64,000 nucleotides of DNA from Cavenderia fasciculata (lineage: Eukaryota; Evosea; Eumycetozoa; Acytosteliales; Cavenderiaceae), in contig NW_004457624.1 of assembly GCF_000203815.1 (NCBI RefSeq), positions 2,852,001-2,916,000 on the forward strand. Reading direction: 5' to 3'. Positions 1 through 64,000 of this stretch are shown piece after piece. Made by a program: the position numbers and the translations under genes. The notes under the pieces were generated by a model. It ran no database searches. It was not told the DNA's origin and was given only the letters and a program-made list of their open reading frames with translations. Position 1 is the first letter of the stretch. Each line of letters opens with the position of its first letter.

Positions 1-272
1 AAGATTGTTTAAGAAAGAAGAAAGAGAGAGTAGTACATACAAACAACAGTTAAACTACTACAACTTAACTATTAGATGTGACAATTAGCAAAGAAGAAGA
101 AGATCTATTTATAATCAACAATATTAAATTATAAACTACAACAACAACCACCTTTGACTTTGACCATCATTCTCCTCCTCCACCTCAAAAACAAAAACAC
201 TTATAAATTAATACAAAACATTATAAATAGATATATATATATTCTATAAAATACAACTAGATAGATTTTAAA
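1..272 (+). promoter_or_regulatory. 5' leader/promoter of the eRF3 gene
   Basis: No coding sequence is visible. The stretch is A/T-rich with CAA/AAG runs typical of a dictyostelid leader and ends in an A-rich context just before the ATG at 273. A TATA-like run (atagatatatatatat) lies near 226-241. The transcription start cannot be fixed from sequence alone. Confidence 0.4.
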
Positions 273-2044
273 ATGAATCCAAACGCATCTGTATTCGTAC
301 CAGGTATGAAGTTTGGCGCCAAGCCATCGGCTACTCCAGCCCCAGCCGCCACTGCTGCCACTCCAGCTGCTGCTGCCAACTCAACCCCAGTTGTTGAAGA
401 ACCAAAGGTTGTTGTACAAGAAGAGAAAAAGGTTGAAAAGAAGCCAGCACCAGTTGCAGCTGCACCAGTCGAGACTACTACCACCACCAGCACCACCAGC
501 ACCTCTGCCACTAGTCCAACTACAACCGTCACCTCACCAACCACTGATGACGATGTCGATGAATTGGGCAACAAGATTGATGACGTTGTCATTCAAGATG
601 TATCCAACTTTAAGGAGGATCAAAGAGAACATCTTAATATCGTATTCATTGGTCATGTCGGTAAGTAGATAAATATATAGATAGAAAAGTTATAGAAGAT
701 AAATATATCATATCAAATGATTTGATCTAACTTATTTCCTTTTCTTTTTCTTTAGATGCTGGTAAATCAACCATTTCAGGTAATATTATGTTGTTGACTG
801 GTCAAGTTGATTCACATACTATGGCCAAATATGAACGTGAAGCCAAGGAGAACCATCGTGAGAGTTGGATATTTGCATACATTATGGATACAAACGAAGA
901 GGAAAGAGCCAAAGGAAAGACCGTCGAAGTTGGACGTGCTCACTTTGAGACTGAAAAGAAGAGATACACCATTTTGGATGCACCAGGTCACAAGGCCTAC
1001 GTGCCCAATATGATTTCGGGTGCTGCCCAAGCCGACGTTGCCATCCTCGTCATCTCATCCAAAAAGGGTGAGTTTGAGGCTGGTGTCGATGGTGGTCAAA
1101 CCATCGAGCACGCCCGTCTAGCCAAGATGATTGGTATCAAGCATTTGATCGTTCTCGTCAACAAGATGGATGAGCCAACCGTTGCTTGGAGCAAGGAGCG
1201 TTACGACGACATTGTAGAAAAGATCACTGGTCACTTGAAAAAGTGCGGTTTCAACCCAAAGAAGGACTTCCAATTCATCCCAGCCTCTGGTTTCACCTCG
1301 GCCAACATCAAGGATCGTGTAAAGCCTGAAGTTTGTCCATGGTTTGATGGAGACTCGCTTATGGGTACCTTGGACGCCCTCGCACCATTTGAACGTAACG
1401 ACTCTGGTGCTTTGCGTGTACCCATCATCACCTCTTACAAGGATCGTGGTGTTGTCACTGTCATGGGCAAGATTGAATCTGGTACCATCACCCTCGGTCA
1501 ATCTCTCTGGTTGATGCCAGGTCGTACCCCAGTCCAAGTCGCCTCTCTCTCTAACGAAACCTGTAACTTTAGAACTGGTCGTACTGGTGAAAACCTCCGT
1601 ATCGGTCTCAAGGGTATCGATGAAGACACTATCCGTGCTGGTTCCATTCTCTCTGAAATCCAACGTCCGGTACCAGTCGTCTCTGAAATCGAAGCCATCG
1701 TTGCCCTCATCGATCTCCCCAAGGAAAAGCAATTGTTTACCTCCAACTTTGAAGCCGTGTTCCACGCCCACACTGCCGTCGAAGAATGTATCGTCAAGTC
1801 GTTGGTTGCTACCATCGACATGAAGACCGGTCAAGAAATCAAAAAGAAGCCAACCTTTGCCAAGAATGGTGAGTCTGTCAAGTGTCGTATCGTCCTTAAC
1901 CGTGCCGTCTGTTTAGAAGAGTTTACAACCAATCCACAGTTGTCTAGATTTACCCTACGTGATTCCAACAAAACTATGGCTTTTGGCAAGGTGACTTCCA
2001 TAGGAAAGAAGGCACGTGAAGCTATCAATTCCCCAAAGGCATAA
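273..2044 (+). CDS. erf3: Eukaryotic peptide chain release factor GTP-binding subunit eRF3 (Sup35/GSPT)
   Basis: The product is a translational GTPase that works with eRF1 to release the finished peptide at stop codons in the cytosol. Two exons, 273-660 and 756-2044, joined by a 95-bp intron (GTAAGT...TTTAG), give 558 residues. The intron splits the P-loop: GHV from exon 1 joins DAGKST from exon 2 (G127-T135). G3 is DAPGHK (about D204) and G4 is NKMD (about 265), followed by EF-Tu-like beta-barrel domains 2 and 3. Residues 1-110 form an Ala/Pro/Thr/Val-rich low-complexity N-domain with a poly-Thr/Ser segment; unlike yeast Sup35 it has no Gln/Asn prion-like repeats. Codon use in exon 2 is rich in C-ending codons, as expected for a highly expressed gene. 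The alternative family members eEF1A and HBS1 fit less well because of the extended N-domain and the domain 2/3 sequence. Degenerate copies of the 3' end lie just downstream. Confidence 0.93.
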
Positions 2045-2067
2045 ATTTAGAAATTAATAAATAATCA

Positions 2068-2127
2068 AAGGCTTTTGGCAAAGTAACTTCAACATGAAGC
2101 TCTTAATTCCCCAAAGGCATAAATTTA
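2068..2127 (+). pseudogene. Decayed duplicate of the eRF3 3' end
   Basis: The stretch repeats the last coding bases and stop region of eRF3 (1978-2049). Shared blocks are ggcttttggcaa, gtnacttc, and the long run ending in aattccccaaaggcataaa. Compared with the original it lacks about a dozen bases in the middle and has several substitutions. A third short match, cataggaaagaa, occurs at 2157-2168 and corresponds to 2008-2019. This looks like an old tandem duplication of the gene's tail, now part of the 3' flank. It cannot encode the domain on its own. Confidence 0.75.
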
Positions 2128-2540
2128 TTTTAATTTTAATTTTACACAACAGAATACATAGGAAAGAACAACAAAATGAACGTGATTGATTGATGCTTCA
2201 AACTCTATCTCTCTTTCTCTCCTCTATGTATAGACAACAGTCTTTCTAAAGTGGTGATTGTAAAAAATTTTACTTTCACTTTTAGAGTGGTGGGTGATGG
2301 AGAATGATAGGTATATGGGGATTTTACCGGTTTGCTTCCAAGCCATCAACGTCATCCCCCTCTTTCTATTTATTATCAAAGCAAATATCATTTACCAAAC
2401 ATAAAATATTAATAATCAAACTAACTTGATAAGTAAGAAATGAACTTTCATTTACTTTACAACTTAAATATTTACGATCCAATAACTTTTTTTATTCCTA
2501 CTTTAATAATCATTGTATAATAAAGTCAAAAAGAAAGGAT

Positions 2541-2762
2541 AGTGAGGTATCGGGCTCGACCCGTACAGTTGGTGCAGAATCTCCTTGGGATTCCCCTACC
2601 TTTGAGGGTGTTGCTTTGTTTACATCAACTTTTGCTGGTATGAAAAACAATCAAAAAAATAAAAACTCTATCCAAAATATTTTCTAACCAATCAATCAAT
2701 CTATTTTAGATAACAAAAAGGGTTATCCTCATTATGATCAACCTCAACAACCACTTTTATGA
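2541..2762 (+). pseudogene. Possible two-exon gene remnant of unknown family
   Basis: The stretch is unusually GC-rich for an intergenic region and carries an open frame (…EVSGSTRTVGAESP…) up to a consensus donor at 2638 (GTATGA). An acceptor TTTTAG at 2709 restores the same frame (…DNKKGYPHYDQPQQPLL, stop at 2760-2762). Frame continuity across the candidate 72-bp intron (2638-2709) supports past or present coding. There is no ATG in frame before an upstream stop, so it is probably the 3' remainder of a lost gene. I do not recognise the family. Confidence 0.3.
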
Positions 2763-3292
2763 TAAACATCTGTCCACATCATATCAACAATATGCCATGA
2801 ATATGATCGACAAGATCCCCGATTGAATTGTCCTGGCCAAGTCGTGCATAGGGCTATTCCAACTCATCTTTGAAATCTCAATGCACCAATACCCCCTTGA
2901 AATTTGATTGGATATTGTCCATTATTAGATTGAAGGTGACCACATAACATGTGGTAAATGATCACCCATTCAACATGTGTATGTATACCAAAAAAAATTA
3001 CTTTATTAATGTTAATCTTCATCATATCAGCCATGTTATGCTTCGATCGTTGTTGCTATTGAGTACTGCTCTGATCCAACGTTATTTAAAGCAGTACTCA
3101 ATATCAACAACCTTCGATTCATTGACTTCAGAGTACCATTTCTGCTTTTTAAGGAACTATGTAAAGACTCTCCCATGAGTACATCGTCGACCACACCCAT
3201 CCCAAAAAGTAAAGTAGGAGTATAGTATAAATATTTACAAAAAGGTTAGATAAATATGCATGTTTACAATAACAATATTTATTTATATTTAT
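2763..3292. other. Intergenic stretch with two hairpins
   Basis: This is the 3' side of the Dicer-like gene. No convincing gene is seen; the open frame around 2951-3178 has no coding character. It holds an imperfect hairpin at 2935-2966 (GGTGA CCACA ... TGTGG ... TCACC, with a 7-nt bulge) and the much stronger hairpin at 3044-3116, annotated separately. Confidence 0.5.
3044..3116. ncRNA. Candidate microRNA/siRNA precursor hairpin
   Basis: Positions 3049-3070 and 3090-3111 are inverted repeats of 22 nt with 21 matches (the only mismatch is 3056 against 3104), separated by a 19-nt loop. Pairing continues outward to 3044-3116 with two further mismatches. A 22-bp near-perfect stem with a short loop is the size and shape of a Dicer substrate. 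It lies about 180 bp past the stop codon of the Dicer-like gene on the opposite strand. Either strand could be the transcript; no promoter or terminator decides this. Alternatives are a transcription-termination hairpin or a chance or transposon-derived inverted repeat. Confidence 0.4.
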
Positions 3293-6200
3293 TTATATTG
3301 TCATTTCTTTTTGTTCTTCTTCAACATTTAATATTACTTGTTGTTGTTGTTGAACTTGTTCATCTTGTTTATCTTGAACATCAACATCCATTATACTTGT
3401 ACTGGTAACAGTCATGGGAGGAGTGGTAGATCCTTGATTAATTGTTATAGGAGGAGTAATAACTGGTGGAGAGGACAAGGTGGAAGAGGATGAAGATTCT
3501 GGAGAAATTGAAACTGCAGAAGAGATTGGTGAATTATTTAAATAAATACCATTACGTTGTTTTTTGGGAGGAATGGTTGATGCAATGGGTTGGTTATCGA
3601 GCATTTGATCGATACGAACTGGTAATACTTCGGAATCTGGTATCATTTCAGTTGAATTGTGTGGGACAGGTCTTGAACTGGCATAATGAGCCTCTAAAAT
3701 CTCTACGACATAATCCTTGTTTAGATTAAGTAGACGGTAGATAAGTTTCTTGGTATCTTCCAATTCATTGTCCAACAATACACCTCCAATGAATGCTTCA
3801 AATAGATCACCAAGTCTCTTGGTACTAAAGGTGGCACTTGGATCGGTTACCAATTGGTAGAGTTTGATTCTTTGACTAATTTGAGCCAATGCTTCATTTC
3901 TAACCAAAAGTGCTCTTGCTTGTGACAAGAAACCTTCATTCTCTAGTGGGAATTCACGATACAAGAAATGTGATACAATACCATCCAAATAGGAATCACC
4001 CAAAAACTCTAATCTTTGATAAGAATAATTTTGATCTCCCAAACATGTAATTGCATCCTCTAATAAACATACTTTACTAATCTTTACTTGAACATCAAAT
4101 AAAAATTTTGATTGTATTGATGCTATAAATAAAAAATAAAAGGTAATTAGTTATATATTTATAAATATTTCTTTTTTTTTTTAATTTTCTTTTTACATAC
4201 ATAATTGTCTTTCAAAAGAATGATTACATTTAAAAGTTGGTAAAGTTGAATATTGATGATCATTGTAAACGGTATGAACGATAAAACGATAGACTTCTTT
4301 AAATCCTCTTTCTAAAAAGATTGCACCAAACATTGCTTCCATGACATCGGCCTTTGGTTTTTTAATATCTTCAGTGCTAGAGTAACGAAGTAATTCAATG
4401 ATACCCCATTCATTACACTTTTCGAGTAGATAAGTGTTGTTGGTCAATTCACTTCTTCTGGTTGTCAACTCTCCTTCGTTGGCTTTGGGATACTTGAAAA
4501 AGAGATAGATGGATGCACAAAACTTGAGGATAGAGTCACCGAGAAACTCTAGACGTTGATTGTCAGTGGTAAAGGGGAGTAGATCCTTGAATAGTTTGTA
4601 TTCGGCTGGGTTGAGTGAATTGATCTTTTTACTCGATGGATGAGTAAAGATTTCACGCAACAAAAGATCGTTTTCAAAGCTGATAATGTTTGATTGGAAT
4701 TGATCTACCTTTTTCCACCACTTTAACTCTGGAATGTAGACGAGAATGGCTACCTTGGCCATTGCATGCATTTCACTAGTAATACCAAGTACCTTGCAAA
4801 TCAATGGATCCTTGGCATACAATTTACTCTTTCTAATAAAGTTTTCAAATTCTATCTTTTTTTCGTGATTATCATCTTTGCCAGATCCATTTTCACCACC
4901 ACCGCCACCAGCGCTATTGAGTAATGGTGATTGATTGAGAATATCGATATTCCAACGATGAATGTCTTCACGGAGACCGTCTTTGGTGAAAAATAAGAGT
5001 GGTTTGAGTGCCCAATAGTCGCGGGCCAACGATGCAGTGGCGTGTGTACAGAGGAGTGTTGGACAGATACCGCTCTTTAGTTCGAGCACCTTTCCTTCCA
5101 TATCAGAGACGGCGTAGCCCGAGTTGTGGTTATATACAAATTTTTTGGTATTGTCAATCTCGCGACAAATGGTAAAGTCACCACGTGGCGACAGTAGAAG
5201 CTTGCGCAAATACTTTTTCTCAAAGTATTGACGAAACTCCTTTTCCGAGACATCTGCTCCCGAGACGCTCTCGGGCAGATCAGTGAGGATATCTTCAAAT
5301 GTGAGTAGATCCATGAGCGTCTGGAAGTTGCTGCGCAGTGGGTCGGTCAGACACTTGAGCTCTGGCACGAAAAACAGTTCCTGTGGGTTATTGTACTCGA
5401 GATAGGTCTGCGACAACACCTTGCCATAGAAAAAGTTGTTAAATGTCAACATCTTTTGAAAGTCGTCGCGCGAGACTGTGACATGCTCGGCTTCGACGAT
5501 CGACATGCCAAAGTGCTGTCCTCCAGCATTGGCAATATGAATGACGGGTGTATGTTGCATCTCTGTAGTGTACAAGATGAACCCCTTGAACAAATACTCG
5601 CGTCCAAGATGTGAATACGACTTTGGCTTGAATCCGTGTGAAAAGACAACACGGTACGTGTAAAAGTCGATCGTGTCGGGTGTCGTGTCTGGCAACTTGA
5701 CGTGCTGTGCGTGTGAGAGGTGTTGTTCTTCATGGCCGAGTCGGATGGTTGGGATCTCGACCAACTCGGACATGGAGAATGTCTGGTTGGGTGATCTCTC
5801 AGACTTGCGCGACTTTCGTTGTGTCTTGATCTTGTTGTCAATATACTCTTTGAGATCGGTGTATCTTCGCTCGAGTGTAGCAATCTTTTCGGTAAAGTGC
5901 TTGGTAGATGCTTCAAACGCCATTCTTAGTTGTAGTAACTCTGTTCCAGACGATTGAGTACTACTCATCATTGATGATGACGACGATGACGATGGAGCGT
6001 CCCAGTCTCTAGGTTGGTGTTCTCTATCACGATGTTCTCTGTCTCGATGCTCGCGGTCGCGTTCTCTTTCACGGTCTCGGTCACCTCTGTCGCGTTCACG
6101 CTCTCTGTGTTCTCGGTCTCTTTCTCTTTCCCTGTCGCGGTCTCTCTCTGAGCTGCCACTCCCTCCGCCGCCGCCACCTCCTCCACTTCCACCACCACTT

Positions 6201-6502
6201 CCACCACCACCGCCACCAGCACCACTCGTACCCATACGAGCCACTTCGGCAGCTAGATCGGGGAATCTTGTAAAGATGTGTTGCAGTGTGCTAAAGGCAG
6301 AGTTCTTCTCGGCCTCCTTCTTTGTCTTTCCCTTGCCGCTGTTGACAAACGAGACACCCTTCATCGAGCACTTTACCTCGGACGTGAACAGATTCTGGCC
6401 GCCTTCATAGTGTTGCACACTCTCAGAGTAGATGGGTACCGGCTCCTTTGTCTTTTGACAAAGCTCTTGTAACACTCCCTTATAATTCTCTTGTGATGAC
6501 AT
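3293..6502 (-). CDS. Dicer-like double RNase III protein with N-terminal dsRBD (DrnA/DrnB type)
   Basis: The product should cleave double-stranded or hairpin RNA into small RNAs. Exons 6502-4201 and 4122-3293 (78-bp intron, GTATGT...TATAG) give 1043 residues. Residues about 5-75 form a dsRNA-binding domain; about 95-165 are Gly-rich then Arg/Asp/Glu-rich; 185-215 is probably coiled coil; 260-500 is a platform/PAZ-like region. The first RNase III domain has the signature NQRLEFLGDS (from N648) and DVMEAMFGAIF. The second has YQRLEFLGDS (about 800) and LGDLFEAFIGG, so the acidic catalytic residues are present in both. There is no DEAD helicase, which matches the known dictyostelid Dicers. The splice join falls between the two RNase III domains. 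The C-terminal 120 residues are Ser/Thr/Gln-rich. Whether it is the DrnA or the DrnB orthologue cannot be decided here. Confidence 0.9.
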
Positions 6503-8109
6503 AGTAGTAGTAGTAGTAGTAGTAGTAGCAGTAGCAGTAGCAGTAGTAGTAGTTATATGTATCTATGTGTATGTAAGTATGTATGTTGTACTGTTGTTTG
6601 TTATATGTTATATGTCTAATAGCAATCAACGTCACAAAAAACAATACTTGTACACCCAACAACAACAACAACAACAACAACTCTTCTCTCCAATCAACTA
6701 TCTATCTAAAAACTGTACTATGATATGAATAGAGATACAAATAATATATACAAATATAAATATAGAAAGATAAGTATGCAAGATGAATGAATGCGATGAG
6801 ATGTAAGACCTGTTCTCTAAAAACTGTAATTTCGCCTTTTGGAAGAATCGGAGGTTCCACTCACTTCTACTTTTTTTTCTTTTTTTTGTATTTTTTTTTT
6901 TGAATCAAGTGTTATTGAAGAGAGTACTAACGGTTTGTTTGAATAATCAATAGTTATCCAAAATAGTAAATCCTATCTTATCTTGTACCTATCATATCAA
7001 TCAATCAAATCAATCTATCAATCACAATCTCATATATCACTGTTGACATAGAATATAAACCGAGTACCATTCTTTATTCCCACCACATCATCCTCCTCTT
7101 CCTCATCCTTTTCTCCCTTGCATCACCACCCAACCAATACCAATTCCAATACCAATCGATTCATATTACTCAAAGAAGAAGAGAATACATACATACATAC
7201 ATACATTACATACACATACATTGATAAATCAAATCGATTAATAATAATAATACTAAAAGAAGAAGAAGAAAAATATATTAATAATGATAACTCATGTGAT
7301 GTGATCAACAAACAATGAAGAGCGGTTTAATGACGATATTTATATATATAATATTCAAGCGATAGGTTGGCGATACTAGACAAAGGAATCACAGTTACAA
7401 CGAACATTATATATCTTTGTTTCTTCATCATCATCATCATCCAAAAGGAATCACAGTTACAACGAACATTATATATCTTTGTTTCTTCATAATCATCATC
7501 ATCCAAAAGAAAGACCAATATTATTTTTAGAGAAGAAATGGAGAAGGATGATAATATTATATCGATATTCATAGCAACCATATGATATACCATTATCATA
7601 TCTTCAATTATATAATTAATTTATTAATAATCCTGATGATTGATTTGTGGCTTTGATCATAATGTTGGAGGATGACCATCATTCATTCATTGGCACGCGC
7701 GTGAAAGGAGGAAGAGTTGGGTGGTGGAATTTGATGATAAGTTTATTATTTTTTTTTTTTTATCCACACAAAAAAAGAAGCGCTCAACAGCCACAAAAAA
7801 TCTATTTTTTTTTTATCATATCATCAATTTTTGCTATCCATCAAATCACCATCCACTCTCAACCTAACCTGACCATCATCATCATCATCTTATTTCTACC
7901 GAAGCAACAACCTATTTATATTACCTTTTTTGTACAATATACTTACCTACGACTCTCTTTACTACTACCTCTTTATTTTGCTAGATTTATTTTTATATTT
8001 AAAAAAAAAAAGAAAGAAACAAAAGAAGGAAGATAACGACTATTACATAACAACAGACAACAAAGATAGATTATATATATAACTAGACTAGACATACATA
8101 CATACAACA
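6503..8109. promoter_or_regulatory. Long divergent intergenic region between the Dicer-like and PP6R genes
   Basis: No gene is supported. The region holds an (AGT)n microsatellite at 6503-6560 directly upstream of the Dicer ATG, long T-runs (6868-6900, 7748-7760, 7801-7812), CATA repeats at 7185-7215, a 62-bp tandem duplication at 7382-7505, and an A-run at 8000-8012. Promoters for both flanking genes must lie here. Confidence 0.45.
7382..7505. repeat. 62-bp tandem duplication
   Basis: Positions 7382-7443 and 7444-7505 are near-identical head-to-tail copies with a period of 62. Each contains ggaatcacagttacaacg, cattatatatctttg and a trailing (ATC)n. The copies differ mainly at one base in the ATC run. 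No open reading frame depends on it. Confidence 0.85.
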
Positions 8110-10746
8110 ATGAGTTTTTGGCGTAATTTTGGATTTCATCCAATCTCACATATCGAGACTATATTGGATCGTGAGCAATTCACTCTTGATGAATTGTTAG
8201 ATGAAGACGAATTACTTCAAGAATGTAAATTACAAAACCAGAAATTAATAGAGTTGTATGTAGACAGTACTATAGCATAGAGAATAGAAAGAGAGGAGAG
8301 ATTGAAGAAGAAGAAGAAGAAGTGGAGGGAGACTTAAAAAAAAAAAAGAAAGATTATGATGATTAACAAATTTGTGAATTATACTATATTACTCATTTAG
8401 CCTTATCAAACCGGAATCATTGTCATTATTATTTGAATATATTACCAAGGAGGCATCAGAAGAATCGGATAGAAAGAGAAAGGAGACTTATCCTTTCTTG
8501 GCATCTGAAATATTATGTATGGACATTACTTCTTTGATTGATGCCGTCTACAAGGATGAGCATTACCTATCCCAACTCTACGATATTGTCAACCAACAAG
8601 AGTTTAACTTGGGCCTTGCTTCATACATTAGCAAGGTTGCTATTAACTTTTTGGGTAGAAAGACCATCGAAGTATGTACTATATATATTCAATATAACAA
8701 CAATTGGTTCAATCAATTAACAATACATTCTCTCTTCCTCTTTTCTCTTTATTATCAATTTAGACCATGTCATATATCAAAAAGCAAGATAACATCATTG
8801 AAAAGTTTATTAATCACCTTGACAAGTCCCCAATTGTAGACATGTTATTAAAGATCATAAGCATTGAAGAGTTCCAAGGCGGCGCAGGTACCTTGGAATG
8901 GTTAGACAAATCAAATTTAATTGGAGGAATTGTTGCCAAGTTTAGCCCAACTTTGGACTCTGAGGTATGAATAGAATAGAAATAGATAGATAACAAACAA
9001 CAGCTATGATGTTTTAATCATTGATTATTAATCAATCATTTCCCTTTTTTCTTTCCTTTTCTACTTTTCTAGTTCCATGAGAATGCCTCATTTGTTTTAT
9101 CAGAGATCATCGAGTTAAATAGATCATTCTCAGATTCCCCATTGATAATTAAACTTGAATCTGAAGAAACCATCCAAAAACTTTTCGATTATATACTATC
9201 TGATGTAAGTAAACTCAAAAGAGAGATATATACAACCAATGTGCATTGTTTATATATATTAATCCCTTATTCTTTTTGTTTTATTTTTCTTTAGGTTCCA
9301 TTGGGTACAAGCTTTTTACATGGTTTAACTGTTATAATTAAGCTTTTGAGAAGACACAAGGAGCACAGTGATTCAGTTGTCACCAAAAAGACACCACTTG
9401 CAGAATTGGCACCTGTTTTCAAGGAATCTCTTATTCACACAGAAGAGTTGAAGAATCTTTTGACCAAACCAACCGAAAGTAGTTTCACTACTACCACCGG
9501 TCTTCTTTCTCCACCACTTGGATTCCACAGACTAAAGGTCATTGAATTCTTTGCCGACTTGATTAATTCTCGTTATTTATGTATCGATCAAAAGTTTATT
9601 CAACAAGATATCCTATCTGCATGTTTGGTATGTACAACAACAACAAAAACAAATCAAATCAAATCAAATATATAAGAGAGAGAGAGAGAGAGTGAGAGAG
9701 ATATATACATTTACTAATACTTTTTTTATTTATTTTATTTCTCTTGTTTATAGGACTTGTTTTTCAATTACCCATGGAATAACCTTCTTCACAGCCAAAT
9801 TAATCAAATCTGTCAAATTGTTTTATATAGCGAAAGTGAGAATGAAAATGACCCAGAAAAGGATGAACTCAAACTTTCCGTATGTTATAAATGAATTGAA
9901 TCAATCAATGTACAAAAAAGCTAAACACAAATACTTACCTTCTTTTTCTTTTTCTTTTTACTTTTTACTTTTTTTTATTTAGTTATTGCACGATTCTAAA
10001 CTTCTTGATAGAATTATAAAGGCCGATGAAGATAATACAAATGAAATCAAACAAACCAAAGGAATCAGATACGGTTATATGGGTTTTTTGAACAGTATTG
10101 CTTTTTCAATTTGTGAAGTTGCCAAATCAAATCCATCTTTGAAGAATTATCTTGATGGTAAATATACATATAGATATAGATAGAATACAACTAAACACTC
10201 ATCGGAGATAACAATTATTAATATTTATTTCTATTCCATTCTATTTTATTTATTTATTTTTATTTTGTAGCTAATCCAAAATGGGCAGAATTTGTTTCAG
10301 ACTCTTTGAAACCAGTACTTACATTGGAGAGTGAACCATTGGGTGATTTTAGAATGAGCTTGATGATGCCACCTGATGATGATGAAGATCAAATTTATGA
10401 AAATGACAATGACGACTACAACAATGCCTATGACAACGGAGGGTTTGTAGAGGGTAACTTCCAAAACCACCAAATTGTCTACGAGGACGACGACGATGAC
10501 GAGTCATTTGCAGACCAACAACAAAACCATCACATCTTATATACCAATCAAGAAGAAGAGGAAGACGAAGACGAAGACGATGACGAACAATTCGAGCAAC
10601 GTCGTCCAAAGGCATTCATCACTGAAATTCAAGTTGAACAAGAAACAACTCAAGAACAAGGCAACGAAAAATCAGCATCAGAATCCGAAGGCAATGAAAA
10701 TATTAGTACGCCAACAGTACTGTCATCAGAAGAAAATCAACAATAA
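8110..10746 (+). CDS. ppp6r: Protein phosphatase 6 regulatory subunit (SAPS/SIT4-associated family)
   Basis: The family binds the PP6/Sit4 catalytic subunit and directs it in cell-cycle and DNA-damage signalling; it is cytosolic and nuclear. Eight exons (8110-8255, 8401-8671, 8764-8964, 9073-9204, 9295-9627, 9754-9879, 9983-10157, 10271-10746) give 619 residues, short for the family (usually 700-900). The start [20 protein letters not shown] and the [17 protein letters not shown] motif are hallmarks of SAPS proteins. Armadillo-like helical segments follow (e.g. LLIRPE-like [18 protein letters not shown]-like NPKWAEFV). Residues about 485-619 are acidic and Asp/Glu/Gln-rich. All introns are 90-145 bp with GTATG/GTAAG donors, and the 9628-9753 intron contains a (GA)n run. 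Confidence 0.88.
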
Positions 10747-11330
10747 TTTACACGTTGTAGTAGTAGGACCCATCAAAAAAAAAAAAACTAATAATAACAA
10801 TAAATAATAATAAATAATAATAGTAATAGCAAATAATAACAATAATAATAATAGTTTATAAGATAAAAAAAGACTTTGGAATAATAATAACAAACAAGTG
10901 GTACAGTAACAAACAACAAATCAACAAACACCTTTTTCAAACCATAAACTCGACAACAACAAATAACCAAATAACATAATGAACTGCTGGGAAAGATATG
11001 AAACTCACACAATAACTTGATAACCTTAAAAGTAACAAAACACCAACAATCCCCATCTAAAAATAACTTCAAAAAACATAAAAAAAAACAAAAACAAAAA
11101 AAACCCTCATTTTAATAAACCTAAAAATTATAAAATATATTTATTTATTTCTTCTGATCAGAAACTTTTTCTTTCAATACTATGAACTAAAAAAATACTA
11201 ATAAAAGCCTGCCAAATATTGGACAAACCTACAATTAAAAAACAAAGGGAGTATTTATTTGAAGATTGGGATTAAACATTGTAGAGAAGATGGATTTGTT
11301 GCCAAGAAGTCTGTGGCATATGACTTGGTG
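10747..11330. other. Convergent intergenic region, AT-rich
   Basis: This stretch lies between the stop codons of the PP6R gene (+) and the CCCH-type gene (-). It contains AAT/TAAT runs (10785-10860) and A-rich 3' UTR sequence with no gene. A segment at 11255-11330 has a brief open frame that is only a shadow of the neighbouring exon. Confidence 0.5.
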
Positions 11331-12754
11331 TCAAATATTGATGTCATTATGATTATGATACACAATGACATCCCAACCAACTCTTGTAGGTACGTCCTTG
11401 ATTTCATATTTAATGTTGATAAATGGGGGTGTGAAATTAATAAACTGTCCAACCTTATTCTTATATAGTCCACTGTCAAGTTTAATATATTCATCCTTTT
11501 TCAATATACCAATTAACTTATTTGCCTATTATTAAAAAAGAAAGAATGTTAGTTTACTTTGGTATCTAAAAATATTAATTTAAATTTGTAACACATACCT
11601 TCTTGCTCTTGGAAAAAACTCGAAGGATCATTGTCTTGAAGTCTTCTCTTTCCGTTTTTAAATATGTAAAACATCTATCTTTTATGTGTACTACGGCTAA
11701 GGAGAGTTGAGCTCCAAAGTTCTTGGTGGAAGCACCACGAGCCACTGAGAAAGAGACCATAAGGGTGGCAGGAGAGACCTTGAGACGAGCCTTCATACTA
11801 TCGACTGATGGAGAGATTCCACAAAAGTTGTAATACACCAGAGTGTCGGCATCTGGAACTGGTCGTTGGAAGATGTCAGCATTGATACAATTGATCATGG
11901 TACGCCCTTCGGTGTAGAAAAACGATTTATGATATTCTGTGACATTTTTAACATTGTCAACAAGCTCGATTACCAACTTGTTAAGACGATCTCTTTTATG
12001 TTGCTTTATAACCTCACCAAAGAAATTAAGAACCAATCTTCCATGTCCATCCATCATTCGAACCACCTTGGTATCGGTTGTGACAAGACTGGCGAGTTCT
12101 ATTGCTCTTTTTCTAATATCGGCAAGCTTCTTTCCTTTTGAGTTTGCATCCATGATAGTTTCGATTGTATCAAGGTACCCACTCGCTACACATATGTCAT
12201 AAAATTTTGAGAGGGTCTTGGCTTTGGCAGCCAGTCCAATGGCATCAAAACCAGATGTTGGTTGTAATGGGTTGTATTGGTCTTGTCCATTGAGTTGAGA
12301 GTTCTTCTCGATCAGATCTATACCGAATTGGTCTTTTCTCTTTCTGTACTGTTCTAATTGAAGTTTAAGTGCTTCTTCTCTCTTGTGGTATTGACAATGA
12401 GTTCCATCCCCGATTTGTTTACGACATACTTGACACTTTTTGGTTTGGTTTTTCTTTTTAACTTTGTTATATTAATATCAATAATGTTAGTGTTGTATCT
12501 ACTTGTACCGGTATAAATCGGATCTTCTTTTTTCTTTTATACATACTATCACTACTTTTAAGATCTGCTTTACTATTTTTTGGTATTTCTTTTTTGATAT
12601 CACGTTTGGTTGTTTTAAAATTATTTGGTTTAGTTGTGGTAGGTTTAGTTGTTGTAGAATTATGTTTTTTAGTTGTGATAGGAGAATTTGTTTTTTTAGG
12701 TGTGACTTTAGAATTTTTATAATTATTATTATTATTATGTGTTTGCTTTGACAT
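11331..12754 (-). CDS. Unrecognised protein with one C-x2-C-x9-C-x2-H zinc-binding-like motif
   Basis: Three exons (12754-12547, 12461-11599, 11525-11331) give 421 residues; introns are 85 and 73 bp, each with a GTATGT donor. Residues 1-65 are Asn/Thr/Lys-rich. Next comes KCQVCRKQIGDGTHCQYHK with C79, C82, C92 and H95, followed by a basic Gln/Lys helix. That spacing and the CQYH ending recall the primase/Mcm10-type zinc finger, but no Mcm10 OB-fold is obvious, so this is only a hint. The rest (about 140-400) is a compact mixed alpha/beta region with no family I can name. Tail residues include TPPFINIKYEIKD. The start at 12754 is chosen because it follows stops upstream and opens the low-complexity N-terminus in frame with exon 2. 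Confidence 0.65.
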
Positions 12755-13582
12755 GAGAGATTGTAGAAGTTGAAAAAAAATGGTAGAATTAAAATCAATC
12801 AACCCCTTCACTCCTTTATACTCCACACATAACTCCAAATTTCCACTTTCCGCGGATTCTTGGGAATTCAGTTGGAAGGGGTTCTAAACACACCATCTAC
12901 ACATTCTGTTATTTTCGGTTTCAAAAAGGAATGTTTTCAAACCGTCTCCCGTTGTACTAGTGACACGTAGTAGTCGATCGTCAGTGACGGTTCATTCGTT
13001 CAGATGTTGTTATTATAATAAACATAAATTGGTCGATTGAGAAAAAATACATATATTTAAAATAGAATTGTATAGGGTCAGTATGTACATAATGAAAAGA
13101 AAGACTTTATAACTATAGTTATAAACCCCTCTCTTTATCGATTTTCAAGCATCACTCTACATATATATATATCTCTCTCTATATAATCTATAGATTTATG
13201 TGAGACTGAGAGGGCCAACATGTTCAAACCGAAAATTAATGTGACCCAATTTTTATTTATAAAATTGAGAAAAGATAAAGATAAGATGATTATAATCAAA
13301 TTCGATTTTGATTTATAACAATGATATAAAGATAAATATCATTACCAAATTAATTAAAAGTAGAACCAATACATCCATGTAGAACCAATACATGGATATC
13401 CTTTCCTCATAAACTATAGTTCAAAAACGAGGCGTGGGCAATAATTTCGATTTTTTTTCATGAAATGGTGAATTTTTCGTTTAAATTTTTTTTTCGGCTT
13501 TGCCCTGCGTACTGCTGAGGCGTAAGAGTGTTACGAATCTGAATGATCAAGGACTATCTATTGACCGTTCCTATTCATTCAG
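12755..13582. promoter_or_regulatory. Divergent region upstream of the CCCH-type gene and eL38
   Basis: No gene is seen. The region has imperfect repeats of tagaaccaatacat at 13361-13392, including the self-complementary pair CCATGT...ACATGG. A GC-rich element (gcgtgggc near 13433, and cggctttgccctgcg near 13496-13510) lies 70-150 bp upstream of the eL38 ATG and is a plausible ribosomal-protein promoter. An AACCGTC/GACGGTT inverted repeat near 12941-12994 has a long spacer. Confidence 0.35.
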
Positions 13583-13989
13583 AATGGTACGTTATTATCA
13601 CTATCATATCACACAGCGATGACAGCATATGACACAGCATTAACAGAATCACGATGAGTGCACACGAAACAGAGTACTAATAATCCGTTTACATTCAACT
13701 ACTACTATACATAACTTTTCACCTCTATCCTCTATCCTCTATTTTTATCTCTCTACAGCCAAAGCAAATCCGTGATATCAAAGAGTTCCTCCTCACTGTT
13801 CGTCGTAAGGACGCCAAGGAGGTCAGAATCAAGAAGGATGGTAAGATCACCAAGTTCAAGGTCAGATGTGCCCGTTACTTGTACACCCTCCGTGTTACTG
13901 ATCAAACAAAGGTCCCAAGATTGTTGCAAATCCTCCCACCAAACCTCAAGCAACTCCACGTTGACGCCCCAAAGCCAAAGTCAAACTAA
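13583..13989 (+). CDS. rpl38: 60S ribosomal protein eL38
   Basis: The product is a small structural protein of the large ribosomal subunit. Exon 1 contributes only the ATG (13583-13585); a 173-bp intron (GTACGT...CTACAG) separates it from exon 2 (13759-13989). The 77-residue product starts [21 protein letters not shown] and continues through the conserved [15 protein letters not shown] segment, matching the family length of about 70-80. A start-codon-only first exon is a common arrangement for ribosomal protein genes. Codons are rich in C-ending forms, as expected for high expression. Confidence 0.95.
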
Positions 13990-14256
13990 ACGGATTAGCC
14001 ATGCATTAATGAATAAACCTCTAGTAATATAGATAAATATCAGTCTGCAAATCACTACACTTTTATTATATTGGAAACAACAACAAAACGAACGACGACT
14101 CTCTCGACAAATTCAAGCAAAACACAGGAAAATCAATCATATCAAACATTCATTACAACTATAATAGTGGTTATTATTATTATTATTACACGTTATTATG
14201 TTTGTCGTGATTATTATTATTATTGTATTATATATTATTACAACCAGATTTATTTT

Positions 14257-15675
14257 TTAAAAACTAGTTATAATTTCTGTCAATATTTCATTTGATGTCT
14301 TTGGTTTGAAATCTTGTAAATGATAATCTTTGTTACTGATGTCTTCTACTGCCAAATCTGGTAGGAATGATAACCCAGTTATATATTGTGCCCAAATGAA
14401 TGGTTTTCCAATTAATTGTTGTTTGTTTACATTTAAATCTGTTTCACTAGAAAGATAATAATAATTGTAAATATTGATTATGTATATATAATAGATATGA
14501 TAATCTCTGTGTTATAATTTACCTTTCAAAATAATTATGATATAAACCTTTATCTTTGGCCAAAGGTTCCAATATTTGTTGTCCAGCTTGTTCATTTCCA
14601 TCTAGTGATGGATTGACAGTAACAAGTTTCATAATAGGATAATAATAAAACTCTAATAATAGAGTGGATTGATTCTTGGTAGATGGAATGGAAAGTGCAA
14701 TTGAAATTGGAAATGGTTGATTGGTTGTAGCAGCAGTGCCTGTACTTCCTCCTGCTCCTCTGTATAATTGATTCCTCAATACATCAATATCAGTTTTACA
14801 TTGAATATCTATAGTGAGTCGGTTATCTATTCACATTTGGAATGTATTAATATTGGATTGACATGACTAAAATAATAATAATAATTATTATACATACAAA
14901 ATAAATCTTTAAATACTTGAATTTCATGGTAGAGATTATAAAGAGGTGGTGGAGCAAGTACTAGTAGTTGGTGGTCATGTTGTTGTTGTAGTGATGGTAA
15001 TGGTTGTACGGATATATTTGGTTGCAATGGTTTAATGATTTGTTGTAATGTTATATGATTGGATTTCAACTTTGATTCAAATGAATCCAATTCCTTTTGT
15101 CTTTTGTTTAATTCTTCTTTTGCCTTTTTACATGATTGTTTCCATTCTTCTAATTCATTTAATTTACTATACAAATATGATATATTGTGTGAGTATTTAT
15201 ATATAATAGTATCCATCATCATCTTTATCTATCTTTACCTTATTCTTAGAGTCATTTCTTTTTCCAAACTTTCAATGATTTGATGACTATTATCTTGTTG
15301 GTTTTGATCAGATGACAAGTATATTGGTAGATTAAGTGATGGGTTGTTGAGATCAAAAGAGAATGATTGTTGTAAATGTTCAATCTCTTGTTTCAGTACT
15401 TCTTTTTGGTAGACCAATGATTGACACTTTTCTTGCAGTGCATCGTTTCTACTCTTTTGTTGGTCCAACACCTCATCTTGTTGTGATAGTGTACTATCAA
15501 TATTCAATGATTCTTGTTTAAGTTTCATCATCAAGTCCATTAGATTTGATGCTCCATTGTCATTGTCATTGTTGTTATTGTTATGAATAGAGTCAACTAG
15601 ATCTCTTGTACGTCTAATTAAATCATAACTATTCTTTTGATATTTCTCCAATTGTGATCTAGTATCTATATTCAT
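14257..15675 (-). CDS. thoc5: THO complex subunit 5 (THOC5/FMIP) homologue
   Basis: The THO complex couples transcription to mRNA export in the nucleus. Four exons (15675-15239, 15166-14898, 14808-14523, 14446-14257) give 393 residues, shorter than animal THOC5 (about 680), as in many protists. Residues 1-215 are mostly coiled coil (LEKYQKNSYDLIRRTRDLVDSI, then LNELEEWKQSCKKAKEEL). Next comes the family motif LAPPPLYNLYHEIQVF. The last two exons carry the beta-strand region ending in KPFIWAQYITGL. The first and last introns are tight (72-76 bp). The gene starts 262 bp from, and divergent to, the DHX57-like helicase gene. Confidence 0.75.
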
Positions 15676-15937
15676 TATAGATAGATATTGAATGTATTAT
15701 ATGTATATTAATCTAAAGTTTGATGATCTTCTTCTCTTTGATTTCTCAATAATGAAAAATTGGTTGGTCGAGTTTGTTGGTGAGCATTCAACCTTTCATT
15801 ATTTCATTCGTCTACATAGTATATTATTAGTGTATGATACAATAAGAATCATTATCATTATTTATGACAAGATAAGAACAATACAATAACAAATACAAGA
15901 GTAATTAGTGAGTGAGTGATTGATTGTTGTGAACAAT
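15676..15937. promoter_or_regulatory. Compact divergent promoter, THOC5 / DHX57-like
   Basis: Only 262 bp separate the two ATGs, so the two RNA-metabolism genes must share regulatory DNA. The sequence is AT-rich with gatagatatt and acaataacaaatac runs near the starts; no recognised factor site can be named. Confidence 0.5.
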
Positions 15938-18900
15938 ATGTCATCAAAGAAAGTACCATCTCAGACGACTTCGTCGTCGAAATCAGGAGCAAAGGATAAT
16001 AATAATAATAATAATAACAATAACAATAACAACAGCAAGGACAAGAAGGGATCATCTTCAGCAGCAGCACCAGCAGCAAAAGTTGATTCAAAAGGTAAAC
16101 CAATCAAAGTAGATGATGCCAAGAAAAAGGAACAAGAAGCAGCTGCAGCTGCTGCAGCATCTACCAAGACAAGAAAGGATGGATCAACTCCCCAACAACC
16201 AGCTCCTGCTGAACCACCCAAGGTTTGTTACAAATCTATCATCTATTACATTTGATTTAATATTAACTTTCCTACTATTTGTATGTAGCCAAGATGGACA
16301 GGTAAATTGCCAGTACAATATTTAAACGAGTATTGTCAAAAGAATCAAATGAATAGACCTGTCTTTGAAGAGATGAGATTCCACTTTAAGGGACAACAAC
16401 AATTCAAGTTCAAGGTTACTCTTGCATTTGAAGGCAAGAAGAAGCAGATGACCTACAAGTCATACCAACCTCCACACGGATCACCCGCCGTGATGGATGC
16501 AAAGGCATATGCTGCCTTGGTGGCACTACACGACCTCTGTGGCAACACCACCATCTACAAACTGTTCCCACCCGAGTTTACACCATTCTGGATGTCGTTG
16601 GCCGAAGTGGCCAAGGTGGAACAGGAACAAATCCAAAAGGAGATGGAGCAACAACTAGCCATCGAGGCAAGACGCAAGGAGAGGGAACCAAAACACACCC
16701 AACAAATCCCAAGTATTGTCATGTCGGATGAAGCAATCCGAACTATTCATTCATTGACCAAACAAATGAATCTTAGATTAGAAGGTGAAAATGAATTGGA
16801 TAATAATAGCTCTAACTCTTCGACAATGAGTGGAGAAGAATTAAACAAACGTGAAAAAGAAATTGTTGGTAAATCATTGGAAGAGTTGGGATTCGAACAA
16901 CAAGACATTGAAAATGCATTCCAACGTGTAAAGGATATTACAAATTTGACCAATTTAATATCTTGGTTATGTTTAAATGTTAAAGATGATACTTTACCAG
17001 TTGCTTTTCGTCCAAAGAATTTGGGTATTCAAAAGAAATCAAAGACCTCTACAACGACTCAAATTGATTCAACCTCTTCAACTACAAATGTTCATATTAT
17101 TGATGCAAGAGATAGATTGATTGATTTGGGATGGTTACCAAATGAAATTGACAAGGTGATTGATTCATCTTTGGAATCTTTGGTAAAGGACAACCAAGAT
17201 GCTTTTGCAAGATGTTGGTATCGGTTACTTGGACTACAAGATGAGAGTTTTGATACAGACGTGGTAGCGGATGATGAAACATGTCAAGAACAACGTGAAA
17301 TGGAGATTGAAGCTCTTAGATCAATCTATGGTGACTCTATCAAGGTCATCTCACCACAAACCTATCAAATCACATTGGATGTTGGTGTATTAGAGGTTTA
17401 TCTACCGGGATGGTGCAAGTATCCATTCCAACCACCAGTCCTTATTCTCAAACCATTGACCAAGTCAAAGTGGAACAAGAAGGGGTCATATGTGATTTGC
17501 AAAGAGATGGTTAAACAATGCCAAGAGTTTATTGGCTCACCTGTACTATTCAATATTATCAATTGGTGTAGTACAACTGATTTACCTCAAATCATTGCCA
17601 ATTCAAAGGATGAAGAGAGTGCAGCTGCCGAGGAATCAAATCACAATAATAATAATATTGACAAGAATGTTTTATTGGGTACTTCATCAACATCATCATC
17701 AACAGGAAAGAAACAATCTCAACAACCTAGACAAACACTTGGTAGTATAAAGAGTGATGATCGTATCAATCAAGATTTATTACAATCATATAAAACTAGT
17801 CTGTCAAATACTAGTTATACACCAGTTAAAAAGATTAGAGAATCGTTGCCAGTCTACTCCAAGAAACAACAATTTATCGATCTATTGGAACGTAATCAAA
17901 TTGTTGTGGTAACAGGTGAGACAGGTTCAGGTAAATCAACACAAATTCCTCAATACATTATGGAAAGTTTTGTAAAGAATGGAAAGGGATCCAACTGCAA
18001 TATCATTTGTACTCAACCACGTAGAATTTCAGCGATTGGTGTAGCTGATCGTGTTTCATTTGAATGGAGTGGTGGTCAAAAGGATCAGACTGGTCAACAT
18101 GTTGGTTACCAAATCAGAAATGAGAGTAAACGAAGCAGAAATACTCGACTTTTGTTCTGTACCACTGGTATTCTACTTAGAATGATGGTTGGTGGAGAAA
18201 GAGGAGATATGCTCTCGGGTGTTTCCCATATCATAGTGGATGAAGTTCACGAAAGAAGTGTCGACAATGATTTCCTACTCATCATTTTAAGAGCCTTGGT
18301 CAAGAAACGTCGTGACCTCAAGGTTATTTTAATGAGTGCTACCTTGGATGCAGAGTTGATTGCCAACTACTTTTCCATTAAAAAGGATTCTATCTTTGCT
18401 GTCGCTGGTTTCACTCATCCAGTTAGTCACGTCTATCTCGAGGATTCTATTCGGATGATTGATTACAAACCGTCAGTCTTTTTGAAAAAGCAAAAGGATA
18501 GTGAAGAGTCTGGTGAATCAGAGGATGGAACATCAACTACATCAACCACATCAACAAGTGACTCTGTCAAGGATATTTTGTATCATATGGATGCCAATTT
18601 GAAACAAAAGCGAATCAATGCCGAGTTTATTGAAAAGTTGCTCATCTATTTGGCGAGACAAGAGTTGGGCAAGAGAAAGTCGATTCTTGTATTTGTCCCT
18701 GGTATGGGTGACATTTTAAATATCTGTGATCGACTAAACAACTGTTCCATGTCATCGTCCATGTGGGTGTTGCCTTTGCACTCGTCACTCACTCCCAAAG
18801 ACCAACAAAGAGTTTTTGAAAGGGCACCAGCTGATCGTGTAAAGATTGTAGTTGCCACCAACATTGCTGAAACTTCTATTACCATTGATGACGTTTCTAT

Positions 18901-20471
18901 CGTCGTCGATACCGGTCGTGCCAATCAGGTCAACTACAACCCAATCACTAAAAACTCAATGATGGGCGAATCGTTTGTCTCCAAGGCAGCCATCAGACAA
19001 CGTGCTGGTAGAGCTGGTCGTACCTCTGCAGGTACTTGCTATCATCTCTACACCCGTGCCATGGAGAGTCAGTTTGACGACCAAGAAACACCAGAGATTC
19101 TTAGAACACCACTCCAGCAACTTTGTCTCCATGTTAAACTCTTCCAAACCGATATGAACAATACCGCTGCTGGTGGAAAGGTCAACAAGATTGAGAGTTT
19201 CCTATCCAATGCTATCCAACCACCATCCACCGAATCAATCAAGGCTGCTATTGAAGAGTTAGAGTCTGTAAATGCCATCGAAGTACAAGATGGAGGAGAG
19301 AGACTTACTCCACTTGGATACCATTTGGCACAGTTGCCAGTCGATATCTACATTGGAAAAATGTTGTTATTTGGTTGTATTTTCCGTTGTATCGATCCTA
19401 TTCTCACTATTGCTGCAACACTCAGTTACAAAACACCATTTATCAGTGGTGCCGACAAACGTGATAAGCCACAGGTTAAATACGGACACGGACTTCAAAG
19501 TGATCATTTCACATTTGCCATTGCCTATGATCATTGGAGAAAGGCAATTAAAGATGGTAACGAGTTTAGTTTCTGTAAAGAGAATGGTCTTGCTCTCTCT
19601 ACATTAAAAACAATTCAAGATTTAAAGATTCAATTTGCTGAAATCCTTTCCGAAATTGGGTTCTTACCTTCAAATATTACTCAAAGATCAATTCAAAAAG
19701 AACAAGTAAGAAAAATAGATAGATAGTTAGTGTGAATCAATTTATTAATTTTCTTTTTCTTTTTATTTTCTATAGAAATTAAATAGAGGATCTGATGGTA
19801 TAGTTGAAAGTGTTGGAGCATTATTTAATTCAAATGGTGGAGATCAAAAGATATTAAAATCTGTATTGTGTGCTGGAATGTATCCAAAGATTGGTAGAAT
19901 CGATGTTCCGCCAACTACCTATGTCAGCACTGCTGGTGGTGCCATTGCCAACAAGCACGATCCAATGAATCTCAAGATCCTTACAAAGAGAAAGGCAACT
20001 CCGCAAGAACTAAAGGAAATGCATGAACAATATATCAACAGCCACGCTGGTGGCAAGGACGCTAAAAACTCTGACAAATTTAAGCATGGTTACAAAAAGG
20101 AAAGAATCTTTTTGCACCCTCGTTCCATTAATTTCGACGAGGGAGAGTATACCTCTCCATTTATTGTCTACCATGACAAGGTTCAAACCTCTCGTTTGTT
20201 TGCTCACCATACCACTTGCGTGTCGTCGTTGACCCTGTTGATGTTTTCAATTGGTGGCAAGGTTGAAATTGACTCTACATTCCAACACATCATCTTGGAT
20301 CAGTGGATCAAGTTTAAATCAAGTGGCAAGGTATTGGCAATGATTCGAGAAATTAGATTAATGTTGGATAAATTATTAGAGTTAAAGATTAAAGATCCTT
20401 CTTTTGATACTTCAACATCTGTTGTAATTGATATCATTACAAAGATTGTTAAAAAAGAAGGTTATCTATAG
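15938..20471 (+). CDS. dhx57: DEAH-box RNA helicase of the DHX57/DHX29 group (UBA-RWD-DExH)
   Basis: Exons 15938-16222, 16289-19705 and 19776-20471 give 1465 residues. The N-terminus is Asn/Ala/Lys-rich. A dsRBD-like fold follows (about 105-175, RFHFKGQQQFKFKVTLAFEGKKKQM). UBA-like segments lie at about 275-400 and an RWD domain at about 425-520 (REMEIEALRSIYGDSIKV). The helicase core starts with motif I TGETGSGKST, then DEVH (motif II), SATLD (motif III), and QRAGRAGR (motif VI), followed by HA2 and OB-fold regions. RWD plus UBA is typical of DHX57. DHX29, which acts in scanning of structured 5' UTRs, also has a dsRBD-like part, so the subgroup is not certain. The start at 15938 is the first ATG of the open frame. 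Confidence 0.85.
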
Positions 20472-20557
20472 ATAGAAAAAAAGAAAATGAAAGAAAGAAA
20501 GAAAGTTTGACCCATTAATTGTAATAACTTAATAAATCTTTCCTTTTTTTTTTGTAT

Positions 20558-23500
20558 TTATTGGATTAATTTTTCCAACATACACTCTAACCTTAAAATT
20601 AAAGAATATTTTTTAAATTCTTGTGCATATGGTAAAATTTGTTTTGATATTAAAACATCTATATCTTTTTTGTTTCCAACGAGTTTAGATATAGTTTGAA
20701 TGACAAAATCTGAATTGTTTCTTGTTGGTCTTTTAATTTCCTTTCTAATCAATTTTAATACCTTTTCATTGTTTTGTAAAAGTATCAAATAGTTGGTTGG
20801 AACAAGTGGTATAGCAGGTGATACATGTTGATTATTTGATGAATGTTGTTGGTTTGGTGGTGGAGGTGGAGGTGGAGGTTGATGGACTTGTGGAGGTGAC
20901 GGAGTTTTAATTGGCGACTGTTGTTGAACAAGGGGAGGAGATGGTGTTTTGGATGGTAGTTGAGGTGGTTTATGAATTGTGGAGGCTGTTGGTGGAGAAT
21001 GTACAGGTAGTTTTGGACTTGGAATATTTGGAATAATATTTGAAATGAGAACTGGATTATTAATTACAGGTGGTGGTGCGACTTGTTGAGGAATATTAGA
21101 TGAAATTGACTTTTGTTGTTGTTGTTGTTGTGATAATAATAATTCCTTTTCACGAATTGCCTGTTGATCACGTATTTTTTGTTCACGTTCTTGTTGTTCT
21201 TTGAGTAATTGTTGTTCTTTGGCTTGTTGTAGGTCACGTATCTTTTGTTCACGTTCTTGTTGTTCTTTAAGTTGTTGTTCTTTGATTTTTTGCTCTCTTT
21301 CTTGTTGTTCCTTGAGTTGTTGTTCTTTGAATTGTTGTTCTTTGGCCTGTTGTTCTTTTTGTAATTGTATTTGTTTGGACATTGGTACGATGGGGATGGG
21401 TGGGGGCAATCTTCTCTTTCTTTTTTGTGGATTGATTGGTTTCTTTCCACCAGATCCTTCTATATCGCTGTCAAGTTCAGCCTCATCAATCGATACTTCA
21501 AACCCTCTATGCCCCTTGTCCTTGCTACGATATGGATTACCAAAGAGGGGATGATTTGGTTTTCTATCCTCGTCGATTTCACGTAGCGTTTCTCTTTTGT
21601 TGATGGTTTCGTGATAATTGCCCATCTGACTAATTGGGACACTAAACTTTCCAATCTCTGTGTCAATCTTTCGTTTGAATATATGCTGTCGCATCTTGTC
21701 CAATTGATCGAGTAAATTTGGTTTCTGAATATCAAACACGTTTCTATAAAGCATATTTGCAAAAGTTGTTGGATCAATTTGATCAGAGTTACTATTATTA
21801 TTTGTACTGCTGCTAGTACTATAATAATCCAATTCAATGTCACCAGACCCCAATGAATTTGATAAAGAATCATCATCTGCGTCACCATTTGAACCACTAT
21901 TGCCGCTGTCATAATACTGTTGAACTGTACCACTGAGACTATCATAATTAGACTCTAAAATCTTGTGATAATTTTTACCAATAAATTGTTTGTTTGAATA
22001 ATTTAGTTGTGGTGCAACAGGAGTAGTATTTGATGGTTTAAAACTATACAAATCTTTACTAAATTTGTTGTTTTGTTGTTGCTGTTGTTGTTGTTGCTGC
22101 TGTTGTTGCTGTTGCTGTTGTTGTAATAAAATTCTTTCGTTTTCCATTTTTGTTTTTTGTTTCTTTATATAATTATTGTATTGAGCATCTATTGGATCGG
22201 GAACGACATTAATATTTGCAAATCTTTTAAAAGCAGCTTTAATTGGACCAATATAATAGATGGGGATTGACATTAGATAATTGTCAAATTCATTTCTCCA
22301 TTTGGGTGAAGGATTCATTCTAAGATGATTGACCAGGTCGTCAATCAACCCCCACAATCGAGGGTAATTGTATGGGAAAACAAATAGACTCACCGACTGT
22401 CCATTTGATCCCGGTCTCAGACAACCAAATGGTTCTCCTTGACCTGGTACCGATAAACTATTATACATATATACATGTAGACAAGTAAGTTTGTTTGATA
22501 GGATATATTGTGTCACCGGACATGGTTCCACTTCATATTTATCAAATGGAAAATTCTCTGGTATATTTGTATCTGAATCTTGTAATGAAAATTTAATTGT
22601 TGGATGTGATGGTCTTGGTATCTAAAAAAAATTAAATAGAATAAATAAATAATTAATTAATTAAATAATTAAATCAAATTTGTTTGTATACATACTAAAT
22701 TAAAAGTTGAAAAATCTGTATAATAGTTTTCTGGAATTGGCCAAAAACCTTGACCAGGTCTTACAAATAACATTTTATGAAGTGATGGTGGAGGAGGTGG
22801 AGGTGGTGGTTGTACAGGAAGATTACTGTTGGAATGCATATTATTGGGAGTTGTGATTGCATCGAAATTGACCAACACACTTGTTTGTAGTCTAGATATT
22901 AAATTTTCAACTTGTTGTGTCAATGACTTCATACTAGTTGCAATATGTGCTCTACCTCCAGTTGCATCACATGCCGCTGCAATAACAGGTGTCTCTGAAA
23001 GAGTTTGTGAAATCGGTGATGCACATCCATGAAATCTTAATACCAATGAAAATAATTTCTGTTCCCATCTATATGGTTCAATGGTTAAATCACCTCCTGA
23101 TAATTGTGATTTTGGTATTTGTATCTAGAAGAAGTAAAAGTAAAGTATTAATATCTTGTTGATCTTTCTCTTTCTCTCTTTTTCTTTCTTTTCTTATCTT
23201 TACATTATCTAATAAACCATTTGAATTTTGAGCACCACCATCAGTTAATAGTACAACGACAGCAGGTTCAATAAACCAAGGGTTACGACCCAAACCATAG
23301 TTGTCAATGAGAGATTGAATACGAAATTGATTCAAATGATCGAATGCTTTCACCAAAGAATACGGTATGTTTGATAGATCCTTTGGTTGCAAATTCTTTA
23401 GTTCTTGAAGAAAGCTATTAAAGTTGTCTCTCCATCCAATCTTGACTGCTTGCGGACACTCTTCTGTTGTAATTAAAAAGTAACGATCGTTACGAAAGAT

Positions 23501-23629
23501 CTGTGTATCCTTTGACCTTATCTTTAGAAAGTGTTCTATTGCTGCCTTGGCACAATCCAACAATGTCATTCCATTACTCGTCTTTTGACCCATCGATCCA
23601 CTTGTATCAACTACAAATGTGATCAACAT
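20558..23629 (-). CDS. ints6: Integrator complex subunit 6 (INTS6/DICE1)
   Basis: INTS6 belongs to the nuclear Integrator complex that cleaves snRNA and attenuates nascent RNAs, and it helps recruit PP2A. Exons 23629-23204, 23124-22696 and 22621-20558 give 972 residues. The N-terminal von Willebrand A domain has the MIDAS motif D8-T-S10-G-S12 and continues with RYFLITTEECPQAVKIGWRDN, close to animal INTS6. Later family blocks are PRPSHPTIKFS, LPFDKYE-like FPFDKYEVEP, and FPYNYPRLWGLIDDL. A poly-Gln run lies at about 445-460, a KEQQ/REQK coiled-coil repeat at about 690-740, and Pro-rich segments at about 780-870. The last 70 residues match the INTS6/SAGE1 C-terminal helical domain. The gene diverges from the AKTIP homologue across 459 bp. 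Confidence 0.9.
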
Positions 23630-24088
23630 CTTTGACTATTTTGTTTGTTATATATACAGATAGATAGATAAGAGATAGATGATTTTCCTTTTAAACAACA
23701 ATTAAAATGAAAAGTTTTAACCTATTTTGGGAATGATGGTGATGGTGAAGTTGAAAGTTGCAAAGAAAAGTAAAAGACTATTACTACTATATTACTAATC
23801 AATCAATCATCCAACCAACACTCCTATTATCTTTTCTTGTTATGATATAATGTATAGGAGGGTATATATATATTAATATTAATGAATGAATGTATATGCT
23901 TTTGATGACGTGAGTGTATACACTATCTTTTAGATAAATTATTAATAAAAAATGAAAAAATCATTGATTTGTGATTGTTGTATTAGTTTCACCATCAGTC
24001 TCTCATACCTCTTATTATCTTTGTCAACTTTATTTATACACAAATACACATATTGAATAGTAGTAAAACTCTTTACAATATATAGAGA
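23630..24088. promoter_or_regulatory. Divergent promoter region, INTS6 / AKTIP homologue
   Basis: This 459-bp AT-rich spacer holds no gene. It contains (GATA)n near 23657-23680, a tatatatatt run at about 23869-23880 and T-rich strands near both starts. Both genes must be driven from it. Confidence 0.45.
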
Positions 24089-25129
24089 ATGAGTACAATA
24101 GATAGTTCATCACCAAGTGTATCATCACCTTCAATATTCACACCAACCAAACCAACCGCCCTTAGAGATCAATCGATTGATGATAGCGGTAGTTTGGGAT
24201 CTTCTAAAAGTGATTCAAGTTATAAAGATGGTAATAGTAATAATAAAGATAGAGACTCTAAATTACAAAATACAAGACATAGATTAGTTTATGAATAGTA
24301 AATATTTATTAAAGGATACATATAAGATATTATTATTATCATCATCATTCTAATCTTTGCATCTTTTGTTTGTTTCTAGTCAAAAGTTACAAGAATTATC
24401 AATTAAAGGATTATACGTAATACCATCATTTACATCGATATTTGAATGGCATTGCGTATTATTCATTCGAAATAGGGTATATAGATCATCTGTCATTAGA
24501 TTTGTTATTATTATCCCTGATGAGTATGTGATGTTAATTAATGAGCGATAATCTCTCTCATAATATTATATTATGTCATATATATATATTAACAATATAT
24601 CAATCTTTTTTAGTTTCCCAGAGGAATGTCCTGTAGTTAAATTCCAAACACCTGTATTTCATCCATTGATTGGTATGGATGGAGAATTTGATCTTACTCA
24701 TCATTTCCATGATTGGAAGCCAGAAAAGTATATGATTGGTCATATCCTTTGTTATATCAAAAATGTATTCCACAATCCAGATAAATACAACTATCCTGCA
24801 TTAAATCCAGAAGCCGAGAAATTGTATGTCTATATCCTCACACACCATTCCCTTTTTAGATTTATGAGTCTATTACTAACAACATGATTCATTTGATTGA
24901 TTACTTACTTTTTAGATTAAAAGAAAATTATGAAGAATATCTTAGAAAGGTATCACATTTTGTTAAATTATCAATTCAAAATGTTTATAATAATCCACAA
25001 CATACACCAATTGTATTTGCAGAAGAGTGGAAAGACAAGGAAAAATTCGAAGCAACCAAAAGACAAATACTTAAAAAAGATTCACCAACCATTGTCGATA
25101 GTTTCAAAGCATTCTTTACAAGAAAATAA
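24089..25129 (+). CDS. aktip: AKT-interacting protein / Fused-toes homologue (inactive UBC-like)
   Basis: Exons 24089-24297, 24380-24523, 24614-24823 and 24916-25129 give 258 residues. In animals AKTIP/FTS joins Hook proteins and FHIP in the FHF dynein-adaptor complex on endosomes. Residues 1-65 are Ser-rich. The UBC-like fold follows: LSIKGLYVIPSFTSIFEWHC, VIRFVIIIPD, PEECPVVKFQTPVFHPL. At the place of the active-site Cys after HPx the sequence is HPLIGMDGEFDL, with no Cys, as in the family; it is therefore a non-catalytic E2 variant. All introns are 80-95 bp. The gene is convergent with the CudA-like gene. Confidence 0.85.
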
Positions 25130-25482
25130 TATACAAGAATTATTTATAATTCTTGTTTCAATAAATGGAATCATCATGTAGAAAGAAAAGAAAAGAAAAG
25201 GAATAGACTTTTGTTTGATTTTTAGCCAAAACAACTTTTGATTTGTTGAATGATCATTTTATTTTAATATCAATTTAATTTAATTTAATGTATATTTGAG
25301 AGGACATGGACTGATGGAGTATGAATGGAAATAATAATAATAATAAATACAATGTAAAAAAATATATAAACTTTATATATAAATATCTATCTAACAAAAA
25401 GATTGGCAAAAAAATAAATAAATAAAAAAAAATGTATAGAAGGATGGATATGTGTACGGGGGAGGTGTGGTTAACCTAGTTT
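25130..25482. other. Convergent 3' flanks
   Basis: This stretch lies between the stop codons of the AKTIP homologue and the CudA-like gene. It is A/T-rich with AAT runs and A-tracts and holds no gene. Confidence 0.5.
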
Positions 25483-27829
25483 CTAAAACTGGGCAAGTTG
25501 AAGCAATTGTTGTTGATTGATTTGTTGCTGTTGGTTGATTTGTTGTTGTTGTTGTTGATTGATTTGTTGTTGTTGTTGTTGTGATAAAAGATTACCACCA
25601 TTTTGCATTTGTTGGTTGATTTGTTGTTGAGGTTGTTGATTATTATTGTTGTTAAGATAATATTCACCATCATCAGATTTTGATTTCTTGTTTTTGTTTG
25701 GGACCGACTTTTTCCATTGCTTTACATTGACATTGATCAAACTTTGCAAGACAACCTCCTTGGTGTTTGGATCGGTGAGTGTAAAGTGCAGGTAGAGTGG
25801 AATGTGAGAGTTGTGTCCAGAGCAGCACATGGGCTTGAGCGAGAGGTTGAACTGTCCGTCCTTGACACGGGTGAGGATGTTGTTCTTGATGAGAAGAACC
25901 TTGCCCTTGGCATGGGGGTTGGCCGAAAAGTACGACTTTGTTTGGTAGTACTCTGTACAGATTTTGCAGTTGTGGATGGGGTTGAGGTGACCGTCGTAGA
26001 CGTTGCCGTCAAAGATGAGTGCCTTTTCGTTTTGATCGGGGTATTGCTTGAAACGCTTGGCATTGCCAGAATAACCCAACGAGGGGTGGATGTAGATACG
26101 GTAGCCCTCGTAACGGTTGTGGAGACGAGCGTCGCACTCGGACAAGAGCTGAAGGTTGAGCAATTGTTGGCGTTGGACGTCGACTGGGGCATTGGTGTTT
26201 TGTGGCTGCTGCATGATCAATGGGTTGTTGGTGATTGATGGCAACTTGAATTGGATTGGTTGGTAGTAGTTGCGGTGCATTGGATCAATCAAATTCCAAC
26301 AGGCACGGTGACGACCGACATTGGTGGTGTTGAACGGCTCGAAAATAACAGTACCGCTACGCACTGTAATAGGTGGGTTGCTCTCACACTGCTTCTTGAG
26401 TGACTCTGATCCAAATATCTCCCAATGTGAAATGGTCGACTTGATAGGTGTTCCTCCAACCATACTAAGTTGGTTGGCACTCACTCCACCACAAACAGCA
26501 GTACAACTTGCAACATTACAATTGGTAGTAGTAGTTGTAGTTGTAGAGGTTGTTTGTTGTTGAACCATTTGTTGTTCATTGTAATATGGTTGTGGTGGGC
26601 TTGATGAAGAGTGATAGGTATTTGGTGAAAATGGAGGTGTATTTAATGGAGAACTATCACCTTGTCCTTGTTGTTGTTGTTGTTGTTGAACCATTTGTTG
26701 TTGCTGTTGCTGCAAAGAAGGCATGAATGAACCATTGGATTGGTTTGTAGTAGTTGCATTTGGAATGAGAGAAGTAGAGTTGTTGAGACCATTGTTGGCA
26801 ATGTTGTTGTTGTTGCCTAAACCAAGCAAGTTCATTAGGATAGAGTTACCCATCTTTAATTGCTGCTCTGGTTCTTGCTTCATTTGTTGTAAAAGTTGTT
26901 CAAGTTGTTGAATGTTTAATGCATTCACTGGTACTCCCATTTGTTGTTGTGGTTGAGTTTGTAACTTTTGTTGTTGTTGTTGTTGTTGTTGGACAACTCC
27001 ACCACCATTGGCATTTCTACCAATATTAAATTGTAATGAAGAGGTTGTGGTGTTGTTGACAAGGTTACAGTCACTGCTGAGGTTGTTGACTGGCCAAGCT
27101 TGTGGTGGCAAGATATTTGGATTACGAGAGTCCAATACAAGACCATAGTTTGGTAGGTATTGTGGAGGACTGTATGAAAGAGCGGCAGCAGTTCCTCCAT
27201 TTTGCGAGGTGAGTGATGGTGAACCCTCGTCTGTGGTGGTTGGTGATCCAATCAATTGTGGTTGTTGGGGTCGGTGAAAGTTGTAAATAACCCGGTTGCT
27301 GTTGTTTGATTGGTTCAGTGGAGAATCTGGTGGGCTGCTATACACCGATTCACTCTTGGCAACATTAGATGAAGAGGAATAAGAGTTTTGATTGTTGTTG
27401 TTTAATAATACAGTGTTGTTGTTATTATTGTTGTTTGATTGTTGGTTTGATCCATTATTAATCATACCATTTACCCTAATCATTTTTAAAAAAAAAAAAA
27501 AAAAAAAATCAATACAAAAAATACAAATACAAATAATAATAATATCTATCTATTTATCAACAAACTACTTACAAATCGAAATAATCAACCGGTTGTTGTG
27601 ACTCTGCACCTCTTTTCAATGGATTGTTGTTTTGAACAACAGAATTGTTTGTATCGGTTTGAGTGTACATGTTTGATGCAGATGTGAGACTATTATTGTC
27701 TGAGTTGTTGTTGTTGTTGTTGTTGCTTTGGTTGTTGTTGATAATAGGAGAAGAAGCTTCAAATGGCGATCCGTAGATTTCGTTTTTAGATGAGTTTGTA
27801 TCGTACGAAGAAAAGACGTCAGTCATCAT
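25483..27829 (-). CDS. CudA-like putative transcription factor
   Basis: Two exons (27829-27573 and 27475-25483, 97-bp intron GTAAGT...ATTAG) give 749 residues. The N-terminal half is dominated by Asn/Gln/Ser runs. The conserved core (about 395-650) begins [20 protein letters not shown] and includes [38 protein letters not shown], and [21 protein letters not shown]. This core resembles the DNA-binding core of Dictyostelium CudA, a factor related distantly to STATs that regulates culmination and prespore genes; the assignment is from memory of that family. The C-terminus is Gln/Asn-rich again. The acceptor ATTAG at 27476 was chosen because it keeps the frame (DLVNGMINN). The 2.6-kb upstream gap suits a developmentally regulated gene. 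Confidence 0.6.
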
Positions 27830-29699
27830 AGTAGAATTATAATATGATATGATATATAACTAGTCTAGTTTAAAAACTTTTTACGAGTTGTTGGTCTTGC
27901 TTGTTGATGAGATGAAGGAGAGGAGATAAGATGGTTGGATTGATAAAAAAAAACAAAAAATAAAAATAAGAGAGAGTAATCGAACGGGAGAGCAGCAGGA
28001 GGATACTTTGTGTTTGCTGTGACGTCAGTTGAAATTTTTTTGTTTTTGTTTGATTTTTGCTGGTTTTGTTGGTTGGATGGATATCGAGGGTTCTAAAGAG
28101 TAGCAGGTGATGGATGGCTCACTCACTCGTTAGATAATAAAATAAAACGATTATATGATTTGATTATTAAACTAATTGCTTTTTTTAGATGAGATGGTTG
28201 GTTTTATCAACTTCTTCTTCTTCTTTCTTCTTCTTCAAAGGTTTATATAACTGTTCTATATACTACTGTACTACTGTGCTACTGTGATGATTATAATTCT
28301 CTTGGATTATATATACGACTACTACTTGATTATAATTTGATTTATAATTATTATTATTTAAAATAGTTAATCAGAAATATATTATTATATATTATGAAAC
28401 TATTAAAGTATGGGTTGATGTTGTTTGTTTCTGTTGTTGCTTTGTTTGTTGCTGTTGTGTAATTAGTTGTCACGCAATGTTGTTGAATTATTATTATTAT
28501 TATTAAGTGGTTGGAGTGTGAGAGAGAGAGATAATTGGAGTTCTATTGTATAGTTGAAAAGATGTATATCAACAACAATAAAGAGTAATAATGATGATTA
28601 TATATATGTACAAAGGGGAAAGAATCTTTTGATTTTTGATATAAAATTACAGAGAGAGAGAGTGAGAGAGGGAGAGAGAGAATAATGAATGAAAGAAAGA
28701 GAATAAATGAATGAATGAGGTTGTTGTTATTTTCAAAAAAAAAAATATATTATTATCTTGTATTTAATCTATATATAATAAGTGTTATGAATTCTATACT
28801 AATGGTGATGTATATGTATGTATTTATGTCTTGTCTGTCTGTATGTATGTTAATTGTTGTTTTTGGTGGGTTATATAATTCAGTTAGGATTATTTTATTT
28901 GTTGTATGTTGTTTGTTATAACTATGTTTTGGTGATGGTTCACACCATCTCAGTTCTTTTTTTCCCCTTCACCAAAACTCACATTCATTTTTGTTGGTGT
29001 AGCAGAGAGATATAGAGAGAGAGAGAGACAAGAAGCTTTATAGATAGCTCTAGCTCTAGAGTTTCCTACACGCGATCGAGATAAAAAGGGACTCTCTCAG
29101 ACCCCTACCTCTATATTTGATGATGACATCATATATAATAGTGCCTCCTCTCTTCATTTCATTTCACATTCTTATCCTTTTATAGGTAAGGAATTTGAGT
29201 GTGGTCAAAAATCCTAATAACTATAATATTTATTCTATTATCGAAATATAGTAGTAGTTCATTTTTACTTTGAGAAATAATAATAATAACTCATCCTAAT
29301 ACACTTCACCTAATGAGCAACATGTTCATGAACCAGCCAGGTAATCATATGATCATCGAAATATACAGAACTTGTAACATTTCCATCCATCTATCTATTC
29401 GTCAAGATCAATTGAATAGATCAATTATTATTATCAATACAGCTAGCCAACTGATGATTACTAGATTGTTGTCGTTGTTGATTCTCTACAGAGCCAAGTT
29501 CGAATTGGGAAATTCTACAGACTAGATCTAATCTTTTATCTGTTCAATTTTCTATTGAGTAATTTGTTACTTGAAATTTTTGAGATATTTTCCTTCTTTC
29601 CCTGGAAGGAAATTAATTTTTTAATTTAATTTTCAAGAGTACCCTCCCTACCAACACGTATAAATATGGGTACCCGGAGAGTAAACAATTCCATTGCAA
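27830..29699. promoter_or_regulatory. Large upstream region of the CudA-like gene
   Basis: There is no supported gene in this 1.9 kb. It has (ATT/TAA)n, (GA)n at 28522-28530 and 28652-28682, T/GTT-rich stretches, and a small perfect hairpin GATGGT-tcac-ACCATC at 28935-28950 followed by a T-run and C-run. A TATA-like tataaatat lies at about 29660-29668 between GTACCC and GGGTAC half-repeats. This probably marks the promoter of the small HABP4-motif gene. Confidence 0.4.
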
Positions 29700-29878
29700 C
29701 CAAACAGTTTTCAACAACAGATTCAGATTCGCACCCCCACAACCCAAATTTAAAGAATCAGGGACAATAATAATAATAGTTCAAGTAGCATTGACCTCAC
29801 CTATTTATTTAGCATAAACAACTTCATTCATTTTTTTTCAACAACACAAAGAAATAATAATAATAATAATTATTAAAG

Positions 29879-30398
29879 GTATGTCATACATAATAAATAA
29901 TAAATAATAATAATGTTGGTGATAATAATAATGTTAATAGATAATAATAATAATAATATATTATTCTATCCAATGGGAAAGAGAGCGGCGAGATGCAAAT
30001 ATTTAACATTGCAAAGAGAGAGAGAAGAGGTGAATTGAATGGATAGGGGAGGGGGGTTCAGTCGTAGTAGTTGTGTGTGACATTTTGACACATGTGGTGT
30101 GAGTGAACTGCTATGCAACTTCCACCCATTCCATCCGATCCCCATGCTTCCTCCTCTTCACCACCATGTTGCTTATTGCACTTTCATGCATGCTACCCCC
30201 AACATCAACAATCATCGTAATAATACAAAAACAAAACTAACTAACACCCAAATCTTTTTTTTTCATAATTGAATTGATATTATATTATATTATATTCATC
30301 CAAACAACAATTTAATTTAATCAATCCAACCATCTTCATCTTCATCTTCATTCATTCATACAATTTATTCTAATTTATTCATTCACAAAACCATTTAG
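29879..30398 (+). other. Predicted 5' UTR intron of the small HABP4-motif gene
   Basis: A consensus donor (AAAG|GTATGT) at 29879 and an acceptor (CCATTTAG) ending at 30398 bracket 520 bp. The acceptor is 55 bp before the ATG at 30454, and the donor sits downstream of the TATA-like promoter. The inner part (29970-30200) is less AT-rich than usual introns and includes gggaaagagagcggcgag, so it may carry regulatory sequence. The intron is inferred; no transcript supports it. Confidence 0.4.
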
Positions 30399-30453
30399 CA
30401 TATTTCAAATTTATAAAACAAACAAACAAATATAATATATAATATATTCCAAA

Positions 30454-30747
30454 ATGGCCTTAAAAGATAAAGTAGACAAGAACGTAAGATTAGACCGTCA
30501 CTCTGGAACCGGAACAAGAGGTTTACCAAAGAAGGGTATGTACATATATATATAAATATATTTGATCAATCATTTCAATTTACTAATTATTTCTTTCTCT
30601 TATTTTTTTTTTTGATTTTAAATAGAGGGATATGGAAGATACGGATGGGGAAAGGAAGGTGAAGCATTTGTACAAGACGATGTCGAAAGAGACAATGAAT
30701 TCTTAAAGGAAGCCAAACCACAACCAGCATTCCAAAGTGAACAATGA
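30454..30747 (+). CDS. Small HABP4/SERBP1-motif RNA-binding protein
   Basis: Exons 30454-30535 and 30626-30747 give 67 residues. The core LDRHSGTGTRGLPKKEGYGRYGWGKEGE matches the hyaluronan/mRNA-binding (HABP4_PAI-RBP1) motif, whose consensus is R-x-SGTGR...KKxGxGxxNWG. The whole protein is little more than this motif plus an acidic tail (DDVERDNEFLKEAK). SERBP1/Stm1 relatives bind ribosomes and mRNA. The splice join adds a Glu between PKK and GYG. It is much shorter than animal SERBP1, as in fungal and plant mini-forms. Confidence 0.8.
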
Positions 30748-31007
30748 AGAGTAGGAAGAGTCCATGAGTAGTGGATTTTATCCATCATTTCATCATTTTG
30801 TAGATAATATTAAAACCAAAAAACAAACAAACAAATAATAATAATTATAATTCACAATCCAAAATAATAATAATAATAATAATAATATACTCCCACATCA
30901 TAATAATAATAATAACGTGTAAATAAAATCATATAATGTAAATAAATAAAACAAAACAAAACAAATACAAATATTATCCCCCCAAACCTATATTATTATA
31001 CATAATA

Positions 31008-31556
31008 TTATGATTTGTTTTCCAATTTATTTATTAACCAATTCATAGCATCAATGAAACCATCTTTACCAATTTCAGGATTATTTCCAATAGTTGGTTT
31101 GATTGCACAATCGACAATAGATGGATGGTCCAACAAGATGGTTCTTATTTGATCGATTGTCATAGCATCAGGTCTATCCATTTTATTGGCAAGTATTAAG
31201 ACTATCTCACTTGCAGTCTGTAGATGCTCATTGTTTAGTAGTTTGGTCAACTCGATTCTAGATTGATCTAGCCTCAATGGGTCGGATGCATCCAAGACAA
31301 AGACGATAGCAGATGTTTTTTGAAATAGGTCGTCTTGACCAAACGGTCCTTTATCACCACCAAGATCGTAAGACGTAAATTGAATGTTCTTGTACGACAC
31401 TGATTCAGTAAAACTACAAAGTACTGGTATTTTAGTAGTGTCTTTTCCAAGTCCCAAGAAATGATACAGTATACTTGACTTCCCAGAACCATCTAATCCC
31501 ACAAACAACACGTTATATTCATCAGTACCATTATATTTACTTATAATTCCTCCCAT
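31008..31556 (-). CDS. Arf-like small GTPase with altered switch residues
   Basis: A single exon gives 182 residues, the usual Arf/Arl length. MGG at the start allows N-myristoylation of Gly2. The P-loop is GLDGSGKSS (20-28), and G4 is NKMD (124-127). The two switch positions differ from Arf. Switch I reads KIPVLCSF where Arf has IPTIGF, so the Mg-binding Thr is Val. Switch II reads DLGGDKG where Arf has D(V/L)GGQ, so the catalytic Gln is Asp68. The gene is therefore probably an atypical Arl with slow or no GTP hydrolysis. It resembles no single Arl subfamily clearly. It diverges from the SAP-domain gene. Confidence 0.85.
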   Translation of the reverse strand: MGGIISKYNGTDEYNVLFVGLDGSGKSSILYHFLGLGKDTTKIPVLCSFTESVSYKNIQFTSYDLGGDKGPFGQDDLFQKTSAIVFVLDASDPLRLDQSRIELTKLLNNEHLQTASEIVLILANKMDRPDAMTIDQIRTILLDHPSIVDCAIKPTIGNNPEIGKDGFIDAMNWLINKLENKS

Positions 31557-31893
31557 CTCTATCTATCTATCTATCTATCAATAAATGAGACGCAATCAAG
31601 TATGATGATTCATACATCTGTCTCAAGCTTGAGAGGATTGATGAAAAAAAAACAAACAAAAATCAAATAATGATACCTCACACCCAATTGGTGACATGAA
31701 CTTCATTGACAAATACTTTGGTGACACTTGTTTATTATTGACGAGATATATATATATTATTTGTATTTATTATTTATTATTGTTATTATTATTATTATTA
31801 AGAGTATTTATAAAGATAAGATAGTTGGTAGATCACATACACAAAGAAAGAAGAGATTAAGAAAGAAGAAAGGAAGAAAGATAACAAAGAGAG
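31557..31893. promoter_or_regulatory. Divergent promoter, Arf-like / SAP-domain genes
   Basis: This 337-bp spacer has (TCTA)n at 31557-31576, (ATT)n near 31760-31800 and a purine-rich leader (aagaaagaagaaag) before the + strand ATG. No gene is present. Confidence 0.45.
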
Positions 31894-32752
31894 ATGGCAC
31901 TTACTAAAGATTCAATTGATAAGATGTTGGTCAAAGACTTGCAAAAAGAGTTGACTACATTGGGATTAGATACATCGGGCAAGAAGGCAGACTTGCAAGC
32001 TAGATTAATCGAATATATAGAAAAGCATGGTAGCAACGGAACACATCATTCAGGTGACAATAATAATAACAACAACAATAATGCTACAGCTCAATCAGAT
32101 GCTTCAACTATAGACAACAACAACACAGGTGTATCGGGTAGTCCAACAACAACAACAACAACTGCTACTGCTACATCATCATCACCTATAGCATCATCTG
32201 GTTCATTGGTAGATATAACAAAAATGACACACCAAGAAAGAGCTCTATATCGCGCCAACAAATTTAAAACCTCACCTACTCTATCATCAAATAATGACAA
32301 TGGTAATCATCATACTACTACTACAACATCACCAAAGACAACATCTTCAGTTGCTACTCCATCAACCAACGGTAGTGGTTTAAGTGAAGCTGAAAAGGTA
32401 GCTGCAAGAAGAGAAAAGTTTAAGACTGCTGGATCATCATCATCATCCAGTGGTAGCGAGACAACAACCACAACCTCTCCAGCCAAAGTACCAATTAAAA
32501 AGATAAATCCAAAGGATGCACTTAAATTGAGTACACCAGAAGAGATTTTAAAGAGAAAGCAAAAGTTTGGTGCAACCAATCCATTGGCTGGTATGTATTT
32601 ATATCACTTGTGACACAGTCTATTACAAACAATGAACAATGACATTAATATATATATTATTTTCTTACAACTCCAACTCTAAAGGATCCGAAGAACAATT
32701 AAATAAGAGACTACAGAAATTCGCAACAACTACACCATCAGCTTCATCCTAA
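31894..32752 (+). CDS. SAP-domain protein, SARNP/Tho1-like
   Basis: Exons 31894-32590 and 32685-32752 give 254 residues. A SAP DNA/RNA-binding domain is at residues 10-45 (VKDLQKELTTLGLDTSGKKADLQARLIEYI). Four spaced copies of a basic R-x2-K-F motif follow (RANKF, RREKF, RKQKF, RLQKF), like the repeated R(A/K)xRF motifs of SARNP/CIP29 and yeast Tho1. These bind the DEAD helicase of TREX for mRNA export. Long Asn/Thr/Ser linkers separate them. The fourth motif sits in the short second exon, whose frame is kept by the splice, which supports the model. TREX membership is inferred. Confidence 0.7.
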
Positions 32753-33057
32753 ACTTTTACTTTCATTACACAATTTATATATTATAGAAAACAAATAAAA
32801 AAAAATAATGATACAAAAACAAATATCAAATAGGATAGATAGGATAGACAGATAGATAGATCGAAAGTAGAGATAGATATAGAGAGAGAGAGAGATATAT
32901 ATCTTGATTTGATATATAATTTTAAATTAATTTATTTTTGAACGAGTTGAGTTGAATGATTGCATTCATCTGACTTGCGAGATGAGGACGAGTTGTTGTC
33001 ATTTATATAAATATATTTGCAAGTTGTCTAAGCTTTGCTTTGGTCAAAGAAGAAAGA
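32753..33057. other. Tandem intergenic spacer
   Basis: This 305-bp spacer has GATA/GA repeats (32829-32895) and a stretch of higher GC (32940-33000). No gene is seen; it serves as 3' flank of the SAP gene and promoter of the next gene. Confidence 0.45.
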
Positions 33058-34882
33058 ATGAAACCGACAAGCGACACCAAGAAGAATACTACTACTTTGT
33101 CTAAATCAAAAGATGAAAAGACGACGAATAACAAAGACAAATCTGCTGCAGTACCAAAGAATGTAGTTCCTCCAAAAAAGAAACAACAACAACAAAAGAA
33201 ACAATCTGGTGGTAGTGGTGGATTATCACTCGCATTCATGGACTCTCTTGCATCTATTCAAAAGAAACAAAATGATCCTACCATTGCAAAGGTTTTGAAA
33301 GAAACTAAAACCAATGCGACAGTTGCAACATCTGTTGTGGCGACGACTACTGCACCTGTTGTTGCTGATAGTATCAATAAAAAGAAGGTAGATCAAAAAA
33401 AGGTAGATCAAAAGAAGAATAACGATAAACAACAACAACCTAAACCTATTGTTATCCCTCCTCCTCTTCCAACTCAACCAACACCTAAACAAACCAATAC
33501 CACAAACCAAAAGACACCTCAAGTTGCTTCAACAACATCTACCTCTACTACTACTACTACTTCAACAACAAAGCCAACAACAACAACAAGTGGTATATCA
33601 TTATCAAAATCATGTTTTGCATTACAACCAAATGCATTTGAATCACAATTGAATAGTTACCAACAAAAGGTTAGTGAAACAATTGCTAAAAGCCAACAAA
33701 TACATACACTCATTCCAGAATTGATGAGATCTACCTATATACCAGATAATCCTCGTGTACATGATCAACAACAACAACAACAAAGTCAACAACTCAAGTA
33801 CCAAATACAATCCAAACCAACAACAACTGCCACTACAGTCGAGATGGAAATTAATAGTCATACAATACCAGCCATGTTGATTGGAAATTATTCAATGATG
33901 AAAAAAGGAACATCATCAATTGAAGAAATCCAAGCTCTACTTCACCCTCTACTTCCTACCAACCTTGCACCATTCTATCAATCCATTTCATTACTCAAAA
34001 AAATTTATACCAAAAACAAATTAAGATTGCAAAAGTTACATGAAACCAAATTTATTCATATTGTAAGTAGAGAGATATATATATGATATATGATATATGA
34101 TATATGATATATGATATATGATATATGATATATGATACAAACCTCTAATTTCTAATTTATTTCTATTTATGCCTATATATATATTTAGTTACACAAAAAA
34201 TTAAAAGACTATAAATTATATATGAGTAATGCCTTTTTCCCAATGGTCAAATTAATGCCAAGTAAACAATTGGTGATATTGATCATGTATCGATTGTATG
34301 CACAAACCCTTTATATAAAGTTTCTCAAGGATCTCTTGGTTGAGGCATCTGGTGCCTTCACCTACCTTATCCAAATTGGTTTTGATATTCCCTACACCTA
34401 CGTCATGATGGGTTGTTTGGCCAGTATCAATGAACATCTTACTGAAACCCAAAAATTAATATTGTATGTAAATTTTACCAAATAGAGAGAGCGAGAGAGA
34501 ATGTCTAGTCTTTCTTTCCAAAAAAAAAAGAAATAGTAAAATGAATGATAATAATTTATGCATTAATAATTTATTTTGTGTATATACATCAAACTATATA
34601 TTAATCTTACTTTTTTTTTTTTCCTTTTTTCCCTTTCCTTTTTTTTTTTTCCTACCTTTTCTTTTCTTATTTAGTAATCAATTTAATGTATTATACAACA
34701 ATTTTGAAAAGTTTGAATGGTCAAGAGAAATTGCATCACCTCTTAGTAACAAAGAATACCAACTCCAATTAAACTATTTACTTTTACCATTTGCCAATGT
34801 TTTTGGGTCATTATCCATTGTCCAAATGCACCAAGAAATAAATACTCCATTTTCAATCCCTTCCACTACGAATAGTAGTTAA
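33058..34882 (+). CDS. Lys/Thr-rich protein of unknown function with conserved helical C-half
   Basis: Exons 33058-34062, 34189-34463 and 34675-34882 give 495 residues. Residues 1-180 are Lys/Thr/Gln/Pro low complexity with predicted nuclear-type basic clusters (PPKKKQQQQKKQ). From about 190 on, the sequence is ordered: CFALQPNAFESQLNSYQQK, then LAPFYQSISLLKKIYTKNKLRLQKLHETKF and LHKKLKDYKLYM. A Tyr/Lys-rich helix of this kind recalls the N-terminal domain of nucleolar NEPRO/Rmp64 proteins, but this is a weak resemblance only. Intron 1 contains a 7-bp satellite. The ATG at 33058 is the first in the open frame. Confidence 0.6.
34076..34136. repeat. 7-bp satellite (GATATAT)n inside an intron
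   Basis: About eight head-to-tail copies of a gatatat unit fill the 5' half of the first intron (34063-34188) of the preceding gene. It is a simple microsatellite-scale array. Confidence 0.9.
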
Positions 34883-35005
34883 AGGAATTGAAAATTAAAG
34901 TATCTAATATACATAATGCAAAATGAACTGCCTATTATTACTATTATTATTATTTTTGGTTGTTTCTATTATTTATAAAAATGATTATTATTAATACTCT
35001 TATTA

Positions 35006-35707
35006 TTATTTGTTATTATTATTTTGATCTTCTTTTAACTTTAATGAACGTTCTGTAAAACCTTTCTTTTCAGATGGATGTAATTTGTTCCATTCTTGAC
35101 CCAACATTGATGATATTATGATATTGGTGAGCTCTGGATGCTTTAATTTCAACTCTTTTCTTCGGTGTTGTGAAAAGAGGATAAATGCATTGGGTGGTTT
35201 CTTTTTCTTTTCTACCTTTGGTGTCTTGGTTATCTTGACTACTTTCTTTTTTGCTTGTTTTGGTTGTTTCTTGTTTGTTGTTGTGTATTCCTCCTCTTCC
35301 TCTTCTAAATCATCGTCTGATGATAACTCTTCTTCATCGTCCATATCATCGTCTGTTGATGATGATGATACATCTTGTTGTCCAAAGTTCATGATATCAT
35401 CAGCAGCGATGGTAGCAGCAACACTTATATCCTCTTCATCTTCACTGTTCTCATCATTGTCGTCGTCGTCTGATGATAATGACAAGTCCTCCTCTTCTTC
35501 GTCATCATCGTCTTCCTCTAACACTGATTTGTTGAATGGTTGAAGCATCTCTTCTGGTATTTTAAGTGGTTCAATCATTTCAATTGCTCCTATTAGTTGT
35601 GCGTTTGTCATATCTATATTATTATTATTATTATTTGTTATAATATCTGTACTATTATTATTACTATTACTGTTATTATTGTTTAAATGATGATGATTAT
35701 TCTCCAT
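35006..35707 (-). CDS. HMG-box protein with long acidic N-terminus
   Basis: A single exon gives 233 residues. Residues 1-35 are Asn-rich, 65-140 are Asp/Glu/Ser-rich, and 145-170 are Lys-rich (KQPKQAKKKVVKITK). The HMG box spans about 168-225: KKPPNAFILFSQHRRKELKLKHPELTN and SSMLGQEWNKLHPSEK. PPNAFILFS with the Asn is the pattern of sequence-specific (SOX/MATA-like) boxes. The acidic region precedes rather than follows the box, opposite to HMGB1. It diverges from the H2A.X gene, so a chromatin role is plausible. Confidence 0.85.
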   Translation of the reverse strand: MENNHHHLNNNNSNSNNNSTDIITNNNNNNIDMTNAQLIGAIEMIEPLKIPEEMLQPFNKSVLEEDDDDEEEEDLSLSSDDDDNDENSEDEEDISVAATIAADDIMNFGQQDVSSSSTDDDMDDEEELSSDDDLEEEEEEYTTTNKKQPKQAKKKVVKITKTPKVEKKKKPPNAFILFSQHRRKELKLKHPELTNIIISSMLGQEWNKLHPSEKKGFTERSLKLKEDQNNNNK

Positions 35708-36415
35708 CTTCTTCTCAATACATTTCCTCTCTTTTAAAAAAAAGAAAGTAAAACAAATATTGAATTTTCTTCAATGGAAACTAGTCACTTTGAAAATTCA
35801 TCAAACACCCAAAAAAAAAATACTCATGATAATACAAAGTCGGTAATATATCTTTAGAATACAAGATATATCTTTAAGTACTACTATAGGAATCATAATA
35901 AAAAAATAATAAAATAAAAAAATAAAAATAAAAAGTTTAACCAACTCAATAAAATAAAATAAAACAAAATAAAATAAAATAAAATAAAACTTTTTAAGAG
36001 TAAAGCAATGTTTGTTTGAGTTCGTCAACTAGATTAGTGGGAATATAATATACTTTAACCGTTAGAATCTTGTTTTTTTTGATCGATTAATTTTTTTAAC
36101 GACTAGTTTATCTGATTTTTTTTTAAAATTTGAATTTTAGGATATTAGAGAATTTGGAGGGAAGTGGTTTCATTTTTTTTGAGCAAAAACCTTCAAAAAT
36201 CCGACTTTTACATATGATTTCAAAAAAAAAGTGAGTTTTTTTGACATTTTTTTTGAGTTGATTTCGAAACAGCAAGAAACATCACCTTGAACTCATCATT
36301 CATTTTATCCATTTACCAAATATTCATTCCCAACAACAACACACAAGCCCCTATCTTTAATATTCAATATTAATAGTCAGTTAGTAATTACTTTCATCAT
36401 CCTCTACTTTTAAAA
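35708..36415. promoter_or_regulatory. Divergent promoter, HMG-box / H2A.X
   Basis: No gene is seen. The region has AAAATA/AAATA tandem runs at 35889-35990 and repeated poly-T blocks (36071-36260). A CAA-rich leader lies just before the H2A.X ATG. I see no certain histone-specific element. Confidence 0.4.
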
Positions 36416-36886
36416 ATGTCAGAAACCAACAAGAAAACCTCAACCAAGGACAAGACTGAGACCAAGCCAAAGGTCGCCAAGACCAAGAAGACTGGTGAAG
36501 ACGACAAGGAAAAGATGTCTCGTTCCAAGAGAGCCGCCATCACCTTCCCCGTCTCACGTATTGAACGTCTTCTCAGAGACGGTCGTTATGCCCCACGTGT
36601 CGAATCCAACGCTCCAGTCTACTTGGCTGCCGTCCTCGAATACTTGGTGATTGAAATTTTGGAACTCGCCCACAACATCTGTTCACAAAACAAAAAGACC
36701 CGTATCACCCCACAACACATCAACTGGGCTGTCGGTAACGATGCTGAGCTCAACCATCTCTTCTCCAACGTCACTATTGCCAACGGTGGTGTCGTCGCTG
36801 CTCCAACTCCAGCCACCGAAAAGAAGACCAAGAAGGTTACCAAGAAGAAATCCTCTGCCTCTGCCGAAGGTTCCCAAACCTACTAA
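36416..36886 (+). CDS. H2AX: Histone H2A.X-type core histone
   Basis: The product is a nucleosomal histone, 156 residues, single exon. An N-terminal extension rich in Lys/Thr (about 1-35) precedes the H2A fold ([28 protein letters not shown] ... [19 protein letters not shown]). The C-terminus ends SQTY, the SQ-[TED]-aromatic motif whose Ser is phosphorylated at DNA breaks, which marks H2A.X. The acidic patch region reads NDAELNHLF in place of the usual DEELNKLL. Codon use is C-rich, a sign of high expression. A perfect-type histone stem-loop lies 110 bp after the stop codon (36997-37012). Confidence 0.93.
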
Positions 36887-36996
36887 ACGATTGGCTAGCC
36901 GCCCACCGTTCGTTGGACTCTTATGAATATAGGAATAACATCCGCCCCTGGAATAGGATTTTATCTTTTTTCATATGTTGTATAAACATTACAAAA

Positions 36997-37012
36997 GGCT
37001 TTTTTCAAAGCC
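36997..37012 (+). promoter_or_regulatory. Histone mRNA 3' stem-loop (SLBP site)
   Basis: GGCTTTTTTCAAAGCC forms a 6-bp stem with a 4-nt TTTC loop, flanked by acaaaa upstream and accca downstream. This matches the histone 3' stem-loop consensus (GGYYYUHUHARRRCC with A-rich 5' flank and ACCCA 3'). It lies 110 bp past the H2A.X stop on the sense strand. An A/G-rich caaaagaa (37029-37038) sits where a histone downstream element would be. The reader protein SLBP is encoded at 47.6-48.9 kb. Confidence 0.9.
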
Positions 37013-39589
37013 ACCCAAATTCAAATTAATCAAAAGAATTTTTATTATCAATTCAATCCTATCTTTTACTTCTCTCTCTCTTTTGCACATATTTTATTCA
37101 ATTAATTATTAATTTATTATTTCTATCCTCCTTCCCTTCTTTTATTTATTCCAAATTTAGATTTATTGTAAAACAAATTAAATTAATAAAACACAATCAA
37201 CAAACTATAATAATGTTAGTTGAAGAATTATTATTATAAATTAAATCTTTTTTTAAATTGTATTATAATTATAATTTTAGAGTTTATTCTTTCCATCCAT
37301 AGCATCACTATCGAACAATCATGATAGTGTTGAGATATATAATATAGGCAAGATCGATTCCCCAAGTTGGAAAGTTCAAATAATAATCATTTAATGGTAG
37401 CGGGGGTATAGCTATTAGTTAGTGTGTGTGTGGTTTGTTTTCTGGTAATTGCCATAATTGGATCAATGAGTTCTATTCATCATAATGTTATGTTTGTTGT
37501 TTTATTAGTAATTATATCGACCCTAAACAATCATATGAGTCGGTTAAGGTGAGATGGAATGGATGGAATCTTAGTTTCAGACTGGGAATTAATAATAACC
37601 TCTTCCTACTCTTTCTTTTTCAGAGCTGTGATGGAATGATAAGAATATCCAACTTGGTAAACCAAGCTAGCGGTACTAACCACCCACGAATAAAACCATT
37701 TCTTCCTTAATATTAAAACATTCCATTGTTGATAATCATCATAGTTTTAGTTCTAAATTTATAAAATAGTATTCATTAATTAATTGGTACATAGTCATCC
37801 CAAACAATTCTATTTTTAATTTTTAATATTTTTTGTTTTGGATTCATTATTTTTCAATATTTCCAACTAGACCAGACTCTAGATGAATAGTATATTCAAT
37901 TTAATAATATCATTTAAGCATAATAATAGCAATAGTAATAGTAATCGAGAATAGTATTTATCTATTATCTCCATCATCTCTTGTTTGTTTTTTTTTAAAA
38001 GTAAAACCGGAAACACGGATATTTATTCATTCATTTACAATAGTTAGTAGTTTAAGATTAAGATTTAGAGAGAGAGAGAAACCGAGATCAATAATAGGAT
38101 TGTACTAGTAATAATTTCAAAACACCACCACAGATATTTATCAAAATAGAACATACAACTGTTCTTTTTTTCAAAATAAATGTAAGTTTACAACTACAAA
38201 CAAACAAATATATCTCACCCTCTTTTTTTTTTTTTCCCAATAGTAGTAGTTCATTTCATTCCACAATGTGGAAATTTCCATTTTACCCAACATACCCACC
38301 CTATTTTGGATTGTTGTATTTTCAAATGATAGATTAACGATTTGTTATTCTTACATGTCTTCCCTTCATTTCACAACAAAAAAAAAAAAGAAAAAAGAGT
38401 TGATTTCAAAAACAGTCGTTGTATCCGGGAAATTAAATGACACTATATCTACTCACCCCTTCACCAACAACACCTACCAGCTCACTTTAATTGGGTACCC
38501 AGATATATTGACTGGGTATCTACTCATTCGAAAATCGAGTTTAAAATCCACACACTAACTATTCTCTCAACTGTGTGTTGTGTTCATCAATTGTTAAATA
38601 TATAATTGCCATAATAGTCAACTATATTGATGATGTCTATCCCTATCCATTTCCATATACATATATGATTTAAATAAATTATTTTATATTTTGTCACTAT
38701 TATATCATCGTTCGTCAGTTTGTCTGTCATCGGTCACAGTCAATTTTGAATTCAATCTCAAGGAGATATCTATTCTATTTAATTATATATCTCTACCTTT
38801 TATTTTTTAAATCCATTCAATATACCCTACCCCATACTATGTCAATATAGACTGGGTCAATACATTTTTAAATTATATATATTTCCGCGTTTAATCTTTT
38901 GAATCTTTTTTACAACCAAGCTAGAGAGTGGTTTTGTGTTGTTCTGCAAAATCCCATCAACAATCTCTATAGCAATCTGTTGGCTACTTACTCCAACACA
39001 CAACCTTCCCTCCACACACTCACACATACTCATCCCCAGCCCGTATGTCTTGGCGCCCAGATTGTTTTTAATCATCTCTTCAGTTCAACAACACTCGAGT
39101 ACAACATTCATACATAAATCTAAATTTACCACTCCAATTTAATTAAGTTTTCCACCTTTTTGCTAGTAGTAGTAAAAGTAAAAGTAGTAGTCACTACACT
39201 CAACTACCTACCACCTAAACCACAAGTGTATAGTCGTATTCCACAAATTTCCTGTTGTTCATTTTACTCTTTTTCAACATATAAATTCAATTTCAATTTG
39301 AATCAAATTTCAAAATATATCATTTCAATTTATTTATTTATCCTTTTTTCATTTTTTATTTAAACTATATAACTTTTTATATTTTTCTCTAAACCAAACA
39401 AAACAAAAAACTTTTTTGATTTCTTTAATAATAACTAAAAAACCAAATGATTTATAGTAAAAAGAATTGGATAAGAAATACTAATCATTTTCATATCCCC
39501 TAATAATAATAACAATAACTAAAAAGAATAATTTTATATAAACAAGATATACAACATTTATCATTTTAAAAAGAAAGATTTCAAAAAAA
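37013..39589. other. Long gene-free region before the F-box/WD40 gene
   Basis: 2.6 kb with no supported coding gene. The interval 37290-37690 has markedly higher GC and stop-rich frames, with a hairpin CTTGGT-aa-ACCAAG at about 37655-37668; it may be an unannotated non-coding transcript. Further on are T-runs (37990, 38222-38235), a GT/AC-rich stretch at 38940-39120 (cacacactcacacatactc), and an AT-rich, A-ending leader before 39590. Open frames at 38268-38558 and 38857-39142 look random. Confidence 0.4.
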
Positions 39590-41269
39590 ATGTTTGTAGG
39601 ACAATATCAATTTAGATCAAATAGTAATAATTTTACATTTGATAGTTTCCCATATGAAAATTCATTTGAGGAAATGGAAGAGGAGAGAAGAGAACAAGAA
39701 GAGGAAGAAGCTAGATTGGCAGCACAATTGGAAAATTCAAAGATGAGAAGATTGGCTAGATTCCTTTCACGTTCCAAAACCAATTTCAAAGCCAAATTTA
39801 GTAATTCATCTGGTTATTTACTAGATCGCATGCCAATCACTGCTCAACGTCGTGAAAAGGTTCGTCAAGCCACCACTAATATACTCGCATTGCCCGATGA
39901 AATACTTGTCACCATCATTGGGTTCCTCGATCACTCTGACATTTACTCGATCATGTTGGTCTGCCATTCGTGGCATCGGTTGACGTGCGAGGATTTCCTC
40001 TGGCGTCTACTTTACCAAAATTATTTCATCTGTAAACCAAACATCGAATTGTTTGAAGCCAACCAAAAAGGAAAAAAGGATGATCAGGAATGGCACCAAC
40101 TCTTTACACGTGCCTATGTCACCGAACAACGTTGGTCTAGTGACATTTGCACCGCATCTGTGCTACGAGGTCACAGTGGTACTGTTTGGACACTTATCAA
40201 CGATACAGACAATGGAATGATCTATACAGGCAGCTACGACAAGTCTGTCAAGGTATGGAACGCAAAGAATAGAAAATGTTTGTACACTCTCAAGGGTCAT
40301 TCGTACACCGTTCAATGTTTGGACGTATGCAATGGTTTCTTGGCAACTGGATCACTCGACAATACACTCAGACTGTGGAACTGCGAGAAGCAAACGTGTC
40401 AGGGTATCGTGTCAACACGCGCACACAACTTTGATGTCTTTTGTCTACAATACTTGCGTGGTAATGCCAATGGACGTACTGTCATCACTGGGTCGTCAGA
40501 CGCCACCGTCAAACTATGGTCTGTCGGAGAACTAATGGACGACTCGGAAACATTAGACGAACGAGTCTACCAATCACAACTGTACTATGAAGGTAGAAGA
40601 AACAACATTGTAAATTATAACATTCAACCAGACGATTCATTTGGATCATACGAAGAAGAGAATAATATCCATCCCGCCACTGCCGAATATTCACTTGACG
40701 ATTCCAACTCTTCTGTATCACCGTCATCACTATCAGATAGTCAACAACACAATTTAGAAAAACGTCAACAACAACGTCACCGAAACATCGAGAATCAAAC
40801 TCCAATACACCAATTCAAACATGAAAGTTGTGTCACTTGTCTCCAAGCCGATACCAATGGAAAGTTGATTAGTGGTGGTTCGGACAAGGTGGTTCGTCTC
40901 TGGGACTTGAACAAGATGGAGAGTATCGGTGTATTGGCCGGTCACCACGAAGGTATCCGGTGTCTCCAATGGGAAGGAAATGTCGTAGCCACGGGATCCA
41001 ACGATTGCAACATCAAGCTATGGGATCTCCGTACCAACAGTTGTTATCGTACCCTAAAGTCTAACGGATCGGTTCGTAGTCTTTGTTTCAATGGCTCTAG
41101 TCTCATATCGGCATCCAACGACCAAACCATCAGATGGTGGAATATGAACAACGACAAATCCGAGGATTTATACACTTCACAGTCAAGTATATCTTGTCTT
41201 TCTTTTGCCGATAATACTCTAATGTATGGATCAAGTGATCATTTGGTTCAAATTTTACAATTTGTTTAA
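39590..41269 (+). CDS. F-box/WD40-repeat protein (FBXW type)
   Basis: This is probably a substrate receptor of an SCF ubiquitin ligase. A single exon gives 559 residues. Residues 20-65 are acidic then basic. The F-box spans about 101-148 (LPDEILVTIIGFLDHSDIYSIMLVCHSWHRL...FLWRLL). WD40 repeats run from about 190 to the end: LRGHSGTVWTL, GSYDKSVKVWN, GHSYTVQCL, GSLDNTLRLWN, GSSDATVKLWS, GGSDKVVRLWD, GHHEGIRCLQW, GSNDCNIKLWD, SNDQTIRWWN, about seven blades. A Ser/Gln-rich insert at about 325-405 splits blades 3 and 4. No specific FBXW subfamily can be claimed. Confidence 0.88.
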   Translation: MFVGQYQFRSNSNNFTFDSFPYENSFEEMEEERREQEEEEARLAAQLENSKMRRLARFLSRSKTNFKAKFSNSSGYLLDRMPITAQRREKVRQATTNILALPDEILVTIIGFLDHSDIYSIMLVCHSWHRLTCEDFLWRLLYQNYFICKPNIELFEANQKGKKDDQEWHQLFTRAYVTEQRWSSDICTASVLRGHSGTVWTLINDTDNGMIYTGSYDKSVKVWNAKNRKCLYTLKGHSYTVQCLDVCNGFLATGSLDNTLRLWNCEKQTCQGIVSTRAHNFDVFCLQYLRGNANGRTVITGSSDATVKLWSVGELMDDSETLDERVYQSQLYYEGRRNNIVNYNIQPDDSFGSYEEENNIHPATAEYSLDDSNSSVSPSSLSDSQQHNLEKRQQQRHRNIENQTPIHQFKHESCVTCLQADTNGKLISGGSDKVVRLWDLNKMESIGVLAGHHEGIRCLQWEGNVVATGSNDCNIKLWDLRTNSCYRTLKSNGSVRSLCFNGSSLISASNDQTIRWWNMNNDKSEDLYTSQSSISCLSFADNTLMYGSSDHLVQILQFV

Positions 41270-41506
41270 ATTATTTAAATAAAACCCAATTAATTAATAA
41301 TATATTAATAATATAAACAATCTAAAACAAATTAAGAATTATCAGTATAAACGTGTTAGTGAGGGATAGTGTTGGATATTTAATATTATTATGAATAGTA
41401 ATATTAATATTAATATTTCCAGAACCAATTAAATTCAAATAATTATGGAACTGGAATGAAATGAATGAGGTGAGGGGGTGTGTTTCCAAAACAAACATTA
41501 CGAAAA

Positions 41507-41537
<31 letters not shown>

Positions 41538-41579
41538 TAATATTATTTTAATTAATATTATTATTTAGAGAGGAGAGAT
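41270..41579. other. Short intergenic spacer
   Basis: This 310-bp tandem spacer is AT-rich, with (TTA)n runs at 41510-41545. No gene is seen. Confidence 0.5.
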
Positions 41580-42364
41580 ATGGATTTATCAAATAATGCA
41601 ATAGTTAAATATTATAAATATTTTGAGACATGTGGAACTAGTTCAGGAGGAAGTGTAGAACAACTGCTACAATTATTCGATGGCAATGCAACGATTGAAT
41701 TTCCATACCACTATGAACAAAAGAAAAGAAAGATCTCTGGTATTGTGGCGATAAGAGATTTCTTTACCAATTGGACCAACCTCTTTCACTTTAACAGTGT
41801 CATCATCACGATGTTGTCGACTGACAAGAACTCTAGTTTCGCAAAGATTGAAGCCAATGGCGTGGTACTCACCTCTCACAAACCATACCACCAACTCTTC
41901 TTTACACACGTACACACCAATGACAATGATAAGATTGTTCACATGATTGAATTATTCAATCCAAATGTACTTGAAGAAGGTTTATCTTCATTAAATCCAA
42001 TGCCAATTAGATCTAATGCATGCATGCATCCCTCTACTTCTTCCAACAACAACAACCACAACAACAACCACAACAACAATAATTTAACCTCTACTTCTTC
42101 CACTTCTTCCACTTCATCATCGTCCAAACCAACTTCCTCCTCCTCCACCACCATTGTCGATGACATGAAGAAGCTAAAGACCGATGATTCATCATCATCA
42201 TCATCAAATAAGATGAAATCTTCTAGTACTAGCATTAATATCCTGTATGTATCCAGCAAACAAACTTACTAAATCAACCAACTAATCTTGATGATCACTA
42301 CTAATGTATATACCTCATATTATCTTCAATCTAATCCTATTGACACAGGCCACCACAAGTATAA
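41580..42364 (+). CDS. NTF2-like (SnoaL/ketosteroid-isomerase-fold) domain protein
   Basis: Exons 41580-42244 and 42349-42364 give 226 residues; exon 2 adds only PPQV. The first 130 residues have the NTF2-like pattern: a helix (NAIVKYYKYFETCG), LLQLFDGNATIEFPYHYEQKKRKISGIVAIRDFFTNWTNLF, then strands ending HMIELFNPNVLE. The tail is His/Asn/Ser/Thr-rich with a basic KKLKTDD. No catalytic residue set can be assigned, so a binding or enzymatic role is open. If the donor at 42245 is not used, the frame continues eight residues to a stop, so the last exon is uncertain. Confidence 0.65.
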
Positions 42365-43013
42365 CTATATGCAAACTATAAATTAAATAAAATGGTTGAT
42401 TGAAATATACATATGTATGATAGTGTCTTTCATTGTTATTATTATTATCATACACGACTAATTACATGAGGCCACCTCTTTTCAACAAAAATTTTAATCC
42501 GAAAAAGGGTTTTTTATGATAATTTTTTCCATTGCTCCTCCTCACCATCACAAACCTCCATAGTTCACAGATTTACTCTTTACTCGCACACACACATTGG
42601 ACATTCACTACTCACAAAGCTTACTTGGCTTTAATTTATTCATTCATTCATTCTGTATTATTACTTTTATATTATTATTACATCAATCATATCATATCAT
42701 ATCATACCTACTACTTTTTTTTAACTCTAGATCATCGATATCAAGTGCCACACCACAAACCCTCACCTCAAATCAAATCAATTCAAATCACACACCCTCT
42801 CACCTCACACACCAACAATCAATCAATCCTATCATTAAACAGCTGTTATTTATAAGTTATAAATAATAATAATAATTAATAGAGAGAGAGACAAGAAAGA
42901 AAATTTAAATCTTATTTATTTATTTATATATCTATCTTTGTATCTATATATATCGTGTATAATAATAATAATAATAGAATAACTCAACTTTATATATATT
43001 TATTTAAGCAATA
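42365..43013. promoter_or_regulatory. Upstream region of the RhoGEF gene
   Basis: No gene is seen. It has a CA/CT-rich stretch (42540-42620, 42740-42830) between AT-rich blocks and an (ATA)n stretch at 42960-42976 close to the ATG at 43014. Confidence 0.4.
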
Positions 43014-46000
43014 ATGAATTCAAAAGCAATACATTATCTCTGTCAAAAGAGAGCAGCAGTCAAATGGATAGAGAATGTATTGGAGATTAGTTTGGATCAA
43101 AATGAAGACTTTGTAAAATTATTGGTCGATGGTATATTGTTGTGTCGTGTCATCCAAGCCATCAGTCCAAGACTGATGCCACGTATCTCTATACCCGACC
43201 CCAATGCCCCTAAACGTACCATCATGTTTAAAAACAGTGAGAATATCTCCTTTTTTATTCAAGCTTCCATCGACATGGGTATCCCAAGACACAAAAAGTT
43301 TACTCTAGCCGATCTTCAACAAGAACGTCCTACCTATACCAATATTCGTAGAGTTATTGAATGTTTGGAAGCTGTTTGCAAGGTTTGTCTCTAGATTATA
43401 TATATATATATATATTTATACACAATCGTATAAAAGGGTTGTGTTTTAACTCTCTCTCTCTCTCTCTCTCTTTTGTTCTATTCTATTTCTATATATTTAT
43501 ATAATTTAGATTGCAAATCAAGATTCACAATATGATTTCAGTATTGAATGGCCTGTATTGGAGGCAAGTGAACAAAAGTTTAGCGAAAAAGAAGTTCATG
43601 AAGCCGAGTCGTTACTCGCTCAATTCACAATCAGAGAAAACAAACGTCAAGAAGTCATCAAGAAGAGTCAGACACAGAATGGTGATTTCTCGGTTGCCGC
43701 AACAAAGAATCAATTATTCCAACATATAGCCGATCAAAAGAAATTGTATCCTGATAATTCTCCAAAGGTAACTACTAACAATATTAATAATAATAATCAA
43801 AATAATAATAATAATAATGACAATGGCGATTGTGATAGTATTGTTGATAACATGATGGATAATAATAATAGTAACAATAATAATAATAATAATAATGGTG
43901 GTAGTGAGGGTACAATGAAAAGAAGTGAGACATTTCAAACGTTTAGACCTCATTCCAGGTCATTCATATCTCAATCTTCATTTGTTCCATCAATTTTTAA
44001 AGGAGGTAGAGAACATTCAAATAGTGTTTTCATCCCAAGAAATAATAATAATAATAACAGTGAACAACAACAACAACAACAACAACAACCACAACAACAA
44101 ACGTCAACAACATCAACTGATAATAATAGTAATAGTAATAGTAAAAGTGGAGGACATGATTTCAAAAGTATTTTAAACAAGTGGAAAAATACTCTACTTA
44201 AAAGTAATAGTGATACTCATAATAATAACAACAGTAATAATACCAACACTATAAATACTACCACTACTACTACCACTACTACAACAAACAACCAAAATAA
44301 TTATAAAAGGGGATCAAGTAGATATTCAACTTTACCACCAAATTGGAATAAACAAATCCCAACGCAACAAAAATTACAATTACAACAATTACAACAACAA
44401 CAACAAGAGGTTAATAATAATAATAATATATTACCTTTACCAACAGCAGCAGATCAACCAATTCATAGATCTGCATCACATTTGACAACAACAACAACTG
44501 TCCCTACACCCAAGGAACAGAAAGCAACCATTTCCTACATTGAACCATATTATACTAATAGAAAGTCATCCAATGCAACCGAGTTAAAAGTCGCGCTTGC
44601 AAATACGATCCAATCACCACCCATCAACTCACAAACCGTCGAGCAAGTCATCATCAACCAATACGGCGACGATGTTCATTCATCATTGTCTCTTGATCCA
44701 AGTAACAACAACAACAACAACAACCAATTTAAAACTACTACTACTACTACCATCCGAGATAGTCCAATTAAGATTGGAGAGGTCAGAGGAAGAAGTAGTA
44801 CTACTTCTACCGCCACCACTGAAACTACCGATACCAACAACAATAACAACAACAACAATAACAACAATACTACTACTACAACACCAATTCCAATCGATAT
44901 CGTCACGCCACTTTTAACAACAACAACAACAACAAATAATAATAGTAATAATGATAAACCAATTATTATAGAATCCATTACAACCACCAATACTATTACA
45001 TTTTCTGCCAGTGTAAATAATAATAATGATAATGATAGTTTCAACCAAAACAATAATATTGATAATAATAATGTAGATCTACCAATAATGAGTACTAGTA
45101 TTTCTAATATGATACCTCTTTCCCCTCCTAATACTACTACTACTACTCCTACCCCTACTACTCAACCTCAGAGTCAGAGATCATCACTAGGTTTCAAAGC
45201 AAGTCCAATTGGAGCCCCTTCATCTCCAACCATCTCCTCACATGTACCATCACCCGCCGCCGTTGCTGAAAAACTAAAGAGTAGCGGTCTCACCACTTCA
45301 TCATCATCGGCACCCACCACAACTGCTCCTCCCGTCACCTCAGTCACATCGACTGCTTCAACCGTTCCTAAAACAGTAAATGTAGTTACCCAAACCCCTG
45401 TCACTGTTACCTCCACTGCCACCCCTACAGCTGTTGCTCCTACCTCCACTACAGCCACTACAGCTTCATCAACCACCTCTACTGCAACTGTTACGACAGT
45501 TCCCAAATCTTCCACCCCGGGCACTTCAACTCCTGATCCCAAACAAGGTATGTTAAAACAACAACATTTATATATAATTGAACAGAATGCCCAATAATAT
45601 TAATACTAATATTTATTACAATTTAGATCGTCTTTCAACTGAATTAAAGGCAGTTATAAAGATTCAAAGAGCCACTAGAAGATGGTTAGAGAGAAACCGT
45701 CAAAGAGTTAGAGAACGTGACAATGCCTACAGAGAAAGAATTACTCAGGAGATTACAAAGACTGAAGTTGAATATTTGAATCGTTTAATTTATTTAAGAG
45801 ATGTAAGTCTACTTCAAATTTGGGACAATATTAAAAGAACAAAATGATTAATTAGTTTATTTTATTATTTTTAGCAACCATTAAAAGATTTAAGAGAAGC
45901 AATTGCAAAGGGATCACCAATTATTTCAGAAGAAGAGATTAGAGCTATTTTCAGTGAGTTGGAATCAATCATTGCATACAATACTCAATTGTTGAACGAG

Positions 46001-47288
46001 TTGCAAGTTCGTTGCAAGCACTGGAAACAAGACACACTGATTGGTGATATTTTTGTAAAGTTTAGTCGATTCTTGATGATCTATTCACAGTATTGTATCA
46101 ACTATGGTGATTGTCTCGAAGTACTCAATGTATGCAAGAAACAACCAAAATTCAAAGCATTCTTGAACAAATTAAAAGAACACAACGAAGAAATTAGACT
46201 TCGTGGCCTTGAAGATTATTTGATTCGTCCAATTCAAAGAATTCCAGTATGTTTATAAACTTAGTAGTAGTAATATAAATGAAATGATAGGATTATAACT
46301 AATATTTTACACCTACCTTTATTTAATTAATTAATTTTAGAGATATAGTTTATTAATTAAAGATATGATTAATCATACATGGGCATCACATCCAGATTAT
46401 CAATCATTGGAGAATGCATACAATTCAATGAACACTGTCGCCGAAAAGATGAATGAAGCCAAGAGAAATGCAGAGAATCGTATGAAGTTGGCAGACATTC
46501 AAGAAAAGTTGGAGGGCAACTCGAATGATATATCGGCTGTCGTCAAGGCACACAGAAGATTCGTCAAGGAGGGAGAGTTTACAGAGGGAATGGTCAAGAA
46601 AAAATGTGCCCTCGTCTTGTATTTATTTAACGATATTCTGGCTGTCACACGTCCATCTAAATCATCTGGTTCATTCTTTGGTAAACAAAAAACAATTCGT
46701 TTACAATTTGAATCAAGTTATCCATTACATAAATTAAGATTAAAACCTTTAGATGATACTCCAAGTATGTTAAAAAAAAAAAAGAAAAGAAATAGAAAAG
46801 AAATAATAATAATATTTATTAATTTATTTATTAATTTATTTATTAATTTATTTATTAATTTATTTATTTTCTATTTAGCATGTACAAATTCATTTATGAT
46901 ATCAACATCAAGTGAAGATAGATTAGTTATTTGTGCAAGTGATAAGGAAACCAAAGAAGATTGGATTGCAGCGATCATTGCTGAAAAGGCAGATGCAGAC
47001 AAACATGAAAAGGAGCAAGAGGAGAGAATCACATCATCGGTCAGTGAAAAGGTTGCCGACACCAAGTTAAAGTTGGAGCAACAGTTTGCCTTTAGAACAT
47101 CGGGGCAATACGCACCAGTCGACCCTGACAACCCCGGTGCTGCAGGATCATCATCGTTGGAAGACCTCAATGTAAAAACCGGTAAAATGAGTCTTCGTGA
47201 AAAGCGTATGAAATTGGTTCAAGAATCTCGTAGCAATAGATTATCTGCAAATGTATCATTAACAGACTCTGGAAAAGAAAAACAATAA
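43014..47288 (+). CDS. RhoGEF with calponin-homology, IQ, DH and PH domains
   Basis: The family activates Rho/Rac GTPases and, through the CH domain, can bind actin. Exons 43014-43382, 43510-45547, 45627-45802, 45875-46246, 46341-46764 and 46879-47288 give 1262 residues. The CH domain is at about 8-123 (AAVKWIENVLEISL...LLCRVIQAI). Residues 190-800 are a low-complexity Asn/Thr/Gln/Ser region. An IQ motif lies at about 812-835 (AVIKIQRATRRWLERNRQRV). The DH domain is at about 845-1040 (TEVEYLNRLIYLRD, LEDYLIRPIQRIPRY). The PH domain runs from about 1055 to 1185 (EGEFTEG...CALVLYLFNDIL ... DRLVICASDKETKEDWIAAI), followed by a basic tail. The last intron is a multiple of three with no stop (see findings). 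Confidence 0.9.
46811..46868. repeat. 12-bp tandem repeat in the last RhoGEF intron
   Basis: About four copies of tttattaattta occur head to tail inside the intron 46765-46878. The unit length is divisible by three, which is why the intron stays open in frame. Confidence 0.85.
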
Positions 47289-47606
47289 TCAAAACCCAAA
47301 CCCCAAAAATTAATTTAAAAAGAAATTAAAATTTAATTATTTTTTTTAAAATCAACAAACAAATGGTGATCTCAACTCAACAATCGCTCCATTGGAATTG
47401 TTTCATTTCACTTTTTTTTCTTTCCATTCCAACAACAAAAAAAAAAAAAAAGTAATAATAATTTTTTTTAAAGCACAAAAAAGATATTTTGTTTTGTTTT
47501 ATATATATTTACAGTATAGTATAGTAGTAGTAGTTCTTTTAAAAAGTTACCAATCCTTTTTAATTATTGGTTCTTTCTTTTTTCTTCTTAATCTTCTTTT
47601 TTCATC
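47289..47606. other. Convergent 3' flanks of RhoGEF and SLBP
   Basis: This stretch is T/A-rich with several T-runs and (AGT)n at 47519-47534. It holds no gene. Confidence 0.5.
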
Positions 47607-48866
47607 TTATTGATTTGTTGATGGTGGTTCAGTTGTAGCCATCATAGATAATAGTAAATTTTGATTTTCTAGTAATTGGTCTTGTAAGTTTTCATATCCA
47701 CCTTGATCATCTCCATCTTGTTGTTCATCAATATTTGTTTGTTCAACAACACCATCACCACCATTTTGATTGGTTTCATTATTACGATTGTTGTTGACAT
47801 CATTATCACGATTGTAGTCATCATCATCACCAGTATGGCCTTCTGGATCATATTGATGTAAAGCTTTTCTCCATATTTTAATTTGTGCAGCCCAAGACCT
47901 ACGACTACAAGATTGATATTTAGATGGTGTCATTGGATGACCTTTTTTTCGTTGGTCTTTTGGTACTGTATTGATATAGTTGTCATATCCAATCGTATTC
48001 TTTCCATAATCAATATCTTTTTGTCTAGATTGTAGTTTTAATGGATCGGTTTCCTGTTGACTTAATAATACTTTGTTGGTATATCCATAATAATGTACAT
48101 ATTTATGTTTTTTGTTGTTTTTGTTATTATTATTGGTGTTGTTAATTGTATGATTTGACATGGATAGATAATAAAATAGATAGTTGAGTTGAAAAGTATG
48201 CAAATGAATGATTGAATGATTGATCGTTTGTAGTTGATTGTTGTTCAATGGTCCATAATAAGATTTAATTCAAATTAAATTAATTGTGTATCGTATCGAA
48301 GTTCGTTCATATTAGGTGATAAATGAAATGAAATACGCGTTAGAGAGGAGGGAGAGACAATGGAAAGGCATTATTATTATGATGAATTCCAATAAAAATG
48401 AGATCTTTTGCGTTGTAAACATACCATCAGGAACAGATCCATAAAATTTACTGTTTACTGTTGTTGATGCTTTTTGGTCAAGGTTATCTTTGACCATACC
48501 ATTACTATTACTATCACTGTTATTATTATTACTACGTTGATTATCACGTTGACTATTATTATTATTTCGATTATTATTAGTTCGTTTATAAGGGTCGTAA
48601 TGATTACTTTTATTTTGATGATTATTATATCTTGAAGAAGAGGTGGACGAAGAGGAATATGATGATGAACGATAATTTCTGTTGTTGTTGTTGTCATCTT
48701 CACCATCGCTATCATTTCTTTTAGATCTATCTCTTCTATTATCGTTTGATGATGACCTACTCGTCCTATCATCATGACGATAATAAGAGGGTGTTGTGGT
48801 ACTACGATTATCATTATCGTACCTTTGATTACTATTACTATTACTATTATTATTATTGGGTTCCAT
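47607..48866 (-). CDS. slbp: Histone stem-loop-binding protein SLBP
   Basis: SLBP binds the 3' stem-loop of replication-dependent histone mRNAs and is needed for their processing and translation. The RNA-binding domain is clear: ETDPLKLQSRQKDIDYGKNTIGYDNYINTVPKDQ ending SRRSWAAQIKIWRKALHQYDP. It includes the family's YGKNTIGYD and the SRRSW block that follows the TP-x-K motif (MTPSKYQSCSRRSW). I join exon 1 (48866-48425, Asn/Arg/Ser-rich) to exon 2 (48070-47607) across a 354-bp intron with a GTATGT donor and CAAAG acceptor. This gives 301 residues in frame. Support is phase agreement and the total absence of AG for over 330 nt before the acceptor. The alternative is a single exon starting at the ATG at 48161 (MSNHTINN...). 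The C-tail is acidic/Asn-rich. Confidence 0.85.
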
Positions 48867-49048
48867 TATCGATCGTTCAATAAAGATATCTTGATAGAAA
48901 TGTATGTGATGAAATTATCTTGACTCTTCTACTTTTCCCTCTTTTTTTTAAAAATTTTGGGTTGTCTCATCATGAAATGAGCTTCAACACATTTCTCAAC
49001 CAAAACAAGATATATATTTAAATAACAGAGATATATAGCTATCTATCT
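48867..49048. promoter_or_regulatory. Compact divergent promoter, SLBP / haspin-like kinase
   Basis: Only 182 bp separate the two ATGs, so an S-phase factor and a probable mitotic kinase share regulatory DNA. It is AT-rich with a T-run at 48942-48957. I see no named cell-cycle motif. Confidence 0.5.
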
Positions 49049-50959
49049 ATGATTAAACAACAAGGAGGTAGAACAAGTACAAGAGGTGGAGGGTCAGCAG
49101 AGGATGACCAGAAAAATTCATCGGAATGGGTACAGAGACATACCAATCTGATGAATACACCTGACACCTACTTTTGTACAAAAAGTGGATTAGATAGAAG
49201 AATAAAAGATGGAGATAATGAAGACGAAGATGGTAATTATGATGATGATGAAGATGAAGAGTATCTAGAGAATTTAAATGAAAAGTTTCAAAAGAATATG
49301 AAGTTGTCATCATCTTCCTCTTCTTCATTGAATGGTGCTAGCAAGAACAAGAATAACAAGAATAATAAGACACAGACATCGTCAACATATCGTATGGATA
49401 GGTCAATAACATCATCACAAGGTAAACATGGACAAGTGTTTTTTGTAAAGTCTGCTGCTGGAACTGGGTCGTTGTTGTCGTCGTCGTCGTCGTCGGGTTC
49501 CAACACCACCACAACCACTGCCACATTGTATGCAGTCAAGAGACAGTATATAGCAGCACCAAAAGATGGATTAGACAAGTGTTATAGAGAGTTGTTGATC
49601 TTTCAGCAGTTGGGTGCGATGATGGATACAAACAAGTGCTGTAACTTTATCAAACTTATCGAGTGGTACAAGTCGTTGCCGTCATCTGACGCGGACCGTG
49701 ACAACAACCTATTGTCCAAACACGCTATTCCCAAGAGCGACCTACAGTCACAACAGTACATGAACTATGTGATGGAGTATGCCAACCTCAAGAGCATGGC
49801 AGACTATCGAGTTGGCCAAGAAATCACTCTTGACCACTTCCAATCCATGCTCTTTCAAATCATCTATGCTCTCTCTATTTCGCAGAAAGAGATGGAGTTT
49901 ATGCACAACGATCTTCATATTGGCAACATTCTATTACAGTCGTTTAAAGAGCCACAAAAGTACATCATGTACCGTGACGCCGACCGTCGTTGGTTTGTAG
50001 GTCACAATATTGTCAAAATTAGTGATTATGGTCTCTCTCGTATTAAATTAAGTAATAATAATAATAATAATAATGGTTCAAAGGGTACTATTATTTATAA
50101 CCCAAAGAATGCAGATAGTAAACATTTCATTGGAACGTACGATCTCATAAAGTTGGTTACATCGATCAACAGTATTAAAATATCCGATATTGGAGCACCA
50201 GCCAATGCAGAGCTAAAAAAACACCTCGTTAACCTTAAAAAGAGAATGTTGATGTTTGTCTATCCCAACCAACTCTTATCACATCCCTTCTTTGAATCAC
50301 TCCAATACCCACCCGAAGATGCAACCATTGACAATTGCATTAGAATTTCAAGTGATGGAGTGATCGATGATCAAGATGACACTGAATTCTTTAAATCAAT
50401 CTTGGAAGGTGAAGAAGAAGAGGTTCAAGTGGAGATAAATTCAGATTCAGAAGACAACAACAATAACAATAACTATTCACAACAACAACCACCATCAACA
50501 CCTGTATCCAAGCAATCAGGAAACATATTCAAATCACCAATGCCATCATCAACAATCAAAATTCATAAAACACCTGGATCAGTTTCACGTGTTGTTGTAG
50601 TGACACCCCATAAAACACCCAAATCAGTGGTTCGTTCCAATCTTGCCATCGTTTCTACACCAAATGAATATAAACTTTATCTAAAGAGTTTTAATTCAAG
50701 ATTAAGTAAAAGAAATCTAAAATTGGATTTCAAAGTCAAAGAAGAAGAAAAAGAGGAAGAGAAAGAGGAGGAAAAGGAGGATTCAGAAGAAGATGAAGAA
50801 GATGAAGAAGATGAAGAGGATGAAGAGGATGAAGAAGATTCTGATCAAGATTCAATCGATGAAGAAATTAAAAGTTTAAGATTAAAGATTCACCAAGCTC
50901 AAACAAGTGATCAAAAAGATCAACAACTAGATTCAGAAGAAGAAACGGATGAGGAAGAG

Positions 50960-50991
<32 letters not shown>

Positions 50992-51127
50992 GGAAGAGGA
51001 AGAGGAAGAGGAAGAGGAAGAAGAAAAGGAAAAAGAGGAAGAAGAAAAAGAACAAGTAGTTCCAGTTCCAGTTGTCAATCGTAGAAAAAAACTAATCAAA
51101 ACTGGAAAAATTAAAACAAGAAGGTAA
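49049..51127 (+). CDS. Haspin-like protein kinase with acidic tail
   Basis: A single exon gives 692 residues. Residues 1-110 are acidic/Ser-rich. The kinase domain (about 115-430) has YAVKRQ (beta-3 Lys), CYRELLIFQQL (C-helix Glu) and YVMEYANL (hinge). Its catalytic loop FMHNDLHIGNIL (D288) mirrors haspin's FMHRDLHWGNVL, and VKISDYGLSR replaces DFG with DYG, as haspin-like kinases use DYT. Haspin phosphorylates histone H3 Thr3 in mitosis. The catalytic-loop Arg of HRD is Asn here. The C-terminal 260 residues include Thr-Pro motifs (KTPGSVSR, HKTPKSVV) and Glu runs at about 565-610 and 640-675. Confidence in the kinase fold is high, and in the haspin subgroup moderate. Confidence 0.72.
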
Positions 51128-51369
51128 TTTTATTTTAAAGAGGCTAATTAAATCGTAAAATCATAAATATAATAATACTATACATAATAGTAGTAATAAT
51201 AATAATAATAATAATAAATATCATTACCGCAACTGTTTAATTATTGTTGTTGGTTCCCATTAATTAAAAAAAATAATAATAATATTAAATGATAATCCAA
51301 AATTGGAAACATCGATATGTGTCATTTTCAATTGATCAAGTTTCATTAATTTAAAGATCGATACTCAGA

Positions 51370-52497
51370 ATGAGCGATAGATATAGAGACAGAGATAGAG
51401 AATATCGAGATAGAGATCATAGAGGAGGTGATAGAAACGATAATTATAATCGATCATATGACAATAGAGATAGAGGAGGAGGAGGAGGAGATAATAGAGA
51501 TAATTATAGAGGAGGAGGAGAAAGTAGAGATAGAGTAGATAATAGAGACAATAGAGACAATAGAGACAATAGAGGAGATAATAATAGAGATGGTCAACGC
51601 GGAGGATACAATAATAATAATAATAATAGAGGAGGAAGACCCAATAATAATAGAGATATAAATAAAGACGAAGAATATAAACGATTGAGAGAATTAAAGA
51701 ATATAGATCGAACGAAAAGAGAAAGACAACATAAAGAAGAGGAAGAAAGATTTGGAAAGATGAGCGAAGAAGATAGATACGGTAAAAAGAGATTTGAAAG
51801 AGATGAAGATCAACAAGAAGACGACCAAGATGATAGACCAAAGAAAAAGAAGGAACAACCCGATTTCAAACCATCGGGAGCATTGATAGATGACCTAAAG
51901 ATGAAGAGTAGTGGAACGGAATCAGTCAGCGCGGCTGCATCGACAGTAGCTTTGAAATGGACTGAACCACACGAGGCTAGATTACCAACCAAACGATTTG
52001 TACTATACCCATTCAAAGATGGAAAATCACTTGATCCATATCACCTCCACCGACAAAAATCCTATCTCATTGGTCGTGATCGAACCATTTCCGATATTCC
52101 AGCTGATCATCCATCCTGTTCATCTCAACATGCCATCATTGTCTATAGAATGGTAAATACAGAAGTTGATGGTGAATCGGTTAAAATTATAAGGTATGTG
52201 AAATGAAACAAACCAAACAAATCATTTTAAACAGACCCTGGAAATATATTCAAATTATTTATTATTTATTTATTTATTATTTATTTATTTAGACCATATT
52301 TATTGGATTTAGATAGTACAAATGGAACAAGTTTAAATGGAAACAAAGTTGGTACATTACAATACATAGAGTTAAGATCAAGAGATATGATTAGATTTGG
52401 ATTGAGTTCACGTGAATATATATTACTACAAGAAGACGAAAAAGATGATGAAAGTAGTGGTGACAGCGACAATGAAAGTAATTCTGATGATAACTAA
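51370..52497 (+). CDS. snip1: FHA-domain protein SNIP1 / DAWDLE homologue
   Basis: Exons 51370-52193 and 52293-52497 give 342 residues. Residues 1-100 are Arg/Asp/Gly/Asn-rich (RDRDREYRDRDHR). The conserved core KWTEPHEARLPTKRFVLYPFKDG precedes the FHA domain: HRQKSYLIGRDRTISDIPADHPSCSSQHAIIVYR, then PYLLDLDSTNGTSLNGNKV and the ending GLSSREYILLQED. All match animal SNIP1 and plant DDL. The FHA phosphopeptide-binding residues (R of GR, SS.QH, NGT) are present. SNIP1 is a spliceosome-associated factor and DDL promotes Dicer processing of miRNA precursors. A Dicer-like gene is in the same window. A decayed copy of the 3' end lies at 52878-52924. Confidence 0.92.
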
Positions 52498-52623
52498 TAA
52501 ATCTAAATGTGATCTTTTGATCCATTTATATAACTCATGTTTAAATTAATTTCTAAAAATAATTATTGATGGTTTTTGGATCATCTGATTCTTCATAGCA
52601 ACGACCAGAGATTGGGGCTTCAA

Positions 52624-52827
52624 ATGATTGGTGGATGCAAATATGATATGACAGTACCATACAATGCTCTCTACACGATCATTGGCATAAAAGGATCCTC
52701 TCCTGGATCAGCAATGGAGATGGATTCAGAGATCAAATCAAAACTTGTAATGGGTTCCTTTTTTAGAGCACTCTCCGATTACTTGACAAATAATTTTAAT
52801 GGTAGATTTAATATTTGGAAAAATTAA
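52624..52827 (+). pseudogene. Short ORF, possible gene fragment
   Basis: 67 residues from the ATG at 52624 (MIGGCKYDMTVPYNALYTII...), with less AT-rich codons than its flanks. The frame is also open upstream to about 52576. It includes GIKGSSPGSAMEMDSEIKSK and ends FNGRFNIWKN. I do not recognise it. Lying between the SNIP1 stop and a decayed copy of the SNIP1 tail, it may be a captured or leftover gene piece. It could equally be a real small gene. Confidence 0.35.
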
Positions 52828-52877
52828 ACAACCCTTGATAATACAAATATGGACGAATGAATTGTCATAGTATAAGG

Positions 52878-52924
52878 AATGACAGCGATAATGAAAGTAA
52901 TTCATACAATAGACAATAAATCTA
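52878..52924 (+). pseudogene. Decayed duplicate of the SNIP1 3' end
   Basis: tgacagcgataatgaaag and taattc, then caataaatcta repeat the last coding bases and stop region of SNIP1 at 52459-52505 (tgacagcgacaatgaaag...aataaatcta). About 37 of 47 positions agree without gaps. It lies 419 bp after the original with a gene-like fragment in between. Confidence 0.7.
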
Positions 52925-52963
52925 ATTAAAATTAAATTAAGTTCTTTTATGTAAAAATGATTT

Positions 52964-55900
52964 TTAAAGTATTGATTCTTCTTCTTGTGGTTCTTCTGGC
53001 ACTGGATCAACAATTTCTTCTTGATTGTTTGTTTCTTGTTCTTCGTCATCTTCAAATTCTTTAATATCCAATTCTTCCAATTGTTTAATTTCACTAGTTT
53101 CTTTTAAATCATCGACAATAATGACTTGCTCATCATCATCTTGTTCATCCAATTCATCTTTAATTTCTTCAAAGTGATCGTCTACATCTTCTTCAGTTGT
53201 TTGTTTTTCTTCATGATCCATTTCTTCTTGTTGTTCAACTAAAACTGGGCTATCTTGTTGTTGTTCTTGTTGTTCAACTTTTTCCTCTTTTTCCTCTTCT
53301 TCATCTTCAACCTTTTCCTCCTCTTCTTCTTTTTCTTGTTCTTGTTCTTTTGGTTGTTGAACAAGAAGAGAAGTAATTGGAGATGATAGTGTAGGAGTTG
53401 GAGAGAATAGATTTTGGGTTACTTGTGGTTGTTTTTGGATAGTAGTAACAGGAGGATCAAGGGGAAGGGGATCTGGAGTGGTAATGGGAGCGATTGGAGA
53501 GAGAGCATTTTTACCGAATCGAGTCAAGAGTGTCATGAGAGAGGATCTGATTTCTGCATTGTCATTGAGTGAAAGATCAATCAACGATGGATAGAGAGTT
53601 GGAAAGTGGGTTGAGAATTGGAGGCCACTGTACTTGTCAATGTTGTGAATCATTAATTTTACAATCATGACAATGGGAGCTGGAGTAACGGCCTTTCCAT
53701 TCCATTCTTGGATTAAGTCAACCACCAATCCATTGATCAAGATTTCAACTTGGTTTTGACGATCTTGACAGTGTTGATTTAAAAACATTTCAAAGCCAAA
53801 CTCTAACAAGCAAGACAGCGAGGTGGTTTCAAAATGAAGCTTGAGTTGAAGTTGTTGGTGGCTGATTGGTTGTAGGGTTGGTGAGCCAGACACTGGTGAA
53901 GATGGAGCACTTGTCGAGGACGACGACTGATGAACCAAAAAGGATGATTTGTCTAATTTCTTGGCCAATTTGTATATGAATGACCAATACTGAATAATGT
54001 CAATACAGAATTGCTTTGGTACTTGTTTGTAAATCTCTACCACTACATGAGTCATTTTTTGCATCATATTTGTAATGATCTGCCAATTGTATAGGGTTAC
54101 AAACGACACTGGGATATCGATACCAAATAACAACTCGTCCAACTTTTTACCGGCCAAGTCTTCAGTACCACCACCCAACAATGAAAAGTCTTGGGGCAAA
54201 GTATTATTTTGAGAAACCAACAATTGATAATATATTTCATTACCAATCAATTTTGAAATTTGTTGCCAATGTTCTTGATTAAAATAACATCCACATTTTT
54301 GAATAAATTTACATAAATATTCACATCCAATATTTGATACTACTTGATTTACTAAAAATAAATAAATAATTAGTCATTTTTAATTTTTATCCGCATGTTT
54401 CTTCTTTGATACATTACAATTATAAACAAAAGATTCAAATAAATTAATTAAAATTGGATAAAAGTTAATTAATTGATCATGATGATTATAAAATAGATTA
54501 ATAAAATCATTTAATAATGATGGACATGTTTGTTTTACCCAAATAAATTCCTACAAAAAAAATAGAAATAGAAATAGAAAAAGATTAATATTATATCTAC
54601 CTACTACTTTGATTCTTTTTTTTTTTCTATTTGTACTTACAAAATCATTTATAGCTAGAGCTTTTTTAGAATTTATAATTTTTTTGATAATTTTGATTAA
54701 TTCATTAATGATAAGAGACCAAGTATCTTGAGTAAAAGTGGTAGAAAGATTTTGTAAAAAGGAGAACAGCATGGAAGAGGATAGTGAACGAACAGATTCA
54801 CTGTCATGGGTAATGGGGGTAATGAGAGCCTTGAGGATCAATGGACGGTAGTCTTTTCCGGCACTGTCAATGATCAATTGATTACGGGTGAGTTGATCGA
54901 GAATATTGACAGCCTTTAGGGAGATTTCATTAAAGTGAACGGCGGGTGCAGCAAATCTACCAATACAATTGATTAAATCTTGGTAGTGATGAGAGGGTAC
55001 CTGAGAAAGAATCTTTGGTTGTGTAATAGATTCTACAATTTGGAAGGCAAGAACGACAATTGGTTCATAGGGAACTGTCGAGCCAAGACTGAGTACATTG
55101 AGAATAGTCTTCCAACCACTCTTGATATTTTGTGACTTTGATTGGATAAGATTACCAACACAACGGATAATAAGCTCTCGGATTTGGACAGAGTTGTTGC
55201 TTGACATGACCGTTTCAAAGGGCATTAAAAATTCATTTTGGAAATTATAATTGGACATTTCCTCTCTTTCCAAATACTTGTTGGCCAGTTGACGTAACGA
55301 GTCGATTGCATGTAATGCCAAATCATTATTGTTGTGTTGTCCAACACGAATAAAATGACTAACTGCAATCTCCCACATGTTGTAAAATACCAATCTAATT
55401 CTTCTCTTTAAATTATATTCAATCACTTCAACCAATTTCATTACACTATAAATTCTTGAATAATGATTAATTTCTTCTTCTGATACTTCAACTAAACATT
55501 TTATAAATGTTATAATTGAATCCTAAAAAAAACAATTAAATAAATATTTCTTTCTTTTTCTATTTCTTTTTTTTTGTTTACTTACATCTGATAAATAAAT
55601 GGTATTTGTAAAAATTCTTTCAATTTGAATTGAATCAAAAACAGTATCTTTTGGATATTCTTCAACCAAGATTCTAATCTTATTTTGTAAAGAATTTTGT
55701 GAAAATTCAACGACTGAGGGGAAGTTTACGGTCGGTGAGAGAGCCTTTTGATTGGATAATGGTTGGTTGGTTGGTTGGGCCGAGTGTTGAGGAGGAGTGT
55801 TTTGAGAGTCATTGATGAGATGGAGTCTCTCGAGGATGCAAATAGTCTTGAGGATGGGCGTCCAAGAATCTTGTAAATAGTTACCTTCGGTGGTACCAAT

Positions 55901-58900
55901 TTGAACAAGAGCTTTGATACAATCGATATTCTTGATAGAGATTTCACGGGCAGAGTCCAAAAGACAGAGTTTGGAGAGTGAAGTGATAAAAGATGATCTT
56001 TCGACATTTAGGTAAAAGATACAACTGACACGAACGGCATAAGAGAGACCGTCAAGACACAATTGAATAATCTTTCTGTCCTTGCTTTCATCCAAAATGA
56101 CGCTAAGTGTTGACAAGACATAACACCAAGTCGAGATAAACATTGGGCTAACATGTTCAATATTTCGAGCACGATAAAACTTTGATTTCTTTTCCAACTT
56201 TGACTTGATCAATTTTTGACATTGTTCAACTATATAATCTCCTTCCTTGTTGAATCTTAATAATCTTTCTTGAGATGCAGAATTTCTAAGTGTACCATTA
56301 ACATATCCACTACCATTATTATTATTATTATTATTATTATTACCGTTACCGCCGGTGGTATTATCCTCTTCATCTTGTTTTTCTTGTTGATCAAACAATA
56401 TAAAAGATTCCAATGCCATTCTATCATACATTGCCAATAGATATTGTTCATCAAAATCCTTTTTGTTGTTTTGTTTTGAATTCATCTTCAACCATGCTTC
56501 TTTGGTTATTTTGGTAATAATTGATGGGTTTCTTAAATCTGATGTTAATATTATAATTGAATATGATAATAAATATGCAGATTCTATAAAATAAAAGAAA
56601 TAAAGATTAATATTATATTAATATAGTTATATTAATATAGTTATATTATATTGTTTTTTTTATATTTACCAGCATTTAATAAATGAATTTTTTCAGATTG
56701 ATTATCACTAAAATATTTCTCAGCAAACTTTTCAATTAATCTATCCATTGAATTATTTTCATGACCATTAATTAAAATGGATGATAAAAGTGATTTTAAT
56801 GCTTGATCAATTTCCATCTTTTTAAAATCAAATAAATCAATATATTTATATAATATATTAATATTAAATGAATTCCTAAATAAAATCAAATACATAAATA
56901 AATATTAATATTCATATATATTTGTTTTCTTTTTTTTGGCTTACGGTAATAATAAATATTGAGAAATTTTTTTTGGAATTAAATCTGATTGATTTTTTAA
57001 AAAGAGAGCAACATCTATAGGGTTTTCTTTAAGATAACCACATTGAATTAAAAAGTCGATACCCTTGTTTGGAGTCATTGAATTGAATTTTGACTTTCCT
57101 TGTTCCAAAAATTGTTGTTTTTGTTTCTCGTCGATCGATGAACGTAGGGGATGTTGGTTTTCAATCTTTTTCTGGAGTTTTTCCATTTCCTCAATCTCTT
57201 GTTGGTCCTTTTCCTGTTGTTCTTCTTTTTGCAAATCTACTTCACGTTGTTTTTCGATTCTCTTGTTCTCGTCGTAGATTTCCTTGGACCAATCGACCAA
57301 ACTCTTCATAATCGTGACGATACACTCGAGACCGAGTGTCTTGAATTTGGTGTCTTCTGCCGATGTTTGGGGCGATCGTTCGATTTGGCCGCTGCTAGCT
57401 CCCTGTGCAACCTTGGAGAGTTCATAGACCATTCTCTCGAAAATATCCTTGTGTTCGGGATCACGATCATAGTTTACAAATATATCGGCAATGGTTTGCG
57501 GGTTCTTGGAGATTTCAAATAAAACGGGCAACACCAACCATTTCTTTTTGACAGATACATTTTGACTGGAAAGTGTCTCGAGAATCACCTTTGAAAAGAA
57601 TTGTCCAATCTCTTCCTTGAGGTGTTCCTTGAAATGAATGATGAGAGAGAGGAATATTTGAAGGGTGATCTTAAACTCCATCAGATTGGAACTGCTGCCG
57701 TTGGCCAACAGTGAGATGGATAGATACCGCTTGATGGCACTATTGATAAACTTTTCAGACATTTTCAACGATGGCAATGGATTCTCGAGTATACGTTGTA
57801 ACAATTCCAATGATAACAATTTACTCTTCATTTCATGTGAATCCAATGCTGCTCCCACTGGTACATCCTTTTTTGATAATTTACAAAATGCTCTAAATAA
57901 TAATATTACATCTGATAAATCTGTATTATAATTATGTATTATTCTAAAGGTAAATAAAAATAAAAGTATAAGTATAAAATGTAGAGAATGTCATTTGGTT
58001 GATAATTTTACCTTTCTTCATCTTTATCAAGTTGATGATTATTATTTGATTTTGTTGGAGTTCCAGTACTAACAGTAGTATTGGTATGATTGTTATTATT
58101 ATTATTGTTGTTGGTTGATTTTTGATTAATTAATCTTTCTCTATCAAATGAAGATTTATCAAATCTTTGTAATATAGAATCAACCATTTGGAATAATGTA
58201 CTCTTGGCAGCCATGATATTATTCTTGTTTTGACAAACCAAATAAATATTATAACAACTACGAATAGCTCCCATTAAACATGTATCATGTATACCACATG
58301 TTGGTGTTATAACTGCTGCTAATAATGTCTAAATAAAAGATAATATATATATTTGTTAGATATATTGATTATCTCTTTCTCTATATCTCTCTTTCTCTCT
58401 TACTTTAATGATTGAAAGTTGAACATTTTGATCTTGAAAATCAAAATAGGAACCAATTAAATCAACTACAGTTTCAACCAATTTCTTTCCTTCTGGTGCA
58501 GGTGCACCTATCACTCCATTTGAAACTGGTGGACTTGTTAAATCCATTAATTGTGGTTTAATAATCAATGATAATAATTTCTTTAAAAAGAAAAATGAAT
58601 GAGTTAGAATGGGAAAGGTTTGATCAATGCAATGACACTGTGATTCACTAATATATATATATCTTACTTCTAAACCATCGAGTCCAGCAAATACTAATTT
58701 AGCATCCTTTGTTTCCAATGCAAGTTTACATGGTATGAATATTTTATTTGCCAAGTATTCATAGTCCTTATCACTTTAAATATAGATAGATAGAGACAAA
58801 GAATGATAATTAGATATATAATATAATCTCTGACATGTGACAGACACATACGTTATTACATCATGAGGAGAAGAGGAAAAGATAGGAGAATCACGAATCG

Positions 58901-59000
58901 TATCTTGTGCAGTTTTACATGCTTCTCTCAAAGTATTTGCCTTTCTTGGACATATATTGAATATGTTTTGAACTGTTCTATTTAAAGGTATTGGATCCAT
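52964..59000 (-). CDS. BIG/Sec7-type Arf guanine-nucleotide exchange factor
   Basis: The family exchanges GDP for GTP on Arf at the trans-Golgi to start vesicle coats. Ten exons (59000-58852, 58773-58668, 58580-58404, 58328-58012, 57943-56945, 56875-56670, 56583-55586, 55522-54641, 54550-54418, 54351-52964) give 1784 residues, the usual BIG1/2-Sec7 size. DCB/HUS regions fill the first 500 residues, including the family block VDWSKEIYDEN. The Sec7 domain spans about 520-720. It contains FDFKKMEIDQALKSLL, the catalytic Glu (E622, in NGHENNSMDR), and SAYLLSYSIIILTSDLRNP. HDS domains follow (SPMFISTWCYVLSTLSV; LRQLANKYLEREEMSNYNFQNEFLMPFE). The C-terminus has Glu/Gln-rich acidic tracts. The retained Glu finger argues against a Mon2-type relative. 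The donor of exon 9 (GTAATG) is non-standard but is the only one that keeps the frame. Confidence 0.93.
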
Positions 59001-59748
59001 TCCTAGATACCCTATCTTGTTGTTGTTGTTGTTGTTGTCGTTCAACCACTAATTCTAATCTATCTACACAAACTAAACTAAAGGGTATTTTATCTATCTA
59101 TCTATCTAACTAGATACAACAACGTGAATGTGAATGAGAGGGGGGTCTGTGTAAAGATATATATATATATATGTATAAAAGAGAGTCGTGTCGTTTAGTA
59201 CTTTTGTAGTAGTGTGACTTGATTATATTGAGGACAAAAAGAGCAGCATGTTCTCTGTCCCAGTTCATTATTCACAATGATTTTAATTTTAATTTTTTTA
59301 ATCATCGCGCAATCCGATTAGTCCATGTTACAATCAATACCCAAATCAGTCAAAACATATATATTACTTGTTTGAGTTATTTCTAACATTCTTATTTATT
59401 ATTACCTTAAGATATAATTATTTAATAATGGATCGGTGTATACCAACAACATAAAATTCAAAACATAGTAATAATAATAATATTGATTCACTCGCGCTCT
59501 AATATTATTATCACAAAGATCTTTACGAAAACACTATCTTATTGCTTCTTGTAGTGTGTACATTATATCCTCCAAGTATAAAAAAATAAAGAGAAATTGA
59601 AGGTCATATTTATAAGCATTCAAACATTATATTGTGTTGAAACAAATTCCCGCCCTTTTTTCCCCTGACTTTGTAAATTAATTATTCTCTGAACATACAG
59701 GTCTTTTACTACACTTTATTGTGTTTGAATGAAAGAGTGTCAATGTAA
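59001..59748. promoter_or_regulatory. Divergent region, ArfGEF / TORTIFOLIA1-like
   Basis: No gene is seen. The region has (TCTA)n at 59092-59107, an (AT)n run at about 59158-59172, and GC-containing patches at 59300-59320 and 59490-59500. A CCCGCCC-type element at about 59650-59656 followed by T/C-runs lies about 95 bp upstream of the + strand ATG and is a plausible promoter. Confidence 0.4.
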
Positions 59749-61929
59749 ATGAACAATAATAACAGTAATAGCATGTATAGTGGAGGAGGAGGAGGATATT
59801 ACTCTACACCATTATCAAAGCAGCAACAACAAGGAGGAGTCTCGAAACTGTCAACACCAATGTCTAGACCAAACATAGGAGTAGGTCCATCAACACCAAA
59901 CAGTATTTCATTAAAGATTACTAGTACACAGAGTCATGCAGAGACATTTGAATGGAGGAATAGATTGGTTGGTTTGTTTGATCGATTGGGTGACACTAAT
60001 AGTGCAAAGATGGCTTTGGAGAATCTAGTCACTCTGGTTCAAACTCTTACAGATGAACATTCATTATCTTTTTTTATGGTATATACATCTATATTATATT
60101 ATTATTATACGCTAATACATTCTTTTCTATGTTATTAGTCATGTTTACTTGATAGTAATGATGCATTGAAACCATTGGCAAGAAAAGAGACTGCTAGGTT
60201 GATTGGTTTTGTTGTGAGTATACAACATCAGAGTGTTGCACCCTACCTACACAAGATTATTGCATGTTTGATGGAGAGAATACTCGATACTCATACAGGC
60301 ACGTCAGACATGTGCGCCGATTCATTGGGCATTGTAGCATATCATCTGACTGCACATCAACATTTATCGGTTGGTGGAGGTGGTGCAGTGACAAGTAGTG
60401 TCCCGGGGACACCTGGAACACCCCATCCATCAATGTCTTCTACCAGTCCAATTGGACCACTAGATATATACCTCGAACCATGTTTTAAACTACTTCGAAA
60501 CATCAACAAACATCATCAAGTGTCAGCGGTGGCAGCGATTGCCAAAGTCATTGAAAACTCACATCTCAACCATTTACGTCCACACTTGTTTGATTTGGTC
60601 GACAGACTATTGAAACGACTCCACCATCAAGGCTGCTTCTGTCAATCACAAATCATAAATTGTGTCAGTGCAATGGTGATGGTGGCTGGCAACCTACTCG
60701 TTGAAAAGGCTGGATTGGTTGCTGGCAACATGGTACATATGCTCAACAGCACCGATTGGATGGTGAGAAAGGCTGCCTGTGACGCGCTCACCTCTATAGC
60801 AACACGAATACACACAGAGACAGTCATACAATTCCACACCAAGGTGATCAAGGCATTGGAGGAATGTCGTCAAGATAAAATCAAAACAGTTAGAGATGTT
60901 GTCAATACCACCCTTTCACTCTACAATTCACTCAATCATATAAAACAAAATCAAAAACAATATTTACAATCACCTTTATCCGTTAATAACAACAACAACA
61001 TCAAATCACCTATATCAACTACCCCATCAAATAATAATAATAATAATAATAATTGGTCAACTCCATCACCAATGAAATTACTTGAACAAAATACTTTTAT
61101 TCCTTCTCCTTTATTATTGGCAAAAACTAATGGAAATGGAAATAATAATAATAATAGTAATAAGAAATTCAATTTAGATTATTTCCTTGAGAAAGAAAAA
61201 GATTCCAGTCGTAATCAACAACAACAACAACAACAAGAAGAGGAAGAAGAAGAGGAAGAAGAGGAGGAGGAAGAAGAAGAAGATGATTTAATATCCAACA
61301 ATTCATCTTGTATTTCAATGTCACCACTTGATTCTTCACCTGTACAGCAACAATCACCATATATTTCAACAACAACCAAAAATAATATAAATAATCAAAA
61401 TATAAATAATAATAATAATAATCAATTAAATAATAGTAGCAGTAAAAAAGAAACAACAACAACCAATTATACATCAAGATTAACTTCATCTGTTCAGAAA
61501 ATGCCAACATCATTTACTGCATTTAGTCATTCACCTTATAAATCACCATATTCATCAAAGAATGGTTTAAATAATAATAATAATAATAATACAAATAGAA
61601 AACCACCAATTAAATTAAATGATAAAGAACCAACAACAACTACAACAACGACAGCGACGACGACAACTTTACCAACTTTACCAAATATTGATCTTGAACA
61701 AACACTTTTATCGATAATGACATTTATGGAGGAAACCAAATCATCACTTCAATTATTACAAGAAAGAATTTCATTAATAGAGGTATCTGTCATTACATTA
61801 CAGCAACAACAAATTCACCAAAGATCATCATCTTCATCATCATCATCATCATCCTCGATACCACCACCAAGTTCATCGTCATTCACAACACCTTCATCCT
61901 TTTTATCACCAAACTTTAATCATCGATGA
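59749..61929 (+). CDS. TORTIFOLIA1/SPIRAL2-like HEAT-repeat microtubule-associated protein
   Basis: Exons 59749-60078 and 60139-61929 give 706 residues. HEAT repeats cover about 45-370. The register is that of plant TOR1/SPR2 proteins: RLVGLFDRLGDTNSAKMALENLVTLVQTL, ARKETARLIGFVVSIQHQSVAPYLHKI, and LNSTDWMVRKAACDALTSIATR. These bind and stabilise microtubule minus ends in plants. The rest is Asn/Ser/Thr/Gln low complexity with a Glu run at about 465-485. A short coiled coil (about 610-655, IDLEQTLLSIMTFMEETKSSLQLLQERISLIE) precedes a Ser-rich tail. A GTATAT donor is used. Outside plants this family is rare, and microtubule binding here is inferred. Confidence 0.7.
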
Positions 61930-63083
61930 ATTGCATAAATTATTATCATATATAATATATAATATATAAACATAAAATTATTTATTTTTTTAAAAGAAGA
62001 GGAAATATAAATATACATATAACATTGTATACAAATATGTATATATATATTTAATTGGAAATAATAATATTTATTTTGTATTTTGGGTATTTTATTTGTT
62101 TTTTCATGAGCGTGTGTGTGAATCTCTTTATCTTTACTCATCAATCCAATACACACATACATACATAACACATACATAAAAACAACGTCAGATGATGTTA
62201 ATGATGATGATGTTGATGATATTCGACACCACGTGATGATGTTGAGGAAGGATGAATAGATAGATAGATCAAAAAAAAACATATAATACGTATTTCTACA
62301 ATCAACACCATCTATCTGAATATCTATCCAATCAAGTGGGGGTATGTATACATAAATGTTAACAACGCTCACACATTTACTAACCATATATCAATCAATC
62401 TATTTCCTCACTCATCATCCACTTGTTACTCTTCTTCTTCTTCTTATTATTCTGGCGTTTTTAATTAATGGATAGATTGTACATGTGTATCATTAAATAT
62501 GATGATCATAAACTTAACACCCAATCTTATGGGGAGTGGTAATGATGATGATGATTATCATGGATGTTGGATCATTTAAAATCGTATATTAGTGTTTACT
62601 CGGATTACACATTCCCAATATATTCGTACGAATCATTTTACTGCAGTTGTTTGTGCAGTTCTCTATCTCTCTCTCTCTCTAATCTTTGACGTTTATTGCA
62701 GCTGCTTATGGTATCAATCAACTCGATGGTTGTGATTGTATAATATTTGGCGTTGTTCAATCAAATCAACATTGTTGTTGATCCATAAACACCCGAATGT
62801 GCCATGTTGTTCTGACGAAGTGGTAACAAGTGTGATGGTGGAAAGCATATGGGCAGTTGGATATATTAGTATATCACCCAACCAACCAACCAACCAATTT
62901 AAACTATCTCTCTATAGGTTGTATAGGAGTGAGTCAATCTACAAAGGTCAACAAGTTGTTGTCGCTCTCCATCGTTTTCGTCAATCATACATAACCTATA
63001 AATATTTAATTGTTTTCTTGTTTATTTTTAGAACAAACAAAACAATCAACTATCTAATTGTTTCCTAAAAAACAAAACAAAAA
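61930..63083. promoter_or_regulatory. Intergenic region upstream of the secreted Cys-rich gene
   Basis: No supported gene is seen. The region has (GATGAT)n at 62195-62220 and 62530-62560, CT-runs at 62665-62680, and GC-richer patches at 62570-62640 and 62740-62960. The open frame at 62736-63068 has no coding character. It provides the 3' flank of the TORTIFOLIA1-like gene and the promoter of the next gene. Confidence 0.4.
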
Positions 63084-64000
63084 ATGAAAATATATTTATT
63101 ATTATTACTATCAATAGTTTTATTATCTTGTTGTTTGACAAGTATAACAACTGCCGAAACTACTACTGTAAGAAGAACGTCTAAATATGTAGAAGAAATT
63201 CCAGGTTTGTAAAAGAAAAAATTAATATAATTATAATTATTTTAATATTATTTTACCTTTTTATTAATTAATTTCTTTTTTATTTATTTATTTATTTTTT
63301 TAGTTTGTAAATCATTAGGACCAAGAGAATGTGCCAAATCATCATATTGTACACCAGTATTTGGTACTGGATGTTGTGGAGACATTGACTATGAATGTGT
63401 CCAAATCCCACAACACTCTTGCAAATTTAATGATAGTGATACAAAGTGGTGTCTTGCCTCTGGTGATCATCACAACTTTTATCAATATTCTACAAACAAT
63501 ATAGATTGTCTTCCAGGTAGATTGGAAAATTATTTTGTTCCAAATGGTAAATAATAATAACAAAAAAGAGAAATATAAATTGTCCAATTTATTTTTAACC
63601 TTTTATATTTTTTTTTTATTTCTTTAATTTAGATAGAAGATGTAAACATGTTGAATGTCCAAGTGGATTTACATGTGAAAATAGAGGAACTGAAGATGTA
63701 GTATTTTGTGACTCCAAGAATCCATGTTGCAACTTTGAATCAATGTGTATTATGAAGAGTGGAAGAAATCCTCATAGTGTAGCAGAAGCCTACCTCCAAG
63801 AACTCAACAACCCACACAAAAAGAATTCAAACACTTTGCCACCACTCTATGGTCCAGATGCTGATTCAAAAAAGAAAAAGGATAAAAAGCAAGAGGAAGA
63901 AGAAGAAGAGGAAATTGATCAAGAGGATCATGTTCAACCAGCTCCACCAACCAAGAAACCATTCATTAAACCAACTGCTAAACCAACTATGAAACCAACA
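63084..64000 (+). CDS. Secreted cysteine-rich protein (partial, runs off the window)
   Basis: Exons 63084-63204, 63304-63546 and 63633 to the window end are joined in frame. The start MKIYLLLLLSIVLLSCCLTSITTA is a clear signal peptide with probable cleavage near residue 24. Two Cys-rich parts follow: VCKSLGPRECAKSSYCTPVFGTGCCG and CKHVECPSGFTCENRG...NPCCNFESMC. The latter resembles the C-x3-ECPxGFxC modules common in dictyostelid extracellular-matrix proteins. Next comes a Lys run, a Glu run, and Lys-Pro-Thr repeats (KPTAKPTMKPT), probably a rigid, O-glycosylated linker. The gene is not complete, so any membrane anchor or further modules are unknown. Confidence 0.7.

Follow-up and report, generated by a model that had tools for sequence, protein, structure and literature searches.

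In the openly accessible text of Edelbroek and co-workers, microRNAs (miRNAs) are reported from six of six dictyostelids, D. fasciculatum included, where they derive mostly from single intergenic loci, often begin with a 5' U, are less AT-rich than intergenic DNA and arise from precursors that are most often 75-125 nt long (PMC11014262). The amoebozoan set described there stands at 61; miRNA turnover in these amoebae is fast, and a hairpin of unusual length whose duplex has zero or one mismatch is given as a mark of a young miRNA (PMC11014262). For D. discoideum, the criteria set out in the accessible part of the paper by Liao and co-workers are a folding energy below -0.2 kcal/mol/nt and a duplex that is at least 60% paired, in addition to reads from both arms, 2-nt 3' overhangs, fixed 5' ends and loss in a Dicer (drnB) mutant (PMC6161686). 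A T-rich tract lies before the transcription start of 14 D. discoideum pri-miRNAs, as a usual mark and not a criterion, and such tracts precede starts located 116 and 281 nt upstream (PMC6161686). The Class I RNAs are short RNAs whose build, as far as the accessible text describes it, differs from that of the hairpin considered here (PMC7919456). Outside the amoebae, precedents for Dicer self-control are given by miR838 and miR162 of DCL1 (PMC12825306) and by the cutting of hairpins of the Dgcr8 mRNA by Drosha (PMC3814725).

The window analysed here, meaning the whole 64-kb stretch of Cavenderia fasciculata DNA, contains a stem-loop that resembles dictyostelid miRNAs such as ddi-mir-1176 and ddi-mir-1177 in being a single-copy intergenic structure with a well-paired duplex of about 21 nt. 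Furthermore, its arms are less AT-rich than their surroundings (39% GC, against 33% in the gap around the hairpin), and in the register assumed below the 5p product would start with U on either strand. It differs from the described dictyostelid miRNAs in its shorter precursor (63 nt from 5p start to 3p end in the assumed register, against 75-125 nt), which we count against the miRNA reading, in standing without a long T-tract nearby and in being known here from sequence alone. Set against the mark of a young miRNA, the hairpin has one mismatch, yet it is not long. We regard a single-copy intergenic dictyostelid miRNA gene as the likeliest reading of the locus, and hold it with somewhat more belief than doubt.

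A hairpin between convergent genes

The hairpin comprises the following parts, with positions numbered along the window:

3038 to 3122, no strand assigned: entire stem-loop, made up of 3 bp, a 2x2 internal loop, 4 bp, a 2x2 internal loop and the 22-nt block, as read from folding at 22 C and from a pairing profile centred on 3080
3049 to 3070, no strand assigned: left 22-nt arm, forming 21/22 Watson-Crick pairs with 3090-3111
3071 to 3089, no strand assigned: 19-nt loop between the two arms
3090 to 3111, no strand assigned: right 22-nt arm, forming 21/22 Watson-Crick pairs with 3049-3070

Recomputation returned the 22-nt arms, their 21 pairs, the 19-nt loop and the coordinates just as the original prediction had given them. 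The pairing holds on either strand, position 3056/3104 is the sole mismatch of the 22-nt block, and the block is free of G:U pairs. Strict pairs occupy 21 of 22 positions in the block; the loop has 3 of 9, and the looser lower stem is interrupted by 2x2 loops. Flanked in this way by weaker pairing on both sides, the near-perfect part has the length of one Dicer product.

At 37 C, the segment 3044-3116 has a folding energy of -33.2 kcal/mol on the plus strand and -34.1 kcal/mol on the minus strand, with z scores of -9.5 and -7.7, respectively, and none of 200 shuffles was equally stable on either strand. At 22 C, the energy of the hairpin is -43.4 kcal/mol; the 22 pairs have a mean probability of 0.95 per strand, and likewise inside 491 nt of context at this temperature.

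The rarity of such a structure was assessed in 264 kb of contiguous sequence from the same genome (the 64-kb window and 200 kb beside it), a sample of less than 1% of the genome. We counted clusters of hairpins with at least 19/22 pairs and loops of 4-60, and applied a complexity filter set in this analysis, whereby an arm must reach 25% GC and contain 13 or more different trinucleotides. Eleven clusters were found: nine with 19 pairs, one with 20 and one, the 3044-3116 hairpin, with 21. The filter was passed by two of the 11, namely the present hairpin and one with 19 pairs, leaving the former as the only filter-passing hairpin with at least 20/22 pairs in the 264 kb. Twenty order-3 Markov simulations of the 264 kb yielded no cluster with at least 20 pairs and six with 19, three of which passed the filter. 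The hairpin is thus far from chance by its rarity in the 264 kb and by simulation, and the pre-miRNA-like shape originally claimed for it is confirmed. When 32,991 segments of 80 nt from the same 264 kb were folded, folds at least as good numbered two on the plus strand and five on the minus strand, in four clusters that include the hairpin itself; the other equally stable clusters have 54-66% GC, against 39% for the hairpin, which is the most stable low-GC 80-mer of the sample. The weaker filter-passing hairpin lies at C21:2743787, about 108 kb to the left of the window, and has 19/22 pairs, a 28-nt loop and 41% GC.

Searches of the organism's own genome (31 Mb in 21 contigs), at the DNA level and with patterns allowing up to three mismatches, found one hairpin locus, apart from the match of each arm to its own opposite arm, the repeat counts being lower bounds. 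A second copy of the whole intergenic gap was likewise not found in this genome. With one copy found, an element with many close copies is unlikely, and a MITE or other repeated inverted repeat was rejected as an explanation. No Rfam family matched 3044-3116 at its gathering score. Below that threshold, the hairpin drew four miRNA models only, which scored 16.2-22.3 bits where their gathering thresholds are 53-100; we take such weak matches as typical of any good stem, and rejected membership of a known RNA family. Elsewhere in the window, positions 36992-37036 on the plus strand match Rfam RF00032, the Histone 3' UTR stem-loop, with 37.7 bits (gathering score 34); this amoeba may therefore have histone mRNAs with ends of the replication type.

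The hairpin sits in a 1.2-kb gap that separates two convergent genes, encoding a GTPase (plus strand) and a Dicer-like protein (minus strand):

731 to 2044, plus strand: open frame covering most of a translation-factor GTPase gene, convergent with the Dicer-like gene
2638 to 2709, plus strand: intron-like stretch GTATGA...TTTTAG within the 1.2-kb gap
3278 to 3293, minus strand: two AATAAA words, probably a poly(A) signal, overlapping or just past the Dicer stop
3293 to 6562, minus strand: Dicer-like gene in two open frames with an intron inferred between them, the exon ends and start codon being provisional

By its sequence, the GTPase is probably eRF3-like. The end of its gene (1978-2048, plus strand), stop included, is followed at 2070-2128 by a shortened copy of about 58 nt, seen by eye as a short tandem duplication. 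Within the gap, exon-like pieces are apparent in 2547-2762 (plus strand), the first with 49% GC and the second with 32%. The peptide read from the two pieces, across the intron-like stretch, matched nothing in Pfam, and the organism's own genome yielded no further copy of it; on these grounds a protein-coding origin of the gap was rejected. This stretch is possibly a gene remnant or a piece of a spliced non-coding transcript. A 67-codon ATG frame beginning at 2975 (plus strand) runs across the hairpin and is too short to weigh.

The microRNA reading and its proposed mechanism

For the reading of the locus as a miRNA gene, we assumed that the product is 21 nt long and has 2-nt 3' overhangs, a register in which the hairpin would yield the following:

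3050 to 3070, plus strand: postulated 21-nt 5p RNA, beginning with U
3092 to 3112, plus strand: postulated 21-nt 3p partner
3090 to 3110, minus strand: postulated 5p RNA, beginning with U

In the mechanism that we infer, an RNA from the gap between the convergent genes, a Pol II transcript of either strand, would fold into the stem-loop, from which one of the two Dicer-like proteins described below would excise a duplex of about 21 nt. One arm, more likely the 5p arm with its initial U and weaker end, would enter Argonaute and, once loaded, would silence mRNAs elsewhere. Strand choice by the weaker duplex end is a rule from animals; by this rule, the end asymmetry on the plus strand (-0.5 versus -2.4 kcal/mol, computed for the five pairs at each end with one common artificial loop as closure) favours the 5p arm. 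As the transcribed strand, neither plus nor minus is preferred.

Measured by the D. discoideum criteria in the accessible text of PMC6161686, the hairpin has an energy of -0.455 kcal/mol/nt against the threshold of -0.2, and 95% of its duplex (21/22) is paired against the threshold of 60%. Two distances may count against the miRNA reading: the nearest upstream run of at least six T is one of 7 T at 2487 on the plus strand, about 560 nt away, and one of 6 T at 4131 on the minus strand, about 1 kb away. The arm sequences were absent from the text of the open papers to which the search extended; the locus may already be in the published dictyostelid miRNA list.

The neighbouring Dicer-like gene and rival explanations

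The claim that the hairpin has a Dicer-like neighbour was borne out by Pfam. The open frame 4193-6562 (minus strand) encodes a dsRNA-binding domain (Pfam dsrm) and a first RNase III domain, and the open frame 3293-4150 (minus strand) encodes a second RNase III domain. Each RNase III domain contains the motif RLEFLGD; the pattern used for the second catalytic motif matched the first domain only, and DLFEA is recognizable by eye in the second. Against solved structures, the first open frame scored best with Drosha chains, followed by bacterial RNase III enzymes and Dicers. The genome also holds a second Dicer-like gene, on C8 (L036 1137-4525), which shows 52% identity over the portion with the second RNase III domain. 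About 90 nt after this second gene, the next open frame starts on the same strand. In the 9 kb around it we found no comparable hairpin, only three weak ones with 16, 16 and 18 of 20 pairs, the last of low complexity.

The hairpin lies about 180 nt past the stop codon of the neighbouring Dicer-like gene (3293-3295, minus strand), in agreement with the spacing of some 180 bp first put forward, and the AATAAA words at the gene's end lie about 160 nt before it. After long open frames in the 264 kb, some of which may end in introns, AATAAA occurs within the first 60 nt in 20 of 70 cases and within the next 60 in nine of 70, falling to two, three and five of 70 in the three 60-nt intervals that follow. 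Given AATAAA at the Dicer stop and this positional enrichment, we expect the Dicer mRNA to stop well short of the hairpin, its end being set by the probable poly(A) signals. The locus is like miR838 of Arabidopsis, which resides in DCL1 (intron 14), in that a miRNA-type hairpin lies near a Dicer gene; unlike miR838, which is inside the DCL1 pre-mRNA, the amoeba hairpin falls beyond the point where the Dicer mRNA probably ends. With the Dgcr8 mRNA hairpins cut by Drosha it shares the idea of an RNase III complex that regulates its own genes via a stem-loop, but those hairpins stand at the 5' end of the mRNA, whereas this one is beyond the probable end of the Dicer transcript.

Four candidate small RNAs were scanned against the neighbouring Dicer gene (3231-6562, minus strand), with 40 shuffles each. 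None of the four had a 7-mer seed site in this region, and their best sites were equalled by 4, 35, 10 and 19 of 40 shuffles, the lowest penalty being 7.5 (the case equalled by 4/40). A single result points in the opposite direction, towards a link with Dicer: the second Dicer gene carries six seed sites across the four candidates, and here the best site of the plus-strand 3p candidate, with a penalty of 8.0, was matched by one of 40 shuffles; as one of 12 such tests, and with so poor a penalty, it is probably due to chance. The suggestion that a small RNA from the locus feeds back on Dicer is therefore unsupported, the neighbouring Dicer gene having neither seed sites nor good complementary sites. 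Its companion suggestion, that the hairpin belongs to an extended Dicer 3' UTR, fares no better, with AATAAA preceding the hairpin and the second Dicer gene having no such hairpin. A literature search found no report of Dicer auto-regulation in Dictyostelium. Control of Dicer by the hairpin is a reasonable idea given the precedents, but an unsupported one, and the position beside the Dicer gene is most likely a coincidence.

These results weigh against the proposal of a self-limiting switch, in which read-through would lengthen the 3' UTR of the Dicer transcript to include the hairpin, where Dicer would then cut its own mRNA. The hairpin does fold on the Dicer strand too, some 180 nt past the stop, and the accessible accounts of DCL1/pre-miR838 (PMC12825306) and of Drosha and the Dgcr8 mRNA (PMC3814725) are precedents for such a device; with AATAAA at and just past the Dicer stop, and a second Dicer gene that does without the hairpin, we nevertheless hold it to be highly improbable. 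The same scant credence attaches to its furthest extension, whereby cleavage of the read-through transcript by the very Dicer it encodes would set the Dicer level and produce the miRNA in one event, as an independently evolved amoebozoan counterpart of DCL1-miR838 and Drosha-Dgcr8. A structural element at the convergent gene ends, acting in transcript ending or 3'-end shielding as an RNA stem-loop or a DNA cruciform, would fit a hairpin that lies between convergent genes and folds on both strands. The gene ends, however, are about 1 kb and 180 nt away, with the hairpin past the AATAAA words of both, the second Dicer gene has nothing comparable, and the 264 kb hold one weaker filter-passing hairpin (19/22); such a role appears improbable.

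A recent inverted duplication, arising for example by replication template switching and left untranscribed or unprocessed, would make the hairpin a fossil or a functionless proto-miRNA. The near-identical arms, the want of G:U pairs in the 22-nt block and some residual pairing outside it are consistent with this origin, as are the single copy found and the lack of any promoter sign near the hairpin. The rapid turnover of miRNAs in these amoebae points the same way, as does, in the accessible text, the D. firmibasis locus orthologous to ddi-mir-1179, which can fold although the miRNA is specific to D. discoideum (PMC11014262). Conversely, a length of 22 with sharp edges suits a Dicer product, and hairpins of this kind are rare, the 264 kb containing one, the hairpin itself. 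We consider a duplication of this sort possible but unlikely, and retain the miRNA gene as the preferred reading.

Possible targets and implications

For the miRNA gene, possible targets were sought elsewhere in the genome at up to three mismatches. The plus-strand 5p candidate had no off-locus match, the plus-strand 3p candidate had five and the minus-strand 5p candidate three, which, with one place in common, amounts to seven places; reversed-pattern controls gave 1, 0 and 1 matches. For the minus-strand 5p candidate, which has the best-scoring sites in long open frames, the penalty is 3.0 in L009 (a 432-codon open frame, the site lying in a CAA-repeat coding stretch), 3.5 in L040 (a 516-codon open frame) and 4.5 in L008 (a 326-codon open frame, Hsp60-like by eye), all computed at pattern-found places only and hence no measure of excess over chance. 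Penalties of 3.0-4.5 are within the range permitted by plant-type rules. The sites in L009, L040 and L008 are candidate targets, offered as leads only.

If the hairpin is processed, it would add, or place, one miRNA in a lineage in which few are known and turnover is fast. Its adjacency to a Dicer gene, furthermore, makes it simple to test whether Dicer controls itself in a lineage other than animals and plants.
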